Program-made: the position numbers and the translations under genes
In this document: positions 1 through 64,000 of the stretch, one piece after another
Numbering within the stretch: position 1 is the stretch's first letter
Layout: each line of letters opens with the position of its first letter
The notes under the pieces: model-generated
What the model was told of the DNA's origin: nothing
Databases searched by the model: none
The model's input: the letters and a program-made list of their open reading frames with translations, nothing else
DNA from: Oscillospiraceae bacterium
Lineage (GTDB): Bacteria; Bacillota; Clostridia; Oscillospirales; Ruminococcaceae
Length of the DNA stretch: 64,000 nt
Assembly: GCA_017427265.1 (NCBI GenBank)
Contig: JAFRTG010000021.1
Location: 62,001 to 126,000, forward strand
Direction of reading: 5' to 3'

Positions 1-3000
1 GTTGTCGTCAACCGTTATGCATTCGGCGGCTGCAGCAGCATCAAGAAGATCAACTTTGCCGGAACAGCCCGCACAGCGACGCTGAGTGAGAGCTGCTTCT
101 CCGGTACCGGCATTGAAGAAATCGCGCTGCCGGAAAACGCAACTGCGATTGCGAATTCGATGTTCCAGGGATGCGCATCGCTGAAAACAGCTGTGATCCC
201 GCCGACTGTTACAAGCATCGGCGAAAATGCATTCAGCGGATGCGGTGCGCTGGAAAGTGTTGAGATTCCGGCAAGTGTTACCTATATCGGCCAAAATGCA
301 TTCAGCAGTGAAAAGGCACTGAAAAACCTGACGTTTGCAGATGACAGCCAGCTCCGGACGGTCATGGACTATGCATTCAGATACTGCGAGGCGCTGGAGG
401 AGCTTGACCTGACCAATGTGTCGGCCTCCTTTGGTTCTTATGTGTTCGGGGGCTGCAAGTCACTGAAAAACATCAAGCTGCCGAAGAAAATGACGCTGCT
501 GCCGAACAGTATTTTCTCCAACTGCACCGCTCTGGAAGAAATTGAGCTTCCGGAAAGTCTCCGTGAGCTGGGTTCACAGGCTTTCAGTGGTGCTGCTGCG
601 CTGAAGAGCATTCAGCTTCCGGAGCATCTGAACCGGATTGATGCGAGATGCTTTGAAGGCTGTGAATCGCTGGAGACGATTACGTTCCCGGAATCCCTGC
701 ATATTATTGCTAACGATGCGTTTTCCGGCTGCACAAAGCTGAATCATGTCAAGATCGGCCCGGCTGTTTCGTATCTGGGCAGCGGCGTGTTCAGCGAGTG
801 CACGGCTCTGAACGATATCACCCTGCCGACCTCGATGAGTGTAGTTCCGGACATGCTCTTCAAGGGCTGCACCGCGCTGAAAAGCATTGTTCTTCCGGAA
901 ACGCTCACGTCAATCGGCAGCGAGGCATTTATGAATTCCGGTATTCAGAAGATCGAGATTCCGGATTCGGTCACGACGATCAATTACCAGGCGTTTGAAG
1001 GCTGTGAGGCACTGACCGAAGTCAAGCTGCCGCAGGGACTTGTCAATCTGTATTTCCGCGCATTCTTCGGGTGCAAGGCACTAAAGAGCCTGACGCTTCC
1101 GGATGATGTACAGTACATCAGCAGACAGTGCTTTGAAGAAAGCGGTATTCAGTCGCTGGCACTGCCGGCCAATATCTGCACGCTTGAGGAGAACACCTTT
1201 GCAAAGAACATCAAGCTGACTGCGCCGAAGGATTCCGTTACGGCGGAAACGCTGACGGAGAATAAGATCAGCTTCACGGAGACCGCTCCGGTTACGCAGA
1301 TTACGACAACCGGTACAACCGGCACCGGCACGACCGAGACGACCACCGTCACGACGACAACGGTTGTGACAACAACGCAATACGATGAGAATACGCTGGT
1401 GGATAAGTCGAGCGGTGTGATCTTCCGGTATTATCTGAACAGCAATTATCTGACGGTGATCGGCTGTGACAAAGAGAAGGAAGAAATCGTCGTTCCGCAG
1501 ACCTATAACGGCAGGAACGTAACCAGTGTGGATTCTTATGCATTCCGCGGTATCACGGCAAAATCCGTTTCGCTCCCGCAGACGATTACATCTCTGAACT
1601 CCGGAATGTTTATGGATGCGAAGAATCTTGAAAAGGTTACCTTCAGTTCGGCCATTACCTATATTCCGGACAAATGCTTCTCCGGCTGTGAATCTCTGGT
1701 TTCGGTTCCGACTGAAAGCATCACAAGCATCAACTCGTATGCCTTTGAGAACTGCAAGTCTCTGGATATCGGTGTGTGGCCTGCGCTGGATTATATCAGC
1801 AACGGCGCTTTCATGGGCTGTGAATCGCTGACCTCGTTCAAGTTCTCGCCGCGGCTCACATACATCAACTCTTATTGCTTCATGGGCTGCAAGTCCCTGA
1901 AGAATATTGAACTGCCGTATTCGCTGGACTATATCAGTGACAGCGCATTCTGTGACTGCACCGCGCTGGAGAAGATTGCAATTCCGGATACGTGCAGAAA
2001 CATCTATTCGGCTGCCTTCCGCGGCTGCACCTCGCTCAAGGAGGTCAAGCTGCCGCGTCAGCTTTCGTACATCACCTATGAAACATTCGGTGACTGCACC
2101 GCGTTGAAGGAAATCACAATCCCGAAGGGCGTGGAGAATCTTTACAGCGGCATCTTCCGCGGCTGTACCGCACTGGAAAAGGTTTACATTGAGAATGAGG
2201 AACGCTTCTACCTCAATGAGGATGTATTCACTGACTGCCCGTCTCTGAAATACGTCAAGTGCCCTGCACAGTATTTCTATACAAGTGAATACTGTGTCGG
2301 CTATGTGCGTGACGAGAACGGCAATCGTGTCCCCGGAAAGAACAAGGTTCTGATGGAATGCTATCCGAACTATTATTCCAACCGGATGATCAAGGCCGGT
2401 GTTGTAACGTATAAGCCGATCGGTATTGACTACCATGTGGATGAGGCAACGGATACTGTTTGCGTCGATTATATCCACAGTCCGGAATTCTACTCTGAAA
2501 ACAGTGTTTATGTGCCGGCAGAGATCGAGGGCAAGCCTGTTATGACACTTGGCAGCGGCAAGCCGGTTATGGCAGGGGACTGCCTCTACTCGTATGTTTA
2601 TATTCCGTCTACGCTGAAGTACATCGGCGACTATGCGTTTATGAACTGCGAGAAATTCAGCAGCCTGAATTACACGGATGAGATGAATCTCGAATCCATC
2701 GGTCTGCAGGCGTTCTACGGAACAGCTGCTCAGAAGAGCGCAGAATCAAGTCATTCGTCTCTGACGTTCGGCAAGATCTTCTACCGCTGCTTCTCTGCGG
2801 AAGAAACCTTCAAGGTTTCGGATTACTACACCACGATCGCTGCGGATGCATTTGCACACAACAGCAGCATCAAAACGGTTGAGATTCCGGAGAATGTTCT
2901 TGTGATCGGCGACGGCGCGTTCTATGACTGCGCATCGCTGGAGCAGGTTACCGTTTCGGATACTGTCACTGCACTCGGCAGCGGCGCATTCGTCAACTGC

Positions 3001-3156
3001 GTACAGCTGAAGGATGTCGCGCTCGGCAGCGGCCTGGCAGAGTTCGGAAGCGACCTGTTCGTCGGCTGCGACGCGCTGAAAACCGTAACCGCACCGGAAG
3101 GCTCCAAGGCAGCCGAATGGTGCAGCAAAAACGGCTTCGGCAAATCGTCCACATAA
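1..3156 (+). CDS. BspA-like leucine-rich repeat surface protein, 5' truncated by the window
   Basis: The frame is open from the first base, so the start and any signal peptide lie outside the window; 1051 residues are visible. They consist of tandem LRR_5 (BspA/Treponema type) repeats of about 23 residues with the signature CxxLxxIxLPxSLxxIgxxAFxxC. A Thr-rich linker at about residues 430-460 separates an N-terminal from a C-terminal repeat block, and a partly non-repeat stretch follows at about 740-860. Such proteins are normally exported and mediate adhesion or protein binding. No dockerin or LPXTG sorting motif is seen at the C terminus, which ends in a normal repeat followed by a short Lys/Ser tail. 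A perfect hairpin terminator follows. The ligand cannot be deduced. Confidence 0.9.
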   Translation, partial: VVVNRYAFGGCSSIKKINFAGTARTATLSESCFSGTGIEEIALPENATAIANSMFQGCASLKTAVIPPTVTSIGENAFSGCGALESVEIPASVTYIGQNAFSSEKALKNLTFADDSQLRTVMDYAFRYCEALEELDLTNVSASFGSYVFGGCKSLKNIKLPKKMTLLPNSIFSNCTALEEIELPESLRELGSQAFSGAAALKSIQLPEHLNRIDARCFEGCESLETITFPESLHIIANDAFSGCTKLNHVKIGPAVSYLGSGVFSECTALNDITLPTSMSVVPDMLFKGCTALKSIVLPETLTSIGSEAFMNSGIQKIEIPDSVTTINYQAFEGCEALTEVKLPQGLVNLYFRAFFGCKALKSLTLPDDVQYISRQCFEESGIQSLALPANICTLEENTFAKNIKLTAPKDSVTAETLTENKISFTETAPVTQITTTGTTGTGTTETTTVTTTTVVTTTQYDENTLVDKSSGVIFRYYLNSNYLTVIGCDKEKEEIVVPQTYNGRNVTSVDSYAFRGITAKSVSLPQTITSLNSGMFMDAKNLEKVTFSSAITYIPDKCFSGCESLVSVPTESITSINSYAFENCKSLDIGVWPALDYISNGAFMGCESLTSFKFSPRLTYINSYCFMGCKSLKNIELPYSLDYISDSAFCDCTALEKIAIPDTCRNIYSAAFRGCTSLKEVKLPRQLSYITYETFGDCTALKEITIPKGVENLYSGIFRGCTALEKVYIENEERFYLNEDVFTDCPSLKYVKCPAQYFYTSEYCVGYVRDENGNRVPGKNKVLMECYPNYYSNRMIKAGVVTYKPIGIDYHVDEATDTVCVDYIHSPEFYSENSVYVPAEIEGKPVMTLGSGKPVMAGDCLYSYVYIPSTLKYIGDYAFMNCEKFSSLNYTDEMNLESIGLQAFYGTAAQKSAESSHSSLTFGKIFYRCFSAEETFKVSDYYTTIAADAFAHNSSIKTVEIPENVLVIGDGAFYDCASLEQVTVSDTVTALGSGAFVNCVQLKDVALGSGLAEFGSDLFVGCDALKTVTAPEGSKAAEWCSKNGFGKSST

Positions 3157-3170
3157 TCCCGCATAACGGC

Positions 3171-3204
3171 AAACGCCGGAATCCCGCATGGGATTCCGGC
3201 GTTT
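3171..3204 (+). terminator. Terminator of the BspA-like gene
   Basis: A perfect 15-bp stem (3171-3185 with 3190-3204) around a GCAT loop, starting 14 bases after the stop codon. The T tract is short (TTTCAGTTT). Confidence 0.8.
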
Positions 3205-3219
3205 CAGTTTGTTGATAAA

Positions 3220-3277
3220 GCGGTATCTCCGATGGATTGATAATGGGGCGCTGCGTGATCCGTTCATCGAAGATACC
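3220..3277. repeat. Hairpin-forming intergenic repeat, copy 1
   Basis: Inverted arms GGTATCTCCGATG (3222-3234) and CATCGAAGATACC (3265-3277) differ at one base. Bases 3220-3241 recur identically, in inverse orientation, at 38897-38918, where they also form a hairpin. Confidence 0.6.
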
Positions 3278-3289
3278 TCTGAAATACCG

Positions 3290-3326
3290 ACAGCCCGGAT
3301 ACGGTCAAAAACCGTATCCGGGCTGT
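3290..3326 (-). terminator. Terminator of the MoxR/DUF58/transglutaminase operon
   Basis: A perfect 16-bp stem (3290-3305 with 3311-3326) around CAAAA, 22 bases beyond the stop codon at 3349 on the minus strand. It could also act on plus-strand read-through. Confidence 0.75.
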
Positions 3327-3348
3327 GCTGTTTGATCGTGAGCTGCAT

Positions 3349-5853
3349 TCAGCGGACAATATGTCTGCCCCAGCGCAGCCAGAGCTTCTGCATCCGGCCT
3401 GCATTCTGATAGAGTGCATCCGCCATCTGCAGTGCTGTCTGAGAGATGACCTTTGCATCTGCTGCAGAAACACCGTTCCGGCTGAACACCGCGGCCTGCT
3501 GAATCGCAATCGCCTTGGTAATCTTTCCGGCCGGGAGCAGCTTGCAGGCTTCCTCAGCCTTTTCGGCAAAGCGTTCATGCGAAAGATTATTCTGTGTCAC
3601 ACCCTGCATCCGCAGAAGCTGCATCAGGAACTGATAGGCTTCATGCGAGACCTCGTTCGGCTTCCGGCTGTTCAGCGCCCTGTTCCGGCGGGAGACAACC
3701 TTGCAGTGGAATCTGTAATAAACTGTCACAATCGCCGCGATCAGCAGCAGAACACCAAGCGTGCGCAGAATGATGCGGACAGCCTTTTTGGAAAGCAGCG
3801 GTTTGCTGCCGGGTGTACCGGGGGTATTGTCCGATGTCGTTGTGACCGGCGCATGCGTCGTTGTCGTCTGCGTAACGGTTTCGGGAACCTCCTCCGTGAC
3901 TGTTTCCGCCGGCTGTTCCGGCGTTCCGGAATACGAATGCCAGATGCTCTGCACGGTCTCCGTGAATTCAAACGGATACCATCCGTAGCCGTCAATATAG
4001 ATCTCTGCCCATGCATGTGCCTGATGATCCGGCACATCAATCTCATAGCTATCCGCCTGTCTGCCGGCGGCAAAATTGTTTTCCGTCATGACATAGCCCT
4101 GACAGTAACGTGCGGGGATGCCGCACATCCGGCAGAGCAGAACCGCTGCGGACGCATAATGCGCGCAGAAGCCCTTGTGGCTCGTCGTCAGGAAGTATTC
4201 GACAAAATCCTCGTTCTTCGGCTGCAGACCGGGATGGATTGTGTACTCTGCACGGTTCCAGATATAGTCCCGGATTGCGGTGAGCTTTTCTTCCAGAGGC
4301 TGGGAGCTGTCCGGCTGATACGGTGCAAACGCATCGTGAATCCGCCCGATCGCTTCGGTCTCCGGCAGCATCAGATAGGTGTCGCGCACGAACTGCTCGT
4401 ACTCGGAGACGACCGGGTCAGACGACGGTGCGGAAGTCGAATCCATGTAATCCCACGGCGGAATCGCATCGGTCAGAATCCAGAAGTCATATTCCTTGGT
4501 ACTCTTGAGCTGTGTTTCAATGTCATAGCGGTATTTCGTCCCCTTTGGGAACAGCGCCTCATAGGGCACATAATTCATGACCTCGTTTGAGACGGCCTTG
4601 ATACTGCAGGATGCACCGAGCAAACTGCCGTCATCAAGCCGCATCTGATCGAAATGATCGGAATGCTGCACGGTCTGCGGCATCCGGTTTTCATCGGTCA
4701 GATCGGAAAAAAGCCTCTGATTCCGCCGGTAGATGCCGGTCGGGATGGCCCAGCCTTTGCCGGTATATTCCGACCGGATCAGGCCGCGCATGTAGTAATC
4801 CTTCTCCCGTGCCGTCGATTTGACGGATGCATGGAAGATTGTCCGGCCGTCAAAGCTCAGATCGCCGTTCTGCAGCAGATCCAGTTCATCCGTCACGATA
4901 TTCGCGCCGATATTGGACGGAATTTTTTGCAGCAATCCGGTCACATCCCGGAACGTCATCTTCTTAAACGACTCAACCATGTTGATGCGGAAGGTATCGA
5001 GCTTTTCCGGCCGCTTATGCTTTGCGCCGATACACATTACGGTACCGGCCAGCAGTGCCGAAATCAGCAGCAGAACCGCCGCGCCGTTTTCATGCGTTGT
5101 GAACAGCTGCTCTGTTTCATTGAGGAACGCCTGCTGGAGCGAGGCGGATGCGCCCTGATTTTTCATGCTCCGCCGCGTCGGCTTCCGGCGTGCGATTGCC
5201 AGTGTGCCGAGCCAGAACAGAATCATCAGAAAGACCGGTATGCTGCGCGTTTCCAGACCGAAGTACAGGCCGCATTCCAGAAACGGGAATGTGACGAAGA
5301 ACCGGATCCAGAAGCCGCTCTTGCTGGACTGCGCATGTGTCATCAGCACATCGGAATATTCCAGCAGCGCAACCAGTGCAATCACAATCAGGATGAAAAC
5401 GAACTGCACGCATTTGGCCTCTGTCCATAGAGAGGGCAGATTGATCTCCTGCACGGTAAAGGTCGTTTTCATGAGGATTTTCTGCCGCATAACCTGATAG
5501 ATCACGCCGGCACCGACCACGGCCTCTTCCCGGAACCGCAGCAGCAGCAGCGGAATCGAAGCAAACGCAGCGAGGATGCAGCCGAAGCCGATCTTCGGAG
5601 ATGCTACACGGATCAGCCGCATCACAGACGTCAGCGCAATGGTAAACAGAATGAGCTGCTTCAGCTGAATCTCAAAGGAGAAAAAGCCCTGCAGGCACCA
5701 GACGGTTCCGATGCTGCCGCAGAGAGTAATCAGAAACCGGACAAAGCGTTCGGGAAAGGCACGCTGGTGCTGAACGGTCATTGTGATGCCGTCATGCATC
5801 AGCAGTTCCTTCGGACGGGCACGCCGTTCGGTTGCGGAAGGATTGCGGATCAC
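3349..5853 (-). CDS. Membrane-anchored transglutaminase-like protein
   Basis: 834 residues. A block of hydrophobic helices fills roughly residues 30-270. An extracytoplasmic region follows, with a transglutaminase-like core at about 555-640: GFCAHYASAA carries the nucleophilic Cys, and HAWAEIYIDGYGWYPFEF carries the His and an acidic residue in place of the usual Asp. A Thr-rich linker (about 655-680), one more membrane helix (about 690-715) and a cytoplasmic tail complete it. The GTG start at 5853 overlaps the stop of the DUF58 gene (GTGA) and has a strong AAGGAGGGG ahead of it; an internal ATG 18 codons on also has a ribosome site. With DUF58 and MoxR proteins this forms a widespread three-gene operon thought to act on cell-envelope proteins. 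The substrate is unknown. Confidence 0.88.
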   Translation of the reverse strand: MIRNPSATERRARPKELLMHDGITMTVQHQRAFPERFVRFLITLCGSIGTVWCLQGFFSFEIQLKQLILFTIALTSVMRLIRVASPKIGFGCILAAFASIPLLLLRFREEAVVGAGVIYQVMRQKILMKTTFTVQEINLPSLWTEAKCVQFVFILIVIALVALLEYSDVLMTHAQSSKSGFWIRFFVTFPFLECGLYFGLETRSIPVFLMILFWLGTLAIARRKPTRRSMKNQGASASLQQAFLNETEQLFTTHENGAAVLLLISALLAGTVMCIGAKHKRPEKLDTFRINMVESFKKMTFRDVTGLLQKIPSNIGANIVTDELDLLQNGDLSFDGRTIFHASVKSTAREKDYYMRGLIRSEYTGKGWAIPTGIYRRNQRLFSDLTDENRMPQTVQHSDHFDQMRLDDGSLLGASCSIKAVSNEVMNYVPYEALFPKGTKYRYDIETQLKSTKEYDFWILTDAIPPWDYMDSTSAPSSDPVVSEYEQFVRDTYLMLPETEAIGRIHDAFAPYQPDSSQPLEEKLTAIRDYIWNRAEYTIHPGLQPKNEDFVEYFLTTSHKGFCAHYASAAVLLCRMCGIPARYCQGYVMTENNFAAGRQADSYEIDVPDHQAHAWAEIYIDGYGWYPFEFTETVQSIWHSYSGTPEQPAETVTEEVPETVTQTTTTHAPVTTTSDNTPGTPGSKPLLSKKAVRIILRTLGVLLLIAAIVTVYYRFHCKVVSRRNRALNSRKPNEVSHEAYQFLMQLLRMQGVTQNNLSHERFAEKAEEACKLLPAGKITKAIAIQQAAVFSRNGVSAADAKVISQTALQMADALYQNAGRMQKLWLRWGRHIVR

Positions 5854-7091
5854 GCTTCATCCCCTCCTTCCGCGGTCACCTGCTCGACGGCAGGTGCAAA
5901 ATGCACGGCAGTCTGCTCCGGATTCAGATGCATCACAGGCACCACGCGGAACGGCTGCGAAAGGTCATCATCCAGATGAATCTCCCCGGATGAGACCGCG
6001 GTAAAAACGGTGAAACGCTCCGGACAGGGCGCTGCGCACAGCACTTCTGTCAGCGCATCGTCGAGCTGCGGCGTAAAGATCAGAACACGCTCATAATGAT
6101 GGCTGGTGTCGAGAAAATCCTGCATTGCCTGCAGCATCCGGGCGTGTCCGCTTTCCGGAACCGGCGTTGTTTTGAGGATTTCCCGCAGCCAGAATGCTGC
6201 GTCAGCCAGATCGTCATAAAGCTCCGAGACAGCCATGCCGGTCTCGGAGCGGTAGGATGTCATTGCAAAATCTATATCCTGCTCCGGCAGCGCGGTCATG
6301 ACGGAATACAGCGCGGAAAGTGCTGTATCGACTTGCAGTGCTGCCGCAGGCTGTTCGCCGGAAAGCCGGTAATCCGTCACCAGCAGGCAGCCGGATGAAA
6401 GCGGCAGGCTGTATTCCTTGACCATCAGCATATCCAGCTTGGAGCTGAGCTTCCAGTGAATGCGGGAGATCAGATCGCCCTCGCGGTAAACATGCAGGTC
6501 AAAGATTTCGGAAGGATCGTCGCCGGCCTTGACCTTGGAATATTCTGCATTGTCCGTTTCTGCGGTCGGAACAGGCGGCCATTCCTCAGGCACCAGCACA
6601 TCCGAGGACGGCATCACGAGGACACTGTCCTGCAGATTCAGCGGCACCTTCTTTTTGAACAGCCGCAGCGCATCGTACATCACCAGCCCCGTGATGCGAA
6701 TCTGCATCACGCCGCAGGTCACGGTGTGAAACGAAAGGCGGATGCGCTGACTGTTGCGCGCCAGAATCGGGATTGTCAGCGTCAGCGGCGTCACCTCGCC
6801 TGTCATGCTGTTGGTATATTCCAGAGACAGCTGCGCCTCTGAAACGGAGACAAAGCTCCTGTTTGTGATCTGCAGCACCCACTGGAACACGTTTCCTTTG
6901 AGGATCGGTTCCTTGCTGTGGCTGAGCTGCATCCGGACCGTCCGCTGCAGCAGCGTCAGACCCAGCCAGATCACCAGCGGAAAGCCGAGTCCGAACAGCA
7001 GAAGCTCCAGCGACAGCTTTCCGATATAGAGAATATAGAACAGCACGAGCACGAGAAGCAGAGCCGCATATAACAGCTTTGCACGGGTCAT
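5850..7091 (-). CDS. DUF58 domain protein
   Basis: 413 residues. Two N-terminal membrane helices (about residues 5-45) precede a beta-rich region. The DUF58 signature follows at about 195-235 (a GDD..EI.DLHVYREGD...RIHWKLSSK stretch), leading into a vWA-like fold. The start ATG overlaps the stop of the MoxR gene by ATGA and its own stop overlaps the transglutaminase start, so the three are translationally coupled. DUF58 proteins are the usual partners of MoxR ATPases; they are presumed membrane-bound clients or adaptors. The exact function in this operon is not known. Confidence 0.85.
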   Translation of the reverse strand: MTRAKLLYAALLLVLVLFYILYIGKLSLELLLFGLGFPLVIWLGLTLLQRTVRMQLSHSKEPILKGNVFQWVLQITNRSFVSVSEAQLSLEYTNSMTGEVTPLTLTIPILARNSQRIRLSFHTVTCGVMQIRITGLVMYDALRLFKKKVPLNLQDSVLVMPSSDVLVPEEWPPVPTAETDNAEYSKVKAGDDPSEIFDLHVYREGDLISRIHWKLSSKLDMLMVKEYSLPLSSGCLLVTDYRLSGEQPAAALQVDTALSALYSVMTALPEQDIDFAMTSYRSETGMAVSELYDDLADAAFWLREILKTTPVPESGHARMLQAMQDFLDTSHHYERVLIFTPQLDDALTEVLCAAPCPERFTVFTAVSSGEIHLDDDLSQPFRVVPVMHLNPEQTAVHFAPAVEQVTAEGGDEA

Positions 7092-8065
7092 TCCTGATAC
7101 CTTCTCAGCTTGGGAACGGCAACGCTTCCCATGATCTCCTCGATCAGCTGCTCTGCCGTGATGTTTTCTGTCTTTGCACGGGCATTGAGCAGCATACGGT
7201 GTGCAAACGTCTCAACAACGATGACACGGATATCGTCCGGGGTGACATAGTCTCTGCCGCGGACAAGCGCCGTCGCACGGGCTGCTGCACAGAGTGCCAG
7301 CGAGCCTCTCGGACTGACACCGAGCTTAATCAGCGGATGATTGCGCGTTGCAGCAGAAATCTCTGCGATATAGCGCAGAATTGCACCGTCCACATAGACC
7401 TGAGCAGCGGTTTCCTGCAGAATCTGCAGCTCGGCTCTGGTGAGCACCGGCTCCAGACGCTCCAGCGGATTTTCCGTGCTGCGCGCCTGCATGATCTGCA
7501 CCTCGCTCTCCAGATCGGGATAGCCCATGTGCAGACGGAGCATGAAGCGGTCCAGCTGCGATTCCGGCAGCATCTGCGTACCGACAGAACCGGTCGGGTT
7601 CTGGGTTGCGAGTACGCAGTAGGGGGCGGGCAGCGAATATGTTTTTCCGTCAACAGTCACGGCTGTTTCTTCCATCAGCTGCAGCAGTGCGGACTGTGTT
7701 TTCGGAGATGTACGGTTGATCTCATCCGCCAGCAGCAGGTTGCAGAAGGCCGCACCCTTCTGGAATTCCATTTTGCCGGTGTCCTTCTGATAGACGGAAA
7801 AGCCCGTCACATCACTCGGCAGCACATCCGGCGTAAACTGAATCCGGTGATAATCCAGATCCATTGTTTTTGCAAAAGCAAGTGCCAGCGTCGTTTTTCC
7901 GACGCCCGGCATATCTTCCAGCAGTACATGTCCCTTGGCAAGCATCGCAAGCAGAACCTTGAGGATAATCATATCCTTTCCGACGACAACGCTCTGCACG
8001 GCATGAAGAATCTGCTGTGCATAGTTCGATGCTTCCTTGGCAGAAAACGTCTTGGGCTCGTTCAT
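7088..8065 (-). CDS. MoxR-family AAA+ ATPase
   Basis: 325 residues from the ATG at 8065, chosen because GAAGAAGGAG lies just upstream; the longer reading from 8218 has no such site and begins with unconserved sequence. Walker A is MPGVGKTT (about residue 45) and Walker B is LLADEINR (about 110). A sensor region (ATQNP) and the AAA lid follow. MoxR proteins act as chaperone-like ATPases that mature or assemble partner proteins. First gene of the operon with DUF58 and transglutaminase genes. Confidence 0.9.
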   Translation of the reverse strand: MNEPKTFSAKEASNYAQQILHAVQSVVVGKDMIILKVLLAMLAKGHVLLEDMPGVGKTTLALAFAKTMDLDYHRIQFTPDVLPSDVTGFSVYQKDTGKMEFQKGAAFCNLLLADEINRTSPKTQSALLQLMEETAVTVDGKTYSLPAPYCVLATQNPTGSVGTQMLPESQLDRFMLRLHMGYPDLESEVQIMQARSTENPLERLEPVLTRAELQILQETAAQVYVDGAILRYIAEISAATRNHPLIKLGVSPRGSLALCAAARATALVRGRDYVTPDDIRVIVVETFAHRMLLNARAKTENITAEQLIEEIMGSVAVPKLRRYQE

Positions 8066-8135
8066 AATGGAAAACTCCTTCTTCTTTCCGTCACTGAAAC
8101 AGGTTGACGGTTTCTTTTGTTCGGGCACTGTGTGT

Positions 8136-8164
8136 ATTATATCACATATTTTGTTGATTTGCAA
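8136..8164 (-). promoter_or_regulatory. Promoter of the MoxR operon
   Basis: On the minus strand, TTGCAA, a 17-base spacer and TATAAT lie 71-99 bases upstream of the MoxR start. Confidence 0.6.
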
Positions 8165-8330
8165 CCGTTTTTCCGCCGCTTCGGTCTGCATCTGCGGGTT
8201 TTTCCGGCTGCGGGACATTTTTTCCTTTTTTGAAAACGACGATTTCGCTAAATTTTCGGCAGAATGACTGCCTTTTTTTTAAGAGTATATAAACCTTTAT
8301 GAAGAGTTTATGAAACCATCGGAATTCCTC

Positions 8331-8359
8331 TTTACTTTGTCTCCGAAACATGGTAAACT
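8331..8359 (+). promoter_or_regulatory. Candidate promoter of the hydrolase gene
   Basis: TTTACT, 17 bases, TAAACT, about 85 bases before the start at 8443. Four of six bases match in each box. The 377-base gap 8066-8442 holds this and the divergent MoxR promoter; no gene is seen in it. Confidence 0.45.
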
Positions 8360-8442
8360 GAGAATATAAACGCAAACCAAACAAATTCCCTGCGGCGCTG
8401 CACTGCTGCGGGAAACCCAACCGCAGAAAGGAATTGTCTGAT

Positions 8443-9495
8443 ATGAAGGAAGCTAAGGAAACCAAGAAAAAAGGGAAAGTCGGAAAGGTAATTCGCTGGA
8501 TCCTGCTGGGACTGCTGATTCTGCTTGCCGCACTGACGATCTGGAATCAGATCTGCACCGCCATGGAAAAGCGGAAGATCAGCGCACTGAATTACGGCAA
8601 CTCCACCCTCAATGTGGACGGCAGCTATCTCAATCTTCAGATCGACGGAGACATGAATGAGCAGACCATCGTGCTGCTGCCGGGTCTCGGCGCCGCATAC
8701 CCGATTCTGGAATTCCGTCCGCTGGCGGAAGCGCTTTCGGATACCTACCGCGTCGTCACGGTTGAACCGCTCGGCTACGGCCTTTCGGATACAGCTGATT
8801 CGCCCCGCACCGTCAATGCGGTCGTTGCGGAGCTGCACAGCTGCATGGAAACCCTCGGCTATTCTGACTACTATCTGATGGCGCATTCATTCGGCGGTAT
8901 TTATTCCCTCGCATGGGCAAATCAGTTCCCGGATGAAGTAGACGGCTTCATCGGCATTGACCCTTCTGTTCCGAAGCAGATCGACTGCAATCCGTTCCCG
9001 ATCAACACCATGACGCTGAACTCGATCCTGACGGGCGTTGACCGGTTCATCACATTCACCGGCATCAAGCGTCTGACGAGCATCGGCAATCCGAGAAACG
9101 CCGTGCAGCTGGATATGAGCTATCCGTATACGGATGCCGATCTGGAGGCAGCCCGGATGATGGTGCTTGACCGCGCCTACAACAAGAGCTCTCTCAATGA
9201 GTCAAGAGGCTTGAAAAACGCACTGCTCTCGACCCGTGAGATGACCTTCCCGGCTGATGTTCCCGTGCTGAACTTCGTCTGCACATCCAACTGCGAGATG
9301 ATGCCCGAATGGGAGCCGATGCACCACGACATCATCACCGAGACCGAATACAGCGAAGTCGTCAAGCTGGAAGGTCAGCATTATCTGCACCTTGACAACA
9401 AGCAGAACATCGTTGACAAGGTCAAGGAGTGGATTCCGACTGTGCCCGCCAAGGGCGGCAGTGCGGAAGATGTATTTGATGAACACGAGGACTGA
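8443..9495 (+). CDS. Alpha/beta hydrolase with N-terminal membrane anchor
   Basis: 350 residues from the ATG at 8443, ten bases after AAAGGA; a TTG nine bases earlier is too close to that site. A Lys-rich N terminus precedes one membrane helix (about residues 20-40), so the catalytic domain is probably outside the membrane. The hydrolase fold shows the oxyanion segment LLPGLGA (about 80), the nucleophile elbow AHSFGG (about 145), and a late His in GQHYLHLD (about 310). The reaction is not predictable. It stands alone, with its own promoter and terminator. Confidence 0.82.
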   Translation: MKEAKETKKKGKVGKVIRWILLGLLILLAALTIWNQICTAMEKRKISALNYGNSTLNVDGSYLNLQIDGDMNEQTIVLLPGLGAAYPILEFRPLAEALSDTYRVVTVEPLGYGLSDTADSPRTVNAVVAELHSCMETLGYSDYYLMAHSFGGIYSLAWANQFPDEVDGFIGIDPSVPKQIDCNPFPINTMTLNSILTGVDRFITFTGIKRLTSIGNPRNAVQLDMSYPYTDADLEAARMMVLDRAYNKSSLNESRGLKNALLSTREMTFPADVPVLNFVCTSNCEMMPEWEPMHHDIITETEYSEVVKLEGQHYLHLDNKQNIVDKVKEWIPTVPAKGGSAEDVFDEHED

Positions 9496-9519
9496 ACACA
9501 AGCCGCATATAGAAGATTT

Positions 9520-9549
9520 GCCCCTGAGCGTTTCAAATCGCTCAGGGGC
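9520..9549 (+). terminator. Terminator of the hydrolase gene
   Basis: An 11-bp perfect stem, GCCCCTGAGCG with CGCTCAGGGGC, 24 bases after the stop codon. Confidence 0.75.
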
Positions 9550-9615
9550 ATTGTGGTTTATTCGCTTTCTGTCGCTAGTCAGAATTCAGCCGTCCGGTTT
9601 CTGTATATAGATCAA

Positions 9616-9648
9616 ATGCGCCGGTAAGCGGATTGCTCACCGGCGCAT
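9616..9648 (-). terminator. Terminator of purA
   Basis: A 14-bp stem (9616-9629 with 9635-9648). The single mismatch on the plus strand is a G-U pair in minus-strand RNA, which fits purA as the gene served. Confidence 0.7.
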
Positions 9649-9663
9649 CTTGTATGATTCGGT

Positions 9664-10941
9664 TTACTTGCGGTAGATCATATCGCTGCGGTCCGGACCG
9701 GTCGAAATCATCGTGATCGGGCAGTCGATCAGCTTTTCGATGTAAGTGACATAGTCCTTGGCTGCCTGCGGGAGCTGATCCCATTCGGTAATGCCCTTGA
9801 TATCGCACTTCCAGCCCGGCACCTTCTCGTAGACCGGTGTTGCACGGTCGAGACGGTCGCCGCTCGGGAACTCTGTTGTCCGGACGCCGTCAACCTCATA
9901 GGCGACACAGACCGGAATCTCATCGAGATAGCCCAGCACGTCAATCAGCGAGAGGGCGACATCGGTTGTGCCCTGCACCGCAACGCCGTACTTGGTTGCG
10001 ACTGCGTCGAACCAGCCCATTCTGCGCGGACGGCCGGTCGTTGCACCGAACTCGCCGTCGCTACCGCCCTTTCTGCGGAGCACATCGGCCTCATCACCGA
10101 AGATTTCCGTCGTGAACGGGCCTGCACCCACGCAGGAGGAATATGCCTTGACAACCGTGATGACACGCTGAATTGCGTGCGGCGGCAGGCAGGCACCGAC
10201 TGCGCCGTAACCGGCCAGCGTCGAGGAAGAAGTCGTCATCGGATAGATGCCGTGTGTCAGGTCGCGCAGTGCGCCGAGCTGACCTTCCAGCAGAATGTTC
10301 TTGCCGTTCTTGACTGCATCCTGCATGAGCTCTGCCATGTTGCAGAGATACGGCTTGACAAACTCGCCGACCTCCTGCAGATATGCAAGGATTTCCTTCG
10401 GATCCAGCGGCTCTGCATCCGGGTAAAGACCTGCGATCGTTGCATTCTTGATGATGCAGACGCGCTCGACCTTCTCGGCCAGATTCTTGTTATAGAGCTC
10501 TGCAAGCTGGAAGCCGATCTTCATAGCCTTGTCCGCATAGTGCGGTGCAATGCCGGACTGGGTGGAGCCGAAGCTGTTCTTGCCCAGACGCTTCTCCTCC
10601 AGCTTGTCAAACAGAATATGATACGGCATGACCAGCTGTGCGCGGTCGGAAATACGGACATTCGGCGTCGGAACATTGTGCTCCTTCAGCATTTCCAGTT
10701 CCTTGCGGAAGGCATCCGCATTGAATGCAGCACCGGCACCGATGATATTGACCGTGCCGTCCTGGAATACGCCGGACGGGAGAATATGCAGCGCATATTT
10801 TCCGTACTGGTTGATAATGGTATGTCCGGCATTCGCGCCGCCCTGAAAACGGATGACATAATCCGCATCTGCTGCAAAGACATCGGTCAGCTTGCCTTTG
10901 CCTTCATCGCCCCAGTTTCCGCCAACAATTGCAGTAATCAT
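9664..10941 (-). CDS. purA: Adenylosuccinate synthetase
   Basis: 425 residues, the normal length. It makes adenylosuccinate from IMP, aspartate and GTP, the first committed step to AMP. Visible motifs: GDEGKGK (about residues 11-17, the catalytic Asp and phosphate loop), GANAGHT (about 36), a GSTQSGIAP region near 125, TTGRPRR (about 300) and the C-terminal guanine site STGPDR. The ATG follows GAAAGGAA. It is monocistronic, with its own promoter and terminator, and lies away from guaB of the sister branch in this window. Confidence 0.97.
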   Translation of the reverse strand: MITAIVGGNWGDEGKGKLTDVFAADADYVIRFQGGANAGHTIINQYGKYALHILPSGVFQDGTVNIIGAGAAFNADAFRKELEMLKEHNVPTPNVRISDRAQLVMPYHILFDKLEEKRLGKNSFGSTQSGIAPHYADKAMKIGFQLAELYNKNLAEKVERVCIIKNATIAGLYPDAEPLDPKEILAYLQEVGEFVKPYLCNMAELMQDAVKNGKNILLEGQLGALRDLTHGIYPMTTSSSTLAGYGAVGACLPPHAIQRVITVVKAYSSCVGAGPFTTEIFGDEADVLRRKGGSDGEFGATTGRPRRMGWFDAVATKYGVAVQGTTDVALSLIDVLGYLDEIPVCVAYEVDGVRTTEFPSGDRLDRATPVYEKVPGWKCDIKGITEWDQLPQAAKDYVTYIEKLIDCPITMISTGPDRSDMIYRK

Positions 10942-11025
10942 GATTCTGCTCGTTCCTTTCGATTGAAAAAAGTCGGATGTTTTTACGGGGTCGGCACAAT
11001 GAACGTGCCGAAATTTCCCTCATAT

Positions 11026-11054
11026 ATCATATCACAAAATCCCCGTTCTGTCAA
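11026..11054 (-). promoter_or_regulatory. purA promoter
   Basis: Minus strand: TTGACA (11049-11054), 17 bases, TATGAT (11026-11031). A 15-bp palindrome lies one base upstream of the -35 box. No purine-riboswitch fold was recognised in the roughly 80-base leader. Confidence 0.8.
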
Positions 11055-11055
11055 G

Positions 11056-11070
11056 GTCGGCAGTGCCGAC
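11056..11070. repeat. 15-bp palindrome, variant of the dispersed repeat
   Basis: GTCGGCAGTGCCGAC, followed by AGCCATT as in the copy at 59883. It abuts the purA -35 box. The rest of the gap to 11222 holds GC-rich inverted segments that may end the amidohydrolase transcript. Confidence 0.6.
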
Positions 11071-11222
11071 AGCCATTTTCCGCAGGGGACATTTTGCGAA
11101 GTACGCCCAATTTGCGAAGCTCACGGCGCTGACGCGCCTTTTTATCGGTTTATTCACTCAAATAATCAGGCAGTGCCGATCCCGTTTCCCTGCGGGTTTT
11201 CACGGGATTTGAAAATGCAGGA

Positions 11223-12035
11223 TCAGAGTCCGAGGAATGCCTTTGCGTTTTCAGAAAAAATCTTTTTGTAGTCCTCAAACGTAAAGCCCAGCGAGAGCAG
11301 CCGCTCAGCCTCGGCCTTCGGATCCCACATCGGGAAGTCCGAACCGAATATGCAGTTTTCGACACCGTAATGCCGGATCAGACGCACAGCACGCTCCGGT
11401 GACATCAGGCAGACCGCGCTGCTCGTGTCATAGCGAACATTCTCATGCGCTTTGAGCACGGCTTCCGCCTCATCCCACGCAGCAAAGCCGCCCAGATGCG
11501 AAGCCAGCACCTTGAGCTTCGGGAAGTCTTTCAGCACCTTTGCAAGCATCCGCGGATGCGAATAATCATGCCGGTAGTCGCCCATGTGCACCAGAACCGG
11601 CAGCCGGCCTTCGATCGCCTCAAAGATGCGGTAGGATGCCGGGCTGTCCAGCGCAGTTTTCTGAAAATCCGAATGCAGCTTGATGCCCTTCAGCCCCATG
11701 CTGATGATGCGGTCCACCTCGCCGGGAATATCCTCATAGTCGCCGTGCATCGCGGCAAAGCCGATCATCTCCGGATGCTGTGCGCATTCGCCGCTGATAA
11801 AGTCGTTGATCGAAACGACCTGCTTCGGCGTGGTCGCAACCGAGCAGACCAGCATCCGCGCTGTATGGATCTGCTGTTCCGCAGCGAGAAGCCGTTCTGT
11901 CTCACCGATGGAATAATGCATGGTGATATCGTAGAATTTGCCGATGGATTCGGTTGCCTTCTCACTGATCTTGTGCGGGAAGATATGCGCATGCATATCG
12001 TAGATTTCAAAATCCTGCGGGGTAAAATGTTCCAT
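11223..12035 (-). CDS. Amidohydrolase-family metal-dependent hydrolase
   Basis: 270 residues from the ATG at 12035; a TTG at 12044 lies closer to the ribosome site (AAAGGAAG) and is a possible true start. The N-terminal DMHAHIFP supplies the HxH metal ligands of an amidohydrolase TIM barrel. Later ligands fit LVHMGDY (about 120) and SHLGGF (about 155), and GSDFPMW (about 225) carries the catalytic Asp. This pattern is that of the Amidohydro_2 group, which includes decarboxylases. The substrate is unknown. It is the last gene of the run that starts at alaS, about 50 bases after the MBOAT-like gene. Confidence 0.8.
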   Translation of the reverse strand: MEHFTPQDFEIYDMHAHIFPHKISEKATESIGKFYDITMHYSIGETERLLAAEQQIHTARMLVCSVATTPKQVVSINDFISGECAQHPEMIGFAAMHGDYEDIPGEVDRIISMGLKGIKLHSDFQKTALDSPASYRIFEAIEGRLPVLVHMGDYRHDYSHPRMLAKVLKDFPKLKVLASHLGGFAAWDEAEAVLKAHENVRYDTSSAVCLMSPERAVRLIRHYGVENCIFGSDFPMWDPKAEAERLLSLGFTFEDYKKIFSENAKAFLGL

Positions 12036-12084
12036 TGGATACAATGCTTCCTTTCATTTTTCGCAGCATCCGCTGCAGATTTCT

Positions 12085-13413
12085 TCAGGGGCGGAGATAC
12101 CGGCTCAGCAGCTCGGAATAGGCCAGCAGCAGCATCACTGCTTCTGCCGCATAAACGCAGGCGCTGCGGATGATCCGCACCCGTGCTTTTCCTTCCGGAA
12201 CCAGCTGTTTCAGCGGAAACAGTCCGGCAGCGGAAACTGCGATCACAAACCAGTTTGTCCGGAGCAGATAACCCGTCTGATCGCTGAACGGAATCCCGTC
12301 AATACCAAGCAGCGCACCGTAGCACGCCACGCCGTCAAAAATAGAGCGGCTGCCGAGCATTCCCATGCCGAGCAGAATGACAACAGCCGTCAGCAGTCTG
12401 CGCCCGGCAGCGGGAAAGCTGCGCGGCAGAATTCTGCGTTTCCGGTATTTTTCCGCCGTCAGCAGCAGCGCCGTCCCGGCACCCCAGAGCAGGCCGCAGC
12501 CGCCGCGCCCGAACAGCAGCCCGATTCCGCCGAACAGCAGTGCTGTCCGTGCAAAAAAGCCGGCAGCATCCTGCGCAGACTGCGGCGGCAGAAGCACACG
12601 CTTCACCCAGTCGTGCATCGGCACAAGAAATCGTGCCCAGAACTGCCGCACCGAGCCTGCCGTCACCGGGCTGTCAAAGCTGTCCGGCAGATCATAGCCG
12701 AGCATTTTTGCTAGTCCCTGCCCGATCTGCGCGGTACCCTTCAGCCGATAATACAGCATCAGATAAAAGACCGCCATCAGTGCCAGTGCGTCCAGAACGG
12801 TCCGGACGCTGCCGCCCGATGCGATCTGCCCGTGCAGCTGCGCAAGCGGCAGCGAAAGGCAGATCAACTGAAACAGCCCGCGGATACAGAGCGATGCGCC
12901 CTGTCCGATCTTTTCTGCGGTGACAGCACGGTTTTCACGGATCTGTTCGGATTCCGGAAAGCTGAGTACCGGCCCGCAGGGCAGTCTGGTCAGATCAAAC
13001 GAATAGCACAGGAAAGCATGAAGCGGCGGGATTTTCAGCCGGTTATTGGCATGTTCTGACATGCATTCCACGCTCTGCAGCGCACAGATCAGCAGCGGCA
13101 GCATCTGCATTCCGCCGATCTGCATCCGGCAGATCAGCAGCAGAACCGCCTGTATTGCAATGCCCGCATAGAGCCAGAGCTCTGCGCGCCGGTGATGGCC
13201 GCCTTCCTTCCGCGGGGACAGCCGGATCTGCAGCCATGCGCAGCCCGCGGATGCAAGCATCAGCAGCAGTGCCGTACAGCCGCCGGCTACCCAGACGTAA
13301 AACAGTCCGCCGAAGGCCAGTGCATCCCGCTTCCATTTTTCGCCGGAAAACGCTGTCAGCAGTGCGAAAGCGGGCAGCAGATAACAAATCACGGGAAAAG
13401 AGGCGAAGTTCAC
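12085..13413 (-). CDS. MBOAT-like polytopic membrane protein lacking the catalytic histidine
   Basis: 442 residues with about ten hydrophobic helices. The central segment QIGQGLAKMLGYDLP (about 230) plus SVRQFWARF (about 265) matches the AlgI/DltB signature in which a glycine/arginine-rich amphipathic part precedes an EFWRRWH motif. Here the His of that motif is replaced (RFLVP). The WHG active-site motif of O-acyltransferases also aligns with GLLFGRG, so the catalytic His is absent. It may bind an acyl or polymer substrate without transfer, or have another function. The GTG start overlaps the upstream stop (GTGA). No partner acetyltransferase or alginate-type gene is near. Confidence 0.65.
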   Translation of the reverse strand: MNFASFPVICYLLPAFALLTAFSGEKWKRDALAFGGLFYVWVAGGCTALLLMLASAGCAWLQIRLSPRKEGGHHRRAELWLYAGIAIQAVLLLICRMQIGGMQMLPLLICALQSVECMSEHANNRLKIPPLHAFLCYSFDLTRLPCGPVLSFPESEQIRENRAVTAEKIGQGASLCIRGLFQLICLSLPLAQLHGQIASGGSVRTVLDALALMAVFYLMLYYRLKGTAQIGQGLAKMLGYDLPDSFDSPVTAGSVRQFWARFLVPMHDWVKRVLLPPQSAQDAAGFFARTALLFGGIGLLFGRGGCGLLWGAGTALLLTAEKYRKRRILPRSFPAAGRRLLTAVVILLGMGMLGSRSIFDGVACYGALLGIDGIPFSDQTGYLLRTNWFVIAVSAAGLFPLKQLVPEGKARVRIIRSACVYAAEAVMLLLAYSELLSRYLRP

Positions 13414-14030
13414 GGCGTCACCTCCTCCGCATATTCCGGCAGATACCGCCTAAGCAGCTCCGGCAGACCTGCGGCATCGGTCATGGTACAGAGCACCTCG
13501 CAGAGCCCCTTGACCGACAGATGCATCGGCAGCTGCATCGCTTTGAGCAGTGCCATACGCAGTGCAGAGCAGTCCGGCGCACCCGTCAGCCCGTAGGCAT
13601 AGAGCACAGCCGGCGTGATATCGGCAGGACGCGCCGGGGGCTGTTCGTCAAAGACGCCTGCGCGTTCCAGCGCAAACAGCAGCGTTTCATTGTCAATGCC
13701 CTCCACGCCGAGCAGGCCTTCCGCAGAGGGCGCAGACTTTCTTCGCTCCTTGCCGTGAATGCCGGGAATATACACATGATAAACCTTGCCGGAATGGATT
13801 GCGCCTTTCAGATAGCCGCGGATCTGAAAGCCTGCCGCATCTGCATCCGTCAGGATGACAACGCCGGTCGTTTCGGCGTAATGCCGGATCAGCGCAAGCT
13901 GCGCATCGTTCCGGTAGATCTGAAAGCCGCCCGTCACGATGATGACCGCATCGACAACGGATTCCAGCCGGATCTTGTCATATTTTCCTTCCACAACGAT
14001 CGCCGGCACGATCTTCGGCCGCGTGGTCAT
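13410..14030 (-). CDS. Toprim-domain protein, ribonuclease M5-like
   Basis: 206 residues. The Toprim core is visible: IVVEGKYD (about residues 10-17, catalytic Glu) and VILTDADAAG (about 58-67, the DxD motif). A C-terminal DUF4093-like region follows. RNase M5 trims 5S rRNA precursor and its gene usually sits next to rsmA; here rsmA is 41 kb away without a Toprim neighbour. So this could be the functional RnmV or a paralogue. Overlaps holA by ATGA and the MBOAT-like gene by GTGA. Confidence 0.75.
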   Translation of the reverse strand: MTTRPKIVPAIVVEGKYDKIRLESVVDAVIIVTGGFQIYRNDAQLALIRHYAETTGVVILTDADAAGFQIRGYLKGAIHSGKVYHVYIPGIHGKERRKSAPSAEGLLGVEGIDNETLLFALERAGVFDEQPPARPADITPAVLYAYGLTGAPDCSALRMALLKAMQLPMHLSVKGLCEVLCTMTDAAGLPELLRRYLPEYAEEVTP

Positions 14031-15109
14031 CCTGTGTCCCCCGTTCCGTCGCGTCTGACGCGCAGCATCCGGACGATTGCCTGCTCCAGCAGCAGCCGCG
14101 GCGCAGTGCGGCTGGATTTGCAGCTTTTATCGGTTTCCCGCAGAATCCGGATGCAGGTGCGCAGCTGCGGAACCGTCATGGAGCCGCAGTCCCGCATCGC
14201 GTTCCGGACGGCAAATTCGCGGTTTTTCGGATAGCCGAAATCCGACGCGATGACCTCCGCCTGCTTTGCGGCGCCCTGTCCGAGCTTTGCGCGGTAAAGA
14301 TCGGTGAAGGTCGTGCTGAGAATCGTCAGCAGACCGAGAATCGTTCCCGTGTCCTCCGATTTCGCAGTCAGCGCTTCCAGCAGCCGGAAGGCTGCCGTTC
14401 CGTTGCCGCCCGTGACGGCTCTTGCCAGCCGGAATGCATCGGCATCCGGGAGCGCCGCCGTCAGTGCATCGAGCATATCGGTCGTAATCGGCGTGCCGTC
14501 CGCGCAGGCCAGCAGCTTATCAAGCTCCGTCTGAATCAGCGCTGAATCGCAGAGGCAGCGGTTTGCAAGCGACTCCGCATCTGCCCGGCTGATTTCCGAG
14601 CCGTGCCGCGCTGCCCGCTCCTGAATTTGTTTTCCGAGCTGAATCGCGTTTTTCTTCTCGCAAATACAGATGACGCCCTGCTTCTCAAAGAAGGCGGTCA
14701 GCTTTTTGAACTTCGGCAGAAAGACCGGTGCGCCGCGCTTGACCTCATAGCAGGGCAGTGCCCGCATTACAATCAGTACGACCGTCCGCGGCGCCGTTTC
14801 ACTGAAAATCTCCGTCATCCGCTCCATTGCAGCTGCCGGGTGGGCATCCGGGTCAAAATCCGGAATCAGAATCACATTATAGGGCTGAAACATCGGGCTG
14901 AACGAGCAGGCATCCGCCAGACGGTCAAGATCAACCGCCTGACCGTCAAACACGGTATCGGACAGCGCGCTGCCGTCGGTCAGCTTTTTCAGGATCCGCT
15001 TTTCCAGCTGCGAAACGGCTAGCGTATCCTCTCCGCAGAGAAAGCACAGCTGCGGGATTTTTTCCGCACTGATATCGCGCAGCAGATCCGCTGCAGCCAT
15101 TCTGGACAT
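14027..15109 (-). CDS. holA: DNA polymerase III delta subunit
   Basis: 360 residues, the usual size. HolA opens the sliding clamp in the clamp-loader complex. The N-terminal FLCGEDTLAVSQLEKRI stretch (about residues 22-38), a VFDGQAVD-like segment, an ILIPDFD strand and the helical C-terminal collar (RLARAVTGGN..., then a terminal MRDCGSMTVPQL region) match the family. The ATG has GAAAGGAG ahead. It follows comEC by 36 bases, a common arrangement in Firmicutes. Confidence 0.88.
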   Translation of the reverse strand: MSRMAAADLLRDISAEKIPQLCFLCGEDTLAVSQLEKRILKKLTDGSALSDTVFDGQAVDLDRLADACSFSPMFQPYNVILIPDFDPDAHPAAAMERMTEIFSETAPRTVVLIVMRALPCYEVKRGAPVFLPKFKKLTAFFEKQGVICICEKKNAIQLGKQIQERAARHGSEISRADAESLANRCLCDSALIQTELDKLLACADGTPITTDMLDALTAALPDADAFRLARAVTGGNGTAAFRLLEALTAKSEDTGTILGLLTILSTTFTDLYRAKLGQGAAKQAEVIASDFGYPKNREFAVRNAMRDCGSMTVPQLRTCIRILRETDKSCKSSRTAPRLLLEQAIVRMLRVRRDGTGDTG

Positions 15110-15145
15110 CTCCGCATCTCCTTTCTCCGTTCAGGCTCCGTATGC

Positions 15146-17251
15146 TCAGGCAGGACACACCGCGGCGTATCCGTCCTTTGAAAAGCACAGGAGCAGATTG
15201 TTTCCCTGATATTCCTGCGGCGGTTCCGCAGCAATCTGCACTGCGGCGCCGTCCTTTCCGTACCGGATCACCGCAGCATTTCCCGCAATCTGCGGTGCGG
15301 TATCGGCCGTGACCGGCAGACCGTTCCATTCTATCCGGAGGCCTGTCTGCGTCTGCTGAATTTCCAGTCCGCCGCAGATGAGCTCCGGTTCGGCGGCAGC
15401 TGTCGGCAGCGTTCCGAGCACTTCTGTTCCGGCACGCAGATATTCCGGATGCGGCAGCAGCACGATTCCGCTTTCCGGCCGCGTCAGCTCCGCCTGATAC
15501 GCCGAAGCCGTGCGGTCGCTTTTCAGCAGCAGCGCATCCACACGGTCAATGCCGTTCTTTTGAAGATATGCGCGCACATACTGCGCATTCCGCGGCGAAT
15601 CGCTCAGGTCGGCAACAATATTCACACCGTCGGCGGAAATCACAAGCGCCGCGGTTTTCTGTGCGCCGAGCAGCGCAATCCGCAGCTGACGGTTCTGCTG
15701 CAGCACTGTCAGCGTACTGGTGAAAATCAGCAGTGCCGCCGAAACGCAGGCACTCAGCAGCAGATGCTTCGGCTGTGTTCTGCGCACAGCCATCATACAG
15801 AGCACGGCCGTGCAAATCACAAGCACAACACGGAACGGCTCTGCCGATACAGTCAGATGTGAAAACGGCAGCCGGCCGGCAAGGCCGGTCAGAAAGCGCA
15901 CGAACCGGCAGAGCATCCCCGCTGCGGGCAGCAGAAATGCAAGGAATCCGCCGGAAAACAGCACTGCAAATCCGAGCATCAGCGCAGCCGTACAGACCGG
16001 CAGAATCAGCAGATTGCAGACCGGCCCCAGCAGAGAGGATTCTCCGCAAAGCAGCACCGACGCCGGGAATACCGCCGCCGAAACACAGCAAAGCTGAAAA
16101 AATGTCCTTTTCTGTGCACTGCATTTCAGCTCCGCCGTCATATACGGCGCAATCACACCGATGCCGAGCACGCCGGACACCGACAGCCAGAATGAAACCG
16201 AGCCGATGATATACGGCGAGACCGCAGTGCACCCGACCGCTGCCAGAGACAGCGCCCGCAGCGGATCGCTGTGCCGCCCGAACAGAACCGCCGAGCGTGC
16301 AAGCAGCACCATCACGGCTGCACGGTACACTGCCGGTGACGCATCCACCAGCAGAATAAACAGCAGCATCAGCACGGCCTGCAGCAGAAATGCCAGCCGC
16401 GCCGGACATTGCAGCTTCCGCAGCACCCATGCGGCGGCCGTACAGAACAGCACCAGATGCAGACCGGAAACCACCGCAACATGGCCGATGCCGGAACGGT
16501 TCAGACCGAGCAGCGTTTCGTCTGACAGTGCAGTCTTATCGCCGAAGAGCATCGCACAGAGCAGTCCGGCATCCTCCGGAGCGAGCGCCGCACGGATCTT
16601 CTCTGTCATGCGCTGCCGGTATGCATCGAGCGTCCGCCGCAGCGAAAAGCCCGTGTTTTCTTCTGTTCCGAGCACTTCCGCGTCATAGATGCGCAGATAT
16701 CTGCCTGCACCCGCCTGCCGTTCTGCGGTGTGATACCGGAAGTCCGGCCGGATGCGCGTCAGCACTGCACGGAGTGTCACGGCATCGCCGATTTGCAGCA
16801 GCGGCACATCCGCATCTGCAAACCATTCCGTTTCGCAGCGGTGTCCGGCAAGCTCTGTCAGCAGCAGATAACGTGCACGGTCGCCGTTCCGGATTTCCCG
16901 CTCCGTTACGGTTCCGGTACACTGCACCGTCTGTCCGTCGAGCGCAAGCATCGGCTGACGGACTGTTTTGTCATAGAGATTCCAGCGCAGAAGCCCCGGC
17001 AGCAAACCTGCTGCAATCAGCAGAACCGGCAGCGCCCGCTTCCGCAGCAAAGCCGCCGCAATGCCTGCCGCAGCAAGCGTAATCAATGCGGCCTGCAGCG
17101 GATATCCGAAAAAAGCCGACAGCATCCCGGCGATCCATCCGAGCGTGAACAATTCCACACCGTAGATACAGGCGATGCTGTCGGCTTTCAGCTTGCGCGT
17201 TTTTGAAACAGCCGGCGCAGTTTCCGCCCGTACCGTTTCAGTCTGCTTCAC
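15146..17251 (-). CDS. comEC: ComEC/Rec2-family DNA uptake channel with degenerate C-terminal domain
   Basis: 701 residues. The N-terminal DUF4131 region (about 30-190) holds membrane helices and an OB-like fold with GTVTEREI. The Competence domain follows at about 210-480, with LLCAMLFGDKTALSDE and SGIGHVAVVSGLHL as family signatures. The last 170 residues align with the metallo-beta-lactamase domain but lack DVGQGD and HxHxDH: the strand that should end in THPDxDH reads LLLKSDRTAS. A nuclease role for this domain is therefore unlikely. The GTG start overlaps the HIT gene stop (GTGA). No comEA is seen in the window. Confidence 0.85.
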   Translation of the reverse strand: MKQTETVRAETAPAVSKTRKLKADSIACIYGVELFTLGWIAGMLSAFFGYPLQAALITLAAAGIAAALLRKRALPVLLIAAGLLPGLLRWNLYDKTVRQPMLALDGQTVQCTGTVTEREIRNGDRARYLLLTELAGHRCETEWFADADVPLLQIGDAVTLRAVLTRIRPDFRYHTAERQAGAGRYLRIYDAEVLGTEENTGFSLRRTLDAYRQRMTEKIRAALAPEDAGLLCAMLFGDKTALSDETLLGLNRSGIGHVAVVSGLHLVLFCTAAAWVLRKLQCPARLAFLLQAVLMLLFILLVDASPAVYRAAVMVLLARSAVLFGRHSDPLRALSLAAVGCTAVSPYIIGSVSFWLSVSGVLGIGVIAPYMTAELKCSAQKRTFFQLCCVSAAVFPASVLLCGESSLLGPVCNLLILPVCTAALMLGFAVLFSGGFLAFLLPAAGMLCRFVRFLTGLAGRLPFSHLTVSAEPFRVVLVICTAVLCMMAVRRTQPKHLLLSACVSAALLIFTSTLTVLQQNRQLRIALLGAQKTAALVISADGVNIVADLSDSPRNAQYVRAYLQKNGIDRVDALLLKSDRTASAYQAELTRPESGIVLLPHPEYLRAGTEVLGTLPTAAAEPELICGGLEIQQTQTGLRIEWNGLPVTADTAPQIAGNAAVIRYGKDGAAVQIAAEPPQEYQGNNLLLCFSKDGYAAVCPA

Positions 17252-17595
17252 ACACCCTGATCGGCGGACCAGCCCATTTTCTGACCGGCGATCAGGTGGA
17301 AATGCAGATGCGGAACCGTCTGACCTGCATCATCGCCGCAGTTGGTAATGACGCGGAAGCCGGAATCCAGCTTTTCCTGTGCAGCGACCTTGGCAATCGC
17401 AGTAAAAATCTTTCCGACGATCTCCGCATTTTCTTCCGTGATTGCAGAAGCACCGGAGATATGCTGCTTCGGGATAAAGAGATAGTGCAGCGGTGCGATC
17501 GGATTGATATCCTTGAACGCATAGACATATTCGTCCTCATAGACCTTTGCGCTCGGAATTTCTCCGGCAATGATTTTGCAGAACAGACAATCCAT
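17248..17595 (-). CDS. HIT-family nucleotide-binding protein
   Basis: 115 residues from the ATG at 17595, six bases after AAAAGGAG. DCLFCKIIAGEIP at the N terminus and the histidine triad HLHFHLI (about 98-104) define the HINT branch, purine nucleoside phosphoramidases. The preceding CxxC-type Cys may bind zinc. It sits between alaS and comEC. HINT enzymes hydrolyse adenylated by-products of aminoacyl-tRNA synthetases, so the neighbourhood to alaS is suggestive, but that link is inference. Confidence 0.92.
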   Translation of the reverse strand: MDCLFCKIIAGEIPSAKVYEDEYVYAFKDINPIAPLHYLFIPKQHISGASAITEENAEIVGKIFTAIAKVAAQEKLDSGFRVITNCGDDAGQTVPHLHFHLIAGQKMGWSADQGV

Positions 17596-17664
17596 AATCA
17601 ACTCTCCTTTTCGCCTGTTATCAGATTGCAGGGTATATGATTTCTTCCCGTCTGGCGGGATATT

Positions 17665-20319
17665 TCAGCCCTTCAGGAACTCTTCGGCAATGCTGCGGAG
17701 CATACCGAGTGCCTCATCCGCCTTGGACGCATCGCCGATGCCGCCCATTGCGCTGTCCGGACGTCCGCCGCCCTTGCCGCCGGTCACGGCAGCTGCGCGC
17801 TGGATGATCTTGCCGGCATGTGCGCCCTTTTCCACTGCGCTCTTGGAGCAGATGCAGAAGAAATTGCCGCCCGCGCCGCTGACGCCTGCCAGCAGTGCGA
17901 TGACATCGCTTTCGCGGTCGCGGATCCGGTCACCGAGCGAACGGAGCGTATCCGGCTTCACATCGGTGAGCTTTGCGGAGACGAGCTTGATGCCGTTCAG
18001 CTCCTCGGCACCGCTGAACAGATCACTGATCTGGCTGCCGGCGAGCTTCTGGTTCAGCTGCTCGTTTTCGCGTGCGAGTGCGCGTGCTTCATTTGCAACA
18101 GCAGCGCATTTTTCCGGCAGCTCCGCAGGATTTGCCAGCTTGAGCGCTTTTGCAGCCTCTGCGAGCGTCTGCTCGGTTTCCTTCATCATGGTCAGAACAT
18201 TTTCGCCGGTCACGAGCTCAATTCTGCGGACGCCCGCTGCAACGGAGCTCTCCGAGACGATTCTGCACAGACCGATCTGCGCGGTGTTGGAAACATGCGT
18301 ACCGCCGCAGAATTCGATCGAGCTGTCGCCGGAGCGGACTACGCGGACCACATCGCCGTACTTTTCGCCGAACAGTGCCATTGCACCGATCTTCTTTGCT
18401 TCCTCAATCGGCATTTCCTCTGTCGTGACAGGCAGTGCGTTCAGGATTTCCGCATTCAGCAGTGCCTCGGTCTTTTCCAGCTCCTCCTGCGAAAGTCCGG
18501 AGAAGTGCGAGAAGTCAAAGCGGCAGCGTTCCGCATTGACCAGCTGGCCGGCCTGATGAACGTGATCGCCGAGCACTGCGCGCAGTGCAGCCTGCAGCAG
18601 ATGCGCCGCAGTATGATTGCGCATGATCGCCATGCGGCGCTTGCGGTCAACCTTTGCGCTGACGGTATCGCCGACGCGGACAGTACCCATCTCAAGGCTG
18701 CCCATGTGCAGGAACTGACCGTCGCCGCCCTTCTGGGTATCGGCAACCGCAAAGACGACCTCTGCGACATTTTCCGCATAGACAGCGATTTCGCCGGTAT
18801 CACCGACCTGACCGCCGCTTTCTGCATAGAACGGTGTCCGGTCAAGGATCAGCACGCCGTCCTGACCCTCTTCCAGTACATCAACGGCCTGACCGTCCGA
18901 GAGAATGGCAAGTACCTTTGCTTCACCCTCGGTGCCGGTATAGCCGGTAAACTCTGTTTTTGCAAGACCCTTCGGCACGGCAGCATCGCCGCCCCACGAG
19001 GTCTTGACCTTGGATGCGCGGTCAGCTCTTGCGCGCTGCTTCTGCTCTTCCATGCAGGCGCGGAAGCCTTCCTCGTCCACGGTCATGCCCTGCTCTGCGG
19101 CCATTTCGATCGTCAGGTCGATCGGGAAGCCGTAGGTATCGCTGAGCGTAAACACGGTCTTGCCGTCGATCTCGGTCTTGCCCGCTTCCTTCAGAGACTG
19201 CATCGTCGCCGTGAGGAGCTCGGTACCGCGGTCGATCGTGCGGGCAAAGCTCTCCTCCTCGTGACGGATAATTCTGGTAATGAGCTCCTGCTTTTCTCTG
19301 AGCTCCGGATAAGCGCCGCAGTTCTCGCCGATGACGGTTTCCGCTACTTTATAAAGGAACGGCTCCGTGATGCCGAGCAGTCTGCCGTGACGGGCAGCGC
19401 GGCGCAGCAGACGCTTCAGCACATAGCCTCTGCCGTCGTTTGCAGGGGTGATGCCGTCGCCGACCATGAACACCGTCGAACGGATATGATCCGTGATGAC
19501 ACGCAGCGAAACGTCGTTCTTTTCGTTGTCGTGATATGCAATATTGGCAATGCTGCAGATATGCTTCATGATATTCTGCACGGTATCGACCTCAAAGAGG
19601 TTGTCCACGCCCTGCATCACACAGGCCAGACGCTCCAGACCCATGCCGGTGTCGATATTCTTGTGCTTCATCTCGGCATAGTTGCCCTTGCCGTCGCTGT
19701 CGAACTGCGAGAACACGAGGTTCCAGATTTCGATGACGCGGTCGCAGTCGCTTGCCTGCTCGAAGCTCTCGAACGGGCCGTAGGCCTCGCCGCGGTCAAA
19801 ATGGATCTCGGAGCAGGGGCCGCAGGGACCGGAGCCGTGCTCCCAGAAGTTATCTGCCTTGCCGAGACGGATGATGCGCTCGTGCGGAATGCCGATCTCC
19901 TTTTCCCAGATCTGCTCCGCCTCGTCGTCGCTCTCGAAAATGGTAATCCAGAGTCTGTCAGCCGGAATGGCCAGCGTGCCGGTCAGGAACTCCCATGCCC
20001 AGCTGATGGCCTCACGCTTGAAGTATTCGCCGAACGAGAAGTTGCCGAGCATCTCGAAGAATGTGCCGTGGCGGGCGGTTTTGCCGACGCGCTCGATATC
20101 CGGCGTGCGGATGCACTTCTGGCAGGTTGTCACGCGGACATTGGGCGGAACTGCCTGTCCGAGGAAAAATTTCTTCAGCGGCGCCATGCCGGAGTTAATC
20201 AGCAGCAGCGAGTTGTCACCCTTCGGGATCAGCGATGCGCTGTCCATTCTGGTATGATTCTTGCTTTCAAAAAACGAGAGATACTTCTCGCGCAGTTCAT
20301 TCAAGCCTGTCCATTCCAT
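17665..20319 (-). CDS. alaS: Alanyl-tRNA synthetase
   Basis: 884 residues, full length. The class II core (residues 1-250) shows CQKCIRTPDIERVG, FEMLGNFSFG and SGPCGPCSEI. The editing domain carries NHTAAHLLQAALR (HxxxH) and CGGTHVSNT (the Cys/His zinc site). The C-terminal DHHA1-like C-Ala region follows, with GGGGRPDSAMGG-type residues near the end. Start ATG after AAAGGAA. No T-box leader is present; the gene has a consensus promoter about 60 bases ahead. It leads the run to HIT, comEC and holA. Confidence 0.97.
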   Translation of the reverse strand: MEWTGLNELREKYLSFFESKNHTRMDSASLIPKGDNSLLLINSGMAPLKKFFLGQAVPPNVRVTTCQKCIRTPDIERVGKTARHGTFFEMLGNFSFGEYFKREAISWAWEFLTGTLAIPADRLWITIFESDDEAEQIWEKEIGIPHERIIRLGKADNFWEHGSGPCGPCSEIHFDRGEAYGPFESFEQASDCDRVIEIWNLVFSQFDSDGKGNYAEMKHKNIDTGMGLERLACVMQGVDNLFEVDTVQNIMKHICSIANIAYHDNEKNDVSLRVITDHIRSTVFMVGDGITPANDGRGYVLKRLLRRAARHGRLLGITEPFLYKVAETVIGENCGAYPELREKQELITRIIRHEEESFARTIDRGTELLTATMQSLKEAGKTEIDGKTVFTLSDTYGFPIDLTIEMAAEQGMTVDEEGFRACMEEQKQRARADRASKVKTSWGGDAAVPKGLAKTEFTGYTGTEGEAKVLAILSDGQAVDVLEEGQDGVLILDRTPFYAESGGQVGDTGEIAVYAENVAEVVFAVADTQKGGDGQFLHMGSLEMGTVRVGDTVSAKVDRKRRMAIMRNHTAAHLLQAALRAVLGDHVHQAGQLVNAERCRFDFSHFSGLSQEELEKTEALLNAEILNALPVTTEEMPIEEAKKIGAMALFGEKYGDVVRVVRSGDSSIEFCGGTHVSNTAQIGLCRIVSESSVAAGVRRIELVTGENVLTMMKETEQTLAEAAKALKLANPAELPEKCAAVANEARALARENEQLNQKLAGSQISDLFSGAEELNGIKLVSAKLTDVKPDTLRSLGDRIRDRESDVIALLAGVSGAGGNFFCICSKSAVEKGAHAGKIIQRAAAVTGGKGGGRPDSAMGGIGDASKADEALGMLRSIAEEFLKG

Positions 20320-20384
20320 CTGTACAGAATTCCTTTCACTTTTCAGATTCGGCAGCTGTGCCGCCGCATAACAATACAGTGTAT

Positions 20385-20413
20385 AGTATACCGCAAAAAG
20401 CGTTTTTTGTCAA
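20385..20413 (-). promoter_or_regulatory. alaS promoter
   Basis: Minus strand: TTGACA (20408-20413), 17 bases, TATACT (20385-20390). The dispersed palindrome begins four bases upstream of the -35 box. Confidence 0.85.
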
Positions 20414-20417
20414 GCGG

Positions 20418-20523
20418 GCGGGCAGTGCCCGCACCCAAATCCCTTCGGAGGGCGGCAGCGAAGCTCCCCCAATCAAACAATTTCACGCCGCTGTTCGCGG
20501 CTTCTCAGACGTAACTTCTCCCC
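20418..20523. repeat. Composite intergenic repeat upstream of alaS
   Basis: GCGGGCAGTGCCCGC at 20418-20432 belongs to the dispersed palindrome family. A second block at 20484-20523 (CACGCCGC, short loop, CGCGGCTTCTCA, then CTTCTCCCC) resembles 54131-54170. The 394-base gap 20320-20713 holds these, the alaS promoter and the dockerin-gene terminator; no gene is evident. Confidence 0.6.
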
Positions 20524-20632
20524 ATGCTAAAGCAATCTGCATGGTTTTGCGAAAACGCTTGCGGCGGGCAGCAGAGCGGAGAGCGTAAGGAAAGAGAAGC
20601 AACAAAGAACTGCCGGCCGCAACGCAAAAAGC

Positions 20633-20666
20633 GCCGCAGTGCTCCGGTTTGGCAGAACACTGCGGC
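20633..20666 (-). terminator. Terminator of the triplicated dockerin gene
   Basis: A 9-bp perfect stem, GCCGCAGTG with CACTGCGGC, followed on the minus strand by GCGCTTTTTGCG. Confidence 0.7.
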
Positions 20667-20713
20667 AAAAGAGTGTGTATCTATATCAACTGTTGTTCAA
20701 CAGCGGATTGCAG

Positions 20714-23449
20714 TCATGCAGCAGGAGGCGGCGGATTCTTGATCTCCATGAGCCAGCGCTTCATGACAGAAAGGTCTGCCGCGTTGATCCGGTTGTCATT
20801 CATCATATCCGCAGCATAGAACTGCTTCTCTGTCAGCTCAGCCTGACAGCCGAGATACTTGGTCAGCAGAACAAGATCTGCGGTCGTCAGTTCGCCGTCG
20901 CCGTCGAGATCACCCTTCTGAATCTGAATCTCCTTCACAGAAAGGTCTTCACCGACCGTGAAATACTTGGTTTCGCTGATGGTACCGTCATTATAATCCC
21001 ATTCTCTTGCGTGACGCAGATTGACCTTCAGAATGCCCGGCTTTACAGGCTTGAACATGAAGATTTCATATTTTGAGCCGCCGCCGACTGCGGGCTCATC
21101 GCCGTCAATGTCCGGATTCTGATTCAGGGAGAAGCTGCGCCGTGTAACCGCATCCGCAGCAGCAGAACCGGACAGCTCCGGAATGATGCTGTAGCCGGTC
21201 GAAGGATTGGTTCTTCCGCTGCAGATCAGGAAGCCGTTCTTCACGTAAATATAGCCGTTTTCCTTCAGTGCCGTCTCCGCACTGGGATAGCTGTACGGCA
21301 GCAAGCCGTGAACATCCGTCTCTTCCGCAACCAGCATATCGCTGACTTCAAAGAACAGCTTATAGAGCTGCTTCTTTGCGCCGGACGCAGTCTTGGGCTT
21401 TTTCTGCCAATTCATGTACCAGCTGGTCGGTGTGGAAATATTGTAAGCCCGTACCAGATAGCCGCGGTCTCCGTCCGTATACCGCTTTTCCGAAAGCATC
21501 TTCTGCTTTCCGTAACCGCTCTGCTCTTTCGGTTCCTCCAGTTCATAGTCGAAATCCGGATCCACTGAGTACGGCAGAACAATCACAAGGCTGCCGCTTT
21601 CCGAACGGTACATGCCGTAATAATTGAAGAATTCTTCGGCACTCGCAAAATCCTTCGGCGTCCATGCGGGAGCCGTTTCATTCTGCCGTCTGACAACGCG
21701 GATTGCGCCGCTTGTATCCTTAATCGCATCCAGTACCTGCGTGGTCACAAGCTCATCATAATAGGTATTGGTATAGCTGACTGTAATCGTGCCGGGCTGT
21801 GTAATCCGGCAGTACTGCGCCGCGGAACCGCCGACATCAGTCGGTTCCGGACCGTCCCAGCGGGTATCGCAGTTTACGCCTGTCAGACTCAGCTTCTTTC
21901 CGTCCATGACGGCTTCTGCACGCATATAGCTGCCGATCAGCCCGATGTTCTGCGCGGCAAGCACAAGATAATCGCCCTTGCCGTCAATGTTGCACTGTGT
22001 ATAAGCCTTATTGCCGAGTCCCATGCCGTCGTTTCCGGCAGAGTTGATGAATGCCGTGAATTCATCGTGACAGTCCGGCACATAGGCCTGCCAGCCGAAT
22101 TCCGTAATGTTCAGATCGGCATCCGCACGGAACTGATACGTATGCGCCGCATCCGGCTGCTTATCGGACTGGATATCCTCTTCGCAGAAAACCGCAAGGC
22201 CTTCCGACGTCGGCTTCCAGACTGACACATGATAATAATGTGCAATGTTGTCATCTGAACCGTCCGGCGCTCTCTGATACCATTCATCAGCAAGCCGGTC
22301 ACACTCTGCGGGTGTATTTGAACCGACAAGCGGTGTGCAGAACCACCGGCTCGGAATATCGGAGCCGTCGGCGCCGGCAGCGCCGTCATGCCGATTCACC
22401 ACGCAGATCAGACCGTCCTCCGTGTGGGTGCTGCCGTAGCAGTTATCGAACGCACAGGCAGCTCTGTAATCCGTCGGAACCCAGTCCGGCAGATTTTCAG
22501 AGGGGCGCGCATCCCGTTTCTCAAGGTAGACTCTGCCGCTGGTATCCATCACGGATGAATAGTAGCCGGTAACAGAGGTTTTATATTCCGGCCGGGATTC
22601 TGTCCAGTCGATCGTTGCTGTCACGCGGCCGGTCTGGCCGAACTTGAACTGATAGTACTGCATGATCTTCTCGCTTGTTCCCGGAGGCGGTTCGGTCAGT
22701 CCCTGCTCCCGGCAGTTGATCCGGCCGAGAGGCTCCTTCGCCTGCCCGTTCAGGTTCACGGTCATGTTCATATCGGCGCCGGTGCTGTAATTGACCGTGC
22801 CCGCCATGACCAGCATATCATCCTCAATATGGAGATTGCCGTATTCTTCCAGGAACGCATTGTACTCCGTGATGCAGTCCGGCACATATGCACGCCAGCC
22901 GGCTTCCGCAACATGCAGTGCATCCGCCGCAACATGGAACGAATATGTCTGCGGCTGCGCGTTTGTGCCGCCTGCCTGAAACGAGTACTGCCGGTTAATC
23001 TCACAGTATGCAGGCTGTGTCGGCTTCCATACGCTGACGAAATAATAGACATTTTTATTGTACGCTTCGATGCGGCTCTGCTCTTCCAGCCGCTCTTCCC
23101 ATTCCGCCCGTTCCTTCTCAGACATCTGAGAAAGATCCGGCAAACCGTCCTTCGGCTCATAGCGGATCACTTTCTCACAGATTCGCTCAGCAGATCCTGC
23201 GGTCAGCGTCTCATCGCATTTCGGGCCGAGTTCGCTGTTCCATCGGTCCACAATGCAGTAAACACCGTCCGCAGCGCGCGTTTCGCCGTAGGTGTTGCAG
23301 AATTCCAGTGCTTCCTCGAATGTGTCCGGCACCCATTGCGGCACGCCGGCATCAATCGGCTTAGTGGTATACTCCGCAGAAACCGGCATAGCCGGCAGCG
23401 CCGTGCCGAGCATCACGGCCGCTGTCAGAAATGCTGTGATTTTTTTCAT
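20714..23449 (-). CDS. Secreted protein with three repeated modules and a C-terminal dockerin type I
   Basis: 911 residues. A signal peptide (residues 1-25, ending PVSAEY) is followed by three related modules of about 270-290 residues. They start near residues 38, 325 and 600 with [VLA]P.W.P.[DT][FY]..A..F.N.YG, then a strand like GVYCIVDR, GLICVVNR or GSLVIVLP. The C-terminal 65 residues form a dockerin: DLDGDGELTTADLVLLTKYL and DMMNDNRINAADLSVMKRWL are the paired calcium-binding repeats. It should be displayed on a cohesin-bearing scaffold. No glycosidase motif was recognised, so the module function is unknown. Start ATG after GAAGGAGTG. Confidence 0.85.
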   Translation of the reverse strand: MKKITAFLTAAVMLGTALPAMPVSAEYTTKPIDAGVPQWVPDTFEEALEFCNTYGETRAADGVYCIVDRWNSELGPKCDETLTAGSAERICEKVIRYEPKDGLPDLSQMSEKERAEWEERLEEQSRIEAYNKNVYYFVSVWKPTQPAYCEINRQYSFQAGGTNAQPQTYSFHVAADALHVAEAGWRAYVPDCITEYNAFLEEYGNLHIEDDMLVMAGTVNYSTGADMNMTVNLNGQAKEPLGRINCREQGLTEPPPGTSEKIMQYYQFKFGQTGRVTATIDWTESRPEYKTSVTGYYSSVMDTSGRVYLEKRDARPSENLPDWVPTDYRAACAFDNCYGSTHTEDGLICVVNRHDGAAGADGSDIPSRWFCTPLVGSNTPAECDRLADEWYQRAPDGSDDNIAHYYHVSVWKPTSEGLAVFCEEDIQSDKQPDAAHTYQFRADADLNITEFGWQAYVPDCHDEFTAFINSAGNDGMGLGNKAYTQCNIDGKGDYLVLAAQNIGLIGSYMRAEAVMDGKKLSLTGVNCDTRWDGPEPTDVGGSAAQYCRITQPGTITVSYTNTYYDELVTTQVLDAIKDTSGAIRVVRRQNETAPAWTPKDFASAEEFFNYYGMYRSESGSLVIVLPYSVDPDFDYELEEPKEQSGYGKQKMLSEKRYTDGDRGYLVRAYNISTPTSWYMNWQKKPKTASGAKKQLYKLFFEVSDMLVAEETDVHGLLPYSYPSAETALKENGYIYVKNGFLICSGRTNPSTGYSIIPELSGSAAADAVTRRSFSLNQNPDIDGDEPAVGGGSKYEIFMFKPVKPGILKVNLRHAREWDYNDGTISETKYFTVGEDLSVKEIQIQKGDLDGDGELTTADLVLLTKYLGCQAELTEKQFYAADMMNDNRINAADLSVMKRWLMEIKNPPPPAA

Positions 23450-23509
23450 TCCGATTCACTCCTTCTTTGAAAAATTGTTCCGATTCTTACGCGGTTGGAC
23501 CGTTCAGCG

Positions 23510-23543
23510 GCGGGCAGCTGCCGTACGGGGGAACAGCTGCCGC
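23510..23543 (-). other. Hairpin in the leader of the dockerin gene
   Basis: GCGGGCAGCTG and CAGCTGCCGC can pair with one bulged G. It lies about 60-95 bases before the start codon at 23449. No convincing promoter was placed for the gene. The 472-base gap 23450-23921 otherwise holds only the parA promoter. Confidence 0.35.
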
Positions 23544-23826
23544 ACCGCATCCGGCTTTCCCCCACAACTATTAAGACCTGTTCTGCCCGGAAAGGTTACA
23601 GCTTTTTTCAAAAAATATTTTTAGAAAATGTCAGCACGGCGATCGGCGGCAGGGCTGCCGGCTGATGTATTACCGCATTGCTTCTGTATATACGTGCCGC
23701 CGCCGCTGCGGATGTCCCGCGGATTCGGTTCCGGCACGGCAAAGTGCACGGAATTCAACAGAAAATGCAGCGTTTTTTCTCCGGCCGGAGAGCCGTTTTC
23801 CGCGGCGTTTTCCAAGCGGTTACCCC

Positions 23827-23855
23827 TTTACAATTCCATATGAATATGGTATAAT
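23827..23855 (+). promoter_or_regulatory. parA promoter
   Basis: TTTACA, 17 bases, TATAAT, 66 bases before the parA start. Confidence 0.8.
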
Positions 23856-23921
23856 GATAAGAAACAGAAAGAACATCCGGCAGCAATGCAGAGCCGGATT
23901 CGGAAGGGAGCAAGGTCCGGT

Positions 23922-24728
23922 ATGGGTAAAATCATCGCATTTGCGAATCAGAAGGGCGGCGTCGGCAAATCGACGACCGTGGTCAGTCTCGGCGCCTATC
24001 TCGGTATGCGCGGCTTCAAGGTGCTGTGTGTGGATACGGATTCACAGGGCAACACCACAACAGGCTTCGGCGTTTCCAAAAAGGATCTCTCCTGCTCGAC
24101 CTATGATGTGCTCATCGGCCAGTGCCGTGCGCAGGACGCAATCCGGGAAACCGGCTTTGAAAATGTCAGCCTGCTGCCGGCGGTTTCTGCCCTGGCCGGT
24201 GCGGAGATCGAACTGATTGAGCTTGACAACCGCGTTCAGCGCCTGAAAATGGCGCTCATGAACAGCCGGCTTTCCTATGATTACATTCTGATAGACTGTC
24301 CGCCGTCGCTCAGCCTTGTCACGCTGAACAGCCTTGTTGCAGCGGATTCCGTGCTGATTCCGATGACGGCCGAATACCTCTCGCTGGAAGGCCTCTCCCA
24401 GCTTTACGAGACAATCAAGATCGTCAAAAGCAAGTATAACCCCGGTCTCAGCATTGAGGGCATCCTCTTCACCATGTATGACGGCCGCCTGAACCTTTCG
24501 GAGCAGGTCGTTGCGGAAGTTGAAAAATATTTTCCCGGACAGGTCTTTGAAACAAAAATTCCGCGGAATGTACGCCTTTCGGAAGCACCGAGCCACGGCA
24601 AGCCGGTCTTTTATTACGACCGTTCCTCCAGAGGCGCCGAGGCTTACGAAATGCTCGGCCATGAGCTGCTCCGCGAAGCGCTCATCCCCGATATCAAACC
24701 GAAGCGGTTTATTTTCAGCAGAAAATAA
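23922..24728 (+). CDS. parA: ParA/Soj chromosome partitioning ATPase
   Basis: 268 residues from the ATG at 23922, giving the conserved MGKIIAFANQKGGVGKST opening (deviant Walker A with the signature Lys). VDTDSQGN (about 40) and YILIDCPPS (about 120) complete the MinD/ParA fold. It binds DNA non-specifically and is driven by ParB to segregate origins, and as Soj can affect replication initiation. parB follows 57 bases downstream. Full length for a chromosomal Soj, without the N-terminal HTH of plasmid ParA. Confidence 0.95.
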   Translation: MGKIIAFANQKGGVGKSTTVVSLGAYLGMRGFKVLCVDTDSQGNTTTGFGVSKKDLSCSTYDVLIGQCRAQDAIRETGFENVSLLPAVSALAGAEIELIELDNRVQRLKMALMNSRLSYDYILIDCPPSLSLVTLNSLVAADSVLIPMTAEYLSLEGLSQLYETIKIVKSKYNPGLSIEGILFTMYDGRLNLSEQVVAEVEKYFPGQVFETKIPRNVRLSEAPSHGKPVFYYDRSSRGAEAYEMLGHELLREALIPDIKPKRFIFSRK

Positions 24729-24785
24729 GGCACCGCGGCAGCTTGTTCTGCAGCGGAGAACATATCAGTGAAGGCAGGCGAACAT

Positions 24786-25643
24786 ATGGCAAAGGGCGGA
24801 CTCGGACTCGGCAGCGGACTCGGCTCCCTGTTTGAGCAGAATGCAGCAGATCCTGCAAGCGGCGTGCAGACCGTCAGGATCACCGAAATCGAACAGAACC
24901 GCACACAGCCCCGCAAACGCTTCGATGACGAAGCGCTGACAGAGCTTGCGGAATCCATTCAGGCGCACGGGATGCTCCAGCCGATCGTCGTCAGACCCAT
25001 CGGGGAACGGCGCTATCAGATCGTCGCGGGAGAACGCCGCTGGCGTGCGGCAAAGCGGATCGGCCTTTCTGAGGTTCCGGTCATCATCCGTGATTTCAGC
25101 GACCATGAAGCCGCACAGATCGCACTGATCGAAAACCTGCAGCGTGAAAACCTCAACCCGATTGAGGAAGCGCTCGGCTATCAGGCGCTGATGCAGCAGT
25201 ACGGCATGACGCAGGAGGCCGTCGCAAAGACTGTCGGGCGTTCGCGTCCGGCCGTCGCAAACAGCCTGCGGCTGCTGAATCTGCCGGTGCTGGTGCAGGA
25301 TTATCTCGAAAAGGGCAGAATCTCAGCCGGACATGCCAAGGCGCTCGCCGGCATCCGGGACGAAAAACTGCTGCTGGACTGCGCTGCCCGTGCCGCTGAG
25401 GATAAAATCACCGTGCGGGAAATCGAAGCGCTTGCACAAAAGCAGAACACGCAGACGCCTCCGGCGGAAAAGCAGAAAACACCGGAGCAGATTTATTACG
25501 AGGAAATGGAAATCAGCCTCGGCAATCATCTCGGCAGAAAGGTGCATGTGTCCGGAACGAAGAAGAAGGGCACACTCACCCTGGAATTTTATAACAAGGA
25601 AGATTTGCAGGTGCTTTGTCAGCTGTTGACAAAGGATGCATAA
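24786..25643 (+). CDS. parB: ParB/Spo0J centromere-binding protein
   Basis: 285 residues from the ATG at 24786, matching the usual MAKGGLGxG opening; a GTG at 24768 has the better ribosome site (GGAG) and cannot be excluded. The ParB/Srx CTPase domain shows RKRFDDEALTELAESI and the GERRWRAA box with ENLQREN(L)NPIEEA. A helix-turn-helix (TQEAVAKTVGRSRPAVANSLRLL) follows, and a dimerisation tail ends it. No parS site was noticed in the window. Confidence 0.95.
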   Translation: MAKGGLGLGSGLGSLFEQNAADPASGVQTVRITEIEQNRTQPRKRFDDEALTELAESIQAHGMLQPIVVRPIGERRYQIVAGERRWRAAKRIGLSEVPVIIRDFSDHEAAQIALIENLQRENLNPIEEALGYQALMQQYGMTQEAVAKTVGRSRPAVANSLRLLNLPVLVQDYLEKGRISAGHAKALAGIRDEKLLLDCAARAAEDKITVREIEALAQKQNTQTPPAEKQKTPEQIYYEEMEISLGNHLGRKVHVSGTKKKGTLTLEFYNKEDLQVLCQLLTKDA

Positions 25644-27137
<1,494 letters not shown>

Positions 27138-27167
27138 GCACCGCTCTTTCAATACAGAAACCAAACT

Positions 27168-27198
27168 GCCCGGCAGCGCAAAATATGCACTGCCGGGC
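27168..27198 (+). terminator. Terminator of guaB
   Basis: A 9-bp stem, GCCCGGCAG with CTGCCGGGC, followed by GTTTATTTGCTT. Confidence 0.75.
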
Positions 27199-27219
27199 GT
27201 TTATTTGCTTGTTTTCTGC

Positions 27220-27248
27220 TTGACAAATACCGCGCAATTTATTATAAT
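27220..27248 (+). promoter_or_regulatory. Promoter of the PEBP-like gene
   Basis: TTGACA, 17 bases, TATAAT, about 65 bases before the start at 27313. Confidence 0.85.
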
Positions 27249-27312
27249 TAAATTGCCTGCTTTTATCAGATTGCCCAATTATCATCAACCGAATATAAAA
27301 AGGAGTGTTTTT

Positions 27313-28104
27313 ATGTATTCCCTTCGGTATCTGTTCCTTGCAGTCGGAATCGTATCCGTGCTCGGCGCTGCGGTTTCAGGGCATATCCGCACAACAGCGG
27401 AGAAGGACTCGAAAAAAGCGAAAACATCGCTGCTGCTGACGGTCATTCTTGCATTGATCAGTGCGGCCGGCTTCCTGCTGTTCCACTGTGCCGTAAAGGA
27501 CACCGCCGTACAGAGGGAGGATGCACCCATCGTCTCTGCGGAGGAAAGTCAGCCCGCAGAAACAGCTGCACCGGCCCCGGAAGCACAGCCGGAAGAAACC
27601 GCTGCGCCTGCCGAAGTGTCAGAGCACAGCGAATCCGGATTCGATCTTGACGCGCTGGCATCGTTTGCGGTGACCTCGGAAAACCTGCATGACGGCATCT
27701 GGGATTCTGTCATCACCAATACGGAAAACGGGCAGAATCATTCTCCGCAGCTTTCGTGGGAAGCGGTTCCGGACGCAGGATGCTATGCGGTCTTTATGGC
27801 GGATTCCACTGCCAACCAATGGCTGCACTGGAAATCAGGCGGCATCACGGAAACAAGCCTGCCCGAAGGCTGGGCGCCGGAAACCGAATACATCGGGCCG
27901 TATCCGCCCGGCGGCACCCACACCTATGATATCTACGTTTTTGCGATGAAAAAACCGCTCAGCCGCCTCAAGGGTGCGTTCAACAGCAGCAACCCTGTTT
28001 TCCTGCAAAAGACGCTGCCGTCACTGGATATCACCGACGACGGCGAAAGCGGGAACGTCATTGCGTGCGGCCGCATCTCCGGAACCTATACCTGCGGGGA
28101 CTGA
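27313..28104 (+). CDS. Membrane-anchored YbhB/YbcL-like (PEBP) protein
   Basis: 263 residues. Two hydrophobic helices (about 4-22 and 38-58) precede a Pro/Ala/Glu-rich linker (about 70-105). The C-terminal domain carries PEBP signatures: HSPQLSWEAVPD (about 140), WLHWKSGGI (about 173), YIGPYPPGGTHTYDIYVFAM (about 195-214). PEBP-like proteins bind anionic ligands such as phospholipid head groups. The ATG follows AAAAGGAGTG. The transmembrane anchor and linker are not typical of the cytoplasmic family members. Monocistronic by its signals. Confidence 0.8.
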   Translation: MYSLRYLFLAVGIVSVLGAAVSGHIRTTAEKDSKKAKTSLLLTVILALISAAGFLLFHCAVKDTAVQREDAPIVSAEESQPAETAAPAPEAQPEETAAPAEVSEHSESGFDLDALASFAVTSENLHDGIWDSVITNTENGQNHSPQLSWEAVPDAGCYAVFMADSTANQWLHWKSGGITETSLPEGWAPETEYIGPYPPGGTHTYDIYVFAMKKPLSRLKGAFNSSNPVFLQKTLPSLDITDDGESGNVIACGRISGTYTCGD

Positions 28105-28131
28105 TTCCGGCATATGCAGACGCTCTGCCGG

Positions 28132-28161
28132 TTGACAAAAGCACCGTTCATGCTGTATACT
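28132..28161 (+). promoter_or_regulatory. Promoter of the DUF6323/DUF6179 pair
   Basis: TTGACA, 18 bases, TATACT, about 50 bases before the start at 28213. Confidence 0.75.
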
Positions 28162-28212
28162 GTATACTGCATATAAATTCAAAAGATAATGCGCAGCAAA
28201 GGAGCGGAGAAG

Positions 28213-29055
28213 ATGGATTTTTCTCTTGATTTTACCCGCAGCTTCGGCGCGCTCAAACCGGCCGAACAGCAAAAGCAGATTCTTGCGACCAACAGCACTG
28301 CATGGAATTCCTACGGCCTGCGGCTGACTGCGTCCGAGGCGGAAATGCTGATGCAGACAGCCGACCGCGCCATGAACGCGCAGGAGCTTGTGCAGTTCGG
28401 CGGCAGCATCACGCCGCGGCTGATTCACTGGTTTCTGCCGTCGGGCTATCTCGGCACGCGGTACGCCGCACGCATTGCTGCGCTGACGGATGCGTTCTAT
28501 CAGCTCAAGGGCAGCCTGCAGGCGCTCTATGACGAAGCAGACGACCCCGGCTGTGTGCTCTCGGACAACGCGATTCTCGATTATATGTACCGGTTTTATG
28601 TCAGCCCGACCTGCGCCGGAGATACCGATGAAATGCTGACACAGTGCGAACGGATCGTTGTCGGCGGAATGCGCAGGCTGCTCGAATACCGTGCGGCAAA
28701 GCGCAAGGAGGAGCAGGAGCTGGTCGGCGACCCTGAAATGCGGATGCTCTATGCCGACAAGCTGCAGCAGGAGGAACAGCCCGACGCAGTCGAAACGGAA
28801 TACGAGGAAGCGCTTTACGACTATGCCTACCGCGAGGAAATGCATCCGGATATGTTCGGTAATTATTCCGGTGATTATGACGAGGAGATCGCCGTGCATA
28901 CCCGCGGCACCTTTGCCGAGGAGCTCGGAGAGGTTCTGCGCCGGAATCCGGAAATGCTGCTGCCGAGCGCCGCGCAGGAAGCCGAATGGGACCGCATGGC
29001 CGAAGCATGGGAAGCAGCGGACACGGACGGAGAGGAGAACGGATATGCCGGATGA
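28213..29055 (+). CDS. DUF6323-like protein
   Basis: 280 residues from the ATG after AAAGGAGCGG. All-helical by appearance, without signal peptide or membrane helix. The N-terminal 170 residues resemble DUF6323 in the pattern N...YGL.L, FGG.I..RL...F..SGYL, ALTDAFYQLK and SDNAILDYM. The C-terminal 110 residues are highly acidic (repeated E/D-rich and YxxE stretches). Its stop overlaps the next gene's start by 11 bases, so the two are coupled. The family is often paired with DUF6179 in Clostridia. Function unknown; the family name is from memory of sequence patterns. Confidence 0.65.
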   Translation: MDFSLDFTRSFGALKPAEQQKQILATNSTAWNSYGLRLTASEAEMLMQTADRAMNAQELVQFGGSITPRLIHWFLPSGYLGTRYAARIAALTDAFYQLKGSLQALYDEADDPGCVLSDNAILDYMYRFYVSPTCAGDTDEMLTQCERIVVGGMRRLLEYRAAKRKEEQELVGDPEMRMLYADKLQQEEQPDAVETEYEEALYDYAYREEMHPDMFGNYSGDYDEEIAVHTRGTFAEELGEVLRRNPEMLLPSAAQEAEWDRMAEAWEAADTDGEENGYAG

Positions 29056-30031
29056 ACTGATACAGCGCGGAGCTCCCGCACAGGACACGCCGCTCTCCCG
29101 GAGCAATTATACGGCCGAACTGCTCGGACGCGCTGCCGCGGAACAGCGCATCTCCGCGGAAAAGCTCGGCGAGATTCGCACCGGACTGCATCAGGCCGCA
29201 GCCGCCCGTGCTGCTGCCTATTCCAAGGGCAGGAGTACAACAGTCACACGCAAACAGGCAGAGGCCTTCTACGACTCTGTGTTCTGTCAGCTGGATACCG
29301 TGCTGCTGGAGCTGCATTCCGATGCAAAAGCAGAAGAAGCGCTGCGCAGCGGCTCTCTGCCGGAGCTGCTCGATGCCGGTATGCTGATGACGCTGCAGCG
29401 CTATGAAGCGGCAAAGGACAGCTTCCGCAAGGCCTACAAGCTGACCGCCCCTGTGCAGACCTCGTTTTTCCATGCGCTGCTCAAGGATTTTGAGCAGTTC
29501 TGCACCAAATATGACGCAAGATTCCGGGCAGCGGATACCAAGGTCAGTTATTCCTACCCGCTGCTTTCCGGGGAGACAATTACAGAACCGGGCGTGCTCG
29601 GCGTTTACCGATATTACACCGCGCTGCAGCTGGAAGGCGAGCTGCTGCAGTGCTTCCGGAAAGAGGACATCCGTGCCCTCATGCAGCGCTATGCGGAAAA
29701 ATTTCTCACCACGCCGGATATGATTGCGGAGAACATTGCCGAACTCGTTCTGCGGCACTGGCTCGTCCGCGCACTCTGCGGGGAATCCGGCTGCGAACTG
29801 ACTGTCACACAGGATATGCTGCAAACTCTGCGGGCGGAATACGCTGCGCTGGCGCCGGAGCAGCTCTCCGCCGCGATGCTTGCCGTCCTGCCGCAGCTGA
29901 ACACCGGTAACCCGCAGCTGAACGGCTATCTGGCCGGTGCGATTCCGGCGCTCGCTCTTACCATGCATCAGCGGATGCAGAAAGACCGGCTTGCGGGCTG
30001 GATGGCGCCGATTCTTTCCGAAGCATTATAA
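29045..30031 (+). CDS. DUF6179-like protein
   Basis: 328 residues, starting inside the last codons of the upstream gene. Predicted helical and cytoplasmic. The N-terminal region has SKGRSTTVTRKQAEAFYDSV-type residues, recalling the SSV.xETA motif of DUF6179, and a middle FFHALLKDFEQFCTKYDARF segment. A YPLL..ETI.EPGVLGVYRYY stretch and a C-terminal helical bundle follow. It and the DUF6323-like protein probably form a complex, inferred only from the overlap and recurrent pairing. Function unknown. Confidence 0.6.
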   Translation: MPDELIQRGAPAQDTPLSRSNYTAELLGRAAAEQRISAEKLGEIRTGLHQAAAARAAAYSKGRSTTVTRKQAEAFYDSVFCQLDTVLLELHSDAKAEEALRSGSLPELLDAGMLMTLQRYEAAKDSFRKAYKLTAPVQTSFFHALLKDFEQFCTKYDARFRAADTKVSYSYPLLSGETITEPGVLGVYRYYTALQLEGELLQCFRKEDIRALMQRYAEKFLTTPDMIAENIAELVLRHWLVRALCGESGCELTVTQDMLQTLRAEYAALAPEQLSAAMLAVLPQLNTGNPQLNGYLAGAIPALALTMHQRMQKDRLAGWMAPILSEAL

Positions 30032-30075
30032 TTGCACGCAACTCTAAAGATAATCTGAAGATTTCGTGAAAGCAC

Positions 30076-30104
30076 TTGATTTTTTTCGTAAATTCGTGTA
30101 TGAT
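30076..30104 (+). promoter_or_regulatory. Promoter of the DUF308 gene
   Basis: TTGATT, 17 bases, TATGAT, 31 bases before the start at 30135. Confidence 0.7.
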
Positions 30105-30134
30105 ACATTCAACGAACCCAAAGGAGGGATTCTT

Positions 30135-30656
30135 ATGGCAAACAAAATGAAACTCGACAATGCAACAACTGCTCTGGTGCTGACCGTGATCGGCTGCGTG
30201 CTGTTTATTATGCCGGGCATTGCACTGAAAACACTGATTCGCCTGATCGGTATTCTGCTGGTTCTGGTCGGCGGTCTGCGGCTTGCCGGGCTGTATAAAG
30301 AGGGCGATCTGGCTGCTGCGGATAAAAAGCAGACCTGCTTCGCGGTATGTTCGACGGTCGCCGGCGCTGCGATCATGCTTTTCCCGAAGCTGCTGGTCAC
30401 ACTGTTCCCGATTCTCGCCGGCGTATTCATTCTGCTGCACGGCATTACCGAGCTGAAGAAGGCATTTGACGCCAGAAAGCGCGGCGCAAGCGGCTGGCAG
30501 AGCGCGCTCATCATTGCTGTCATTACGGTTGCGAGCGGCATTCTGATTCTCATCAACCCGGTCTCGACAACCAAGGCACTGGTTCGCATCATCGGCGCAA
30601 TTCTGATCTGGTGCGGCCTGACCGGTCTGTGGACAAAAACCAAAACCGAATTCTGA
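30135..30656 (+). CDS. DUF308 (HdeD-like) membrane protein
   Basis: 173 residues from the ATG after AAAGGAGGG. Six hydrophobic helices are arranged as three repeated hairpins; G-I-L-L-V-L-V-G-G-L-R-L and GVFILLHGITEL are the typical DUF308 helix ends. In Enterobacteria HdeD is linked with acid resistance, but most family members are uncharacterised. Monocistronic with its own promoter and a strong terminator. Confidence 0.82.
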   Translation: MANKMKLDNATTALVLTVIGCVLFIMPGIALKTLIRLIGILLVLVGGLRLAGLYKEGDLAAADKKQTCFAVCSTVAGAAIMLFPKLLVTLFPILAGVFILLHGITELKKAFDARKRGASGWQSALIIAVITVASGILILINPVSTTKALVRIIGAILIWCGLTGLWTKTKTEF

Positions 30657-30660
30657 ACAT

Positions 30661-30694
30661 ATCGCTGCGCGATGATACGGTATCGCGCAGCGAT
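30661..30694 (+). terminator. Terminator of the DUF308 gene
   Basis: A 13-bp perfect stem, ATCGCTGCGCGAT with ATCGCGCAGCGAT, then GATTTTTTT. The arm GCTGCGCGATGA recurs in other intergenic spots (34276, 38827, 56163). Confidence 0.9.
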
Positions 30695-30761
30695 GATTTT
30701 TTTGCGGCTTCCGCGCTGTGAAGCCGGGCGTGCTTTTCAGATACCGGAGCGCATAAGCAAT

Positions 30762-30792
30762 CCCCCTCCCGGAAACGGAATCCGGGAGGGGG
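30762..30792 (-). terminator. Terminator of coaX
   Basis: A 12-bp stem, CCCCCTCCCGGA with TCCGGGAGGGGG, 15 bases beyond the coaX stop on the minus strand. Confidence 0.75.
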
Positions 30793-30807
30793 CTCTGTAT
30801 TGTATGA

Positions 30808-31575
30808 TTATTTTTGGTTTTTACGGTAAATATACATCATGCCCCGGAGCAGCAGCGTGTCGTCCAGATAGATTCTGCGCTTGCAGAAGGGGATGATTTT
30901 CCCGGCATTTCCGCCGGTTGCGACGACCGTGCACGGTCTGCCGAGTTCTTCCTCGATGCGGGCGGTGATGCCGTCAACCGCTGAGGCCGTGCTGTAGATG
31001 ATGCCGCTTTTCATGCAGTCTGTCGTATTGGTGCCGATGACCTTTTTCGCCGGCTCCAGACTGATTGCGGGCAGCTGCGCGGCGCGGCTTGTGAGCGAAT
31101 CCAGTGAGACGCGCACGCCCGGAACAATCAGGCCGCCGAGAAAGCTGCGGTTTTCATCCACGACGGAAAAAGTCGTGGCGGTGCCGAGATCCGCGATGAT
31201 GACGGGGAGCGGATAGTCATTGGCTGCTGCAACGGCATCTGCAACACGGTCGCTGCCGACGGCGGCCGGATTGTCGATCAGAATTTTCAGGCCGGTTTTG
31301 ACGCCTGCACCGATGACCAGCGGTTCTTTGCCGATCATGCGGAGCACGGCCTCCCGCACAGTCTGCGTAGCAGGCGGCACAACCGAGGAAAGAATACAGC
31401 CCGTGAAGTCGCTGCCCTGCATGCCGTTCAGCTCCAGAACCGTCCGGATCAGAACCGTATATTCCAGTGCGGTTGAAAGCCGCGCAGTCGAAAGCCGTTC
31501 CGTAAAGATGATTTTGTCATCGCGGAAGCAGCCGACCACGACGTTTGTATTGCCGATATCAACAGCTAAAACCAT
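30808..31575 (-). CDS. coaX: Type III pantothenate kinase
   Basis: 255 residues. CoaX phosphorylates pantothenate with ATP, the first step to coenzyme A, and is not feedback-inhibited by CoA. AVDIGNTNVVVG is the phosphate-1 motif (residues 4-15). SSVVPP (about 64), GSDRVADAVAA (about 107) and DLGTATTFSV (about 130, phosphate-2) follow. It lies 21 bases after the ECF S-component gene, in one transcript with it and opposite coaBC, forming a CoA module. Confidence 0.96.
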   Translation of the reverse strand: MVLAVDIGNTNVVVGCFRDDKIIFTERLSTARLSTALEYTVLIRTVLELNGMQGSDFTGCILSSVVPPATQTVREAVLRMIGKEPLVIGAGVKTGLKILIDNPAAVGSDRVADAVAAANDYPLPVIIADLGTATTFSVVDENRSFLGGLIVPGVRVSLDSLTSRAAQLPAISLEPAKKVIGTNTTDCMKSGIIYSTASAVDGITARIEEELGRPCTVVATGGNAGKIIPFCKRRIYLDDTLLLRGMMYIYRKNQK

Positions 31576-31596
31576 GCTTGCTCACTCCGTTCCGGA

Positions 31597-32232
31597 TTAT
31601 GCCTGCTCTTTTTCGGCCGGCAGCAAATGCGAATGATACAGCGCCGTGCCGACGCCGCCGCTGATGATCGTGCATGCAATCATTTCAACGACTGCATTGA
31701 TGCCGACAAATGCGCAGATAAACAGAACCGTGCCGGTGAAGGTCTGGGTCTGGTGGAACTTCTCATACAGATTCTTCACATAATCCGTGCTGCCGAACAG
31801 CAGGACGAGCGCGCCCATGAAAAAGACCGTATTGAGCAGCGCGGTGAAGAAGCCCGTGATAAAGCTGGATGTGCTTCCGCCGATTTTTTTGGAAAGCCCC
31901 TTGTGGAGCAGACCGACGAGCAGACCGTCCAGTGCGCGGGGAACAAACCGCTGCACAAATGCGAGAACCGGATTGACGGCTGCGAGCGCAGCGCCCATTC
32001 CGCTGGGGATGCCGATGCCGAAGCACTGCAGAAAGCTCAGAATGCCGAATAAGGATCCCATGACGAAGCCGCCTGTGGGTCCGAGGGCAATCGCTGCAAT
32101 CGCAATCGGGATGACATTGAGTGTGATCGAGAGCGGGCCGACCGGAATGGTGCCGATCGGGGTGAATGAGAACAGCAGCAGCAGCGCTGTCATCATGCCG
32201 AGGATCACGATGGATTTGGTTTTGCCTTTCAT
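31597..32232 (-). CDS. ECF transporter S component, probably for pantothenate
   Basis: 211 residues with six hydrophobic helices. The N terminus IVILGMMTALLLLFSFTPIG and the Gly-rich GPTGGFVMGSLFGILSF segment are typical of ECF substrate-binding (S) components. Only the S component is present; the energising EcfAA'T module must be encoded elsewhere. The gene precedes coaX in the same transcript, so pantothenate (PanT) is the likely substrate; that is inference from context. Start ATG after GGAGGAAT. Confidence 0.82.
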   Translation of the reverse strand: MKGKTKSIVILGMMTALLLLFSFTPIGTIPVGPLSITLNVIPIAIAAIALGPTGGFVMGSLFGILSFLQCFGIGIPSGMGAALAAVNPVLAFVQRFVPRALDGLLVGLLHKGLSKKIGGSTSSFITGFFTALLNTVFFMGALVLLFGSTDYVKNLYEKFHQTQTFTGTVLFICAFVGINAVVEMIACTIISGGVGTALYHSHLLPAEKEQA

Positions 32233-32288
32233 TGCAGATTCCTCCTTGTGTTATCATTCCCCTTGCGGGGATACAATACAGCAGATTC

Positions 32289-32317
32289 ATTATAATGCAG
32301 AACCGGCAAAAAGTAAA
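32289..32317 (-). promoter_or_regulatory. Promoter of the panT-like/coaX operon
   Basis: Minus strand: TTTACT (32312-32317), 17 bases, TATAAT (32289-32294), 57 bases before the start at 32232. A plus-strand TATAAT at 32390 probably belongs to coaBC, though its -35 box is weak. Confidence 0.75.
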
Positions 32318-32455
32318 GCAGATGTACCGCTCTGTAACTTTTTCTGTGATTTCATAAAAAAGGCACTTCCATTTTATTGTGAAAAATGGTATAATTGAAG
32401 CAGATTCCGGCATGTTTTCCGCCGGATGTCCGTTTGTGCAACAGGAGGAGAGACT

Positions 32456-33655
32456 ATGCTGAAGGGAAAAACCGTTGTTCTTGGCGTCACAGGCAGTATT
32501 GCCGCCTACAAGATGCCGAATCTTGTCCGGATGCTGACAAAGCTGCACTGCAATGTGCAGGTGCTGATGACGCAGAATGCCACGCAGTTCATCAACCCGA
32601 TTACCTTTGAGACACTCACGGGACATAAGTGTCTGATTGACACGTTTGACCGGAATTTCCAGTACAGCGTCGAGCATGTTGCGCTGGCCAAGCAGGCGGA
32701 TGTGGTCATGGTCGCACCGGCCTCCGCGAATGTGATCGGCAAGATTGCCTGCGGCATTGCGGACGATATGCTGACCACAACCGTGATGGCCTGCCCCTGC
32801 AAGAAAATCATCGTGCCGGCCATGAATCACAATATGTATCACAATCCGATCGTGCAGGACAATCTGAAGCGGCTTGCATCGTTCGGCTATGAGATCACCG
32901 TGCCGGATAATGGCCGGCTTGCAAACGGCGACATCGGGGACGGCAGAATGCCGGAGGAGCAGGTTCTGTTCCAGTATATCATGCGGGAGATTGCAAGGGA
33001 GAAGGATCTTGCGGGCAAAAAGGTGCTCGTCACGGCCGGTGCGACACGGGAATCGCTGGATCCGGTGCGCTTCCTGACGAATCATTCGACGGGGAAAATG
33101 GGCTGTGCGGTCGCGCAGGCTGCGATGCACCGCGGCGCAGAGGTGACGCTGGTGGCCGCGCATATGGAAATCGAACCGCCGCTGTTTGTCAAAACGGTGC
33201 CGGTCGTTTCGGCACAGGATATGTTCGAGGCTGTCCGGGACTGTGCGCCGGAAATGGATATCATCATCAAGGCGGCAGCCGTCGCGGACTATACGCCGGT
33301 TACAACGGCAGGGGAGAAGATCAAGAAATCAGACGGCACCTTCTGCCCGGAGATGAAGCGGACAACCGATATCCTGAAATATCTCGGTGCGAATAAGCCC
33401 CAAGGACAGTTCCTCTGCGGCTTTTCGATGGAAACAGAGAATATGCTGGAGAATTCGCGGAAAAAGCTGCAGTCGAAAAACTGCGATATGATCTGCGCGA
33501 ACAGTCTGCGGAAGGAAGGCGCCGGGTTCGGAACGGATACCAATATCCTGACGCTGATTACCGCAGACCGGCAGACCGAGCTGGAGAAAATGTCCAAGGA
33601 AGAAGCCGCGCACCGCATTTTTGATATGATTCTGGAGCTGACGGCAGCCGGCTGA
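32456..33655 (+). CDS. coaBC: Bifunctional phosphopantothenoylcysteine decarboxylase/synthetase
   Basis: 399 residues from the ATG after AGGAGGAGAG. The CoaC flavoprotein half (1-185) shows GVTGSIAAYK, a HVALAKQAD His motif, PASANVIGKIA and PAMNHNMYHNP. The CoaB half (190-399) shows VLVTAGATRESLDPVRFLTN and AAAVADY, with ...KMKRT-type EMKRTTDIL in the CTP/phosphopantothenate site. It joins Cys to phosphopantothenate and decarboxylates the product. Divergent from the pantothenate uptake and kinase genes. Confidence 0.97.
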   Translation: MLKGKTVVLGVTGSIAAYKMPNLVRMLTKLHCNVQVLMTQNATQFINPITFETLTGHKCLIDTFDRNFQYSVEHVALAKQADVVMVAPASANVIGKIACGIADDMLTTTVMACPCKKIIVPAMNHNMYHNPIVQDNLKRLASFGYEITVPDNGRLANGDIGDGRMPEEQVLFQYIMREIAREKDLAGKKVLVTAGATRESLDPVRFLTNHSTGKMGCAVAQAAMHRGAEVTLVAAHMEIEPPLFVKTVPVVSAQDMFEAVRDCAPEMDIIIKAAAVADYTPVTTAGEKIKKSDGTFCPEMKRTTDILKYLGANKPQGQFLCGFSMETENMLENSRKKLQSKNCDMICANSLRKEGAGFGTDTNILTLITADRQTELEKMSKEEAAHRIFDMILELTAAG

Positions 33656-33740
33656 GCACGCACCTTATTTCCGGCGGATGCATAGAATAAGGCACAGGCG
33701 CAGTGCGTCTGGAATCCAAAGGAAATGAGTGAGGAATATG

Positions 33741-34265
33741 ATGATTGACGCAAGTCTCGGCAGAGCCGGATGCTGCGGATCGCTGCCGCCGTTTCCGCCG
33801 CGGCCGCTTCCGCCTGCGGTACCGTCTGAGCCGGATGCAATCCAGATCCGGCTGGCCACTGCGCAGACAGGTCTTGCAAACGGCGCTGCGGTTCCGCTGA
33901 GCGGTGTCGTGCGGCAGATCGGAAACGGTCTCAGCTATGACACGGCAAACCGCGCGGTGACGGTCAATGAGCCCGGTGTGTATCAGTTCTGCTGGTTTGT
34001 GCTGGCGCAGCCGGCTGCCGCTGCGGATCCGGTGATTGCGCTGCAGTCGCTGGAAGGACAGACGGTGCTCGGCTATTCCGGTGTGCCGGCTGCTGCTGCG
34101 GAGAACGGTGCACTCCTGAGCGGATCGGCAGTTGCGGCGCTCCCGGCGGGCAGTGCATGGGTGCTGGTCAATGCCTCCGGCGAGGCGATTGACATTCCGG
34201 TTGCAGGTACGGCGCCGGCTTCCTTTGCGGCATCGCTGACGGTCACGCAGATCGGCAGACGCTGA
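33741..34265 (+). CDS. Small protein with BclA/TNF-like C-terminal domain
   Basis: 174 residues. Start chosen at 33741, six bases after GAGGA; ATG at 33738 and GTG at 33729 are in frame. A short N-terminal part with a Cys pair and a Pro-rich run (about 10-30) precedes a beta-rich domain with LSGVVRQIGNGLSYDTANRAVTV-like and EPGVYQFCWFVL segments. These recall the BclA C-terminal (C1q/TNF-like) jelly roll of exosporium and phage-tail-like proteins. No collagen Gly-X-Y repeats are present. It has no signal peptide; spore-surface location is only a guess. Confidence 0.6.
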   Translation: MIDASLGRAGCCGSLPPFPPRPLPPAVPSEPDAIQIRLATAQTGLANGAAVPLSGVVRQIGNGLSYDTANRAVTVNEPGVYQFCWFVLAQPAAAADPVIALQSLEGQTVLGYSGVPAAAAENGALLSGSAVAALPAGSAWVLVNASGEAIDIPVAGTAPASFAASLTVTQIGRR

Positions 34266-34305
34266 AAGCGGGACTGCTGCGCGATGATGTGAAAATACGG
34301 AAAAA

Positions 34306-34338
34306 CCGCCTGACCGTGTGGACGAAACGGTCAGGCGG
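34306..34338 (+). terminator. Terminator after the BclA-like gene
   Basis: An 11-bp stem, CCGCCTGACCG with CGGTCAGGCGG, then CTCTTTTTC. Nearly the same hairpin follows the ABC-F gene at 36260. Confidence 0.9.
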
Positions 34339-34375
34339 CTCTTTTTCATGATATGCCGTACAGCGGTATCTGAAT

Positions 34376-34404
34376 TTGACTTTCGGCGGCGGGTGTGTTA
34401 TAAT
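34376..34404 (+). promoter_or_regulatory. Promoter of the ABC-F gene
   Basis: TTGACT, 17 bases, TATAAT, 45 bases before the GTG start. Confidence 0.85.
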
Positions 34405-34448
34405 GTGACTGAAAAAACGGATTCAATCAAGGAAAGGAAGCTGCTGCC

Positions 34449-36233
34449 GTGATTTTACTTTCAGCGCAGAATCTCGAAAAAACATATATGGAACGCAAGG
34501 TGCTCGACGATGTGTCGTTCTTCCTCAACGAGGGGGACAAGGTCGGCATCATCGGCATCAACGGAACCGGAAAATCAACGCTGCTGCGGATTCTTGCGGG
34601 CGCAGAGGAGCCTGACGCCGGAACGGTCATCCGGACGAACGGCATCCGGATTTCCTATTTGCCGCAGATTCCGGAGTTCGGTGACCGCGGCACGGTGCTG
34701 GAGCAGGTGCTTGCGCATCTGCCGGCGGATCTGAAGGAGGCCAAGGCCTACGAGGCGCGCTCCGTGCTCGATCAGCTCGGCATTCCGGACAGCAGCCGCG
34801 AGATTTCGACGCTTTCCGGCGGAGAGAAGCGCCGCGCAGGCATTGCGGCCGCTCTGGTGCAGCCGAGCGATGTGCTGCTGCTCGACGAGCCGACAAACCA
34901 TATTGACAATGAGACCGTGCAGCTTCTGGAAGATCTGCTGCTGAAATACCGCGGGGCGATCGTGATGGTGACGCACGACCGCTATTTCCTCGACCAGATC
35001 TGCAAAAAGATTGCGGAGATCGAGCGCGGAAAAATCCATCTCTGCGAGGGCAATTACAGCGCCTATCTGGCGGACAAGGCACAGCGCGAGGCCGATGCGG
35101 AGGCCGCGGAACGCAAGAACCGCGCACTCTATCGCCGGGAGCTCGAATGGATCAGCCGCGGCGCCCGTGCGAGGGGCACGAAATCGAAAGACCGCATCGA
35201 GCGCTTTGAACAGCTGAAAAACCGGGAGATCGTGCCGGAGGCCGAAACGCTGCAGATGCAGTCACTCTCTGCGCGGCTCGGCAAAAAGACCGTCGAGCTG
35301 ACCGGCATCAGCAAGGCAATCGACGGCAAGCCGCTCATCACGGATTTTTCGTATATCATCCCGCGGAATGCCCGCATCGGCATCGTCGGGCGGAATGGCG
35401 CCGGCAAGAGCACGTTTCTCCGGATGCTGACCGGCGAGGTGCTGCCGGATTCCGGTGAGATTGTGCTCGGAGATACTGTTAAAGTCGGTTATTTTTCGCA
35501 GGAATGCGAGGAGATGAATCCGGCGCAGCGCGTGATTGATTATATCCGCGATACGGCGAATATCGTGCAGACCCCGGAGGGACCCGTCACCGCGGCGCAG
35601 ATGCTCGAACGGTTTCTGTTTACCTCGGAGCTGCAGTGGAGCGTGATCGGCAAGCTCTCCGGCGGCGAGCGGAAACGGCTGTATCTGCTGAAGGTGCTGA
35701 TGGAAGCGCCGAATGTGCTGCTGCTCGACGAGCCGACCAATGATCTCGACATTGCGACGCTGACGATTCTGGAGGATTATCTTGCGAATTTCAGCGGCGC
35801 AGTGATTGCCGTCTCGCATGACCGGTATTTTCTGGACAAGATCGCCTCGGAGATTTTTGAGTTCCGGGACGGGCAGTGCACGCGCTATACCGGCAATTAT
35901 TCGGATTATGCGGCAAAGCGCAGGGAAGATGCGGAGCCCGAAAAGCAGAAAAAAGCTGCATCCGAAAAGAAGGCGCGCACCTTCAACGGCAAGCAGAAGC
36001 TGCGCTTTTCCTATAAGGAGCAGCGGGAGTTCGAGACGATTGACGACGACATTGCAGCCCTTGAGCAGCAGATCGCGGATACAGAGGCGCAAATCGGCCG
36101 CAGTGCGTCGGATTATGTGGCATTGCAGGAACTCTCTGCGCAGAAGGAGACGCTGGAGCAGCAGCTCGCCGGCAAAATGGATCGCTGGGTCTACCTGAAC
36201 GACCTTGCCGAGCGCATCGCCGCGCAGGATTGA
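34449..36233 (+). CDS. ABC-F family translational ATPase (Uup/YdiF-like)
   Basis: 594 residues, GTG start after GGAAAGGAAG. Two ATP-binding cassettes: Walker A GINGTGKST (about 38) and GRNGAGKST (about 318); signatures LSGGEKRR and LSGGERKR; Walker B LLLDEPTNHID and LLLDEPTNDLD. The inter-domain linker (about 225-280) is charged and Arg-rich, as in ABC-F factors. There are no membrane helices. A C-terminal coiled coil (about 530-594) suggests the Uup/YdiF branch, which acts on ribosomes or DNA structures rather than in transport. Confidence 0.9.
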   Translation: MILLSAQNLEKTYMERKVLDDVSFFLNEGDKVGIIGINGTGKSTLLRILAGAEEPDAGTVIRTNGIRISYLPQIPEFGDRGTVLEQVLAHLPADLKEAKAYEARSVLDQLGIPDSSREISTLSGGEKRRAGIAAALVQPSDVLLLDEPTNHIDNETVQLLEDLLLKYRGAIVMVTHDRYFLDQICKKIAEIERGKIHLCEGNYSAYLADKAQREADAEAAERKNRALYRRELEWISRGARARGTKSKDRIERFEQLKNREIVPEAETLQMQSLSARLGKKTVELTGISKAIDGKPLITDFSYIIPRNARIGIVGRNGAGKSTFLRMLTGEVLPDSGEIVLGDTVKVGYFSQECEEMNPAQRVIDYIRDTANIVQTPEGPVTAAQMLERFLFTSELQWSVIGKLSGGERKRLYLLKVLMEAPNVLLLDEPTNDLDIATLTILEDYLANFSGAVIAVSHDRYFLDKIASEIFEFRDGQCTRYTGNYSDYAAKRREDAEPEKQKKAASEKKARTFNGKQKLRFSYKEQREFETIDDDIAALEQQIADTEAQIGRSASDYVALQELSAQKETLEQQLAGKMDRWVYLNDLAERIAAQD

Positions 36234-36259
36234 TCCGCTGTCCGCAATGATATGATAAA

Positions 36260-36292
36260 CCGCCTGACTGTGCATGTGAAACAGTCAGGCGG
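36260..36292. terminator. Terminator between the ABC-F gene and ychF
   Basis: An 11-bp stem, CCGCCTGACTG with CAGTCAGGCGG, between convergent genes; probably bidirectional. Almost identical to the hairpin at 34306. Confidence 0.8.
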
Positions 36293-36336
36293 TTCTTGAT
36301 TTCTGTATACAGCGGGGCGCCGGAGACGCCCAGCGC

Positions 36337-37434
36337 TCAGCTTGTGAAGTGGAATGTGATGATATCGCCGTCAGCGACCTCATAGGTCTTGCCTTCCATC
36401 CGGACGACGCCCTTTTCCTTTGCAGCGACCATATTGCCGCCGTTTGCCATGAAGTCCTCAAAGGAGATGACCTCTGCACGGATGAAGCCCTTTTCAAAGT
36501 CGGAATGGATTTTTCCGGCTGCCTGCGGTGCCTTGGTGCCCTTCGTGATCGTCCATGCACGACACTCGTCCGGACCGCCGGTCAGATAGGAGATGAGACC
36601 CAGCAGCGAATAGCCTGCGTGGATGATGCGCGTCAGGCCGGATTCTTCCAGACCGAGATCGGCGAGGAATTCCTTCTGCTCGTCCGGCTCCATATCGGAG
36701 ATTTCCGCTTCGATCTGCGCGCAGATCGGGAACACGGCAGCGTGCTCCGCCTCCGCGATCTTGCGGACGGCAGCAAAATGCGCGTTGCTGTCCAGATCGC
36801 CGGAGAAATCCGCCTCGCAAAGATTTGCAGCGTAGATGACCGGCTTTGCAGTCAGGAGCGGCGTTTCCAGAATGACCGCGCGCTCGTCCTCGGTGCAGTC
36901 GAAGCTGCGGGCGGGCTTGCCGTCAGAGAGGTGTTCGAGCAGACGCTTGAGCAGCTCGACGTCTGCGGCATATTTTTTATCGCCTTTTGCGAGCTTTGCG
37001 GTCTTGTCGATGCGGCGCTCGATGAGCTCGATATCGGAAAAGACCAGCTCCAGATTGATGACCTCAATGTCGCGGGCGGGGTCGATGGAGCCGTCCACAT
37101 GAACGATGTTGTCGTCCTCAAAGCAGCGGACAACATGGATGATGGCATCGACCTCGCGGATATCCGCAAGGAAGCGGTTGCCGAGGCCTTCGCCCTTGCT
37201 TGCGCCCTTGACGAGACCTGCGATATCGACGAACTGCAGCGTGGCAGGGGTAAACTTTTTCGGCTGATAGATCTCCGCCAGCTTTTCGAGGCGGGTATCC
37301 GGCACAGAAACGATGCCGACGTTCTTGTCAATGGTGCAGAACGGGTAATTGGCGGATTCGGCACCGGCGTTTGTCAGTGCGTTGAACAGGGTGCTTTTGC
37401 CGACATTCGGCAGACCGACCATTCCGAGCTTCAT
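36337..37434 (-). CDS. ychF: Redox-regulated ATPase YchF
   Basis: 365 residues from the ATG at 37434 (after AGGAGGAA), which is the family length. G1 is GLPNVGKST at residues 7-15. G3 is [17 protein letters not shown] (about 70). The G4 position reads NLCE rather than NKxD, as expected for the ATP-preferring YchF. The C-terminal TGS domain ends DGDIITFHF. It binds ribosomes and is linked to stress control. Monocistronic. Confidence 0.96.
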
Positions 37435-37502
37435 GGATGATGATTCCTCCTGAAAGTATATTTTGACCGGGGGATTCCCGGCGCAACTTTGCATACACGG
37501 TT

Positions 37503-37532
37503 ATTTTACCACAAAACGGGGGATTCTGTCAA
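37503..37532 (-). promoter_or_regulatory. ychF promoter
   Basis: Minus strand: TTGACA (37527-37532), 18 bases, TAAAAT (37503-37508). The divergent LRR-dockerin promoter begins 35 bases away. Confidence 0.7.
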
Positions 37533-37566
37533 GAGTTGCCAAATATAACAGTTTTTTGCAAAGCAC

Positions 37567-37595
37567 TTGACATTTTATGTGTACTATGTTATAAT
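37567..37595 (+). promoter_or_regulatory. Promoter of the LRR-dockerin gene
   Basis: TTGACA, 17 bases, TATAAT, followed by a leader of about 95 bases. Confidence 0.85.
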
Positions 37596-37693
37596 ATATT
37601 TTGAGGAGATATCTTCTCAGATTGAAGAAAGCGGCGAATTTTATCGGACATATCATTACGCCGCCATGTCCTGTATGTAAAGGAGTGGTGATT

Positions 37694-38749
37694 ATGAGAA
37701 ATAGCATTGTAAAGCATTTTGCGCTCAGCACTGCTGCTCTGCTTTGTATCAGCATGAGTTCGTTGACAGTTCACGCAAGTGATTCTTTTGTCGGTCCGGT
37801 CAATCTGAACGAAGAGGAACTGCAATGGGTAAATGATACATATCAGAAAGGCGAAACTGTCCAAACAAAGGACGGAGAGTTCTCGTATAAAATCGTGCGC
37901 GATCCGCATTTGTGCGGCCATATTATCGAATACACCGGAAATGGCAGTGATATTGTTTTTCCCGACTATACCGGTTTCGTGCGGCTGAACCGTTCAAGTG
38001 TTGACTTGTCAGAAAGAGACGATATTACATCCGTAACATATGACGGTGTACGTCATCCCGGTGAAATGCTTGATGATTTCCACAACTGCAAAAACCTTGA
38101 ATCACTGACCGTGAATGCAGAATATTCCGATCAGCTGATCGAGCTTTATGATCTGAGCGATGATTTCGTAAAGACACCGTCCGGTCAATGTCTTCTGAAC
38201 GGCAGCTTTGCAGACTGCACAAATCTGAAAGCGATCACACTTCCGCATGAATCGGAAAAATTAGAGTGTTATATCGGAGAAAAGGTATTTGAAGGCTGCA
38301 CCGCACTGAAAGAACTTGATTTGTCCGGTTATTGGGGTATCAAGGAGGATGCGTTTCTGAATTGTACCGCATTGGAAAAAGTGGTGTTCAATGAAAATGT
38401 GAAAGAAATTCAGGATCATGCATTCGGATATATCAAGGATGCTGACGGCAATTATCAGCGCTGTGAGGGCTTGACAATTTACGGTGTTACCGGAACTGCT
38501 GCCGAGACTTATGCAAAAGAAAACGGAATCCCGTTTGTTGCAGTCACTCCGGCCGCGCTTTCGGGTGACGCTACCTGCAACAATGTCGTTGACGTTTCCG
38601 ATGCGGTGCTTGCCGCAAAATTTGCCACCGGCGACAGCGAGGCCGTCATTACCGATCAGGGCAAGCTGAATGCCGATCTGGACGGCGACGGCAGCGTCAC
38701 GCTCGACGATGTGACGCTGATCCTCAAAATCATTACAAAGCTGCTGTGA
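37694..38749 (+). CDS. Secreted LRR protein with C-terminal dockerin type I
   Basis: 351 residues from the ATG after AAAGGAGTGG. The signal peptide spans residues 1-30 (cut near VHASD). About 60 residues of unique sequence are followed by BspA-type LRR_5 repeats (about 115-280: FHNCKNLESL, FADCTNLKAI, FEGCTALKEL, FLNCTALEKV). A TIYGVTGTAAETYAKENGIPF segment is typical of the repeat end. The dockerin occupies about 290-351, with DVSDAVLAAKFATG and DLDGDGSVTLDDVTLILKII; the first calcium loop is less canonical (CNNVVDVSD). Likely attached to a cohesin scaffold. Codon use is slightly more AT-rich than its neighbours. Confidence 0.88.
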   Translation: MRNSIVKHFALSTAALLCISMSSLTVHASDSFVGPVNLNEEELQWVNDTYQKGETVQTKDGEFSYKIVRDPHLCGHIIEYTGNGSDIVFPDYTGFVRLNRSSVDLSERDDITSVTYDGVRHPGEMLDDFHNCKNLESLTVNAEYSDQLIELYDLSDDFVKTPSGQCLLNGSFADCTNLKAITLPHESEKLECYIGEKVFEGCTALKELDLSGYWGIKEDAFLNCTALEKVVFNENVKEIQDHAFGYIKDADGNYQRCEGLTIYGVTGTAAETYAKENGIPFVAVTPAALSGDATCNNVVDVSDAVLAAKFATGDSEAVITDQGKLNADLDGDGSVTLDDVTLILKIITKLL

Positions 38750-38771
38750 TGCGTTTGCACAGAATCAAAAC

Positions 38772-38804
38772 AGCCCCGTACCGGTTCCGAACCGGCGCGG
38801 GGCT
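38772..38804 (+). terminator. Terminator of the LRR-dockerin gene
   Basis: Outer stem AGCCCCG with CGGGGCT and inner CCGGTT with GAACCGG. The T run is weak. Confidence 0.7.
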
Positions 38805-38878
38805 TCGCATTTAGAAAAAAGGTATCGCTGCGCAATGATTTATGATGAGGGCTTTGCCCTTAAACTCCCGCTTTGGAC

Positions 38879-38918
38879 GTATCTCCGGATTCCATAATCA
38901 ATCCATCGGAGATACCGC
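38879..38918. repeat. Hairpin-forming intergenic repeat, copy 2
   Basis: GTATCTCCG (38879-38887) pairs with CGGAGATAC (38907-38915). Bases 38897-38918 are the inverse of 3220-3241. The AI-2E gene stop codon lies inside the repeat. A GGTATCGCTGCGCAATGAT arm at 38821 belongs to another dispersed motif. Confidence 0.6.
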
Positions 38919-40022
38919 TGAATCGGCGGAGAACAGCAGCGCATAGGCCGCCGCAGCAAGCGGAACGCCCAGCAGCATCCCCGTCACGCCGAACAGTCCG
39001 CCGCAGACGACGATCGAAGCGAGTACCCATGCAGGCGGCAGTCCGAGCGAATGCCCCACCACCCGCGGATAAATCAGATTGCTCTCAATCTGCTGCAATA
39101 CCACAATATACAGCAGAAACCACAGCACTGCGCCCGGCCTGACCATCAGCAGAAGCAGCGCGCAGGGGATTGTCCCTGCAAGCGGCCCGATATACGGCAC
39201 AATGTTGGTCAGGCCGATGACCGCGCTGATCAGCACCGGATACGGAAAATGAAACAGCTGCATCCCAAGCCAGCACAGGGCGCCGAGAATCAGCGATTCC
39301 CGGCACTGCGAGTTCAGAAACCGCGCAAAGGTGCCGCAGATCTGCCGCAGCCGGTGCATCAGCCGCAGCAGCTTTTCGGGAGAACCGGTGCGTTCTGCAA
39401 TCTGCATCAGCTGTGCTTTCAGACGGGGCTTGTCCGCAAGCAGATACAGCGAAAACACCGCCCCGATGCCGATATCCAGCAGCAGGCCGAGCAGCGCGGC
39501 CGTGCAGTCGTAGGTTTTCCGCAGCAGCGCCGGAAGCTGCTCCTGTACTTTGGCGAGCAGCGATTCAAGCCTTGCCTGCGGAAAGAGTCTTGCTGCTGAC
39601 GTATCGGAAAACCTGCCCGCCCATTGCAGCAGATTGTCGCTGTAAATGCCGATGTTGTCGGAAATCAGCCGGACAGATTTCATCACCTGCGGAATCAGCA
39701 CGCAGATGATGCTGATGACAGTCAGAACCGGCGGGAGCATCGCGCCGAGAAGCGAAACCGGCCGGATCCAGCCGGCGGGGACACGATGCCTTTTTGCGCA
39801 GAATCCGGAGAAATCGGTGCGCAGCCGGTCGTAAGACGGCTCCAGCATGGTTGCAAACAAGATGCCGAGCAGCAGCGGCCGCAGGACATGCAGCAGCCTG
39901 CCGCATCCGGCAAGCACGCTGCGGATATGCAGGAAAAGCACGGCTGCGAAAAGCAGCACGATTCCGCTGCCGGTGATAATCCGGAACAGCGGTTCCCGGA
40001 TCAGATCTTGCTGTTTCCGCAC
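38898..40022 (-). CDS. AI-2E family transporter (permease)
   Basis: 374 residues from a GTG at 40022, chosen because GAAGGGAGTG lies six bases ahead and the start then follows the upstream stop by 23 bases. Eight or so hydrophobic helices. The family signature appears as GLTNIVPYIGPLAGTIP (about 280-296) and the C-terminal GGLFGVTGMLLGVPLAA. Family members export AI-2 or act as Na+/H+ antiporters, or take part in spore-membrane transport (YtvI-like). Its place in a peptidoglycan/SpoIID-like operon favours the last. The C terminus ends within an intergenic repeat. Confidence 0.85.
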   Translation of the reverse strand: MRKQQDLIREPLFRIITGSGIVLLFAAVLFLHIRSVLAGCGRLLHVLRPLLLGILFATMLEPSYDRLRTDFSGFCAKRHRVPAGWIRPVSLLGAMLPPVLTVISIICVLIPQVMKSVRLISDNIGIYSDNLLQWAGRFSDTSAARLFPQARLESLLAKVQEQLPALLRKTYDCTAALLGLLLDIGIGAVFSLYLLADKPRLKAQLMQIAERTGSPEKLLRLMHRLRQICGTFARFLNSQCRESLILGALCWLGMQLFHFPYPVLISAVIGLTNIVPYIGPLAGTIPCALLLLMVRPGAVLWFLLYIVVLQQIESNLIYPRVVGHSLGLPPAWVLASIVVCGGLFGVTGMLLGVPLAAAAYALLFSADSAVSPMD

Positions 40023-40045
40023 TGCGGCCACTCCCTTCTCCCGGT

Positions 40046-40558
40046 TCAGACAGCCGGTACTGTGCTGTTGACAAGCAGCGCCAGCCGGTTCCATGTATTG
40101 CGGTCAAGGATTCCGGTTTCCGGCAGACCGGAGAGCTGCTGCAGCTGCCGGACAGCCTGTTCCGTATCCGTATCGTAGATGCCGGTAACCGGAACCGGCT
40201 CGATATTGCGGTATCGCTGTGCGGTCAGATTCAGCAAGCTCTGCACCAGCGAAACGAGCCCGCTGCGTTCGCCCGGCTGCAGCTGAAATCTGCCGGACGG
40301 AAACACCAGAAGCGGCGCTGCGGATGCAGTCAGTGCGCGGTAGGTATCCGCAATGGCGTTCCATGTTTCGCTGTCGATCTCGCCGGTCACCGGCAGGCCG
40401 TAGGCTTCCTGAAACGCCCGGACGGCCAGCGCGGCCTCCTCTGTGAATTCCTTCTGCGGCAGCACAATCGGGATGCGTCTGTCCCGCAGCGCAATCTGAT
40501 AGAGCAGGCCGAGGATTTCTTCGATATGTTCCTGCTTCTGTGCATCGGTATAAAGCAT
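40046..40558 (-). CDS. Protein of two peptidoglycan-binding domains
   Basis: 170 residues without signal peptide. Two PG_binding_1 (PF01471-type) modules: AVRAFQEAYGLPVTGEIDSETWNAI (split here as AVRAFQEAYGLPVTG plus DSETWN, about 47-70) and a second with QAVRQLQQLSG...DRNTWN (about 135-160). It lies 14 bases after the SpoIID-like gene and shares its domain type. Lack of an export signal suggests action in the mother cell or forespore, as for cortex proteins; that is inference. Confidence 0.8.
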   Translation of the reverse strand: MLYTDAQKQEHIEEILGLLYQIALRDRRIPIVLPQKEFTEEAALAVRAFQEAYGLPVTGEIDSETWNAIADTYRALTASAAPLLVFPSGRFQLQPGERSGLVSLVQSLLNLTAQRYRNIEPVPVTGIYDTDTEQAVRQLQQLSGLPETGILDRNTWNRLALLVNSTVPAV

Positions 40559-40572
40559 TGCAAGTCACCCTT

Positions 40573-41961
40573 TCAGCGGATTGTATAGCCCGGCGCCTGA
40601 TACGGCCGTTTGCCCGCGCCGCATTTCATTTCGGAATAGACGCCGGTGATGACGTCCCATGTCACAGCGCCGACCTGTCCGTTCGCGGTCAGGCCGTATT
40701 CCCGCTGGAACGCCTGTACGGCCGAGCGCGTGATCGGCCCGAAATAGCCGGTATCGGTCACGGGCTGAATATTAGAATCAAATTGCGATATATAAGTGAG
40801 ATATTGCTGAAGCAGACGGACATTTTCGCCGCTGACGCCCTCGCGCAGCACCTCGTTCGGATAGAGCCGGACGCATTCTCCGGGCGGCTCCGAGGCAAGA
40901 ATGCCCGCATAGGCGCGGTAGATGTCATTCCATGTCCGTTTGTCGGCAATGCCGGTCTGCGGCAGGCCGTAGGTCTGCTGGAATGACCGCACGGATGCAG
41001 CCGTCGCAGCGTCATAGTCGCCCGTGATCTGCAGCGGGAGCACGCTCTGGTAGTATGCCCCGATGACAGCCAGATAATACTGAAATGCGCGCACGGCATT
41101 GCCGTAGTCGCCCTCGCGGAGCACCGTCGGGAAGCTGCGTGTCAGTTCGCTGTACTGAAGCCCCTCCGATTGCAGCTCCGCCAGCTGCTTGACGCTGACA
41201 TAGATATACGAAAGGCGGTACCATGTCGCTTCGTTGACGATGCCGGTCGGCACCAGTTCAAAAACCTGCTGAAAGACGCGCACGGAATCGGCGGTGCGGT
41301 CGTCGAAAATGCCGTCTGCGTCCGCGATTTTCGGGATTGCGGGGAAGTTCTGCGCGATGCGGTTCAGCTGAATCTGAATGGTCTGCACATCGCTGCCGAC
41401 CATGCCCTTTTCCTGCGGAATGCCCGGATAGCTCGGTGCTGCGGCACGGATCTCCGTGCTGCGGATCAGGTCGATGTCCTCGCCGTAGTAAAATTGCAGA
41501 ATTTCATAGGGGGTGCTGCCGCTGTTGGCCAGTCCGACGGTTCCCCACTGCGAAAGCCCGCTGCAGCTTGTGCGGACGCCGTCACAGAAGGCCGAAAACA
41601 GCGGCTCATAGCTGCCCTGCCTGCGGATGTAGGTGCGGATCAGCTCCTCGGTCAGCTGACTGATGTTCTCAAAGATTTCGCGGCCGTAGACGAATGCCTG
41701 ATCGTACTGCGTGGACGACGTGATGTCAAACGGATATCCCCGCGAGCGATACCATTCTGTATAAATGCGGTTGAGCGCATAGGTGTTGATGACATAGATA
41801 TTGGCACGCAGCGCGTTTTCCGGCCATGTGGGATAAATCTCACTGGATGCGACATTTTTGATATAGCTGATATACGGGATCGTGACGTTTGCGGCATCGG
41901 CGTCCGGCAGACCGAGGTGCACGGTGATCGTTTCGGGGATAAAGACTTCTCCGCTGAGCAT
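40573..41961 (-). CDS. SpoIID-like domain plus tandem peptidoglycan-binding domains
   Basis: 462 residues, no signal peptide. The N-terminal 180 residues resemble SpoIID/LytB: INTYALNRIYTEWYRSRGY, then SSTQYDQAFVYGRE, and SQWGTVGLANSG with a late FYYGEDIDL. SpoIID is a lytic transglycosylase of engulfment. Three PG_binding_1 modules follow (about 200-255, 300-350, 385-440), each with AV..FQ..[YF]GL..[TN]G and TW. Such proteins occur in Clostridia as putative cortex-associated enzymes. ATG after AAAGAGGAG. Part of a four-gene operon with the Pro-rich protein upstream. Confidence 0.82.
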   Translation of the reverse strand: MLSGEVFIPETITVHLGLPDADAANVTIPYISYIKNVASSEIYPTWPENALRANIYVINTYALNRIYTEWYRSRGYPFDITSSTQYDQAFVYGREIFENISQLTEELIRTYIRRQGSYEPLFSAFCDGVRTSCSGLSQWGTVGLANSGSTPYEILQFYYGEDIDLIRSTEIRAAAPSYPGIPQEKGMVGSDVQTIQIQLNRIAQNFPAIPKIADADGIFDDRTADSVRVFQQVFELVPTGIVNEATWYRLSYIYVSVKQLAELQSEGLQYSELTRSFPTVLREGDYGNAVRAFQYYLAVIGAYYQSVLPLQITGDYDAATAASVRSFQQTYGLPQTGIADKRTWNDIYRAYAGILASEPPGECVRLYPNEVLREGVSGENVRLLQQYLTYISQFDSNIQPVTDTGYFGPITRSAVQAFQREYGLTANGQVGAVTWDVITGVYSEMKCGAGKRPYQAPGYTIR

Positions 41962-41975
41962 AGCGTTCTCCTCTT

Positions 41976-42602
41976 TCAGTATTGCTGCATGTTATTGTAA
42001 AATGTCAGATCCCCGCCGGGAACGGGCTCCTCGCTTCCGGCCGGCAGCGGAATCAGGATGAACGTCTGCACGGAGGTCACATTCGGAAAGACCGGTATAT
42101 CGGTGCTGTGCTCCCGGTAATAGCCCTCTGCCTGCACGGAGATATCATAGAGGAAGGAGGCCGGGCGGCGCTGATCTTCGGAGGGCGGCGGCGCCGGAAC
42201 GGTGACGGTTTCCGTTTCGCCGCTGTCGTCGGTCGTCTGCAATGCGATGAGCTCCGGCTCGCCGCCTGAAAAATGCGTGATCGTCACGGCGGCGCCCGCG
42301 ACCGGCCTTGCGCCCTCTGCCGTGACGGTGTGGACGCGGATGAAGCCGGTATACGCCCGCTTGGGGAGCGCCGGTTCCGCGGGCTCCTCCGGGATGTTCT
42401 GCGGTGCCGGCGGGATTCCGGAGGGCGGTTCCGGCAAGGGTGCGGCGGCTTCGGGCTGCGGGGCGGGAGATTTGGGTTCCTGTACGGGCGGTGCGGCAGG
42501 CGGTTCAGGCTTCGGCGGCGGATTCAGATTCTGACCGGCGTACATCCGGAACAGCTCCTCGCGGTATCGCTTTGCGGTATCCTCAAATTCCTGACGGTTC
42601 AT
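41976..42602 (-). CDS. Proline-rich protein with carboxypeptidase-regulatory-like domain
   Basis: 208 residues. The first 25 residues are charged (MNRQEFEDTAKRYREELFR-like). A Pro/Glu/Ala-rich low-complexity region runs to about 80. A beta-sandwich follows (about 85-190: GFIRVHTVTAEGARPVAGAAV, then SGETETV, YDISVQAEGYY), typical of carboxypeptidase regulatory/TonB-plug-like folds. No signal peptide. It is the first gene of the SpoIID-like operon, 14 bases ahead of that gene, so it may be its adaptor. Function unknown. Confidence 0.72.
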   Translation of the reverse strand: MNRQEFEDTAKRYREELFRMYAGQNLNPPPKPEPPAAPPVQEPKSPAPQPEAAAPLPEPPSGIPPAPQNIPEEPAEPALPKRAYTGFIRVHTVTAEGARPVAGAAVTITHFSGGEPELIALQTTDDSGETETVTVPAPPPSEDQRRPASFLYDISVQAEGYYREHSTDIPVFPNVTSVQTFILIPLPAGSEEPVPGGDLTFYNNMQQY

Positions 42603-42659
42603 GCAAAAACTCCTTTCCGGTGCATTCTGCTTTCATCCTATGCGAAAGCGGCCGCAAAC

Positions 42660-42688
42660 TTGACAAGAATCCGCAGATATGATAAGAT
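42660..42688 (+). promoter_or_regulatory. Promoter of the tfoX-N gene
   Basis: TTGACA, 17 bases, TAAGAT, 30 bases before the start at 42719. Confidence 0.75.
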
Positions 42689-42718
42689 TACAAAGGAATT
42701 TGAAAGGAACGTGATAAA

Positions 42719-43048
42719 ATGGCATCCGATCAGACCTATCTTGATTATATTACGGAGCAGCTTTCCGGATTGCCGGAGATCCGCAGCCGCAAAATGATGG
42801 GGGAGTATATTCTCTATTCCGGCGGCAGGATCTTCGGCGGCATATATGATAACCGGTTTCTCGTCAAGGTGACGCCCGCATCGCTGCGGCTGCTGCCGGA
42901 TGCGCAGCAGGAGGAGCCCTATCCGGGCGCAAAGCCGATGCTGCTGGTACCCGATCCCGATGACCGCGCGCTGATGGAGAAGCTCGTCTCTGAAATGTAC
43001 AGCGAGCTGCCGGAGCCGAAGCCGCGAAAGGGCGGAAGCAAGCCGTGA
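42719..43048 (+). CDS. TfoX N-terminal domain protein
   Basis: 109 residues. RKMMGEYILYSGGRIFGGIYDNRFLVKV (about 24-51) is the TfoX_N signature. The DNA-uptake regulator TfoX/Sxy has a second, C-terminal domain, absent here; stand-alone TfoX_N proteins are common and uncharacterised. It overlaps the next gene by GTGA. ATG is preceded by GAAAGGAA. Confidence 0.85.
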   Translation: MASDQTYLDYITEQLSGLPEIRSRKMMGEYILYSGGRIFGGIYDNRFLVKVTPASLRLLPDAQQEEPYPGAKPMLLVPDPDDRALMEKLVSEMYSELPEPKPRKGGSKP

Positions 43049-43893
43049 GCCGGATGCAGCTCACGGTGCAGTGTACCGGAGAAATGCCGCTCGGCAGTTA
43101 TCTGCGGCAGTATGCGGGATTCTCTGCACAGCTGCTCAGACGGCTCAAGGCGGTGCCGGACGGCATCATGCGGGCGGGGCAGCATCTCCGGACGGTCGAT
43201 CCGGTGCGCAGCGGCGATATCATTCTGCTGCATCTGCCGGAGCAGTGTGCGCATGAACCGAATCCTGCGCTGCAGGTTTTCGCGGCTTATGAATCCGTGC
43301 AGGTGCTTGTCTGCGAAAAGCCTGCCGGAATGCCCTCGCATCCTTCGATGCTGCACCGGACGGATACGCTTGCAAACTGGTTTGCGGCGTATGAGCCGGA
43401 CTGCGGGTTTCATCTCCTCAACCGGCTCGACCGCAACACCTCCGGGCTCTGCCTGATTGCAAAGACGGCCTATGCAGCCCATGCGCTCAGCGGCAAGGTG
43501 CAGAAGCGGTATTATGCGCTGGTCAGGCCGGGGCTGCACGGCAGCGGCACCGTGGATGCGCCGATTGCACGGGAAAGAGAATCGGTTATTACACGCTGCG
43601 TCCGTGCGGACGGAAAGCCTGCCGTGACGCATTACCGCGTGCTCCGGGAGACGGCTCGGTGCACGCTGCTGGAGCTGACGCTCGAAACCGGCCGGACGCA
43701 TCAGATCCGCGTGCATTTTGCGCACATCGGGTATCCGCTGCTGGGAGATTCGCTCTACGGCGGGGACTGTACGCTGCTGCAGGCACATGCGCTGCACTGC
43801 GGTCTGGTGCAATTCCCGGAACCGGAAACCGGTGCGGAAATCCGCGTAACATCGCCGCTTCGCAATGATATGCAGCAATTACTTGATACTTGA
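43045..43893 (+). CDS. RluA-family pseudouridine synthase
   Basis: 282 residues, GTG start overlapping the upstream stop; an ATG three codons on is possible. An S4-like N terminus (about 1-70) precedes the catalytic domain: LLNRLDRNTSGL (about 130) holds the catalytic Asp. KRYYALV, LTLETGRTHQIRVH (about 213-226) and HIGYPLLGDSLYGG complete the RluA pattern. It modifies uridines in rRNA or tRNA; the target site is not predictable. Confidence 0.92.
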   Translation: MSRMQLTVQCTGEMPLGSYLRQYAGFSAQLLRRLKAVPDGIMRAGQHLRTVDPVRSGDIILLHLPEQCAHEPNPALQVFAAYESVQVLVCEKPAGMPSHPSMLHRTDTLANWFAAYEPDCGFHLLNRLDRNTSGLCLIAKTAYAAHALSGKVQKRYYALVRPGLHGSGTVDAPIARERESVITRCVRADGKPAVTHYRVLRETARCTLLELTLETGRTHQIRVHFAHIGYPLLGDSLYGGDCTLLQAHALHCGLVQFPEPETGAEIRVTSPLRNDMQQLLDT

Positions 43894-43912
43894 AATGCAG
43901 AAAGGAATTCAC

Positions 43913-44875
43913 ATGAAAGACTGGAAACTGACACAAACGAAGCCGCTGTTTGACAGAATCCGGAAGCATCCGGGGGTGCGGGTCTCACAGAATCCTGCCG
44001 TGATTCTGCTGTTGTTTGCGGCCGCACTGTTCTGCTCGGTGTGTGCGGAGACTGTGCTCGGCACAGTGCCGCAGACGGTGCTGATGATGAAAAAGAAAAC
44101 GCCGCAGGATGACCCGGATATCTTTCTGATACTCGGTCTGATGCTGACGTTTGTAAATATTCTGATTCCGGCGATCGTCTGCGTTTTTGCGGAAAAGCGT
44201 CCGCTGCGGACAATGGGCTTTACGCGGAAGCGCTGCATGCCGGATTATCTGACCGGACTGCTGCTGGGCTTTTGCATGATGTCCGCCGTGGTCATGGCTG
44301 CGTGGAAGGCCGGCGCAATCCGGCTGAACGGCGGATTCCGGCAGGTCCCGGTTCTGACGGCGGCTGTAACTGCGGTCGGCTGGGGCATACAGGGGCTTTC
44401 TGAGGAGGTCACGTTCCGCGGCTATCTGATGATGTCGCTCGGTACCAGAACAAAGCCCTGGATGAGCGTTGCGGTCAGCTCGCTGCTGTTCGCATTTGCC
44501 CACGCCTTCAATGACGGTTTTTCGCTCCCTGCGTTTGTCAATCTGTTTCTGTTCGGTGTGACGGAGGCGCTTCTGGTGCTCCGCACGGACAGCATCTGGG
44601 CGGCGGCTGCGCTGCATTCGGTCTGGAACTGGGCGCAGGGCAGCTTTTACGGCCTTACGGTCAGCGGCCTCATGACAGCATCTTCGTTTCTGGTATTTGA
44701 GCAGACCGGTTCGGCAAACTGGATCGGCGGAAAGACCTTCGGACTGGAAGCGGGTGCCGGCACAACGGCGGTTTGTCTGCTGGTGAGCATCATCCTTCTT
44801 TCTCTGATTCCCCAGCGGGCGGGCAGTGCCCGCCTTCTCGATCGAAAGTTCTCCGGTGATGAAGTGAAGAAGTGA
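43913..44875 (+). CDS. CPBP-family intramembrane metalloprotease with repeat-derived tail
   Basis: 320 residues from the ATG after AGAAAGGAA. Eight or so hydrophobic helices. The Abi/CPBP motifs are EEVTFRG (about 163), FAHAFNDG (about 195) and ALHSVWNWAQG (about 238), all with intact Glu and His residues. Family members act in prenyl-protein-like processing, bacteriocin immunity or anti-sigma cleavage. The last 15 residues (from PQRAGSARLLDRKF on) are encoded by the dispersed GCGGGCAGTGCCCGC repeat, so the native C terminus has been replaced. Immunity-like genes follow. Confidence 0.88.
   Translation: MKDWKLTQTKPLFDRIRKHPGVRVSQNPAVILLLFAAALFCSVCAETVLGTVPQTVLMMKKKTPQDDPDIFLILGLMLTFVNILIPAIVCVFAEKRPLRTMGFTRKRCMPDYLTGLLLGFCMMSAVVMAAWKAGAIRLNGGFRQVPVLTAAVTAVGWGIQGLSEEVTFRGYLMMSLGTRTKPWMSVAVSSLLFAFAHAFNDGFSLPAFVNLFLFGVTEALLVLRTDSIWAAAALHSVWNWAQGSFYGLTVSGLMTASSFLVFEQTGSANWIGGKTFGLEAGAGTTAVCLLVSIILLSLIPQRAGSARLLDRKFSGDEVKK
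44819..44853. repeat. Dispersed palindrome inside the CPBP gene
   Basis: GCGGGCAGTGCCCGC at 44819-44833, then a CGATCGAAAGTTCTCCGG tail similar to the GATCTAAAGATCTCCGG that follows the copy at 59883. It encodes the protein C terminus. Confidence 0.75.
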
Positions 44876-44914
44876 GGATTGCTGCATCTCAGCTTATGGA
44901 AAGAGGAATATCAA

Positions 44915-45325
44915 ATGGACGATATGACAAATCAGCAAAAGCAGATGCTTTGTCTTGAGATAATGGAAAAGCTCAAAGCGCAGATCAAAAACAAAGATGC
45001 CGTTCGGGATATCGGCGAAGCAATCCGTCTGTGCCGGAAATGGCTGGACACCCGGGCAGATGTTTCGTATGAACTGTATCATCTTCTGGACGGTGAGGCG
45101 CACGGCTTTACGCTGTTTCAGGAGGCTGAAACAGACAGCCGCATGACCGCAGTCTGGAACGTCCTGATTGATGCGGCTGCGTATATCTGCCGCGCTGTTT
45201 ATGAAGGGCACGGCGCAAAGTATTTCCCGGAGCCGATTGAGCTTGTGGATGAAGAGACATTCCTGCGCTGTGTGAAGACTTATGAAGAGGTTACCGCCGG
45301 GAGGGCAGCCGATGAAAGCATTTGA
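44915..45325 (+). CDS. Imm6-like immunity protein
   Basis: 136 residues from the ATG after AGAGGAAT. Helical and acidic. The pattern YELYHLLDGEAHGFTLFQEAE, then WNVLIDAAAYICRAVYEGHGAKYFPEPIE resembles Imm6, an immunity family of polymorphic toxin systems. No toxin gene lies nearby, so it may be an orphan or defensive immunity gene. The next gene starts inside its last codons. Family assignment is from pattern recall. Confidence 0.6.
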   Translation: MDDMTNQQKQMLCLEIMEKLKAQIKNKDAVRDIGEAIRLCRKWLDTRADVSYELYHLLDGEAHGFTLFQEAETDSRMTAVWNVLIDAAAYICRAVYEGHGAKYFPEPIELVDEETFLRCVKTYEEVTAGRAADESI

Positions 45326-45737
45326 TGTCAGGGCATTGTATGAGAAGTATTGCCGGAAGGAATCGGACAACCGGTATGACTGTGAAGCGGACTGCCGCAC
45401 ATATGAAATCATTCCGGCCTCGGAAGCGGAGCTGACGGCGTTCCGCGCAAACTGCATCGCCCGGAATGTCCCGGAAGAAGCGATGGAGGAACTGCTTGCA
45501 TACTATCGGCAGAACAACAATTTCCTGAATGATTTTTTCTGTGATGACATCGGCATTTTCGAGTGGTGGGATGACTGCCGCCAGCTATGGCTCGGCATCC
45601 TGGACACGGATGTATTCCGGTTTTGTGCCGATTCGGGAAAATATACCATCGGAGACGGCGGAAATGTTTCCTACGGCAAAGCATACGAGTTTGATACGCT
45701 GGAACAAATGCTGGAAGCGCATTTTCAGAGGATATGA
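45312..45737 (+). CDS. Hypothetical protein, coupled to the Imm6-like gene
   Basis: 141 residues, starting 14 bases before the end of the upstream gene. Acidic, rich in aromatic residues, without signal or membrane helix. The C-terminal WWDDCRQLWLGILDTDVFRF and a final EFDTLEQMLEAHFQRI recall the end of small immunity proteins such as SUKH, but no family is claimed. Coupling with the Imm6-like gene suggests related roles. Confidence 0.6.
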   Translation: MKAFDVRALYEKYCRKESDNRYDCEADCRTYEIIPASEAELTAFRANCIARNVPEEAMEELLAYYRQNNNFLNDFFCDDIGIFEWWDDCRQLWLGILDTDVFRFCADSGKYTIGDGGNVSYGKAYEFDTLEQMLEAHFQRI

Positions 45738-45767
45738 CCTGCAAAGGAACCGGCTGAAAAGAGCATT

Positions 45768-45807
45768 GCCGCTGCAGATGCAACGCATAAAGCGAAGCTG
45801 CGGCGGC
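45768..45807 (+). terminator. Terminator of the immunity-like pair
   Basis: A 10-bp stem, GCCGCTGCAG with CTGCGGCGGC (one G-U), followed by ATTTTTTG. Confidence 0.75.
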
Positions 45808-45853
45808 ATTTTTTGCGCAATGTGCCGAAAGCGCATTTTTTTGCGCCGGATAC

Positions 45854-45882
45854 TTGACAAATGCGGCAAAAGCTGATATAAT
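45854..45882 (+). promoter_or_regulatory. Promoter of the ylxM-ffh operon
   Basis: TTGACA, 17 bases, TATAAT, about 57 bases before ylxM. Confidence 0.88.
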
Positions 45883-45939
45883 AGGGAGGCTGGTGTAAAG
45901 GTCTCCACCATGACAGCAGAAAGGCAGGCGGTCATCCCG

Positions 45940-46269
45940 ATGAAAAATCTCGATTTCGTGCTTCTGCTGGACTGCTACGGCAGCCTGCTGACTGAACGGC
46001 AGCGCGCACTGCTGGAGGGCTACTACGACGAGGACCTTTCGCTTGCGGAGCTTGCAGAGCCGCTTGGGATTTCCCGGCAGGCCGTGCACGACAGCATCCG
46101 CCGCGGAGAACGCCAGCTCGAACAGCTCGAAGAACAGATGGGCATTGCTGCAAGGCTCAAGGCAGCACGCGCCCTGTTCGGAGAGATCGAACAGTATTGT
46201 GAATCCGTTCCTGAGCCTGCCCGCTCCCGGATTACCGAGGCGGCGCGCAAGGGAAAGGCATTATTCTGA
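45940..46269 (+). CDS. ylxM: YlxM/p13-like SRP-associated regulator
   Basis: 109 residues from the ATG at 45940, which gives the family opening MKNLDFVLLLDCYGSLLT; an in-frame ATG at 45910 is possible. A sigma-70 region 4-like helix-turn-helix (LSLAELAEPLGISRQAVHDSIRRGE, about 41-65, quoted in part) is diagnostic. YlxM modulates SRP assembly in Gram-positives. ffh starts 21 bases after it. Confidence 0.9.
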   Translation: MKNLDFVLLLDCYGSLLTERQRALLEGYYDEDLSLAELAEPLGISRQAVHDSIRRGERQLEQLEEQMGIAARLKAARALFGEIEQYCESVPEPARSRITEAARKGKALF

Positions 46270-46290
46270 ACGGAAGGGAGCAGGAACCGT

Positions 46291-47667
46291 ATGGCATTTG
46301 AAGGATTGCAGGATAAGCTCGGACAGGTTTTCAAAAAGCTGAAGGCACACGGCAAGCTGACGGAAGCGGATGTCAAAGAAGCGATGCGTGAGGTGCGGCT
46401 CGCCCTTCTGGAAGCGGATGTCAGTTACAAGGTCGTCAAGGACTTTGTCAGCAAGGTCTCCGAGCGCGCAGTCGGTGAGGAAGTGCTCGCCAGCCTGACG
46501 CCTGCACAGCAGGTCGTCAAGATCGTCAACGAGGAACTGATCGCGCTGATGGGCGACGGCAATTCCCGTCTCAATATCGCAGCCAAGCCGCCGACCGTGA
46601 TTATGTTCTGCGGTCTGCAGGGCTCCGGTAAGACAACCCATTGCGCAAAGCTCGCAAAGCTGCTGAAAAAGGAAGGTCATCACCCGCTGCTCGTTGCCTG
46701 TGACGTTTACCGTCCGGCGGCAATCGACCAGCTGCGGATCGTCGGCGGTCAGGCAGAGGTGAAGGTCTTTGAGCTTGGCCAGATTGACCCTGTTGAGATT
46801 GCCAAGCAGGGCGTCCGCTATGCAAAGGACAATAACCACGATATCGTCATTCTCGATACGGCAGGCCGTCTGCATATCGACGAAAAGCTCATGGATGAGC
46901 TGAAAAATATCAAGGCAGAGACGAATCCCGATGAGATCATGCTCGTTGTCGATGCGATGACCGGTCAGGATGCCGTCAACGTCGCAAAGGCCTTTGACGA
47001 AGCGCTCGGCATTACCGGCGTGCTGATGTCAAAGCTCGATTCCGATACCAGAGGCGGTGCGGCGCTCTCCGTGCTTTCCGTCACCGGTAAACCGATCAAA
47101 TACGTCGGTATGGGCGAAAAGCTCGGCGATTTCGAGCAGTTCCACCCGGATCGCATGGCATCCAGAATTCTCGGCATGGGCGATGTGCTCTCGCTGATTG
47201 AGAAGGCTGAGGATGTCTATACCAAGCAGGAGGCCGAACGCCTGACGCAGAAGCTGCAGAAAAGTCAGTTCGATATGGACGACCTGCTCGAACAGCTGCG
47301 CCAGATCAAGAAGATGGGCGACCTCAGAAAGATCGTCGGGATGCTGCCGGGCGTCGGCAACAAGCTCGATGAGCTCGATATCGACGACAGCGCATTCGGC
47401 AAGGTCGAGGCCATGATTACTTCCATGACGCCGGCCGAGCGTGCAAAGCCTTCGATCATCAATCCTTCGCGCAAGCGCAGAATCGCTGCCGGCTCCGGAA
47501 CGCAGGTGCAGGATGTCAACCGTCTGCTCAAGCAGTTCGACCAGATGCAGCAGATGATGAAAAAGCTTGGCGGAGGCACAGGGAAAAAAGGTCTCTTCGG
47601 ACGCCGCAAAATGCCGAAGATTGATCCGAAGATGCTCGACGGCATGGGCGGTTTCCCGAAGTTCTGA
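46291..47667 (+). CDS. ffh: Signal recognition particle protein Ffh
   Basis: 458 residues. The N domain is followed by the G domain: GLQGSGKTTHCAKLAK (about 107), DTAGRLHID (about 190), and KLDSDTRGGAALS (about 248). The Met-rich M domain (about 330-458) shows GGG- and DQMQQMMKKL segments and ends in the usual basic MPKIDPKML tail. With 4.5S RNA (not seen here) it directs membrane proteins to the translocon. Confidence 0.97.
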   Translation: MAFEGLQDKLGQVFKKLKAHGKLTEADVKEAMREVRLALLEADVSYKVVKDFVSKVSERAVGEEVLASLTPAQQVVKIVNEELIALMGDGNSRLNIAAKPPTVIMFCGLQGSGKTTHCAKLAKLLKKEGHHPLLVACDVYRPAAIDQLRIVGGQAEVKVFELGQIDPVEIAKQGVRYAKDNNHDIVILDTAGRLHIDEKLMDELKNIKAETNPDEIMLVVDAMTGQDAVNVAKAFDEALGITGVLMSKLDSDTRGGAALSVLSVTGKPIKYVGMGEKLGDFEQFHPDRMASRILGMGDVLSLIEKAEDVYTKQEAERLTQKLQKSQFDMDDLLEQLRQIKKMGDLRKIVGMLPGVGNKLDELDIDDSAFGKVEAMITSMTPAERAKPSIINPSRKRRIAAGSGTQVQDVNRLLKQFDQMQQMMKKLGGGTGKKGLFGRRKMPKIDPKMLDGMGGFPKF

Positions 47668-47746
47668 GCCCGTAAATCTGTTTTCATTGCAAACCCAATT
47701 TGCATGAATATATTACTTTGTTATCATTATTTGGAGGTGAAATACA

Positions 47747-47989
47747 ATGGCAGTTAAGATTCGTCTGAGAAGAATGGGTGCAAAGAAGGCTCCGTTCTAC
47801 AGAATTGTTGTCGCTGACGGCAGATATCCGAGAGACGGCCGCTTCATCGAGGAGATCGGTTACTACGATCCGACCAAGGAGCCGTCTGTTGTCAAGGTGG
47901 ATGCCGATAAGGCAAAGACCTGGATCCAGAACGGCGCACAGCCGACCGACACCGTCCGCGATATCCTGAAGAAGCAGGGCGTCCTGTAA
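47747..47989 (+). CDS. rpsP: 30S ribosomal protein S16
   Basis: 80 residues. [20 protein letters not shown] at the N terminus and [14 protein letters not shown] are diagnostic of bS16. The ribosome site is GGAGGTG. A weak internal promoter may lie at 47699-47728. It follows ffh, as in many Firmicutes. Confidence 0.97.
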
Positions 47990-48027
47990 TCCGGGAACCC
48001 TACCGCTGATTGTTTTGGGAGAACATC

Positions 48028-48261
48028 ATGAAAGAGCTGTTATATGCAATCGTTGAAGGACTGGTCACGGATAAAACTGCGATTCAGATCACCGAGGACG
48101 CGGTGAATGAGGAAGGCGTGACCGTGCTGCATCTTTCCGTTGCACCCGATGACATGGGTCGTGTGATCGGCAAGCAGGGCAGAATCGCCAAGGCGATCCG
48201 CACACTGATGCGTGCCGGCGCAGCCCGTGAAAACCGGAAGGTTGCTGTGGAAATCGACTGA
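48028..48261 (+). CDS. khpA: KH-domain RNA-binding protein KhpA
   Basis: 77 residues from the ATG after GGGAGA. The KH motif is MGRVIGKQGRIAKAIRTLM (about 48-66) with GKQG as GxxG. KhpA works with KhpB on sRNA and mRNA binding and affects cell division. The usual followers rimM and trmD are absent; a terminator comes directly after. Confidence 0.92.
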   Translation: MKELLYAIVEGLVTDKTAIQITEDAVNEEGVTVLHLSVAPDDMGRVIGKQGRIAKAIRTLMRAGAARENRKVAVEID

Positions 48262-48285
48262 TTGCCGCAGAACATTAAAAAATTA

Positions 48286-48316
48286 AGGGACAAGAAGCAT
48301 TCGGCTTCCTGTCCCT
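48286..48316 (+). terminator. Terminator of the ylxM-khpA operon
   Basis: AGGGACAAGAAGC pairs with GCTTCCTGTCCCT (one mismatch), followed by GATTTTTTTATC. Confidence 0.85.
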
Positions 48317-48323
48317 GATTTTT

Positions 48324-48842
48324 TTATCTTGCATTGCTGCAGACGGCGCAGCCCTTCCATGTCAGAAAGGCTCTGTGCTTTTTGCAGCGCGGAAAACCGT
48401 TCAGCACCGGGTCATCCGGTTCCATCTCCGCGAGCCAGCGCGTCAGTGCATCCGGTTCGATATCTGCTGCGCGGAACCGGACAAAGCTCTTGCGGAACCA
48501 GCCGAGCATCGGCATCAGCGCTCTGGCATTCGGCCAGAAGTTGAGCGTCTGCCAGCCTGTTTTCTGCGAGGCTGCGTCCGCTGTGCGCACGAGGAATTGC
48601 TTATCCGCTTCAAATGCGGCAGGATCCCACGGCATTTCCGAGATGCTGAAGCCGGCATTTTCGCTGTCCGTTTCTGCGGCGTGTTCGGAAAGCCAGACGA
48701 TCAGCCGCCGCTGACTGTCGGTTTCCGCCAGCGCAGAGCCTGCAAGCACCAGTACCGTCAGAAGGACATGCGTGCCGGTATCGGAAATGCTGATCTTGTC
48801 ATCCTCCGGATCATTCCGGCGGATGCTGAATATTGCTGCCAT
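48324..48842 (-). CDS. Hypothetical protein with C-terminal Cys/His cluster
   Basis: 172 residues; ATG after CAGGAGAAC. The N-terminal half holds a hydrophobic run (THVLLTVLVLAGSALAE, about 24-40) that is short for a membrane helix. A Trp/Phe-rich middle and a C-terminal CKKHRAFLTWKGCAVC (about 152-167) follow; the Cys and His spacing suggests a small zinc site. Not recognised. It lies between the convergent khpA terminator and radA on the same strand as radA. Confidence 0.65.
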   Translation of the reverse strand: MAAIFSIRRNDPEDDKISISDTGTHVLLTVLVLAGSALAETDSQRRLIVWLSEHAAETDSENAGFSISEMPWDPAAFEADKQFLVRTADAASQKTGWQTLNFWPNARALMPMLGWFRKSFVRFRAADIEPDALTRWLAEMEPDDPVLNGFPRCKKHRAFLTWKGCAVCSNAR

Positions 48843-48911
48843 ACGGGTTCTCCTGTCAAGTAAAGTGTAGCTTTCGGTTTTCTGTGCCGTCCGCTCCGGT
48901 ATGCCGGAGAA

Positions 48912-50306
48912 TCATGCTTTTTTCTTCGTCTGCTTTTCGAGCACGGCAAAGGCTTCCCGCAGATTGGATACGCCCTCCAGCTGAATCGTGAAACGGTCCT
49001 TCTGCAGCGTGCGGAGCGTCTGCTTCGGGAGAATGCAGAGCGTAAAACCGAGGCGTTCCGCCTCCTGGATGCGCTGTGCCGCGTTCGAGACGGAACGCAG
49101 CTCACCGCCGAGTCCGACCTCTCCGAAGGCGATGACTGTCTCCGGAATCGGTTTGTCCATCAGCGCGGAGTAAAGCGACAGTGCGACCGCCAGATCACCG
49201 GCCGGTTCATCGAGCCGGAATCCGCCGACGATGTTGAGATAGACATCGAGTGCGCCGAAAAACAGTCCCATGCGCTTTTCCAGCACCGCAAGCAGAATGT
49301 ACACGCGGTTGTAATCAAAGCCGGTCGCGGTGCGGCGGGGCGAGGAGAGTGTACTCTTGGAGACGAGCGCCTGAATCTCTGCAAGAATCGGGCGGCTGCC
49401 CTCCATCATGCAGCAGACACAGGTGCCGGAGACGCCGAGCGGTCTGCCGTCCAGCAGCATGGCAGACGGATTTTCGACCTCGGAAAGTCCGGTGTCCCGC
49501 ATCTCAAACACGCCGATTTCATTCGTTGAGCCGAAGCGGTTCTTGACCGCCCGCAGCACGCGGATGCTCTGATAGCGGTCGCCCTCAAAGATCAGCACGG
49601 CATCGACGATGTGCTCCATGACCTTCGGGCCGGCGATCGTGCCGTCCTTGGTCACATGGCCGACCAGAAAAACCGGAATCTCCTTGGCCTTGGCGGTCTG
49701 CATGAACAGCGTGGTGCATTCGCGCACCTGCGGCACAGAGCCGGAGCCGGAATTCAGTCCGCTGATGTGCATGGTCTGGATGGAATCCACAATGACGATA
49801 TCCGGCTCGCTCTCGCTGATCGTGTCGCAGATTGCCTCTGCGTCGCTGACGGTCAGCAGATAGAGGTTTTCGGTATCGACGCCGAGCCGCTGCGCCCGCA
49901 GCTTGATCTGCCGTGCGGATTCCTCACCGGAGACATAGAGCACGGAATGCTCTGCACCGAGAAACTGACAGATCTGCAGCAAAAGCGTACTTTTTCCGAT
50001 GCCCGGTTCGCCGCCGAGCAGTACGACCGAGCCCTTGACGAGTCCGCCTCCGAGTACGCGGTTCAGCTCTGCAATGCCCGTGTCATAACGGATATCCTCA
50101 TTCGTACCGACCTCCGCAAGCTCACGGATCTGCGCGGAAAGATCGGATGTCCGCCGGGCATTTCCGCCGCCGCGGACGGGGATGCGGAGCTCCGGCAGCG
50201 CTTCCTCGATCGTGTTCCACGCGCCGCAGCTGGTGCACTGTCCGCTCCATTTCAGATATTCCGCGCCGCAGGCCGTGCATTCATATCTTGTTTTTGCCTT
50301 TGCCAT
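48912..50306 (-). CDS. radA: DNA repair protein RadA/Sms
   Basis: 464 residues. The N-terminal zinc ribbon has CTACG and CTSCG. The RecA-like core has GGEPGIGKST (about 96), LYVSGEES and the RadA-specific KNRFGSTNEIG motif (about 255). The C-terminal domain is Lon-protease-like without catalytic residues. RadA is a branch-migration helicase in recombination and natural transformation, of interest given comEC in the window. ATG after GGGAGGTAA. Confidence 0.96.
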   Translation of the reverse strand: MAKAKTRYECTACGAEYLKWSGQCTSCGAWNTIEEALPELRIPVRGGGNARRTSDLSAQIRELAEVGTNEDIRYDTGIAELNRVLGGGLVKGSVVLLGGEPGIGKSTLLLQICQFLGAEHSVLYVSGEESARQIKLRAQRLGVDTENLYLLTVSDAEAICDTISESEPDIVIVDSIQTMHISGLNSGSGSVPQVRECTTLFMQTAKAKEIPVFLVGHVTKDGTIAGPKVMEHIVDAVLIFEGDRYQSIRVLRAVKNRFGSTNEIGVFEMRDTGLSEVENPSAMLLDGRPLGVSGTCVCCMMEGSRPILAEIQALVSKSTLSSPRRTATGFDYNRVYILLAVLEKRMGLFFGALDVYLNIVGGFRLDEPAGDLAVALSLYSALMDKPIPETVIAFGEVGLGGELRSVSNAAQRIQEAERLGFTLCILPKQTLRTLQKDRFTIQLEGVSNLREAFAVLEKQTKKKA

Positions 50307-50335
50307 GAGTTACCTCCCGCATATCCCGTGCGGGA

Positions 50336-50539
50336 TCAGATTGTTTTCAGCAGCGGCGCAAGGCAGAAGCCGATCAGAATTGCAAGGAACATAACGATAA
50401 TCAGAATGCGGAGCGCGAGCGGCTTGGAGGATTTTGTGCCGGTACGCTGCGGCATCTTTTCCTGTGCGCGTCTCTGCTGGCGGTTGGAGCCGGAAGCCGG
50501 CTGCTTCTTGTTCTGCGCTTTTTTGATTTTTTTGCTCAT
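50336..50539 (-). CDS. Small single-pass membrane protein
   Basis: 67 residues. The first 40 are Lys/Arg/Gln-rich, including SNRQQRRAQEK. One membrane helix (ALRILIIVMFLAILIGFCLA, about 43-62) is followed by a short tail. The start follows AAGGGAG, and a plausible promoter lies at 50577-50605. It ends 29 bases before radA and may be co-transcribed. No family recognised. Confidence 0.7.
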   Translation of the reverse strand: MSKKIKKAQNKKQPASGSNRQQRRAQEKMPQRTGTKSSKPLALRILIIVMFLAILIGFCLAPLLKTI

Positions 50540-50576
50540 GAGCGGGTGCTCCCTTCATTTTCATGGAATTGCCTTT

Positions 50577-50605
50577 ATTATAGCATACTGCCGGAAAAAA
50601 AGCAA
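50577..50605 (-). promoter_or_regulatory. Promoter of the small membrane protein/radA
   Basis: Minus strand: TTGCTT (50600-50605), 17 bases, TATAAT (50577-50582), 38 bases before the start at 50539. Confidence 0.65.
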
Positions 50606-50688
50606 GGCGGGAGCTATAACTTTCGGGCGGCGGCTGTCCTGCCGGAGCAGTTTCGGCCGCTGTATGCCGGCAGTCAGGAAAAATTCAC

Positions 50689-50717
50689 TTGACAAGGAGA
50701 AAAAAAGCTGTTATAAT
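50689..50717 (+). promoter_or_regulatory. pspA promoter
   Basis: TTGACA, 17 bases, TATAAT, about 75 bases before the start at 50792. A sigma-A type, not a sigma-54 type, promoter. Confidence 0.88.
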
Positions 50718-50791
50718 ATATGATACAGCGGTATGGAATACAGTGCCGCAATCCTATCATGAATTCAACTATGAAACAGGAGGGTACATCT

Positions 50792-51574
50792 ATGGGCATT
50801 TTCTCCAGACTCAGTGATATCCTGAGAGCCAACATCAATGATATGCTTGATAAGGCGGAGGATCCGGAAAAGCTCGTCAAACAGATTATTATTGATATGC
50901 AGAAGGAACTGACCAAATCCACGCAGGCACTGGGCAAGGCTGTTGCAAGTGAGCGTATGGTCGAGAAGCAGTACCGCAATGCCTGTGCAGTTTCTGCAAG
51001 CTGGGAATCCCGCGCCAAGGCCGCTCTGAAGGCCGGCGATGCCGAACTGGCCAAGAAGGCACTTGCCAGCAAGGTCAAGGCGGATGAGGATGTCACCAAC
51101 TATCGTGAAATGTATGAGACGATTTCCAACCAGACCGAGGCAATCCGTTCTCAGGTTGAGGTTCTCAAGTCCAAGATGCAGGAAGCAAAATCCCGCGAGG
51201 CAATGCTGATCGCCCGTTCCCAGATGGCAGATACCACCAAGGAGCTCGCACAGTCCCTCAGCGGTATTGATACCAACAGCTCGTTCGACAAGCTCTCCAA
51301 GATGGAGGAGAAGATCACGCGCAAGGAAGCAGAGGCTGCTGCATTCAGCGAGATTCTCGGCAACGGCAAGCCGGAAGAGGTTGCAACCTTCGAGGAGCTT
51401 GAGCGCAATGCCAAGGTCGATTCCGAGCTGGAGCGCCTGATGGCTGAAATGGGCATGGCTCCGTCCTCTGCAGCAGATACTGCAGCTGTCAACGATGAGC
51501 TTGCTGCTGCGATCAGTGCACTGGAGGCGGATTCTGCTCCCGCAGAGGCTCCGATGGAGCTGCCGGGTGTCTGA
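50792..51574 (+). CDS. PspA/IM30 family protein
   Basis: 260 residues from the ATG after AGGAGGG. MGIFSRLSDILRANINDMLDKAEDPEKLVKQ (in part) is the amphipathic helix and start of the PspA/LiaH coiled coil. The coiled coil runs to about 215. An Ala/Glu-rich tail of about 45 residues is extra compared with LiaH. It binds stressed membranes, an ESCRT-III relative. Strong promoter and terminator suggest high expression; no liaIGF-type genes are adjacent. Confidence 0.93.
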   Translation: MGIFSRLSDILRANINDMLDKAEDPEKLVKQIIIDMQKELTKSTQALGKAVASERMVEKQYRNACAVSASWESRAKAALKAGDAELAKKALASKVKADEDVTNYREMYETISNQTEAIRSQVEVLKSKMQEAKSREAMLIARSQMADTTKELAQSLSGIDTNSSFDKLSKMEEKITRKEAEAAAFSEILGNGKPEEVATFEELERNAKVDSELERLMAEMGMAPSSAADTAAVNDELAAAISALEADSAPAEAPMELPGV

Positions 51575-51614
51575 TTTGCTGCGCACCTGAACCGAACACA
51601 GATCTGAAACTTGC

Positions 51615-51645
51615 GGCACAGCCTCACGCTCCGTGAGGCTGTGCC
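51615..51645 (+). terminator. Terminator of pspA
   Basis: A 14-bp perfect stem, GGCACAGCCTCACG with CGTGAGGCTGTGCC, then TTTTT. Confidence 0.92.
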
Positions 51646-51687
51646 TTTTTCCGAACGGTCTTTCACAGGGAAGGAGAGGTTCTCCCA

Positions 51688-52791
51688 ATGTCGAATAAAC
51701 GCAGGATCCGCTGGGACCGCATCGTCGGTGCGGCGATTGTTCCGATCGTGCTGATCTTCCTGCTCGGCTCGTGCATCTCACGCTGCTCAAAGGAAGACGA
51801 AAGCACGCTGACAGAGCAGAGCAGCACGGAGGATGTCGCGGAACAGACCGGCACGCAGCCGGCTGATCCGCAGTCGAAAACGACCACTGCGGTATCCACA
51901 ACCTTCAACGGCGCCGAAATGACGATGGTCAATGTGCCGATTGTCATCACCGATGACGACAGTACAGATAACCCGATCCTGATTGACAGCTCTTCTGCAT
52001 CGGCAGATACGACAGAATCCTCGGAGCCCGTCAATACGCTGCCGGCAGGCTATCAGAGCGTACCGGTCAGACTGAGCGCCATGTATGCCGGAAATCTGGT
52101 GCTGGTGAACAAGGAGAATCCGAGTCACCTCAGCTCCGATGAGCTGGCGCTGGAGCAGGTCTATTTTGCTGAGGATAAGCCGGATTCCTATGAGATTTCC
52201 TATCCCGGCCATACCTCGCTCAACAGCACGGCGCTCTCGCAGTTCAACCGGCTGATGAAGGCGTATTTCAGCGCGACCGGCAACAAGGAAATCATGTTTA
52301 ATTACGGCTATCTTGCTGCTGATAAGGAGAAGAGCAATCCGGATTCTCCGACGGGTCTGGATGTCCAGCTCCATATCAAGCGCAATGACGGCGGCTATGA
52401 GTATATCACGAATACAGCGCCGTATTCATGGGTCTACGAGCATATGGCAAGCTACGGCTTTGTGCTGCGTTATCCGGCCGAGAAGGCGGATATTACCGGC
52501 GAGCGCGGCGGCTTTACCGCAATCCGCTATGTCGGCGTGCCCCATGCGGCTTATATGGATGAGGAAAACCTCTGTCTGGAGGAGTATCTTGACCGGCTGA
52601 AGAAGGATCACAATTTCTTTACCGGAACACCGCTGGAATATGAGCTGAACAAGCAGGTTTACCGCATTTATTATGTACCGGTTGACAGTACCGCGGACGG
52701 CGATCCGACTGTTCCGGTTCCGAATGCCGGCTCCTATGAGATCTCCGGCAACAATTCCGACGGCTTTATTGTAACGGCAATCGTCGGCTGA
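51688..52791 (+). CDS. VanY-like (M15B) lipoprotein or anchored protein without zinc ligands
   Basis: 367 residues. One membrane helix (about 12-28) with a C-x-x-x-C near its end, then a Thr/Ser/Asp-rich linker to about 125. The C-terminal domain aligns with D,D-carboxypeptidase VanY: WVYEHMASYGFVLRYPAEKADITG and IRYVGVPHA plus CLEEYLD. But SxHxxGxAxD is reduced to SPTGLDVQLHI and ExWHxRYVG to GFTAIRYVG, so both His ligands are missing. It is probably inactive, perhaps binding peptidoglycan stems. It follows the pspA terminator by 40 bases; no separate promoter was placed. Confidence 0.72.
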   Translation: MSNKRRIRWDRIVGAAIVPIVLIFLLGSCISRCSKEDESTLTEQSSTEDVAEQTGTQPADPQSKTTTAVSTTFNGAEMTMVNVPIVITDDDSTDNPILIDSSSASADTTESSEPVNTLPAGYQSVPVRLSAMYAGNLVLVNKENPSHLSSDELALEQVYFAEDKPDSYEISYPGHTSLNSTALSQFNRLMKAYFSATGNKEIMFNYGYLAADKEKSNPDSPTGLDVQLHIKRNDGGYEYITNTAPYSWVYEHMASYGFVLRYPAEKADITGERGGFTAIRYVGVPHAAYMDEENLCLEEYLDRLKKDHNFFTGTPLEYELNKQVYRIYYVPVDSTADGDPTVPVPNAGSYEISGNNSDGFIVTAIVG

Positions 52792-52885
52792 TGATTACGA
52801 TGAGGAGTGAGCATCGCAGGCTGCGCGCGCATCCTGACGGAGGCGCACTCCTCATTGCGGCATATAATGGAAAGGGGGCTTTGCA

Positions 52886-53470
52886 ATGGCTGCTGACAAT
52901 CTGCGGGAAAGCGGGGTGTTCTCCCGCACATCCGCATGGTTCAAAAGGGAAATTGCCCGTCTGCGGCACCGCGACGATACGGTTGTGATTCTGCCGCAGC
53001 GTGCAGTATGTTTTCACGGTGCGCTGACCTTTTCTCTTCCTGCGGACTTCAAACTCAGCGATAAGAAAAAGGATCTGCTGATGCTGGAAAGCGCGAAAAC
53101 CGGACTGCAGCTCACACTGATGCGCCTGCCGTTCAACCGGCCGCTCCGCCGCCTGACCGCAGCCGATCTGCAGCTTTCCTTCCGCAAGCTGATTCCGCCG
53201 GAGATTGTGCCGGAGCTGCGCTACGGCTTTGCGCGCTATTCCCCGACGGTCACGGCATCGTGGCAGCATCCCCCGGTGAAGCGGAAGCTGCGCCGCGGCA
53301 ATATTGATGTCACACTGGAACAAGGTGCCGAAAAAACCGTCCTGCACCTGGTTCAGGTGCGAAAGACGGCTTTTCTCATGCTGTTCCGGCATGTGACCCC
53401 GGAATACGAGGCACATGTCAATGCAGTGCTCTATTCGGTTTCGGTGGATCCTGCAAAGGCTGCTCAGTAG
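52886..53470 (+). CDS. Hypothetical protein
   Basis: 194 residues, ATG after AAAGGGGGC. Basic, no signal peptide or membrane helix. Strands such as HGALTFSLPADFKL, LLMLESAKTGLQLTLMRLPF and a C-terminal TVLHLVQVRKTAFLMLFRHV with final VNAVLYSVSV suggest an alpha/beta domain like the PsbP/DcrB-type fold, but no family is claimed. It overlaps the convergent dCMP deaminase gene by seven bases. An inverted repeat, ATGAGGAGTG with CACTCCTCAT, lies upstream at 52800-52856. Confidence 0.6.
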   Translation: MAADNLRESGVFSRTSAWFKREIARLRHRDDTVVILPQRAVCFHGALTFSLPADFKLSDKKKDLLMLESAKTGLQLTLMRLPFNRPLRRLTAADLQLSFRKLIPPEIVPELRYGFARYSPTVTASWQHPPVKRKLRRGNIDVTLEQGAEKTVLHLVQVRKTAFLMLFRHVTPEYEAHVNAVLYSVSVDPAKAAQ

Positions 53471-53958
53471 CCCTTGCTGAGATCCTCTGCGAGGGAATCG
53501 TCATTGCCGATCCAGTCGGCAGTCCGGATGGTGAAAAATGTGTTTTGATCCTGCCGGATGATAACCAGCTCGATGCCTGCGTTCAGGATCAGGCGCTTGC
53601 ACATGGAACACGGTTCCACGGCGCCGTCCAGCTGATTGGTTTTGGCATCGTGGCAGGCCAGATACAGCGTGGAGCCGAGCAGATCGGCACGGCTTGCGCT
53701 GATGATTGCGTTCGCCTCGGCGTGAACGCTGCGGCAGAGCTCATAGCGCTGTCCGCGCGGCACCTGCATCCGTTCGCGGTAGCAGAAATCGAGGTCGCTG
53801 CAGTTTTTTCTGCCGCGCGGCGCACCGTTGTAGCCGGTCGAGATGATCTCGTCGTTCTTGACGATGATCGCGCCGAATTTCCGCCGCAGACATGTGCTGC
53901 GGCCGGAGATCGCTTCTGCGATATCCAGATAATAATTTGTTTTATCCCTGCGTTCCAT
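53464..53958 (-). CDS. Deoxycytidylate deaminase, ComEB-like
   Basis: 164 residues. The zinc deaminase motifs are HAEANAI (about 80) and PCSMCKR (about 115), with STGYNGAPRG at about 41. It converts dCMP to dUMP for thymidylate synthesis. In Bacillus the gene is comEB, beside comEA and comEC; here it is 36 kb from comEC. The ATG follows AAAGGGGG. Confidence 0.93.
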   Translation of the reverse strand: MERRDKTNYYLDIAEAISGRSTCLRRKFGAIIVKNDEIISTGYNGAPRGRKNCSDLDFCYRERMQVPRGQRYELCRSVHAEANAIISASRADLLGSTLYLACHDAKTNQLDGAVEPCSMCKRLILNAGIELVIIRQDQNTFFTIRTADWIGNDDSLAEDLSKGY

Positions 53959-54029
53959 GGCGGAACCCCCTTTTTATACATCTGAGATTCGATTCCGATG
54001 CCGGCAGTGCTTTCTGCGGCTTCCCGTTC

Positions 54030-54058
54030 ATTATAACAGATTGCGCCGGAAAATGCAA
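54030..54058 (-). promoter_or_regulatory. Promoter of the dCMP deaminase gene
   Basis: Minus strand: TTGCAT (54053-54058), 17 bases, TATAAT (54030-54035). Confidence 0.75.
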
Positions 54059-54130
54059 GTGCGTGCGGGGAGCCCCCGCGGGCATTTTCCTTTTGGCGAG
54101 GATAACAGAGCGCCAAAAATGAAACAGGCG

Positions 54131-54170
54131 CACGCCGCGAAACGCGGCTTCTCAAAGACAACTGTTCCCC
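54131..54170. repeat. Intergenic repeat related to 20484-20523
   Basis: CACGCCGC, short loop, CGCGGCTTCTCA, then GTTCCCC. A second GC palindrome, CGGGGAGCCCCCG, is just before it near 54068. Nothing else is seen in the 286-base gap 53959-54244 apart from the deaminase promoter. Confidence 0.5.
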
Positions 54171-54244
54171 GAATAGAGTTTTGGGATGAGCCTTTTTCCA
54201 AAGGCCTTTTTATCAGAATTTAACATATGAATGGAGAAACAGTT

Positions 54245-54685
54245 ATGTTTGGTTTTTTGATAGAAGAAATCGACAACAAGCAAAAGAGCGCAGAGCGCAT
54301 TGCCTATCTCGAACAAAAATACGGCATTGTTTTCCCGGATATATTAAAGGACTTTTATGCGATAACTGACTGTTCAAACGTAAAAATGTGCGAGATGAAA
54401 ATGAATGAACGGTTCTGTGTTGTTGCGAATCTGGTTACTCTGGAAGGTGGGGACATAGATTTTGAATATGCTGCTGATGATGACCGTGAGGAGCCTATGT
54501 GTAATTTTATCCCATCAGATTGGTATCCGTTTGCCTATGATAATGGTGGCAATTATTTCTATTGGAGTAACAAAAACCATCATGTATATTATGTTGACCG
54601 TGAAAATGTTGAAGAGCAGGTGTATATCTCCGATAGCATCGAAGCGTTTCTTGAACTACTGAACAATTCTGTCGTTGAAGAATAA
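54245..54685 (+). CDS. SMI1/KNR4 (SUKH) family protein
   Basis: 146 residues from the ATG at 54245, eight bases after GGAGA; another ATG lies at 54227. SUKH features: I.YLEQKYGIVFPDILKDFY (about 18-37), PSDWYPFAYDNGGNYFYW (about 90-107) and a final SIEAFLELL. These proteins often serve as immunity factors against polymorphic toxins. The gene is clearly more AT-rich than its neighbours, which suggests recent acquisition. No toxin is adjacent. Confidence 0.85.
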   Translation: MFGFLIEEIDNKQKSAERIAYLEQKYGIVFPDILKDFYAITDCSNVKMCEMKMNERFCVVANLVTLEGGDIDFEYAADDDREEPMCNFIPSDWYPFAYDNGGNYFYWSNKNHHVYYVDRENVEEQVYISDSIEAFLELLNNSVVEE

Positions 54686-54771
54686 AACGACGAATTCTGA
54701 TTTATCATAATAAGCTGACAGAAGCAAACACGCTGAAAGATGCGCATACAGAAAGAAAACAGGAGATTACC

Positions 54772-55230
54772 ATGCTGAAAATCACCATAGATCAGATGTA
54801 TGATTATCTGTCTGACCTGTTTGAATCCGTTGCGTGGAGCGACAGCACGCTGACAGAGATCGGAAACAGCCTGATTGCGCAGATCGCGTTTGAATGCAGG
54901 CCGGAGACGGTCAGGCGGGCGAAGGAAAATCAGACATATGACAGCAGGCGCGTGATTGAGGCAATGCTCAATGCGCTCGTTACACTCGTAAGCTGTCACG
55001 ATGTTGCGCACCGTCTGAACTTTGTGCCGGTGCTGCCGCATATTGAGACGTTCGACTGCAGTGCTGCGGAACAGCTGCTGACTGCGCTGGCCTGCACCGG
55101 TGATCTGCAATACGAAGCGCTCATCGGGCAGACGGCCGGATGGTTTCCCGCTCTTCTGGCGGACGAATATCTGACGGAGCTGCGGAAATATGCAGCATAC
55201 AGACAGTCACATGCGGCGGATCCGCAATGA
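54772..55230 (+). CDS. Hypothetical helical protein
   Basis: 152 residues, ATG after ACAGGAGA. Helical, Cys-containing, acidic; no signal or membrane helix. A pattern of FESVAWSD, a central RVIEAMLNALVTLVSCHD helix and a C-terminal LADEYLTELRKY helix. It follows the SUKH gene by 86 bases and precedes rsmA by 29. Possibly another immunity-type gene; not recognised. Confidence 0.6.
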   Translation: MLKITIDQMYDYLSDLFESVAWSDSTLTEIGNSLIAQIAFECRPETVRRAKENQTYDSRRVIEAMLNALVTLVSCHDVAHRLNFVPVLPHIETFDCSAAEQLLTALACTGDLQYEALIGQTAGWFPALLADEYLTELRKYAAYRQSHAADPQ

Positions 55231-55259
55231 TAAGTATTTCACGGAAAGGAGCTGCGCGT

Positions 55260-56108
55260 ATGCCGGAACTGACCGACATGCAGTATATCCGGACGCTCGC
55301 AAAGCGTCACAATTTTTCGTTTTCAAAAGGTCTCGGACAGAACTTCCTCATTGACCCGGAGGTCTGCCCCGCCATCGCTGAATACGGCATTCCGTCAAGG
55401 GAATGCGGCGTGCTGGAGATCGGCACCGGATTCGGTGTGCTGACGCAGCAGCTTGCCCTGAAATCAGAATGCGTCACAGCCGTCGAGCTCGACCGCAGAC
55501 TGCAGCCCGTGCTCGCGGAAACACTTGCCGGATTCGATCATGTGCATGTTGTCTGGCAGGATATCATGAAGGTGGATCTGCCCGGCTTTTTGCAGGAGCA
55601 CTTCGGCGGGCGCGATGTCGCCGTCTGCGCGAATCTGCCCTACTACATCACATCTCCGATTCTGATGCATCTGCTGGAATCCGACGCAAAATTCCGCTGC
55701 ATCACCGTCATGGTGCAGAAGGAGGCTGCGGAGCGTCTCTGCGCCGAGATCGGCAGCAGAAAAGCCGGTGCGGTCACGGCGGCCGTACAGCTGCGCGGTT
55801 CCGCAGAGCAGCTCTTTGAGGTGCCGCGGGATTCGTTCTATCCCGCACCGAAGGTCGATTCCGCCGTCATCCGCATTACCCCCTACGAAACGCCGCTCTG
55901 TACGCCGGAGCAGCTGCACCGCGTTCTGCGAATCGTCAGGGCCGGCTTTGCACAGCGCCGGAAAACCGCTGCCAATGCACTCGCTTCCGGACTCGGCCTC
56001 ACCAGAGAGCAGGTCACAGATGCACTTACGGCCTGCGGACAGGACGTCAATGTCCGGTTTGAGCAGCTCGGCCGCGAGACGCTGCTGCAGCTCGCGGAAC
56101 AGCTCTGA
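55260..56108 (+). CDS. rsmA: 16S rRNA dimethyladenosine transferase
   Basis: 282 residues. It dimethylates two adjacent adenosines in helix 45 of 16S rRNA. SKGLGQNFLIDP (about 22), VLEIGTGFGVLT (about 51, SAM site), ANLPYYITSPIL (about 125, the NLPY catalytic motif) and the C-terminal FAQRRKTAANAL are clear. The ATG follows GAAAGGAG. The usual upstream rnmV is absent; a Toprim gene sits at 13410-14030. Confidence 0.97.
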   Translation: MPELTDMQYIRTLAKRHNFSFSKGLGQNFLIDPEVCPAIAEYGIPSRECGVLEIGTGFGVLTQQLALKSECVTAVELDRRLQPVLAETLAGFDHVHVVWQDIMKVDLPGFLQEHFGGRDVAVCANLPYYITSPILMHLLESDAKFRCITVMVQKEAAERLCAEIGSRKAGAVTAAVQLRGSAEQLFEVPRDSFYPAPKVDSAVIRITPYETPLCTPEQLHRVLRIVRAGFAQRRKTAANALASGLGLTREQVTDALTACGQDVNVRFEQLGRETLLQLAEQL

Positions 56109-56225
56109 GCCTGCAAAAAACGACGCATTCTCTGCGGGAATGTCAAGCGGGAACAGGGTTTCGCTGCGCGATATGGGCAGAATCCCCAAAATGTCCGGAA
56201 ATGACGCTGTGAAGCGAAAAAATGC

Positions 56226-56254
56226 TTGACAAAATTGCTGTTTTGTGGTATGAT
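56226..56254 (+). promoter_or_regulatory. Promoter of rpmG-secE-nusG
   Basis: TTGACA, 17 bases, TATGAT, giving a leader of about 165 bases before rpmG. The 318-base gap 56109-56426 shows no gene. Confidence 0.85.
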
Positions 56255-56426
56255 TATTTTACCTCTTTGCGGAGGCGCTTTTGTTGTGCCCGCGTTTTTC
56301 TCCGGATGCCATGTGCTTCGGCGCCGGATGATGACCGATCTGCCGCTGAGAGGGAGGCAAGCTTTCTTCCGCAGTGTGCCCTGCGGCGCATAATTTGCGG
56401 AAAATATTTTACAGGAGGTGCCGACA

Positions 56427-56576
56427 ATGCGCGTTAAGATCACCCTTGCTTGCACAGAGTGCAAGAACAGAAACTATGTTTCTAAGAAGAACAAGAAGAA
56501 TGACCCCGACAGAATCGAAATGATGAAGCACTGCAGACATTGCAACAAGCATACACTGCATAAGGAAACCAAGTAA
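56427..56576 (+). CDS. rpmG: 50S ribosomal protein L33
   Basis: 49 residues, too short for many gene finders. CTECKNRNY and CRHCNKH give the four Cys of the zinc-binding (C+) form. ATG after CAGGAGGTG. Its place ahead of secE-nusG is conserved in Firmicutes. Confidence 0.95.
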
Positions 56577-56633
56577 GAATCCGACCGGCGTTCCGGATGC
56601 GGTCTGACCGCACGGAACAGAAAGGAACAAACC

Positions 56634-56909
56634 ATGGCCAAGGACAAGGACAAGGAACTTGCGGTTTCCGAAAAGGAAAAGAAATCCGCAAAAAACAAAG
56701 AATCGTCCAAAACAAAAGGCGGGATTTCCAAGTGGTTCAAGGATCTCAAGCTCGAACTGAAAAAGGTTGTCTGGCCGGATAAGAAAACGGTGATCAACAA
56801 CAGCATCGTCGTTTTTGCAGCCATGCTCGGATTCGCCGCATTTACCTTCCTGCTGGACAAGGGCTTCCTTTGGCTCTTCCAGTTCGCAATCAGCGGCGGC
56901 AAGTCGTAA
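56634..56909 (+). CDS. secE: Preprotein translocase subunit SecE
   Basis: 91 residues. A Lys-rich N terminus of about 30, then FKDLKLELKKVVWPDKKTV (about 36-54), the conserved SecE amphipathic motif, and one membrane helix (about 58-80). Gram-positive single-span type. Between rpmG and nusG. Confidence 0.95.
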   Translation: MAKDKDKELAVSEKEKKSAKNKESSKTKGGISKWFKDLKLELKKVVWPDKKTVINNSIVVFAAMLGFAAFTFLLDKGFLWLFQFAISGGKS

Positions 56910-56972
56910 GATGATGCGATATGCACTGCATACAGCACCGCGCAAATTTGATACGGAAAGCAGGGAATTGTG

Positions 56973-57512
56973 ATGAATGAGAATAATACCCAGAAACCAG
57001 AGTGGTATGTGATTCATACCTATTCCGGCTATGAAAACAAGGTTGCGCAGAGCATTGTCAAAAAGGCCGAGAATCAGCAGCTGACAGACAAGATCCTGGA
57101 GGTGCAGATCCCGACCGAGCAGGTGCGCGAGATCACGGACGGCAAGGAAAAGGAGATCACCAGAAAGATCTTCCCCGGCTACGTGCTCGTGCGGATGATT
57201 CACAATGACGAGGTTGCTTATCTGATCCGCAGTATCCGCGGCGTCACAGGCTTCCTCGGAGCAGACCCCAATCAGCCCATCCCGCTGACTGCCAGCGAGA
57301 TTGCTGCAATGGGCGTCGATCTCGGCAAGAATGTTGAGATCAATCTCAGCGTCGGTGATTCCGTCAGAATTGTCGGCACTGCGATGGACGGCTTTACCGG
57401 TACGGTGCAGAGCATCGACATCGACGAGGGTACCTGCGAGGTGCTCGTCTCCATGTTCGGTCAGGAAACACCGACCAAGTTCAGTCTCACAGAGGTTGCA
57501 CGCGATCTCTGA
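56973..57512 (+). CDS. nusG: Transcription antitermination factor NusG
   Basis: 179 residues from the ATG at 56973 (six bases after AGGGAA). The NGN domain starts WYVIHTYSGYENKV and contains KIFPGYVLVRM. The KOW domain is VGDSVRIVGTAMDGFTGTV (about 128-146). It binds RNA polymerase and regulates pausing and termination. Confidence 0.97.
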   Translation: MNENNTQKPEWYVIHTYSGYENKVAQSIVKKAENQQLTDKILEVQIPTEQVREITDGKEKEITRKIFPGYVLVRMIHNDEVAYLIRSIRGVTGFLGADPNQPIPLTASEIAAMGVDLGKNVEINLSVGDSVRIVGTAMDGFTGTVQSIDIDEGTCEVLVSMFGQETPTKFSLTEVARDL

Positions 57513-57540
57513 TAACAGACAGGGCTGTCCCTTTTTGTCA

Positions 57541-57602
57541 GACAGCGCGCCCTTCGCCGCTGTCGTGGGAGAGATATCCGCGCTGCGGATGTCCCGCCAT
57601 AC
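57541..57602 (+). promoter_or_regulatory. Structured leader of rplK
   Basis: Two hairpins: GACAGC/GCTGTC (57541-57564) and ATCCGC/GCGGAT (57576-57590). A GTGGGAG element at 57565 recurs in the rplA leader. This resembles a ribosomal-protein autoregulatory leader; no match to a named family is claimed. Confidence 0.4.
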
Positions 57603-57629
57603 ACCACATTATTTGGAGGTAAAATTACC

Positions 57630-58055
57630 ATGGCACAGAAAGTAGTTGGCTTTATTAAGCTTCAGATCGCCGCAGGCAAGGCAACTCCTGCTCCGCCTGT
57701 CGGTCCGGCGCTCGGTCAGCACGGCGTGAACATCATGGGCTTCTGCAAGGAGTTCAACGAGCGCACCAAGAATGAGGCCGGTATGATTATCCCGGTTATC
57801 ATCACTGTTTATGCAGACCGTTCCTTCACCTTTATCACAAAGACGCCGCCTGCTGCAGTCCTCATTAAGAAGGCTTGCGGCATCGAGAAGGCTTCCGGTG
57901 TTCCGAACAAGAACAAGGTCGCAACCATCACCAAGGAGCAGATCCAGAAGATCGCGGAGACCAAGATGCCTGACCTCAACGCTGCTTCCCTCGAAGCTGC
58001 TATGAGCATGATCGCAGGTACCGCTCGCTCCATGGGCGTTGTCGTTGCTGACTGA
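57630..58055 (+). CDS. rplK: 50S ribosomal protein L11
   Basis: 141 residues. [30 protein letters not shown] and IIPVITVY-type segments (quoted in part) are diagnostic of uL11. GGAGGT ribosome site. Forms the GTPase-associated centre with L10/L12. Confidence 0.98.
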
Positions 58056-58068
58056 TCCCAGAAGACGT

Positions 58069-58113
58069 CTCCCCGTGGGAGGATTTTTCCGTCAGCCGGA
58101 GATCTGACTCCGG
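58069..58113 (+). promoter_or_regulatory. Attenuator-like leader of rplA
   Basis: CTCCC/GGGAG (58069-58081) followed by GATTTTT forms a weak terminator. A second hairpin, CCGGAG/CTCCGG, sits at 58096-58113. It could reduce rplA transcription or serve L1 feedback; inference only. Confidence 0.4.
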
Positions 58114-58148
58114 TATACCACAGATTGATGATAAAGGAGTTTTCATAA

Positions 58149-58844
58149 ATGAAACACGGTAAGAAATATGTCGAAAGCGCAAAGGCGCTCGATACGGCAA
58201 AGCTTTATGAGCCGAATGACGCTCTGAGCACCGTTTGCCAGCTCGCAAAGGCAAAGTTCGATGAGACCGTTGAGGCTCACATCCGCCTCGGCGTTGACTC
58301 CCGTCACGCTGACCAGCAGGTCCGCGGCGCTGTCGTTCTGCCGAACGGCACCGGTAAGACTGTCCGCGCACTCGTCTTCTGCAAAGAGGATAAGTACGAG
58401 GCTGCAAAGGCTGCAGGCGCTGACTATGTCGGCGGCCTCGACCTCGTTGAGAAGATCCAGAAGGAAAACTGGATGGACTTCGACGTTGTCATCGCTTCTC
58501 CGGACATGATGGGCGTCGTCGGCCGTCTCGGTAAGGTTCTCGGTCCGCGCGGCCTGATGCCGAACCCGAAGGCCGGTACCGTTTCTCCGGACGTCGCAAA
58601 GGCTGTCCAGGAGGCAAAGGCCGGTAAGATCGAGTACAGACTCGACAAGTCCAACATCATTCACTGCCCGATCGGCAAGGTTTCCTTCGGCGCTGAGAAG
58701 CTCGAAGAGAACTTCAATACCCTGCTTGAGGCAGTCGTCAAGGCAAAGCCGGCAGCTGCAAAGGGTACCTACCTGCGCTCTGTGACCGTCGCTTCTACCA
58801 TGGGCGTCGGCGTTCCGGTTCTCACCACAAAGTTTGGTGTGTAA
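58149..58844 (+). CDS. rplA: 50S ribosomal protein L1
   Basis: 231 residues. [12 protein letters not shown] at the N terminus, [20 protein letters not shown] (about 41-60), [21 protein letters not shown] (in part, about 126-146) and the C-terminal [10 protein letters not shown] are typical of uL1. ATG after AAAGGAG. Confidence 0.98.
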
Positions 58845-58918
58845 TTGCTGATTTTTTGTGCGCGGAAGGAGACGGCTTCTGCCGTTTCCTCTCCGGCGCA
58901 TGAATTTTCGGATACCCC

Positions 58919-58947
58919 TTGACAAATCCCCCTTTTTGTGATATAAT
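58919..58947 (+). promoter_or_regulatory. tRNA-Lys promoter
   Basis: TTGACA, 17 bases, TATAAT, 16 bases before the tRNA. Confidence 0.9.
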
Positions 58948-58962
58948 ATTATAGTTGCAGAT

Positions 58963-59035
58963 GAGAAATTAGCTCAGTTGGCAGAGCATCTCCCTTTTAA
59001 GGAGAGGGTCGAGGGTTCGAACCCCTCATTTCTCA
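58963..59035 (+). tRNA. tRNA-Lys (TTT)
   Basis: Acceptor GAGAAAT with ATTTCTC, D arm, anticodon stem TCTCC/GGAGA with loop CTTTTAA, and T arm GAGGG-TTCGAAC-CCCTC. No CCA encoded. Confidence 0.97.
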
Positions 59036-59043
59036 CTTTTGTG

Positions 59044-59084
59044 AAATGTCCTAAATGCGTGAAAATCGCGCGTTTAGGGCATTT
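59044..59084 (+). terminator. Terminator of tRNA-Lys
   Basis: AAATGTCCTAAATGCG pairs with CGCGTTTAGGGCATTT (two G-U pairs), followed by TTTCTTTG. Confidence 0.85.
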
Positions 59085-59139
59085 TCTTTGTTCTCTCCCT
59101 GAAATTATTATCCGTATTTTGAAACCGATTTCAGGCCGC

Positions 59140-59293
59140 GTGCACTCAACCGTGCACTCGCATCTTCACGCAGATACGCCAAAAAGCGTGCACTCGAAAT
59201 TTAGCATACCAGCCCTCAAATTCAGTGAAATCGAAGCAAATACGGAATTTCTAATGTGTTTTCTGAAAAATGGCCGAGTGCACGCGTGCACTC
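59140..59293. repeat. Cluster of five GTGCACTC octamers after tRNA-Lys
   Basis: Direct copies at 59140, 59152, 59188 and 59286 and one inverse copy at 59276. The last two form the perfect 18-bp palindrome GAGTGCACGCGTGCACTC (59276-59293). No gene is evident from 59036 to 59585 otherwise; this stretch is more AT-rich than average. Confidence 0.75.
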
Positions 59294-59464
59294 AAAAACT
59301 GCTGAAATATTGACCTTGTGCATTGTGACAGAATCAGATGCATTCATGGCCGAAAGATGACCGTCGCCCAGCCTGCCGTAACATATCGTTTTTGCAGCGT
59401 ATCAAGCTGAAGCGTCGAAGCACTGGCATCATTCGGGACACAGTGCGTTCTGAACGAAAAGTAG

Positions 59465-59511
59465 AATATACCACCGGTTTACTTGACATTTCCGTTCGGG
59501 TGTGTTATAAT
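59465..59511 (+). promoter_or_regulatory. Promoter of small-ORF cassette A
   Basis: TTGACA (59483-59488), 17 bases, TATAAT (59506-59511). Bases 59465-59490 are identical to 61546-61571 of cassette B. Confidence 0.92.
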
Positions 59512-59585
59512 GCAGACAACATCAGACATGAACAGCCGGAAACCGGCTGCTGCGCTGAGATCTTATTTGAAAGGAGTTGCCGAGA

Positions 59586-59726
59586 ATGACACGTTTCGCT
59601 ATGAACAATCTGTACAGCCACAGTGAATATTACCTGCTAAGCCTCTATCTGGAAGAGACTCTAATTGTGCTGCATACAGATCGTAGTGGACGTGTCGGAA
59701 CGACCGGCATGCGCATTTCAGGATAG
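59586..59726 (+). CDS. Small ORF A (46 residues), paralogue of the ORF at 61650
   Basis: A 46-residue reading frame with a strong AAAGGAG ribosome site, its own consensus promoter and its own terminator. The N terminus is MTRFAMNNLY, the middle aromatic and acidic (SEYYLL, LEE), and the C terminus VLHTDRSGRVGTTGMRISG. The ORF at 61650 has the same architecture: EY near residue 14, an EE pair, VL[HR]T about 17 residues from the end and a final G. No signal peptide, Cys or metal motif. It might encode a small regulator or a leader peptide, or mark a small RNA. Unrecognised. Confidence 0.6.
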   Translation: MTRFAMNNLYSHSEYYLLSLYLEETLIVLHTDRSGRVGTTGMRISG

Positions 59727-59751
59727 CCTTTTTGTATGATCCCTGAAACGA

Positions 59752-59790
59752 AACACCGTCTGTATGCATAGATACAGGCGGTGTTTTTTA
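59752..59790 (+). terminator. Terminator of cassette A
   Basis: AACACCGTCTGTAT pairs with ATACAGGCGGTGTT (one G-U), then TTTTTTAT. It ends two bases before the Leu-like tRNA. Confidence 0.92.
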
Positions 59791-59791
59791 T

Positions 59792-59864
59792 GTCCGTGTG
59801 GTGGAATGGCAGACACACCCGGCTAAGAACCGGCACACTGAGGGTTCGACTCCCTCCACGGAGA
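59792..59864 (+). tRNA. tRNA-Leu-like gene (AAG loop), short variable arm, possibly degenerate
   Basis: D-arm GTGGTGGAATGGCAGACAC is Leu-like. The anticodon loop CTAAGAA sits on a 4-bp CCGG/CCGG stem and reads AAG. The T arm GAGGG-TTCGACT-CCCTC is intact. The long variable arm of class II tRNA-Leu is missing (about five bases), and acceptor position 1-72 is G-G. It could be a pseudogene or an unusual tRNA. Confidence 0.6.
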
Positions 59865-59868
59865 TTAT

Positions 59869-59968
59869 GGCGGATTCGTCTAGCGGGCAGTGCCCGCAGC
59901 CATTGATCTAAAGATCTCCGGAGAGGTTGCTTGTTTCAAAGACTTGTATCTCTCCGGAAGGAGTCCGC
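59869..59968 (+). pseudogene. tRNA-like 5' half joined to the dispersed palindrome
   Basis: GGCGGATTCGTCTAGCGG resembles the acceptor and D arm of a Glu/Gln-type tRNA. It runs into GCGGGCAGTGCCCGC (59883-59897) and AGCCATTGATCTAAAG. AGTCCGC at 59962-59968 can still pair with GCGGATT at 59870-59876 as an acceptor stem. No anticodon or T arm is recognisable between them. Confidence 0.6.
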
Positions 59969-59974
59969 AAATAT

Positions 59975-60065
59975 GGGCAAGTATGCATAGCGGCGATTGC
60001 AGCGGACTGTAAATCCGCCACCCATGCGGTAAACACCGTAGGTTCAATTCCTACCTTGCCCACCA
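59975..60065 (+). tRNA. tRNA-Tyr (GTA)
   Basis: Acceptor GGGCAAG with CTTGCCC, anticodon stem GCGGA/TCCGC with loop CTGTAAA, long variable arm, T loop TTCAATT, and encoded CCA. Confidence 0.95.
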
Positions 60066-60068
60066 TTC

Positions 60069-60161
60069 GGTCGCATAAGCCTAACTGGAAAGGCAGCTGT
60101 TTGCTAAACAGTCAGTAGCCGTGTTTTTCGCGGTGTCCGGGTTCGACTCCCGGTGTGACCG
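60069..60161 (+). tRNA. tRNA-Ser (GCT)
   Basis: Acceptor GGTCGCA with TGTGACC, anticodon loop TGCTAAA, long variable arm (GCCGTGTTTTTCGCGGT), and T arm CCGGG-TTCGACT-CCCGG. No CCA encoded. Confidence 0.92.
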
Positions 60162-60173
60162 TTCAAAACAATG

Positions 60174-60200
60174 AAGGGGTGTCCACGGCGGACACCCCTT
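60174..60200. terminator. Terminator between tRNA-Ser and the methyltransferase gene
   Basis: An 11-bp perfect stem, AAGGGGTGTCC with GGACACCCCTT. Serves both strands. Confidence 0.85.
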
Positions 60201-60205
60201 TGTAT

Positions 60206-60844
60206 TTACGCATGGATTATTTCATACTTCTGATAGTCAATCCTGACCAGCGCTTTCCCGTTTGGCAGGGATACAGATGCACGCAGAATCTCAGAGTAGC
60301 CGATCTCCTGCATTGCTACGGAAAGTGCTGCTTCTTCCATCTGGTGATGCACCTCGTCCAGCCGGTCAAATGCGTGGAGATACGGCGATTCGGAAACCCA
60401 TTGTTCCGTATCCGTGTTAATCTGAATCACGCAGGAAACATATTCCGGATCAACCTGCAAAACAGCCCTCTGAAATGCCGGATACCCGATATATTCGATC
60501 AGCAGATTGGCAATCACAAGCTGTGCCTGCGGCAGCTGTTCCGCGTCGTGCACAAGGTCAAGATGCAGGCATTGCAGCATGCCCGAAAGCTGCGGATACC
60601 GCTCCCGCACCGCCGCAAGATATGCGCTGTTGATATCCACACCATAGACGCGCCGGTATTTGTCCGTGCGAATGTGTTCCAGTCCGTTTCCGCCGGCAAC
60701 GCCGAGAACCATTGCCGTTTCGACCGGATATGCTGCAAACTGCGCTTTCATAATTTCGTTCATTGCCTGAAGCTGTTTCACCGTATCCAGCCGCATATGG
60801 TTTTCATAGTCGTCAAGGCTGATTTCTTCCCATGGATTGTTCAT
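60206..60844 (-). CDS. Class I SAM-dependent methyltransferase
   Basis: 212 residues, ATG after GAAAGGGG. Motif I is MVLGVAGGNGLEHI (about 45-58), motif II VYGVDIN (acidic residue for SAM ribose), and a motif IV-like LVIANLLIEYIGY (about 108-120). The C-terminal beta hairpin ends LPNGKALVRIDY. The substrate is unknown. The gene lies alone on the minus strand inside the tRNA island, with its own promoter. Confidence 0.85.
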   Translation of the reverse strand: MNNPWEEISLDDYENHMRLDTVKQLQAMNEIMKAQFAAYPVETAMVLGVAGGNGLEHIRTDKYRRVYGVDINSAYLAAVRERYPQLSGMLQCLHLDLVHDAEQLPQAQLVIANLLIEYIGYPAFQRAVLQVDPEYVSCVIQINTDTEQWVSESPYLHAFDRLDEVHHQMEEAALSVAMQEIGYSEILRASVSLPNGKALVRIDYQKYEIIHA

Positions 60845-60871
60845 GATAAGCCCCTTTCATTTCTTATCCTC

Positions 60872-60900
60872 ATTATAACATAACTTTTATTGAAATTCAA
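60872..60900 (-). promoter_or_regulatory. Methyltransferase promoter
   Basis: Minus strand: TTGAAT (60895-60900), 17 bases, TATAAT (60872-60877). Confidence 0.8.
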
Positions 60901-61017
60901 GACAGTGACTTATTCTACGAAGCGTGCATTGAAGCTGCACTGCTTGCTGAGCTGCACTCGCCGATGATTCCGGAAGATCTCTATGCGGCAATCTGCAACG
61001 GTGAAGTCAAGGTCTGA
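60901..61017 (+). pseudogene. C-terminal remnant of an unidentified gene
   Basis: A 38-codon open stretch ending at TGA 61015, with GC content and codons like real coding DNA (YEACIEAALLAELHSP, then PEDLYAAICNGEVKV), but with no start codon or ribosome site upstream. The methyltransferase promoter occupies the bases before it. It looks like the last part of a deleted gene. Confidence 0.45.
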
Positions 61018-61079
61018 TCAAACGATAGGCTGAGTCGGTATTTTGTATTGTTTGCAGCCCCGTTTTTGTTTTATTCCTT

Positions 61080-61108
61080 TTGCATTTGCAGATATTCCGT
61101 GCTATAAT
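61080..61108 (+). promoter_or_regulatory. Promoter of the 119-residue hypothetical gene
   Basis: TTGCAT, 17 bases, TATAAT, 70 bases before the start at 61178. Confidence 0.7.
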
Positions 61109-61177
61109 GAGGGTACAGTCCCGGCTGCAAACGAAGATTTACCTTTGAGGTACGGATGAGGAAGGACGTGTGGCAAC

Positions 61178-61537
61178 ATGAATGCAAATGATGTAAATTA
61201 CAGCGATATTTATTCGGTGCTTAAACTTTTGACAGGAAACTGTTATGTGCCGGGTACTGACTCTCCGATGGACAGACCGCCGGAGCTTCCGGTAGATACT
61301 CTCCGGATTGTGCGCGGTTATGTATATAAGCATCCCGAAAACAAGGATGTATTTGAACAAGCGCTTTACAAAATGGGAAACAGCTCCGTCGATCATGTCT
61401 ATTTATTTTTTGATTTCGTTGATGCTTGTTTGTTCTGCGAGATGCACAAGAAAACTGCGCCGTTTCATATTGACCAGCAGTTTCTGCTGCCGCAGCTGAA
61501 TCCTATGCCGTTCAATCCGGGACACAGTGAATCCTGA
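61178..61537 (+). CDS. Hypothetical protein
   Basis: 119 residues. The ATG is preceded by GAGGAAGGACG at some distance. Soluble, with VNYSDIYSVLKLLTGNCYVPG at the N terminus (in part), a central LPVDTLRIVRGYVYKHPENKDVFEQAL region and a Cys-rich FVDACLFCEMHKK helix. Not recognised. It ends 8 bases before the conserved promoter block of cassette B, so the two transcription units are adjacent. Confidence 0.65.
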   Translation: MNANDVNYSDIYSVLKLLTGNCYVPGTDSPMDRPPELPVDTLRIVRGYVYKHPENKDVFEQALYKMGNSSVDHVYLFFDFVDACLFCEMHKKTAPFHIDQQFLLPQLNPMPFNPGHSES

Positions 61538-61545
61538 ATCTAAAA

Positions 61546-61592
61546 AATATACCACCGGTTTACTTGACATTCCCGGCAAGGTATGCTATAAT
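61546..61592 (+). promoter_or_regulatory. Promoter of small-ORF cassette B
   Basis: TTGACA (61564-61569), 17 bases, TATAAT (61587-61592). Its first 26 bases equal those of cassette A, including ACCACCGGTTTAC just upstream of the -35 box. Confidence 0.92.
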
Positions 61593-61649
61593 GTGCTCAA
61601 CGCAGGGCAAAAAGCCCGCGAAATTTTGACTAATGAAAGGGTGAAAACA

Positions 61650-61793
61650 ATGAACGCGATGAGAACCAACGCAATGTATCTGTATGTCTTTGAATACCAG
61701 CAATTTCGCTTTTTTCTTCAGCAAGAAGAGGAGAGTGCCTTTGTGCTGCGCACAGGACATACAGGTGTTTGTTCAGCTGCCCTGACAGGGTGA
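61650..61793 (+). CDS. Small ORF B (47 residues), paralogue of the ORF at 59586
   Basis: Forty-seven residues after GAAAGGGTG. N terminus MNAMRTNAMYLYVFEY, a Gln/Glu-rich middle (FFLQQEEESA), and C terminus FVLRTGHTGVCSAALTG. It shares promoter, spacing, length and terminator type with ORF A but only scattered residues. An in-frame ATG at 61527 would extend it through the promoter and is not favoured. The XRE regulator gene follows its terminator. Unrecognised. Confidence 0.6.
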   Translation: MNAMRTNAMYLYVFEYQQFRFFLQQEEESAFVLRTGHTGVCSAALTG

Positions 61794-61832
61794 GATCGTG
61801 TTTCATTGTGAACCATCTTCTGATAGAACAAA

Positions 61833-61873
61833 ACCGTCTGTGTGCAGAACGTCAAGCACGCAGACGGTTTTTT
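61833..61873 (+). terminator. Terminator of cassette B
   Basis: ACCGTCTGTGTGC pairs with GCACGCAGACGGT (one G-U), then TTTTTTG. The CCGTCTGT arm is shared with cassette A. Confidence 0.92.
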
Positions 61874-61900
61874 GTATTCTGTCAGAAAGGTGGTATTTTT

Positions 61901-62131
61901 ATGTCTTCCGATACGCCGACGATAAACATGGCGGCGACCGGCGCAAATATCAAGGCGCTGATCAAAAACAAAGGGCTCAGGGTTGCCGATGTGCAAATCA
62001 GATGCGGCTTCAATACACCGCAAGCGATTTTCAAATGGATGCGCGGCGACGCAATGCCCTCGATCGACAACATGGTGATTCTTGCACATCTGCTGGATGT
62101 GACCATTGACAAGATCATCATTCTCAATTAA
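61901..62131 (+). CDS. XRE-family helix-turn-helix protein
   Basis: 76 residues from the ATG at 61901 after AGAAAGGTGG. The single domain is an HTH_3/XRE fold: GANIKALIKNKGLRVADVQIRCGF (in part), then TPQAIFKWMRGDAMPSIDNMVILAHLLDV. Such one-domain regulators bind operators as dimers. Its position right after cassette B makes that cassette, or its twin, a plausible target; this is inference. Confidence 0.88.
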   Translation: MSSDTPTINMAATGANIKALIKNKGLRVADVQIRCGFNTPQAIFKWMRGDAMPSIDNMVILAHLLDVTIDKIIILN

Positions 62132-62160
62132 AATGCTCCGCCCGATTTCGGGCGGCAGAA

Positions 62161-62223
62161 TTCCGCTTCGTCTAACGGCAGGACAGCGGGCAGTGCCCGC
62201 CTCCATTGATCTAAAGCCTGCCG
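62161..62223 (+). pseudogene. tRNA-Gln-like 5' half joined to the dispersed palindrome
   Basis: Bases 62161-62185 match the first 25 bases of the intact tRNA-Gln at 62430 with one change. They run directly into GCGGGCAGTGCCCGC (62186-62200) and CTCCATTGATCTAAAG. CCTGCCG at 62217-62223 pairs with CGGCAGG of the D arm. No anticodon, T arm or 3' acceptor strand follows. Confidence 0.7.
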
Positions 62224-62253
62224 AAAGATTCTGTTGCTTTGAAAATAAAATAT

Positions 62254-62329
62254 GCCTCTGTAGCTCAGTCGGTAGAGCGCTGGTCTGAAGAACCGGTTGT
62301 CGCAAGTTCGATTCTTGCCGGAGGCACCA
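62254..62329 (+). tRNA. tRNA-Phe (GAA)
   Basis: Acceptor GCCTCTG with CGGAGGC, anticodon loop CTGAAGA, T loop TTCGATT, and encoded CCA. The palindromic repeat starts at the base after CCA. Confidence 0.95.
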
Positions 62330-62344
62330 GCAGGCAGTGCCTGC
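62330..62344. repeat. Palindrome variant abutting tRNA-Phe
   Basis: GCAGGCAGTGCCTGC, followed by ATCCAG. Same 7-1-7 structure as the other copies. Bases 62345-62429 show nothing further. Confidence 0.7.
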
Positions 62345-62429
62345 ATCCAGAATAATGCTCATGAAGTATTATTTCTGTATCATCATTGTTGGATAATTGA
62401 AAATGATTGTTTCACCAATACATGATGCT

Positions 62430-62499
62430 TCCGTTTCGTCTAACGGCAGGACACCGGTCTTTGAAGCCGGGAATGGAAGTTCGAGTCTTCCAGCGGAAA
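62430..62499 (+). tRNA. tRNA-Gln (TTG)
   Basis: Acceptor TTCCGTT with AGCGGAA, anticodon stem CCGGT/GCCGG with loop CTTTGAA, and T arm GGAAG-TTCGAGT-CTTCC. No CCA encoded. Confidence 0.93.
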
Positions 62500-62533
62500 T
62501 CCGGCGGCAGCTGAAAAAGCATGACCCGTGCTT

Positions 62534-63508
62534 TTATTTTACAAGTGTGCTGCCGTCATAAAAATCCAGTATACGGTGGAGCATCAGGTTTCGCAGGAAA
62601 GAAAGACGCGCTTCATCTTTGCGTTCCGGTTTTGCCATATAATACAGGTAATGTTCCAGCAGATTAAACAAGTCAAATGTTCTGCCTTCAATTTTGAATT
62701 GCGTGAACCCCATCGGGACATATTTGTTCCAGATTTCATCCGGCGTAATATGATTTTTCAGTTTGGTAATGTCAAACAAAGTGCGGGTTTCACAGTTACA
62801 GGAAAAGACCGGAGCAAATTCCGGATGCTTCCGCATAAAATCACGCGAATGATATGCCGTATTCGGGAAACGCTTATAATGGTTTGCGACAGCAATCTGC
62901 TCCAGGCCGATTTCCTGATAATGCATGGATCGGTTCGGACAGTTGGGGTTGCAGCAGGGATTGACCAGGATTTCACACTTTTCCTTGTGCGGAATCTTTT
63001 CCAGGATATCCGTCTCGTGATTCAGATCATAATCCAGCACGATGATGTGGTAATCCTTTTCAAATTCCGAATAAAGCTGCTCTGCGTCTGTGATGCGCTT
63101 GCAGGTGGAGCTTGTCAGTTTGTAGTTCGGATAATTTTTGCGGATATAATCCTCCAGCAGCGGAGAGAATACAATACATTCATTCAAACCGTTATCTGCC
63201 GCCCGCATAATCATATTGCAGAAGGGATCACTGAGGTGCTTTTCTTCCAGCATCGGATTGGTAAAGGTGAAGCGCAGCGGAATGCCCTTGTCCTGATATG
63301 CTCTGATGACACCGCGGATAAAATTTTTGTCATAGGTTCCGTACTGCAGTCTGCCGCCGTTCCAGATGCTCGGCGGAAAAGCGCCGTAGACAGATGCGAT
63401 TTCTACGCCGTCACGGAATAATTCAGGGCTGCTTTCCAGCATGGAGATGAATAACAGATTAAATCTTGCAAGTCTTGCAAAATCCGGAAGATGAAATCGG
63501 ACTTTCAT
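62534..63508 (-). CDS. U32 peptidase-like protein with Cys cluster
   Basis: 324 residues from the ATG at 63508 after GAGGAGGAA. TIM-barrel-like sequence. QFKIEGR near residue 275 matches the U32 peptidase signature. NPCCNPNCPN (about 187) and CNCET (about 240) give Cys residues that could bind an iron-sulfur cluster, as U32 proteins do. U32 members include RlhA, UbiU/UbiV and collagenase-like proteins, many of them RNA or quinone hydroxylation factors. Family placement is tentative. The gene adjoins the tRNA island and has its own promoter. Confidence 0.65.
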   Translation of the reverse strand: MKVRFHLPDFARLARFNLLFISMLESSPELFRDGVEIASVYGAFPPSIWNGGRLQYGTYDKNFIRGVIRAYQDKGIPLRFTFTNPMLEEKHLSDPFCNMIMRAADNGLNECIVFSPLLEDYIRKNYPNYKLTSSTCKRITDAEQLYSEFEKDYHIIVLDYDLNHETDILEKIPHKEKCEILVNPCCNPNCPNRSMHYQEIGLEQIAVANHYKRFPNTAYHSRDFMRKHPEFAPVFSCNCETRTLFDITKLKNHITPDEIWNKYVPMGFTQFKIEGRTFDLFNLLEHYLYYMAKPERKDEARLSFLRNLMLHRILDFYDGSTLVK

Positions 63509-63550
63509 ATGGTTCCTCCTCACGGTTGTTTTGGATTGTCAGATGTTTAT

Positions 63551-63579
63551 ATTGTATCCGAAATGAGGGATTCTGTCAA
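63551..63579 (-). promoter_or_regulatory. Promoter of the U32-like gene
   Basis: Minus strand: TTGACA (63574-63579), 17 bases, TACAAT (63551-63556). Confidence 0.85.
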
Positions 63580-63654
63580 GAAAAAAACGAAATTTATCCG
63601 GATGCAGAACGCGCCGCATCTGATATACAAATAAGCATGTGACATCATATACTT

Positions 63655-64000
63655 TTACAGCATCACCGTCCGCGTGGCGATTTGTTCCCGGAAGCGGACA
63701 TCATGCTCAACGAACAGCATGGTCGGCTGATATTTCAGCAAGAGCTGCTCAATCTGCATCCGCGAAAAAACGTCGATGTAATTCAGCGGCTCGTCCCAGA
63801 GGAACAAATGCGCAGGCGTCAGCAGTCCGGCAGCAAGCAGGATTTTCTTTTTCTGTCCTTCGGAGCAGGTTTCCATCGGACGGAAAAGCTGCTCGCGGGA
63901 GAAATCAAGCTGGCGCAGAAGCGTACAGAACAGGCTGCGGTCGAGCTGCCGTTCCTCGCAGAAATCAAACACCGCGCCGCGCAGCCCGGCGGTTTCCTGC
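63655..64000 (-). CDS. ABC-F ribosomal protection protein, 3' end only
   Basis: The frame runs off the window edge, so the start is missing; 114 codons are visible. They cover the second ATPase cassette: ETCSEGQKKKILLAAGLL (signature motif SEGQ), LFLWDEPLNYIDVFSRMQIE (Walker B) and MLFVEHDVRF (H-loop). This wording is typical of Lsa/Vga-type antibiotic-resistance ABC-F proteins rather than of Uup or EttA. It may give resistance to lincosamides, streptogramin A or pleuromutilins, which cannot be told from this part. Confidence 0.85.
   Translation of the reverse strand, partial: QETAGLRGAVFDFCEERQLDRSLFCTLLRQLDFSREQLFRPMETCSEGQKKKILLAAGLLTPAHLFLWDEPLNYIDVFSRMQIEQLLLKYQPTMLFVEHDVRFREQIATRTVML

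Follow-up and report, generated by a model that had tools for sequence, protein, structure and literature searches.

Two small-ORF cassettes of an Oscillospiraceae bacterium, A and B, are very probably ribosome-mediated (leader-peptide) transcription attenuators of tRNA operons, as judged from the sequence of the window (the whole 64-kb stretch of DNA that was analysed) and of related loci. In this gut bacterium, each of the two tiny genes, which lie next to clustered tRNA genes, looks like a built-in sensor. The features of the two cassettes and of the genes that follow them are listed in Table 1.

Table 1. Features of cassettes A and B and of their downstream genes (positions in the window)
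Feature	Position	Strand	Basis
Promoter A: block with TATACCACCGGTTTA (imperfect palindrome) running into the -35 box, TTGACA, 17 nt, TATAAT	59465..59511	+	Sequence, promoter score, block in relatives
5' UTR hairpin A (CAGCCGG..CCGGCTG)	59533..59549	+	5' UTR fold in window, z -1.1; counterpart helix varies in paired manner among type-A relatives
Leader ORF A, 46 codons; core NNLYSHSEYYLLSLYLEETLI with Leu/Tyr/Ser/Glu codons	59586..59726	+	ORF and leader comparison
Antiterminator 5' strand (region 2) A, within V-L-H-T-D codons	59670..59679	+	Complementarity, folds
Attenuator/terminator A (regions 3 and 4), ending 1-2 nt 5' of tRNA-Leu	59754..59789	+	Fold -22.5 kcal/mol, z -7.93
tRNA-Leu(AAG), 75 nt, without long variable arm	59791..59865	+	tRNA calls
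Glu-like tRNA 5' end, hairpin GCGGGCAGTGCCCGC directly after	59869..59897	+	Sequence comparison
tRNA-Tyr(GTA), divergent second copy	59975..60065	+	tRNA calls, housekeeping comparison
tRNA-Ser(GCT), divergent second copy	60068..60162	+	tRNA calls, housekeeping comparison
Promoter B	61546..61592	+	A/B alignment, promoter score
5' UTR hairpin B	61601..61620	+	Fold z -2.39
Leader ORF B, 47 codons; core NAMYLYVFEYQQFRFFLQQEEESAF with Phe/Gln/Tyr codons	61650..61793	+	ORF and leader comparison
Region 1 of B, CTGTATGTC, complementary to GACATACAG at 61756-61764 (predicted protector hairpin 1:2)	61680..61688	+	MFE fold of window
Antiterminator 5' strand (region 2) B, CTGCGCACAG; partner 61838-61847	61746..61755	+	Complementarity, folds
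Attenuator/terminator B; outer covarying stem extends to XRE ribosome site	61819..61892	+	Fold and covariation
XRE-type HTH protein, 76 aa	61901..62131	+	HTH_3, 32.8 bits, cut-off 23
tRNA-Gln lacking 3' part, hairpin GCGGGCAGTGCCCGC directly after	62161..62200	+	Compared with intact tRNA-Gln(CTG) of loci L072, L076 and L080
tRNA-Phe(GAA), divergent second copy	62254..62329	+	tRNA calls, housekeeping comparison
tRNA-Gln(TTG), divergent second copy	62429..62499	+	tRNA calls, housekeeping comparison

Promoters and leader ORFs of the two cassettes

A sequence-only reading of the window had described two paralogous cassettes, and this description holds: the identical block, perfect -35 and -10 promoter boxes, small ORFs and strong terminator hairpins were all confirmed. 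The identical 26-bp block lies at 59465-59490 in A and at 61546-61571 in B, and the likeness of the two cassettes reaches approximately 30 bp further 5'. Exactly two copies of ACCACCGGTTTAC are present within the window, and CCACCGGTTTACTTGACA has two sites genome-wide at no more than two mismatches and four additional sites at three mismatches. Promoters A and B each scored 12/12, with a spacer of 17 nt, and the same promoter block recurs in the cassettes of relatives. The block had been taken to suggest a shared regulator. A common DNA-binding regulator, such as the XRE protein acting on the imperfect palindrome as a candidate site, is possible.

Each promoter is followed by a short ORF with a ribosome site, for which translation is predicted. 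The peptides encoded by A and B resemble each other weakly (E = 0.006 using BLASTP) and had no match in Pfam or NCBIfam. The earlier reading had proposed a search for these ORFs in relatives, and both the genus and R. flavefaciens proved to have cassettes with open frames. In cassette A, a leader rich in Leu, Tyr and Ser is followed by tRNA-Leu, tRNA-Tyr and tRNA-Ser. In cassette B, a Phe/Gln/Tyr leader is followed by the XRE gene, correctly recognized before, and then by tRNA-Phe and tRNA-Gln. The window tRNAs are divergent second copies, with 59-75% identity to the best housekeeping tRNA of the same isotype. The tRNAs 3' of each cassette proved to be its most informative neighbours; the sequence-only reading had contained neither the codon-tRNA match nor the attenuator hairpin nor the homologous cassettes before tRNA arrays (and RNA ligase) elsewhere.

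Leader residues and tRNA isotypes in relatives

Among 53 distinct leaders of Ruminococcus and relatives, 48 were followed by at least one tRNA, and the other five had no detected tRNA. L081 and L134 are counted in this set; L075 (no terminator), L084 and L089 (contig ends within the cassette), L090 (missed by the ribosome-site rule) and L276 (added later) lie outside it. The isotype sets exclude 'SeC' calls of ARAGORN, one of which falls within the ORF of the L076 leader.

The variable middle of the leader tracks the isotypes of its array. The mean fraction of leader core residues matched by an isotype was 0.467, compared with a label-permutation mean of 0.166, and none of 20,000 permutations was as high. 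When tRNA sets were swapped among 12 clusters, the mean was 0.323, and 0 of 20,000 swaps reached 0.467. With seven super-groups, 3 of the 5,040 exact swaps reached the observed match (7 of 5,040 after set-size normalisation). Leu-rich leaders precede Leu CAG/CAA/TAA/AAG arrays, Q/F/C leaders precede Gln-Cys-Phe-Gln arrays and L/S/E/Y leaders precede Leu-Tyr-Glu-Ser arrays. Further, an S/E/H/Y leader stands before the Tyr-Glu-His-Ser tRNAs of a second R. flavefaciens island, as expected, this leader having been inspected after its tRNAs. Core Ser codons were AGY in 68 and TCN in 11 cases where the leader's own array contains tRNA-Ser(GCT), 51 and 60 where it does not, and 40 and 35 outside the cores.

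The match was weak in three clusters (L077, 0.15; L073, 0.21; L230, 0.15), and the content of Glu, Ser and Tyr discriminated poorly. The C/F/Q leader of R. flavefaciens contains Tyr and Ser, yet neither tRNA-Tyr nor tRNA-Ser follows it. The C-termini of the leaders vary in length and sequence. Of the roles suggested earlier for the ORFs, that of leader peptide is supported, and small regulatory protein and small RNA do not stand as the main reading; a trans-acting small protein was dropped as such because the core varies with the tRNA set.

Terminators and antiterminator pairing

Window folds and alignments of relatives, for which the terminator motif was a picking criterion, place an intrinsic terminator between the leader and the structural genes. 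The terminator hairpins of A and B have folding z values of -7.93 and -7.87, respectively, and were absent from the output of a simple terminator scan. Across the alignments of families A (96.0% of cells) and B (94.3%), region 2 is complementary to terminator arm 3; this is partly built in, because the rule for picking leaders asked for a V-L motif and for TCTG in the terminator. In the MFE folds of A and B, that is, in these two sequences, a putative protector hairpin 1:2 appears. When arm 3 had just been transcribed and the RNA 5' of region 2 was masked, the MFE structure was the 2:3 pairing in both cassettes. The complete terminator is more stable than the enforced antiterminator by 9.7 (A) and 7.4 (B) kcal/mol; antitermination would therefore need to be kinetic.

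A compensatory pair distinguishes families A and B, and the observed pairing was reached by 2 of 20,000 shuffles; inside either antiterminator family, no pair with a double change was present in the alignments. The outer stem of B exceeded its shuffles on all measures except pair types (9/500), and the covariation of the terminator stem of B was not above shuffles. The type-A 5' UTR helix had 12 double-changed cells, compared with 3.4 in shuffles, and a covariation score above shuffles; its double-changed pairs (3 versus 1.9, with 101 of 500 shuffles as high) and pair types were not above them.

No promoter-like site was found by the promoter scan between ORF A and tRNA-Leu. The end of the XRE gene carries a promoter-like site scoring 11/12 (62106-62134), which could supply the B tRNAs independently of the leader. 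The only Rfam elements above the gathering score in the window were tRNAs, and five loci yielded tRNAs and weak sub-threshold matches; no T-box was matched in the window at the gathering score or in the five loci at E up to 0.5.

RNA ligase in the operons of relatives

Such a leader was found upstream in 17 of 20 testable RNA-ligase loci of relatives. The ligase protein of locus L078 matched Pfam PF09414 (RNA_ligase) with 61.1 bits, above the cut-off of 27, and scored 139 bits (E 1.7e-40) with TIGR02306 (DRB0094), below the curated NCBIfam score of 151.15. Using a relative's protein as the query, no RNA ligase was detected in the window's own genome at E 1e-20.

Discussion

We propose that the strong promoter initiates transcription and that polymerase would halt at the hairpin before the tRNAs when the leader is freely translated or untranslated. 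The middle of the leader would serve as a run of control codons, being made largely of codons for the amino acids of the downstream tRNAs. If these codons could not be read, the ribosome would stall in the core and expose the following V-L-R/H-T codons. These codons would then pair with the terminator's 5' arm, and transcription would continue into the tRNAs, in type B by way of the XRE gene. The spare-tRNA set would probably switch on upon stalling for lack of those tRNAs.

We infer stalling and read-through, as well as the signal. We think that this signal is tRNA loss or damage rather than amino-acid hunger, because what the operons supply is a second, divergent set of tRNAs for the same amino acids, accompanied by RNA ligase in relatives. 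There is about as much for as against a full response of this kind, in which destruction of tRNAs would lead to stalling on the matching leader codons and to expression of replacement-tRNA operons, in some species together with a ligase that mends broken tRNAs. With the same even confidence, as part of this response, lineages would hold differing sets (Leu/Tyr/Ser/Glu; Gln/Phe/Cys/Tyr; Tyr/Glu/His/Ser), each leader being rewritten to suit its array.

The same attenuators may instead sense amino-acid shortage through uncharged tRNA and tune the second tRNA set to nutrition, which we regard as possible but rather doubtful. Classical leader-peptide attenuators answer to amino-acid supply (PMC1183508), and a stalled ribosome could not distinguish an uncharged from a missing tRNA. 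However, the majority of leader types combine three to five amino acids, hunger for an amino acid should not be cured by extra tRNA, and neither the divergence of the tRNA copies nor the RNA ligase in relatives' operons fits this explanation well.

That the islands are tRNA arrays of mobile or phage origin kept for codon supply, with the leader as their own control, is unlikely. Their tRNA stretches match 247 and 391 phage records, figures that lack a housekeeping-tRNA control, and phage origin is therefore not claimed. Against it, only one of nine viral-contig stretches bearing the promoter pattern (L257) contained the cassette; its leader peptide is identical to that of R. flavefaciens MA2007 (L126), and all other cassettes were drawn from bacterial genome collections. 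Still less probable is that each cassette forms a separate, terminated transcription unit (small RNA or small mRNA) beside tRNAs with their own promoters. The strong terminators and the promoter-like site before the B tRNAs agree with such units, but terminator A adjoins tRNA-Leu, the isotype match would be left without a reason and the antiterminator complementarity is kept. Finally, trans-acting small proteins, for example partners of the XRE regulator, are the least probable product, although open frames preceded by good ribosome sites are present in many genomes: the leader middle shifts with the tRNAs that the operon contains, the conserved V-L-R/H-T codons are complementary to the terminator, type-A and type-B peptides are barely alike, and the C-termini of leaders vary in length and sequence.

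The trp and his leaders (PMC1183508) and the hisS-family leader of bacilli (PMC2965389) are ribosome-mediated transcription attenuators. The present cassettes share with them control codons in a short ORF, an antiterminator that competes with a terminator, and the placing of this terminator before the structural genes. Unlike in those systems, the structural genes here are tRNAs and the XRE gene, and RNA ligase in relatives, the control codons are mixed to fit several tRNAs and region 2 is within the ORF. In the RtcR-controlled rsr-yrlBA-rtcBA RNA repair operon, a CARF-domain protein binds tRNA fragments (PMC7790460). Expression of an RNA-ligase operon is linked to damaged tRNA there, as it would be here, but the sensor proposed here is a ribosome engaged in translation, and the ligase, encoded next to spare tRNAs, belongs to the PF09414/TIGR02306 type. 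Phage tRNA arrays have been proposed to confer resistance to host anticodon nucleases by replacing cleaved tRNAs (PMC10264068). Those arrays are likewise clusters of additional tRNAs that diverge in sequence and cover only some of the amino acids, whereas the present arrays are on bacterial contigs, each behind its own leader-peptide attenuator.

T-box riboswitches sense tRNA charging and antiterminate. Unlike these, the present cassettes would sense through a translated ORF, and their output is tRNA. Leader-peptide attenuation is a textbook control of amino-acid biosynthesis, and our search of open PubMed Central text, with preprints and subscription papers outside its scope, found no paper on such attenuation of tRNA genes. 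If our proposal is true and tRNA genes are governed by a leader re-spelled to their tRNAs, decoding would feed back directly on the tRNA supply, and a simple rule would allow the names of the governed tRNAs to be read from the leader sequence. Further, rumen bacteria would then have a circuit that leads from the sensing of tRNA damage to its repair, and a family of RNA ligases would gain a physiological setting.

Two cassettes and the tRNAs that follow them

The sequence-only reading had described cassettes A and B as a shared, identical 26-bp block with TTGACA-17-TATAAT promoters, ORFs of 46 and 47 codons, respectively, and hairpin terminators. The block and the ORFs were recovered as described, both promoters were perfect, and the terminators were strong folds (z -7.93 in A and -7.87 in B). 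The promoter block occurred twice in the whole 3.8-Mb genome when up to two mismatches were allowed. Searches of Pfam and NCBIfam returned no match for either leader peptide. The likeness between A and B continued 5' of the block (CGGGACACAGTG..CTGAA); in B, this stretch closes a 119-aa ORF for which no family match was convincing.

Cassettes and associated features (L-numbers denote loci from relatives)
Feature	Sequence	Position	Content
Cassette A	window	59465-59789	block, promoter, ORF, terminator
Cassette B	window	61546-61892	block, promoter, ORF, terminator
A/B likeness upstream of A	window	59435-59453	
A/B likeness upstream of B	window	61518-61536	
119-aa ORF	window	61178-61537	
Promoter-like site	window	62106-62134	TTGACA-17-TAAAAT
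Cut-off tRNA	window	62161-62200	Gln
Cut-off tRNA	window	59869-59897	Glu-like
Cut-off tRNA	L073	about 3648-3690	
Shared tRNA body	L083 (reverse strand numbering)	3064-3136, 3413-3485	
Shared tRNA body	L204	238-310	
Shared tRNA body	L082 (reverse strand numbering)	3362-3434	
GCG tRNA	L074	3068-3163	island Ser(GCT) body

Cassette A is followed by tRNA-Leu(AAG), 1-2 nt from the terminator end, then tRNA-Tyr and tRNA-Ser; Leu, Tyr and Ser are abundant in its ORF. Cassette B is followed by an XRE gene (76 aa), tRNA-Phe and tRNA-Gln(TTG), and Phe, Gln and Tyr are abundant in its ORF. This residue richness alongside the downstream tRNAs suggested that the leaders spell the tRNAs that follow. A promoter-like site (11/12) that overlaps the final codons of the XRE gene, 5' of tRNA-Phe, stands against a simple picture of leader control. 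As a guess, the shared promoter could be a target of the XRE protein, via the imperfect palindrome TATACCACCGGTTTA.

The whole genome contained 53 tRNA matches. Housekeeping copies of Leu (CAA, CAG, GAG, TAA, TAG), Tyr, Ser, Phe and Gln tRNAs were located elsewhere, and the island tRNAs of the window were second copies; their identity to the closest housekeeping tRNA of their own isotype was 0.62 (Leu), 0.63 (Tyr), 0.59 (Ser), 0.75 (Phe) and 0.61 (Gln). The island Leu tRNAs of the window's genus were 73-78 nt long, whereas the housekeeping ones of the window genome were 82-88 nt; the former therefore lack the long variable arm. The housekeeping Leu set of this genome showed no AAG anticodon. 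Short variable regions with Leu anticodons, AAG included, were also observed in the arrays of L071, L073, L074, L081 and L082. Some tRNAs in the window and L073 were cut off past their 5' part and ran on into the hairpins GCGGGCAGTGCCCGC and CCATTGATCTAAAG; L072 has a similar hairpin and tail after an intact tRNA-Gln.

Cassettes in relatives

By pattern search, homologous cassettes were recovered in the window's genus. In the wider family, a stricter pattern matched 7 of 396 genomes; the match in one of these (G270) was not a cassette, and that in another (G007) was a promoter before a tRNA without an ORF. A species-collection scan returned 62 stretches with leaders in 27 (first parser) plus two found by eye (L123, L134), several on contigs that were also recovered in the genome searches; all carrier contigs were titled Ruminococcus, Oscillospiraceae or Clostridiales. 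Further, in the genus that includes R. flavefaciens, 31 of 120 genomes gave a match to an XRE-anchored search (E 1e-12). Leader starts were shared, of the type MNAIMNN or M..F.M, as was a V-L-R/H-T stretch; the middle, or core, was variable.

In the R. flavefaciens MA2007 cassette (L126), the XRE gene was cut short and no tRNA was found after it; a viral-contig record (L257) carries the same leader. One tRNA body (GCCTCCGTAACTCAA...) with the anticodons TAT, TCA and TAC was shared by L083, L204 and L082. Directly 5' of this tRNA in L083 (TCA) and L204 (TAC) lies the shared promoter; a long leader hairpin accompanies it, and a leader ORF is absent.

Leader cores match the tRNAs of their operons

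Four features served to choose leaders: the ribosome site, the length, the motif [VLM][LM][RHCY][TAQI] close to the end, and the terminator motif TCTGT; neither the tRNAs nor the make-up of the middle entered the choice. In all, 53 distinct leaders were collected. At least one tRNA (gaps <=700 nt) accompanied 48 of them, which form 12 clusters. The mean fraction of core residues matching an amino acid of the operon tRNAs was 0.467. Permuting amino-acid labels gave 0.166 (sd 0.057, maximum 0.416) and swapping tRNA sets among clusters gave 0.323 (sd 0.036); neither reached the observed value in 20,000 trials. When clusters were merged by hand into seven super-groups, the observed match was reached in 3 of the 5,040 exact permutations (7 of 5,040 when normalised for set size), where the minimum possible count exceeds 1 because two groups have nearly equal sets.

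The Leu share of the core was 0.32 in each of three clusters with tRNA-Leu and <=0.10 in the nine without. Gln accounted for 0.12-0.17 in six clusters with tRNA-Gln and <=0.04 in five of six without; the exception, L073, carries a truncated tRNA-Gln. Cys was present in 3/3 clusters with tRNA-Cys and 2/9 without. The Phe share was at least 0.10 in six clusters with tRNA-Phe and 0.14 in one of six without, and that of His was 0.10 and 0.04 in two clusters with tRNA-His and <=0.05 in the other ten. Glu, Ser and Tyr discriminated poorly between clusters, and the core of L074 contains no Arg for its tRNA-Arg(GCG). This GCG tRNA might place Ser at an Arg codon, if SerRS charges it. Five leaders had no tRNA: L078 and L233, in which the RNA ligase comes next; L079; L126, with a disrupted operon; and L211, for which 831 bases were available.

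In R. flavefaciens (L094), a second tRNA group comprises Ser, His, Glu and Tyr. Two further genomes of the genus carry groups of this kind, and the DNA 5' of these holds MKQFTMVYLYSEHYEVSFYHESEEALIVLRTEHSG and MRQFTMIYLYSEHYEESFYHESEEALFVLHTDKRSG; S, H, E and Y had been expected from the tRNAs before the leader was viewed, an expectation written down only afterwards. A third leader type with many L, S, E and Y residues lies ahead of Leu, Tyr, Glu and Ser tRNAs.

tRNA-Ser(GCT) reads AGY. Core Ser codons were AGY 68 and TCN 11 where the leader's own array had tRNA-Ser(GCT), and 51 and 60 where it did not; outside cores they were 40 and 35. All seven clusters with tRNA-Ser leaned to AGY, and three of the five without leaned to TCN, the other two, L077 (3 codons) and L073 (1), leaning to AGY. 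Since the sequences are related, this pattern is support, not proof.

A predicted RNA switch

Codons of the V-L-R/H-T stretch (region 2; CTGCGCACAG for B, CTGCATACAG for A) are complementary to the terminator 5' arm (CTGTGTGCAG, CTGTATGCA; region 3). Across 22 distinct combinations, pairing totalled 197 against a shuffle mean of 191.4, a total reached by 2 of 20,000 shuffles; own partners paired at a mean of 8.95 of 10 positions and foreign partners at 8.69. The share of paired cells in the alignments was 96.0% for A (25 sequences) and 94.3% for B (28 sequences), a complementarity partly built in because the choice of leaders used both motifs. Changes inside each family were one-sided, with no double change in either alignment; the change between families is not built in by the picking rule. 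The type A 5' UTR helix had 12 double-changed cells vs 3.4 in shuffles, its double-changed pairs (3 vs 1.9) being not unusual, and the outer stem around terminator B gave 4 vs 0.4.

To mimic a stalled ribosome, RNA 5' of V-L was excluded from the folding. When the transcript ended after arm 3, the antiterminator was the MFE structure in both A and B; when it held the whole terminator, the terminator was the more stable by 9.7 kcal/mol in A and 7.4 kcal/mol in B. In whole-leader MFE folds, early CTGTAY codons formed a hairpin with the V-L region. Complementarity, pairing counts and folds, taken together, predict the classical layout of 1:2 protector, 2:3 antiterminator and 3:4 terminator.

RNA ligase in the leader operons

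In L078, the leader is followed by the XRE gene and then an RNA ligase (PF09414, 61.1 bits; TIGR02306, 139 bits, under the cut-off of 151.15). A search with this ligase matched 23 of the 120 genomes in the R. flavefaciens genus and 4 among 61 relatives, partial matches included. Among 28 loci, 20 had about 1.5 kb upstream, and a leader was present in 17 of these, many of them close relatives and one (L280) with a broken ligase. tRNAs, mostly Gln-Cys-Phe-Gln, lay between leader and ligase in 14 of the 17. L277 and L285 had no leader; the third exception, L278, has tRNAs, no leader in view and a broken ligase. In L276, the XRE gene was a remnant only. Stop codons were found in 4 of 24 ligase places in the R. 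flavefaciens genus (L278-L281). The window's own genome had no match to the L078 ligase, and thus the window has the tRNA part of the scheme only.

Proposed role

Leader-peptide attenuation is well known (PMC1183508) and is reported for hisS-family genes of Firmicutes (PMC2965389). The cassettes very probably are attenuators governing tRNA operons. Loss or damage of tRNA is about as likely as not to be what they sense, judging by the divergent tRNAs and the RNA ligase; the main rival is amino-acid limitation. The Rtc operon is a known case in which RNA repair is tied to damaged tRNA (PMC7790460). In the open-access literature, we found no paper joining attenuation and RNA repair in tRNA operons with matched leaders. 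On a bolder reading, the system would be a new circuit.
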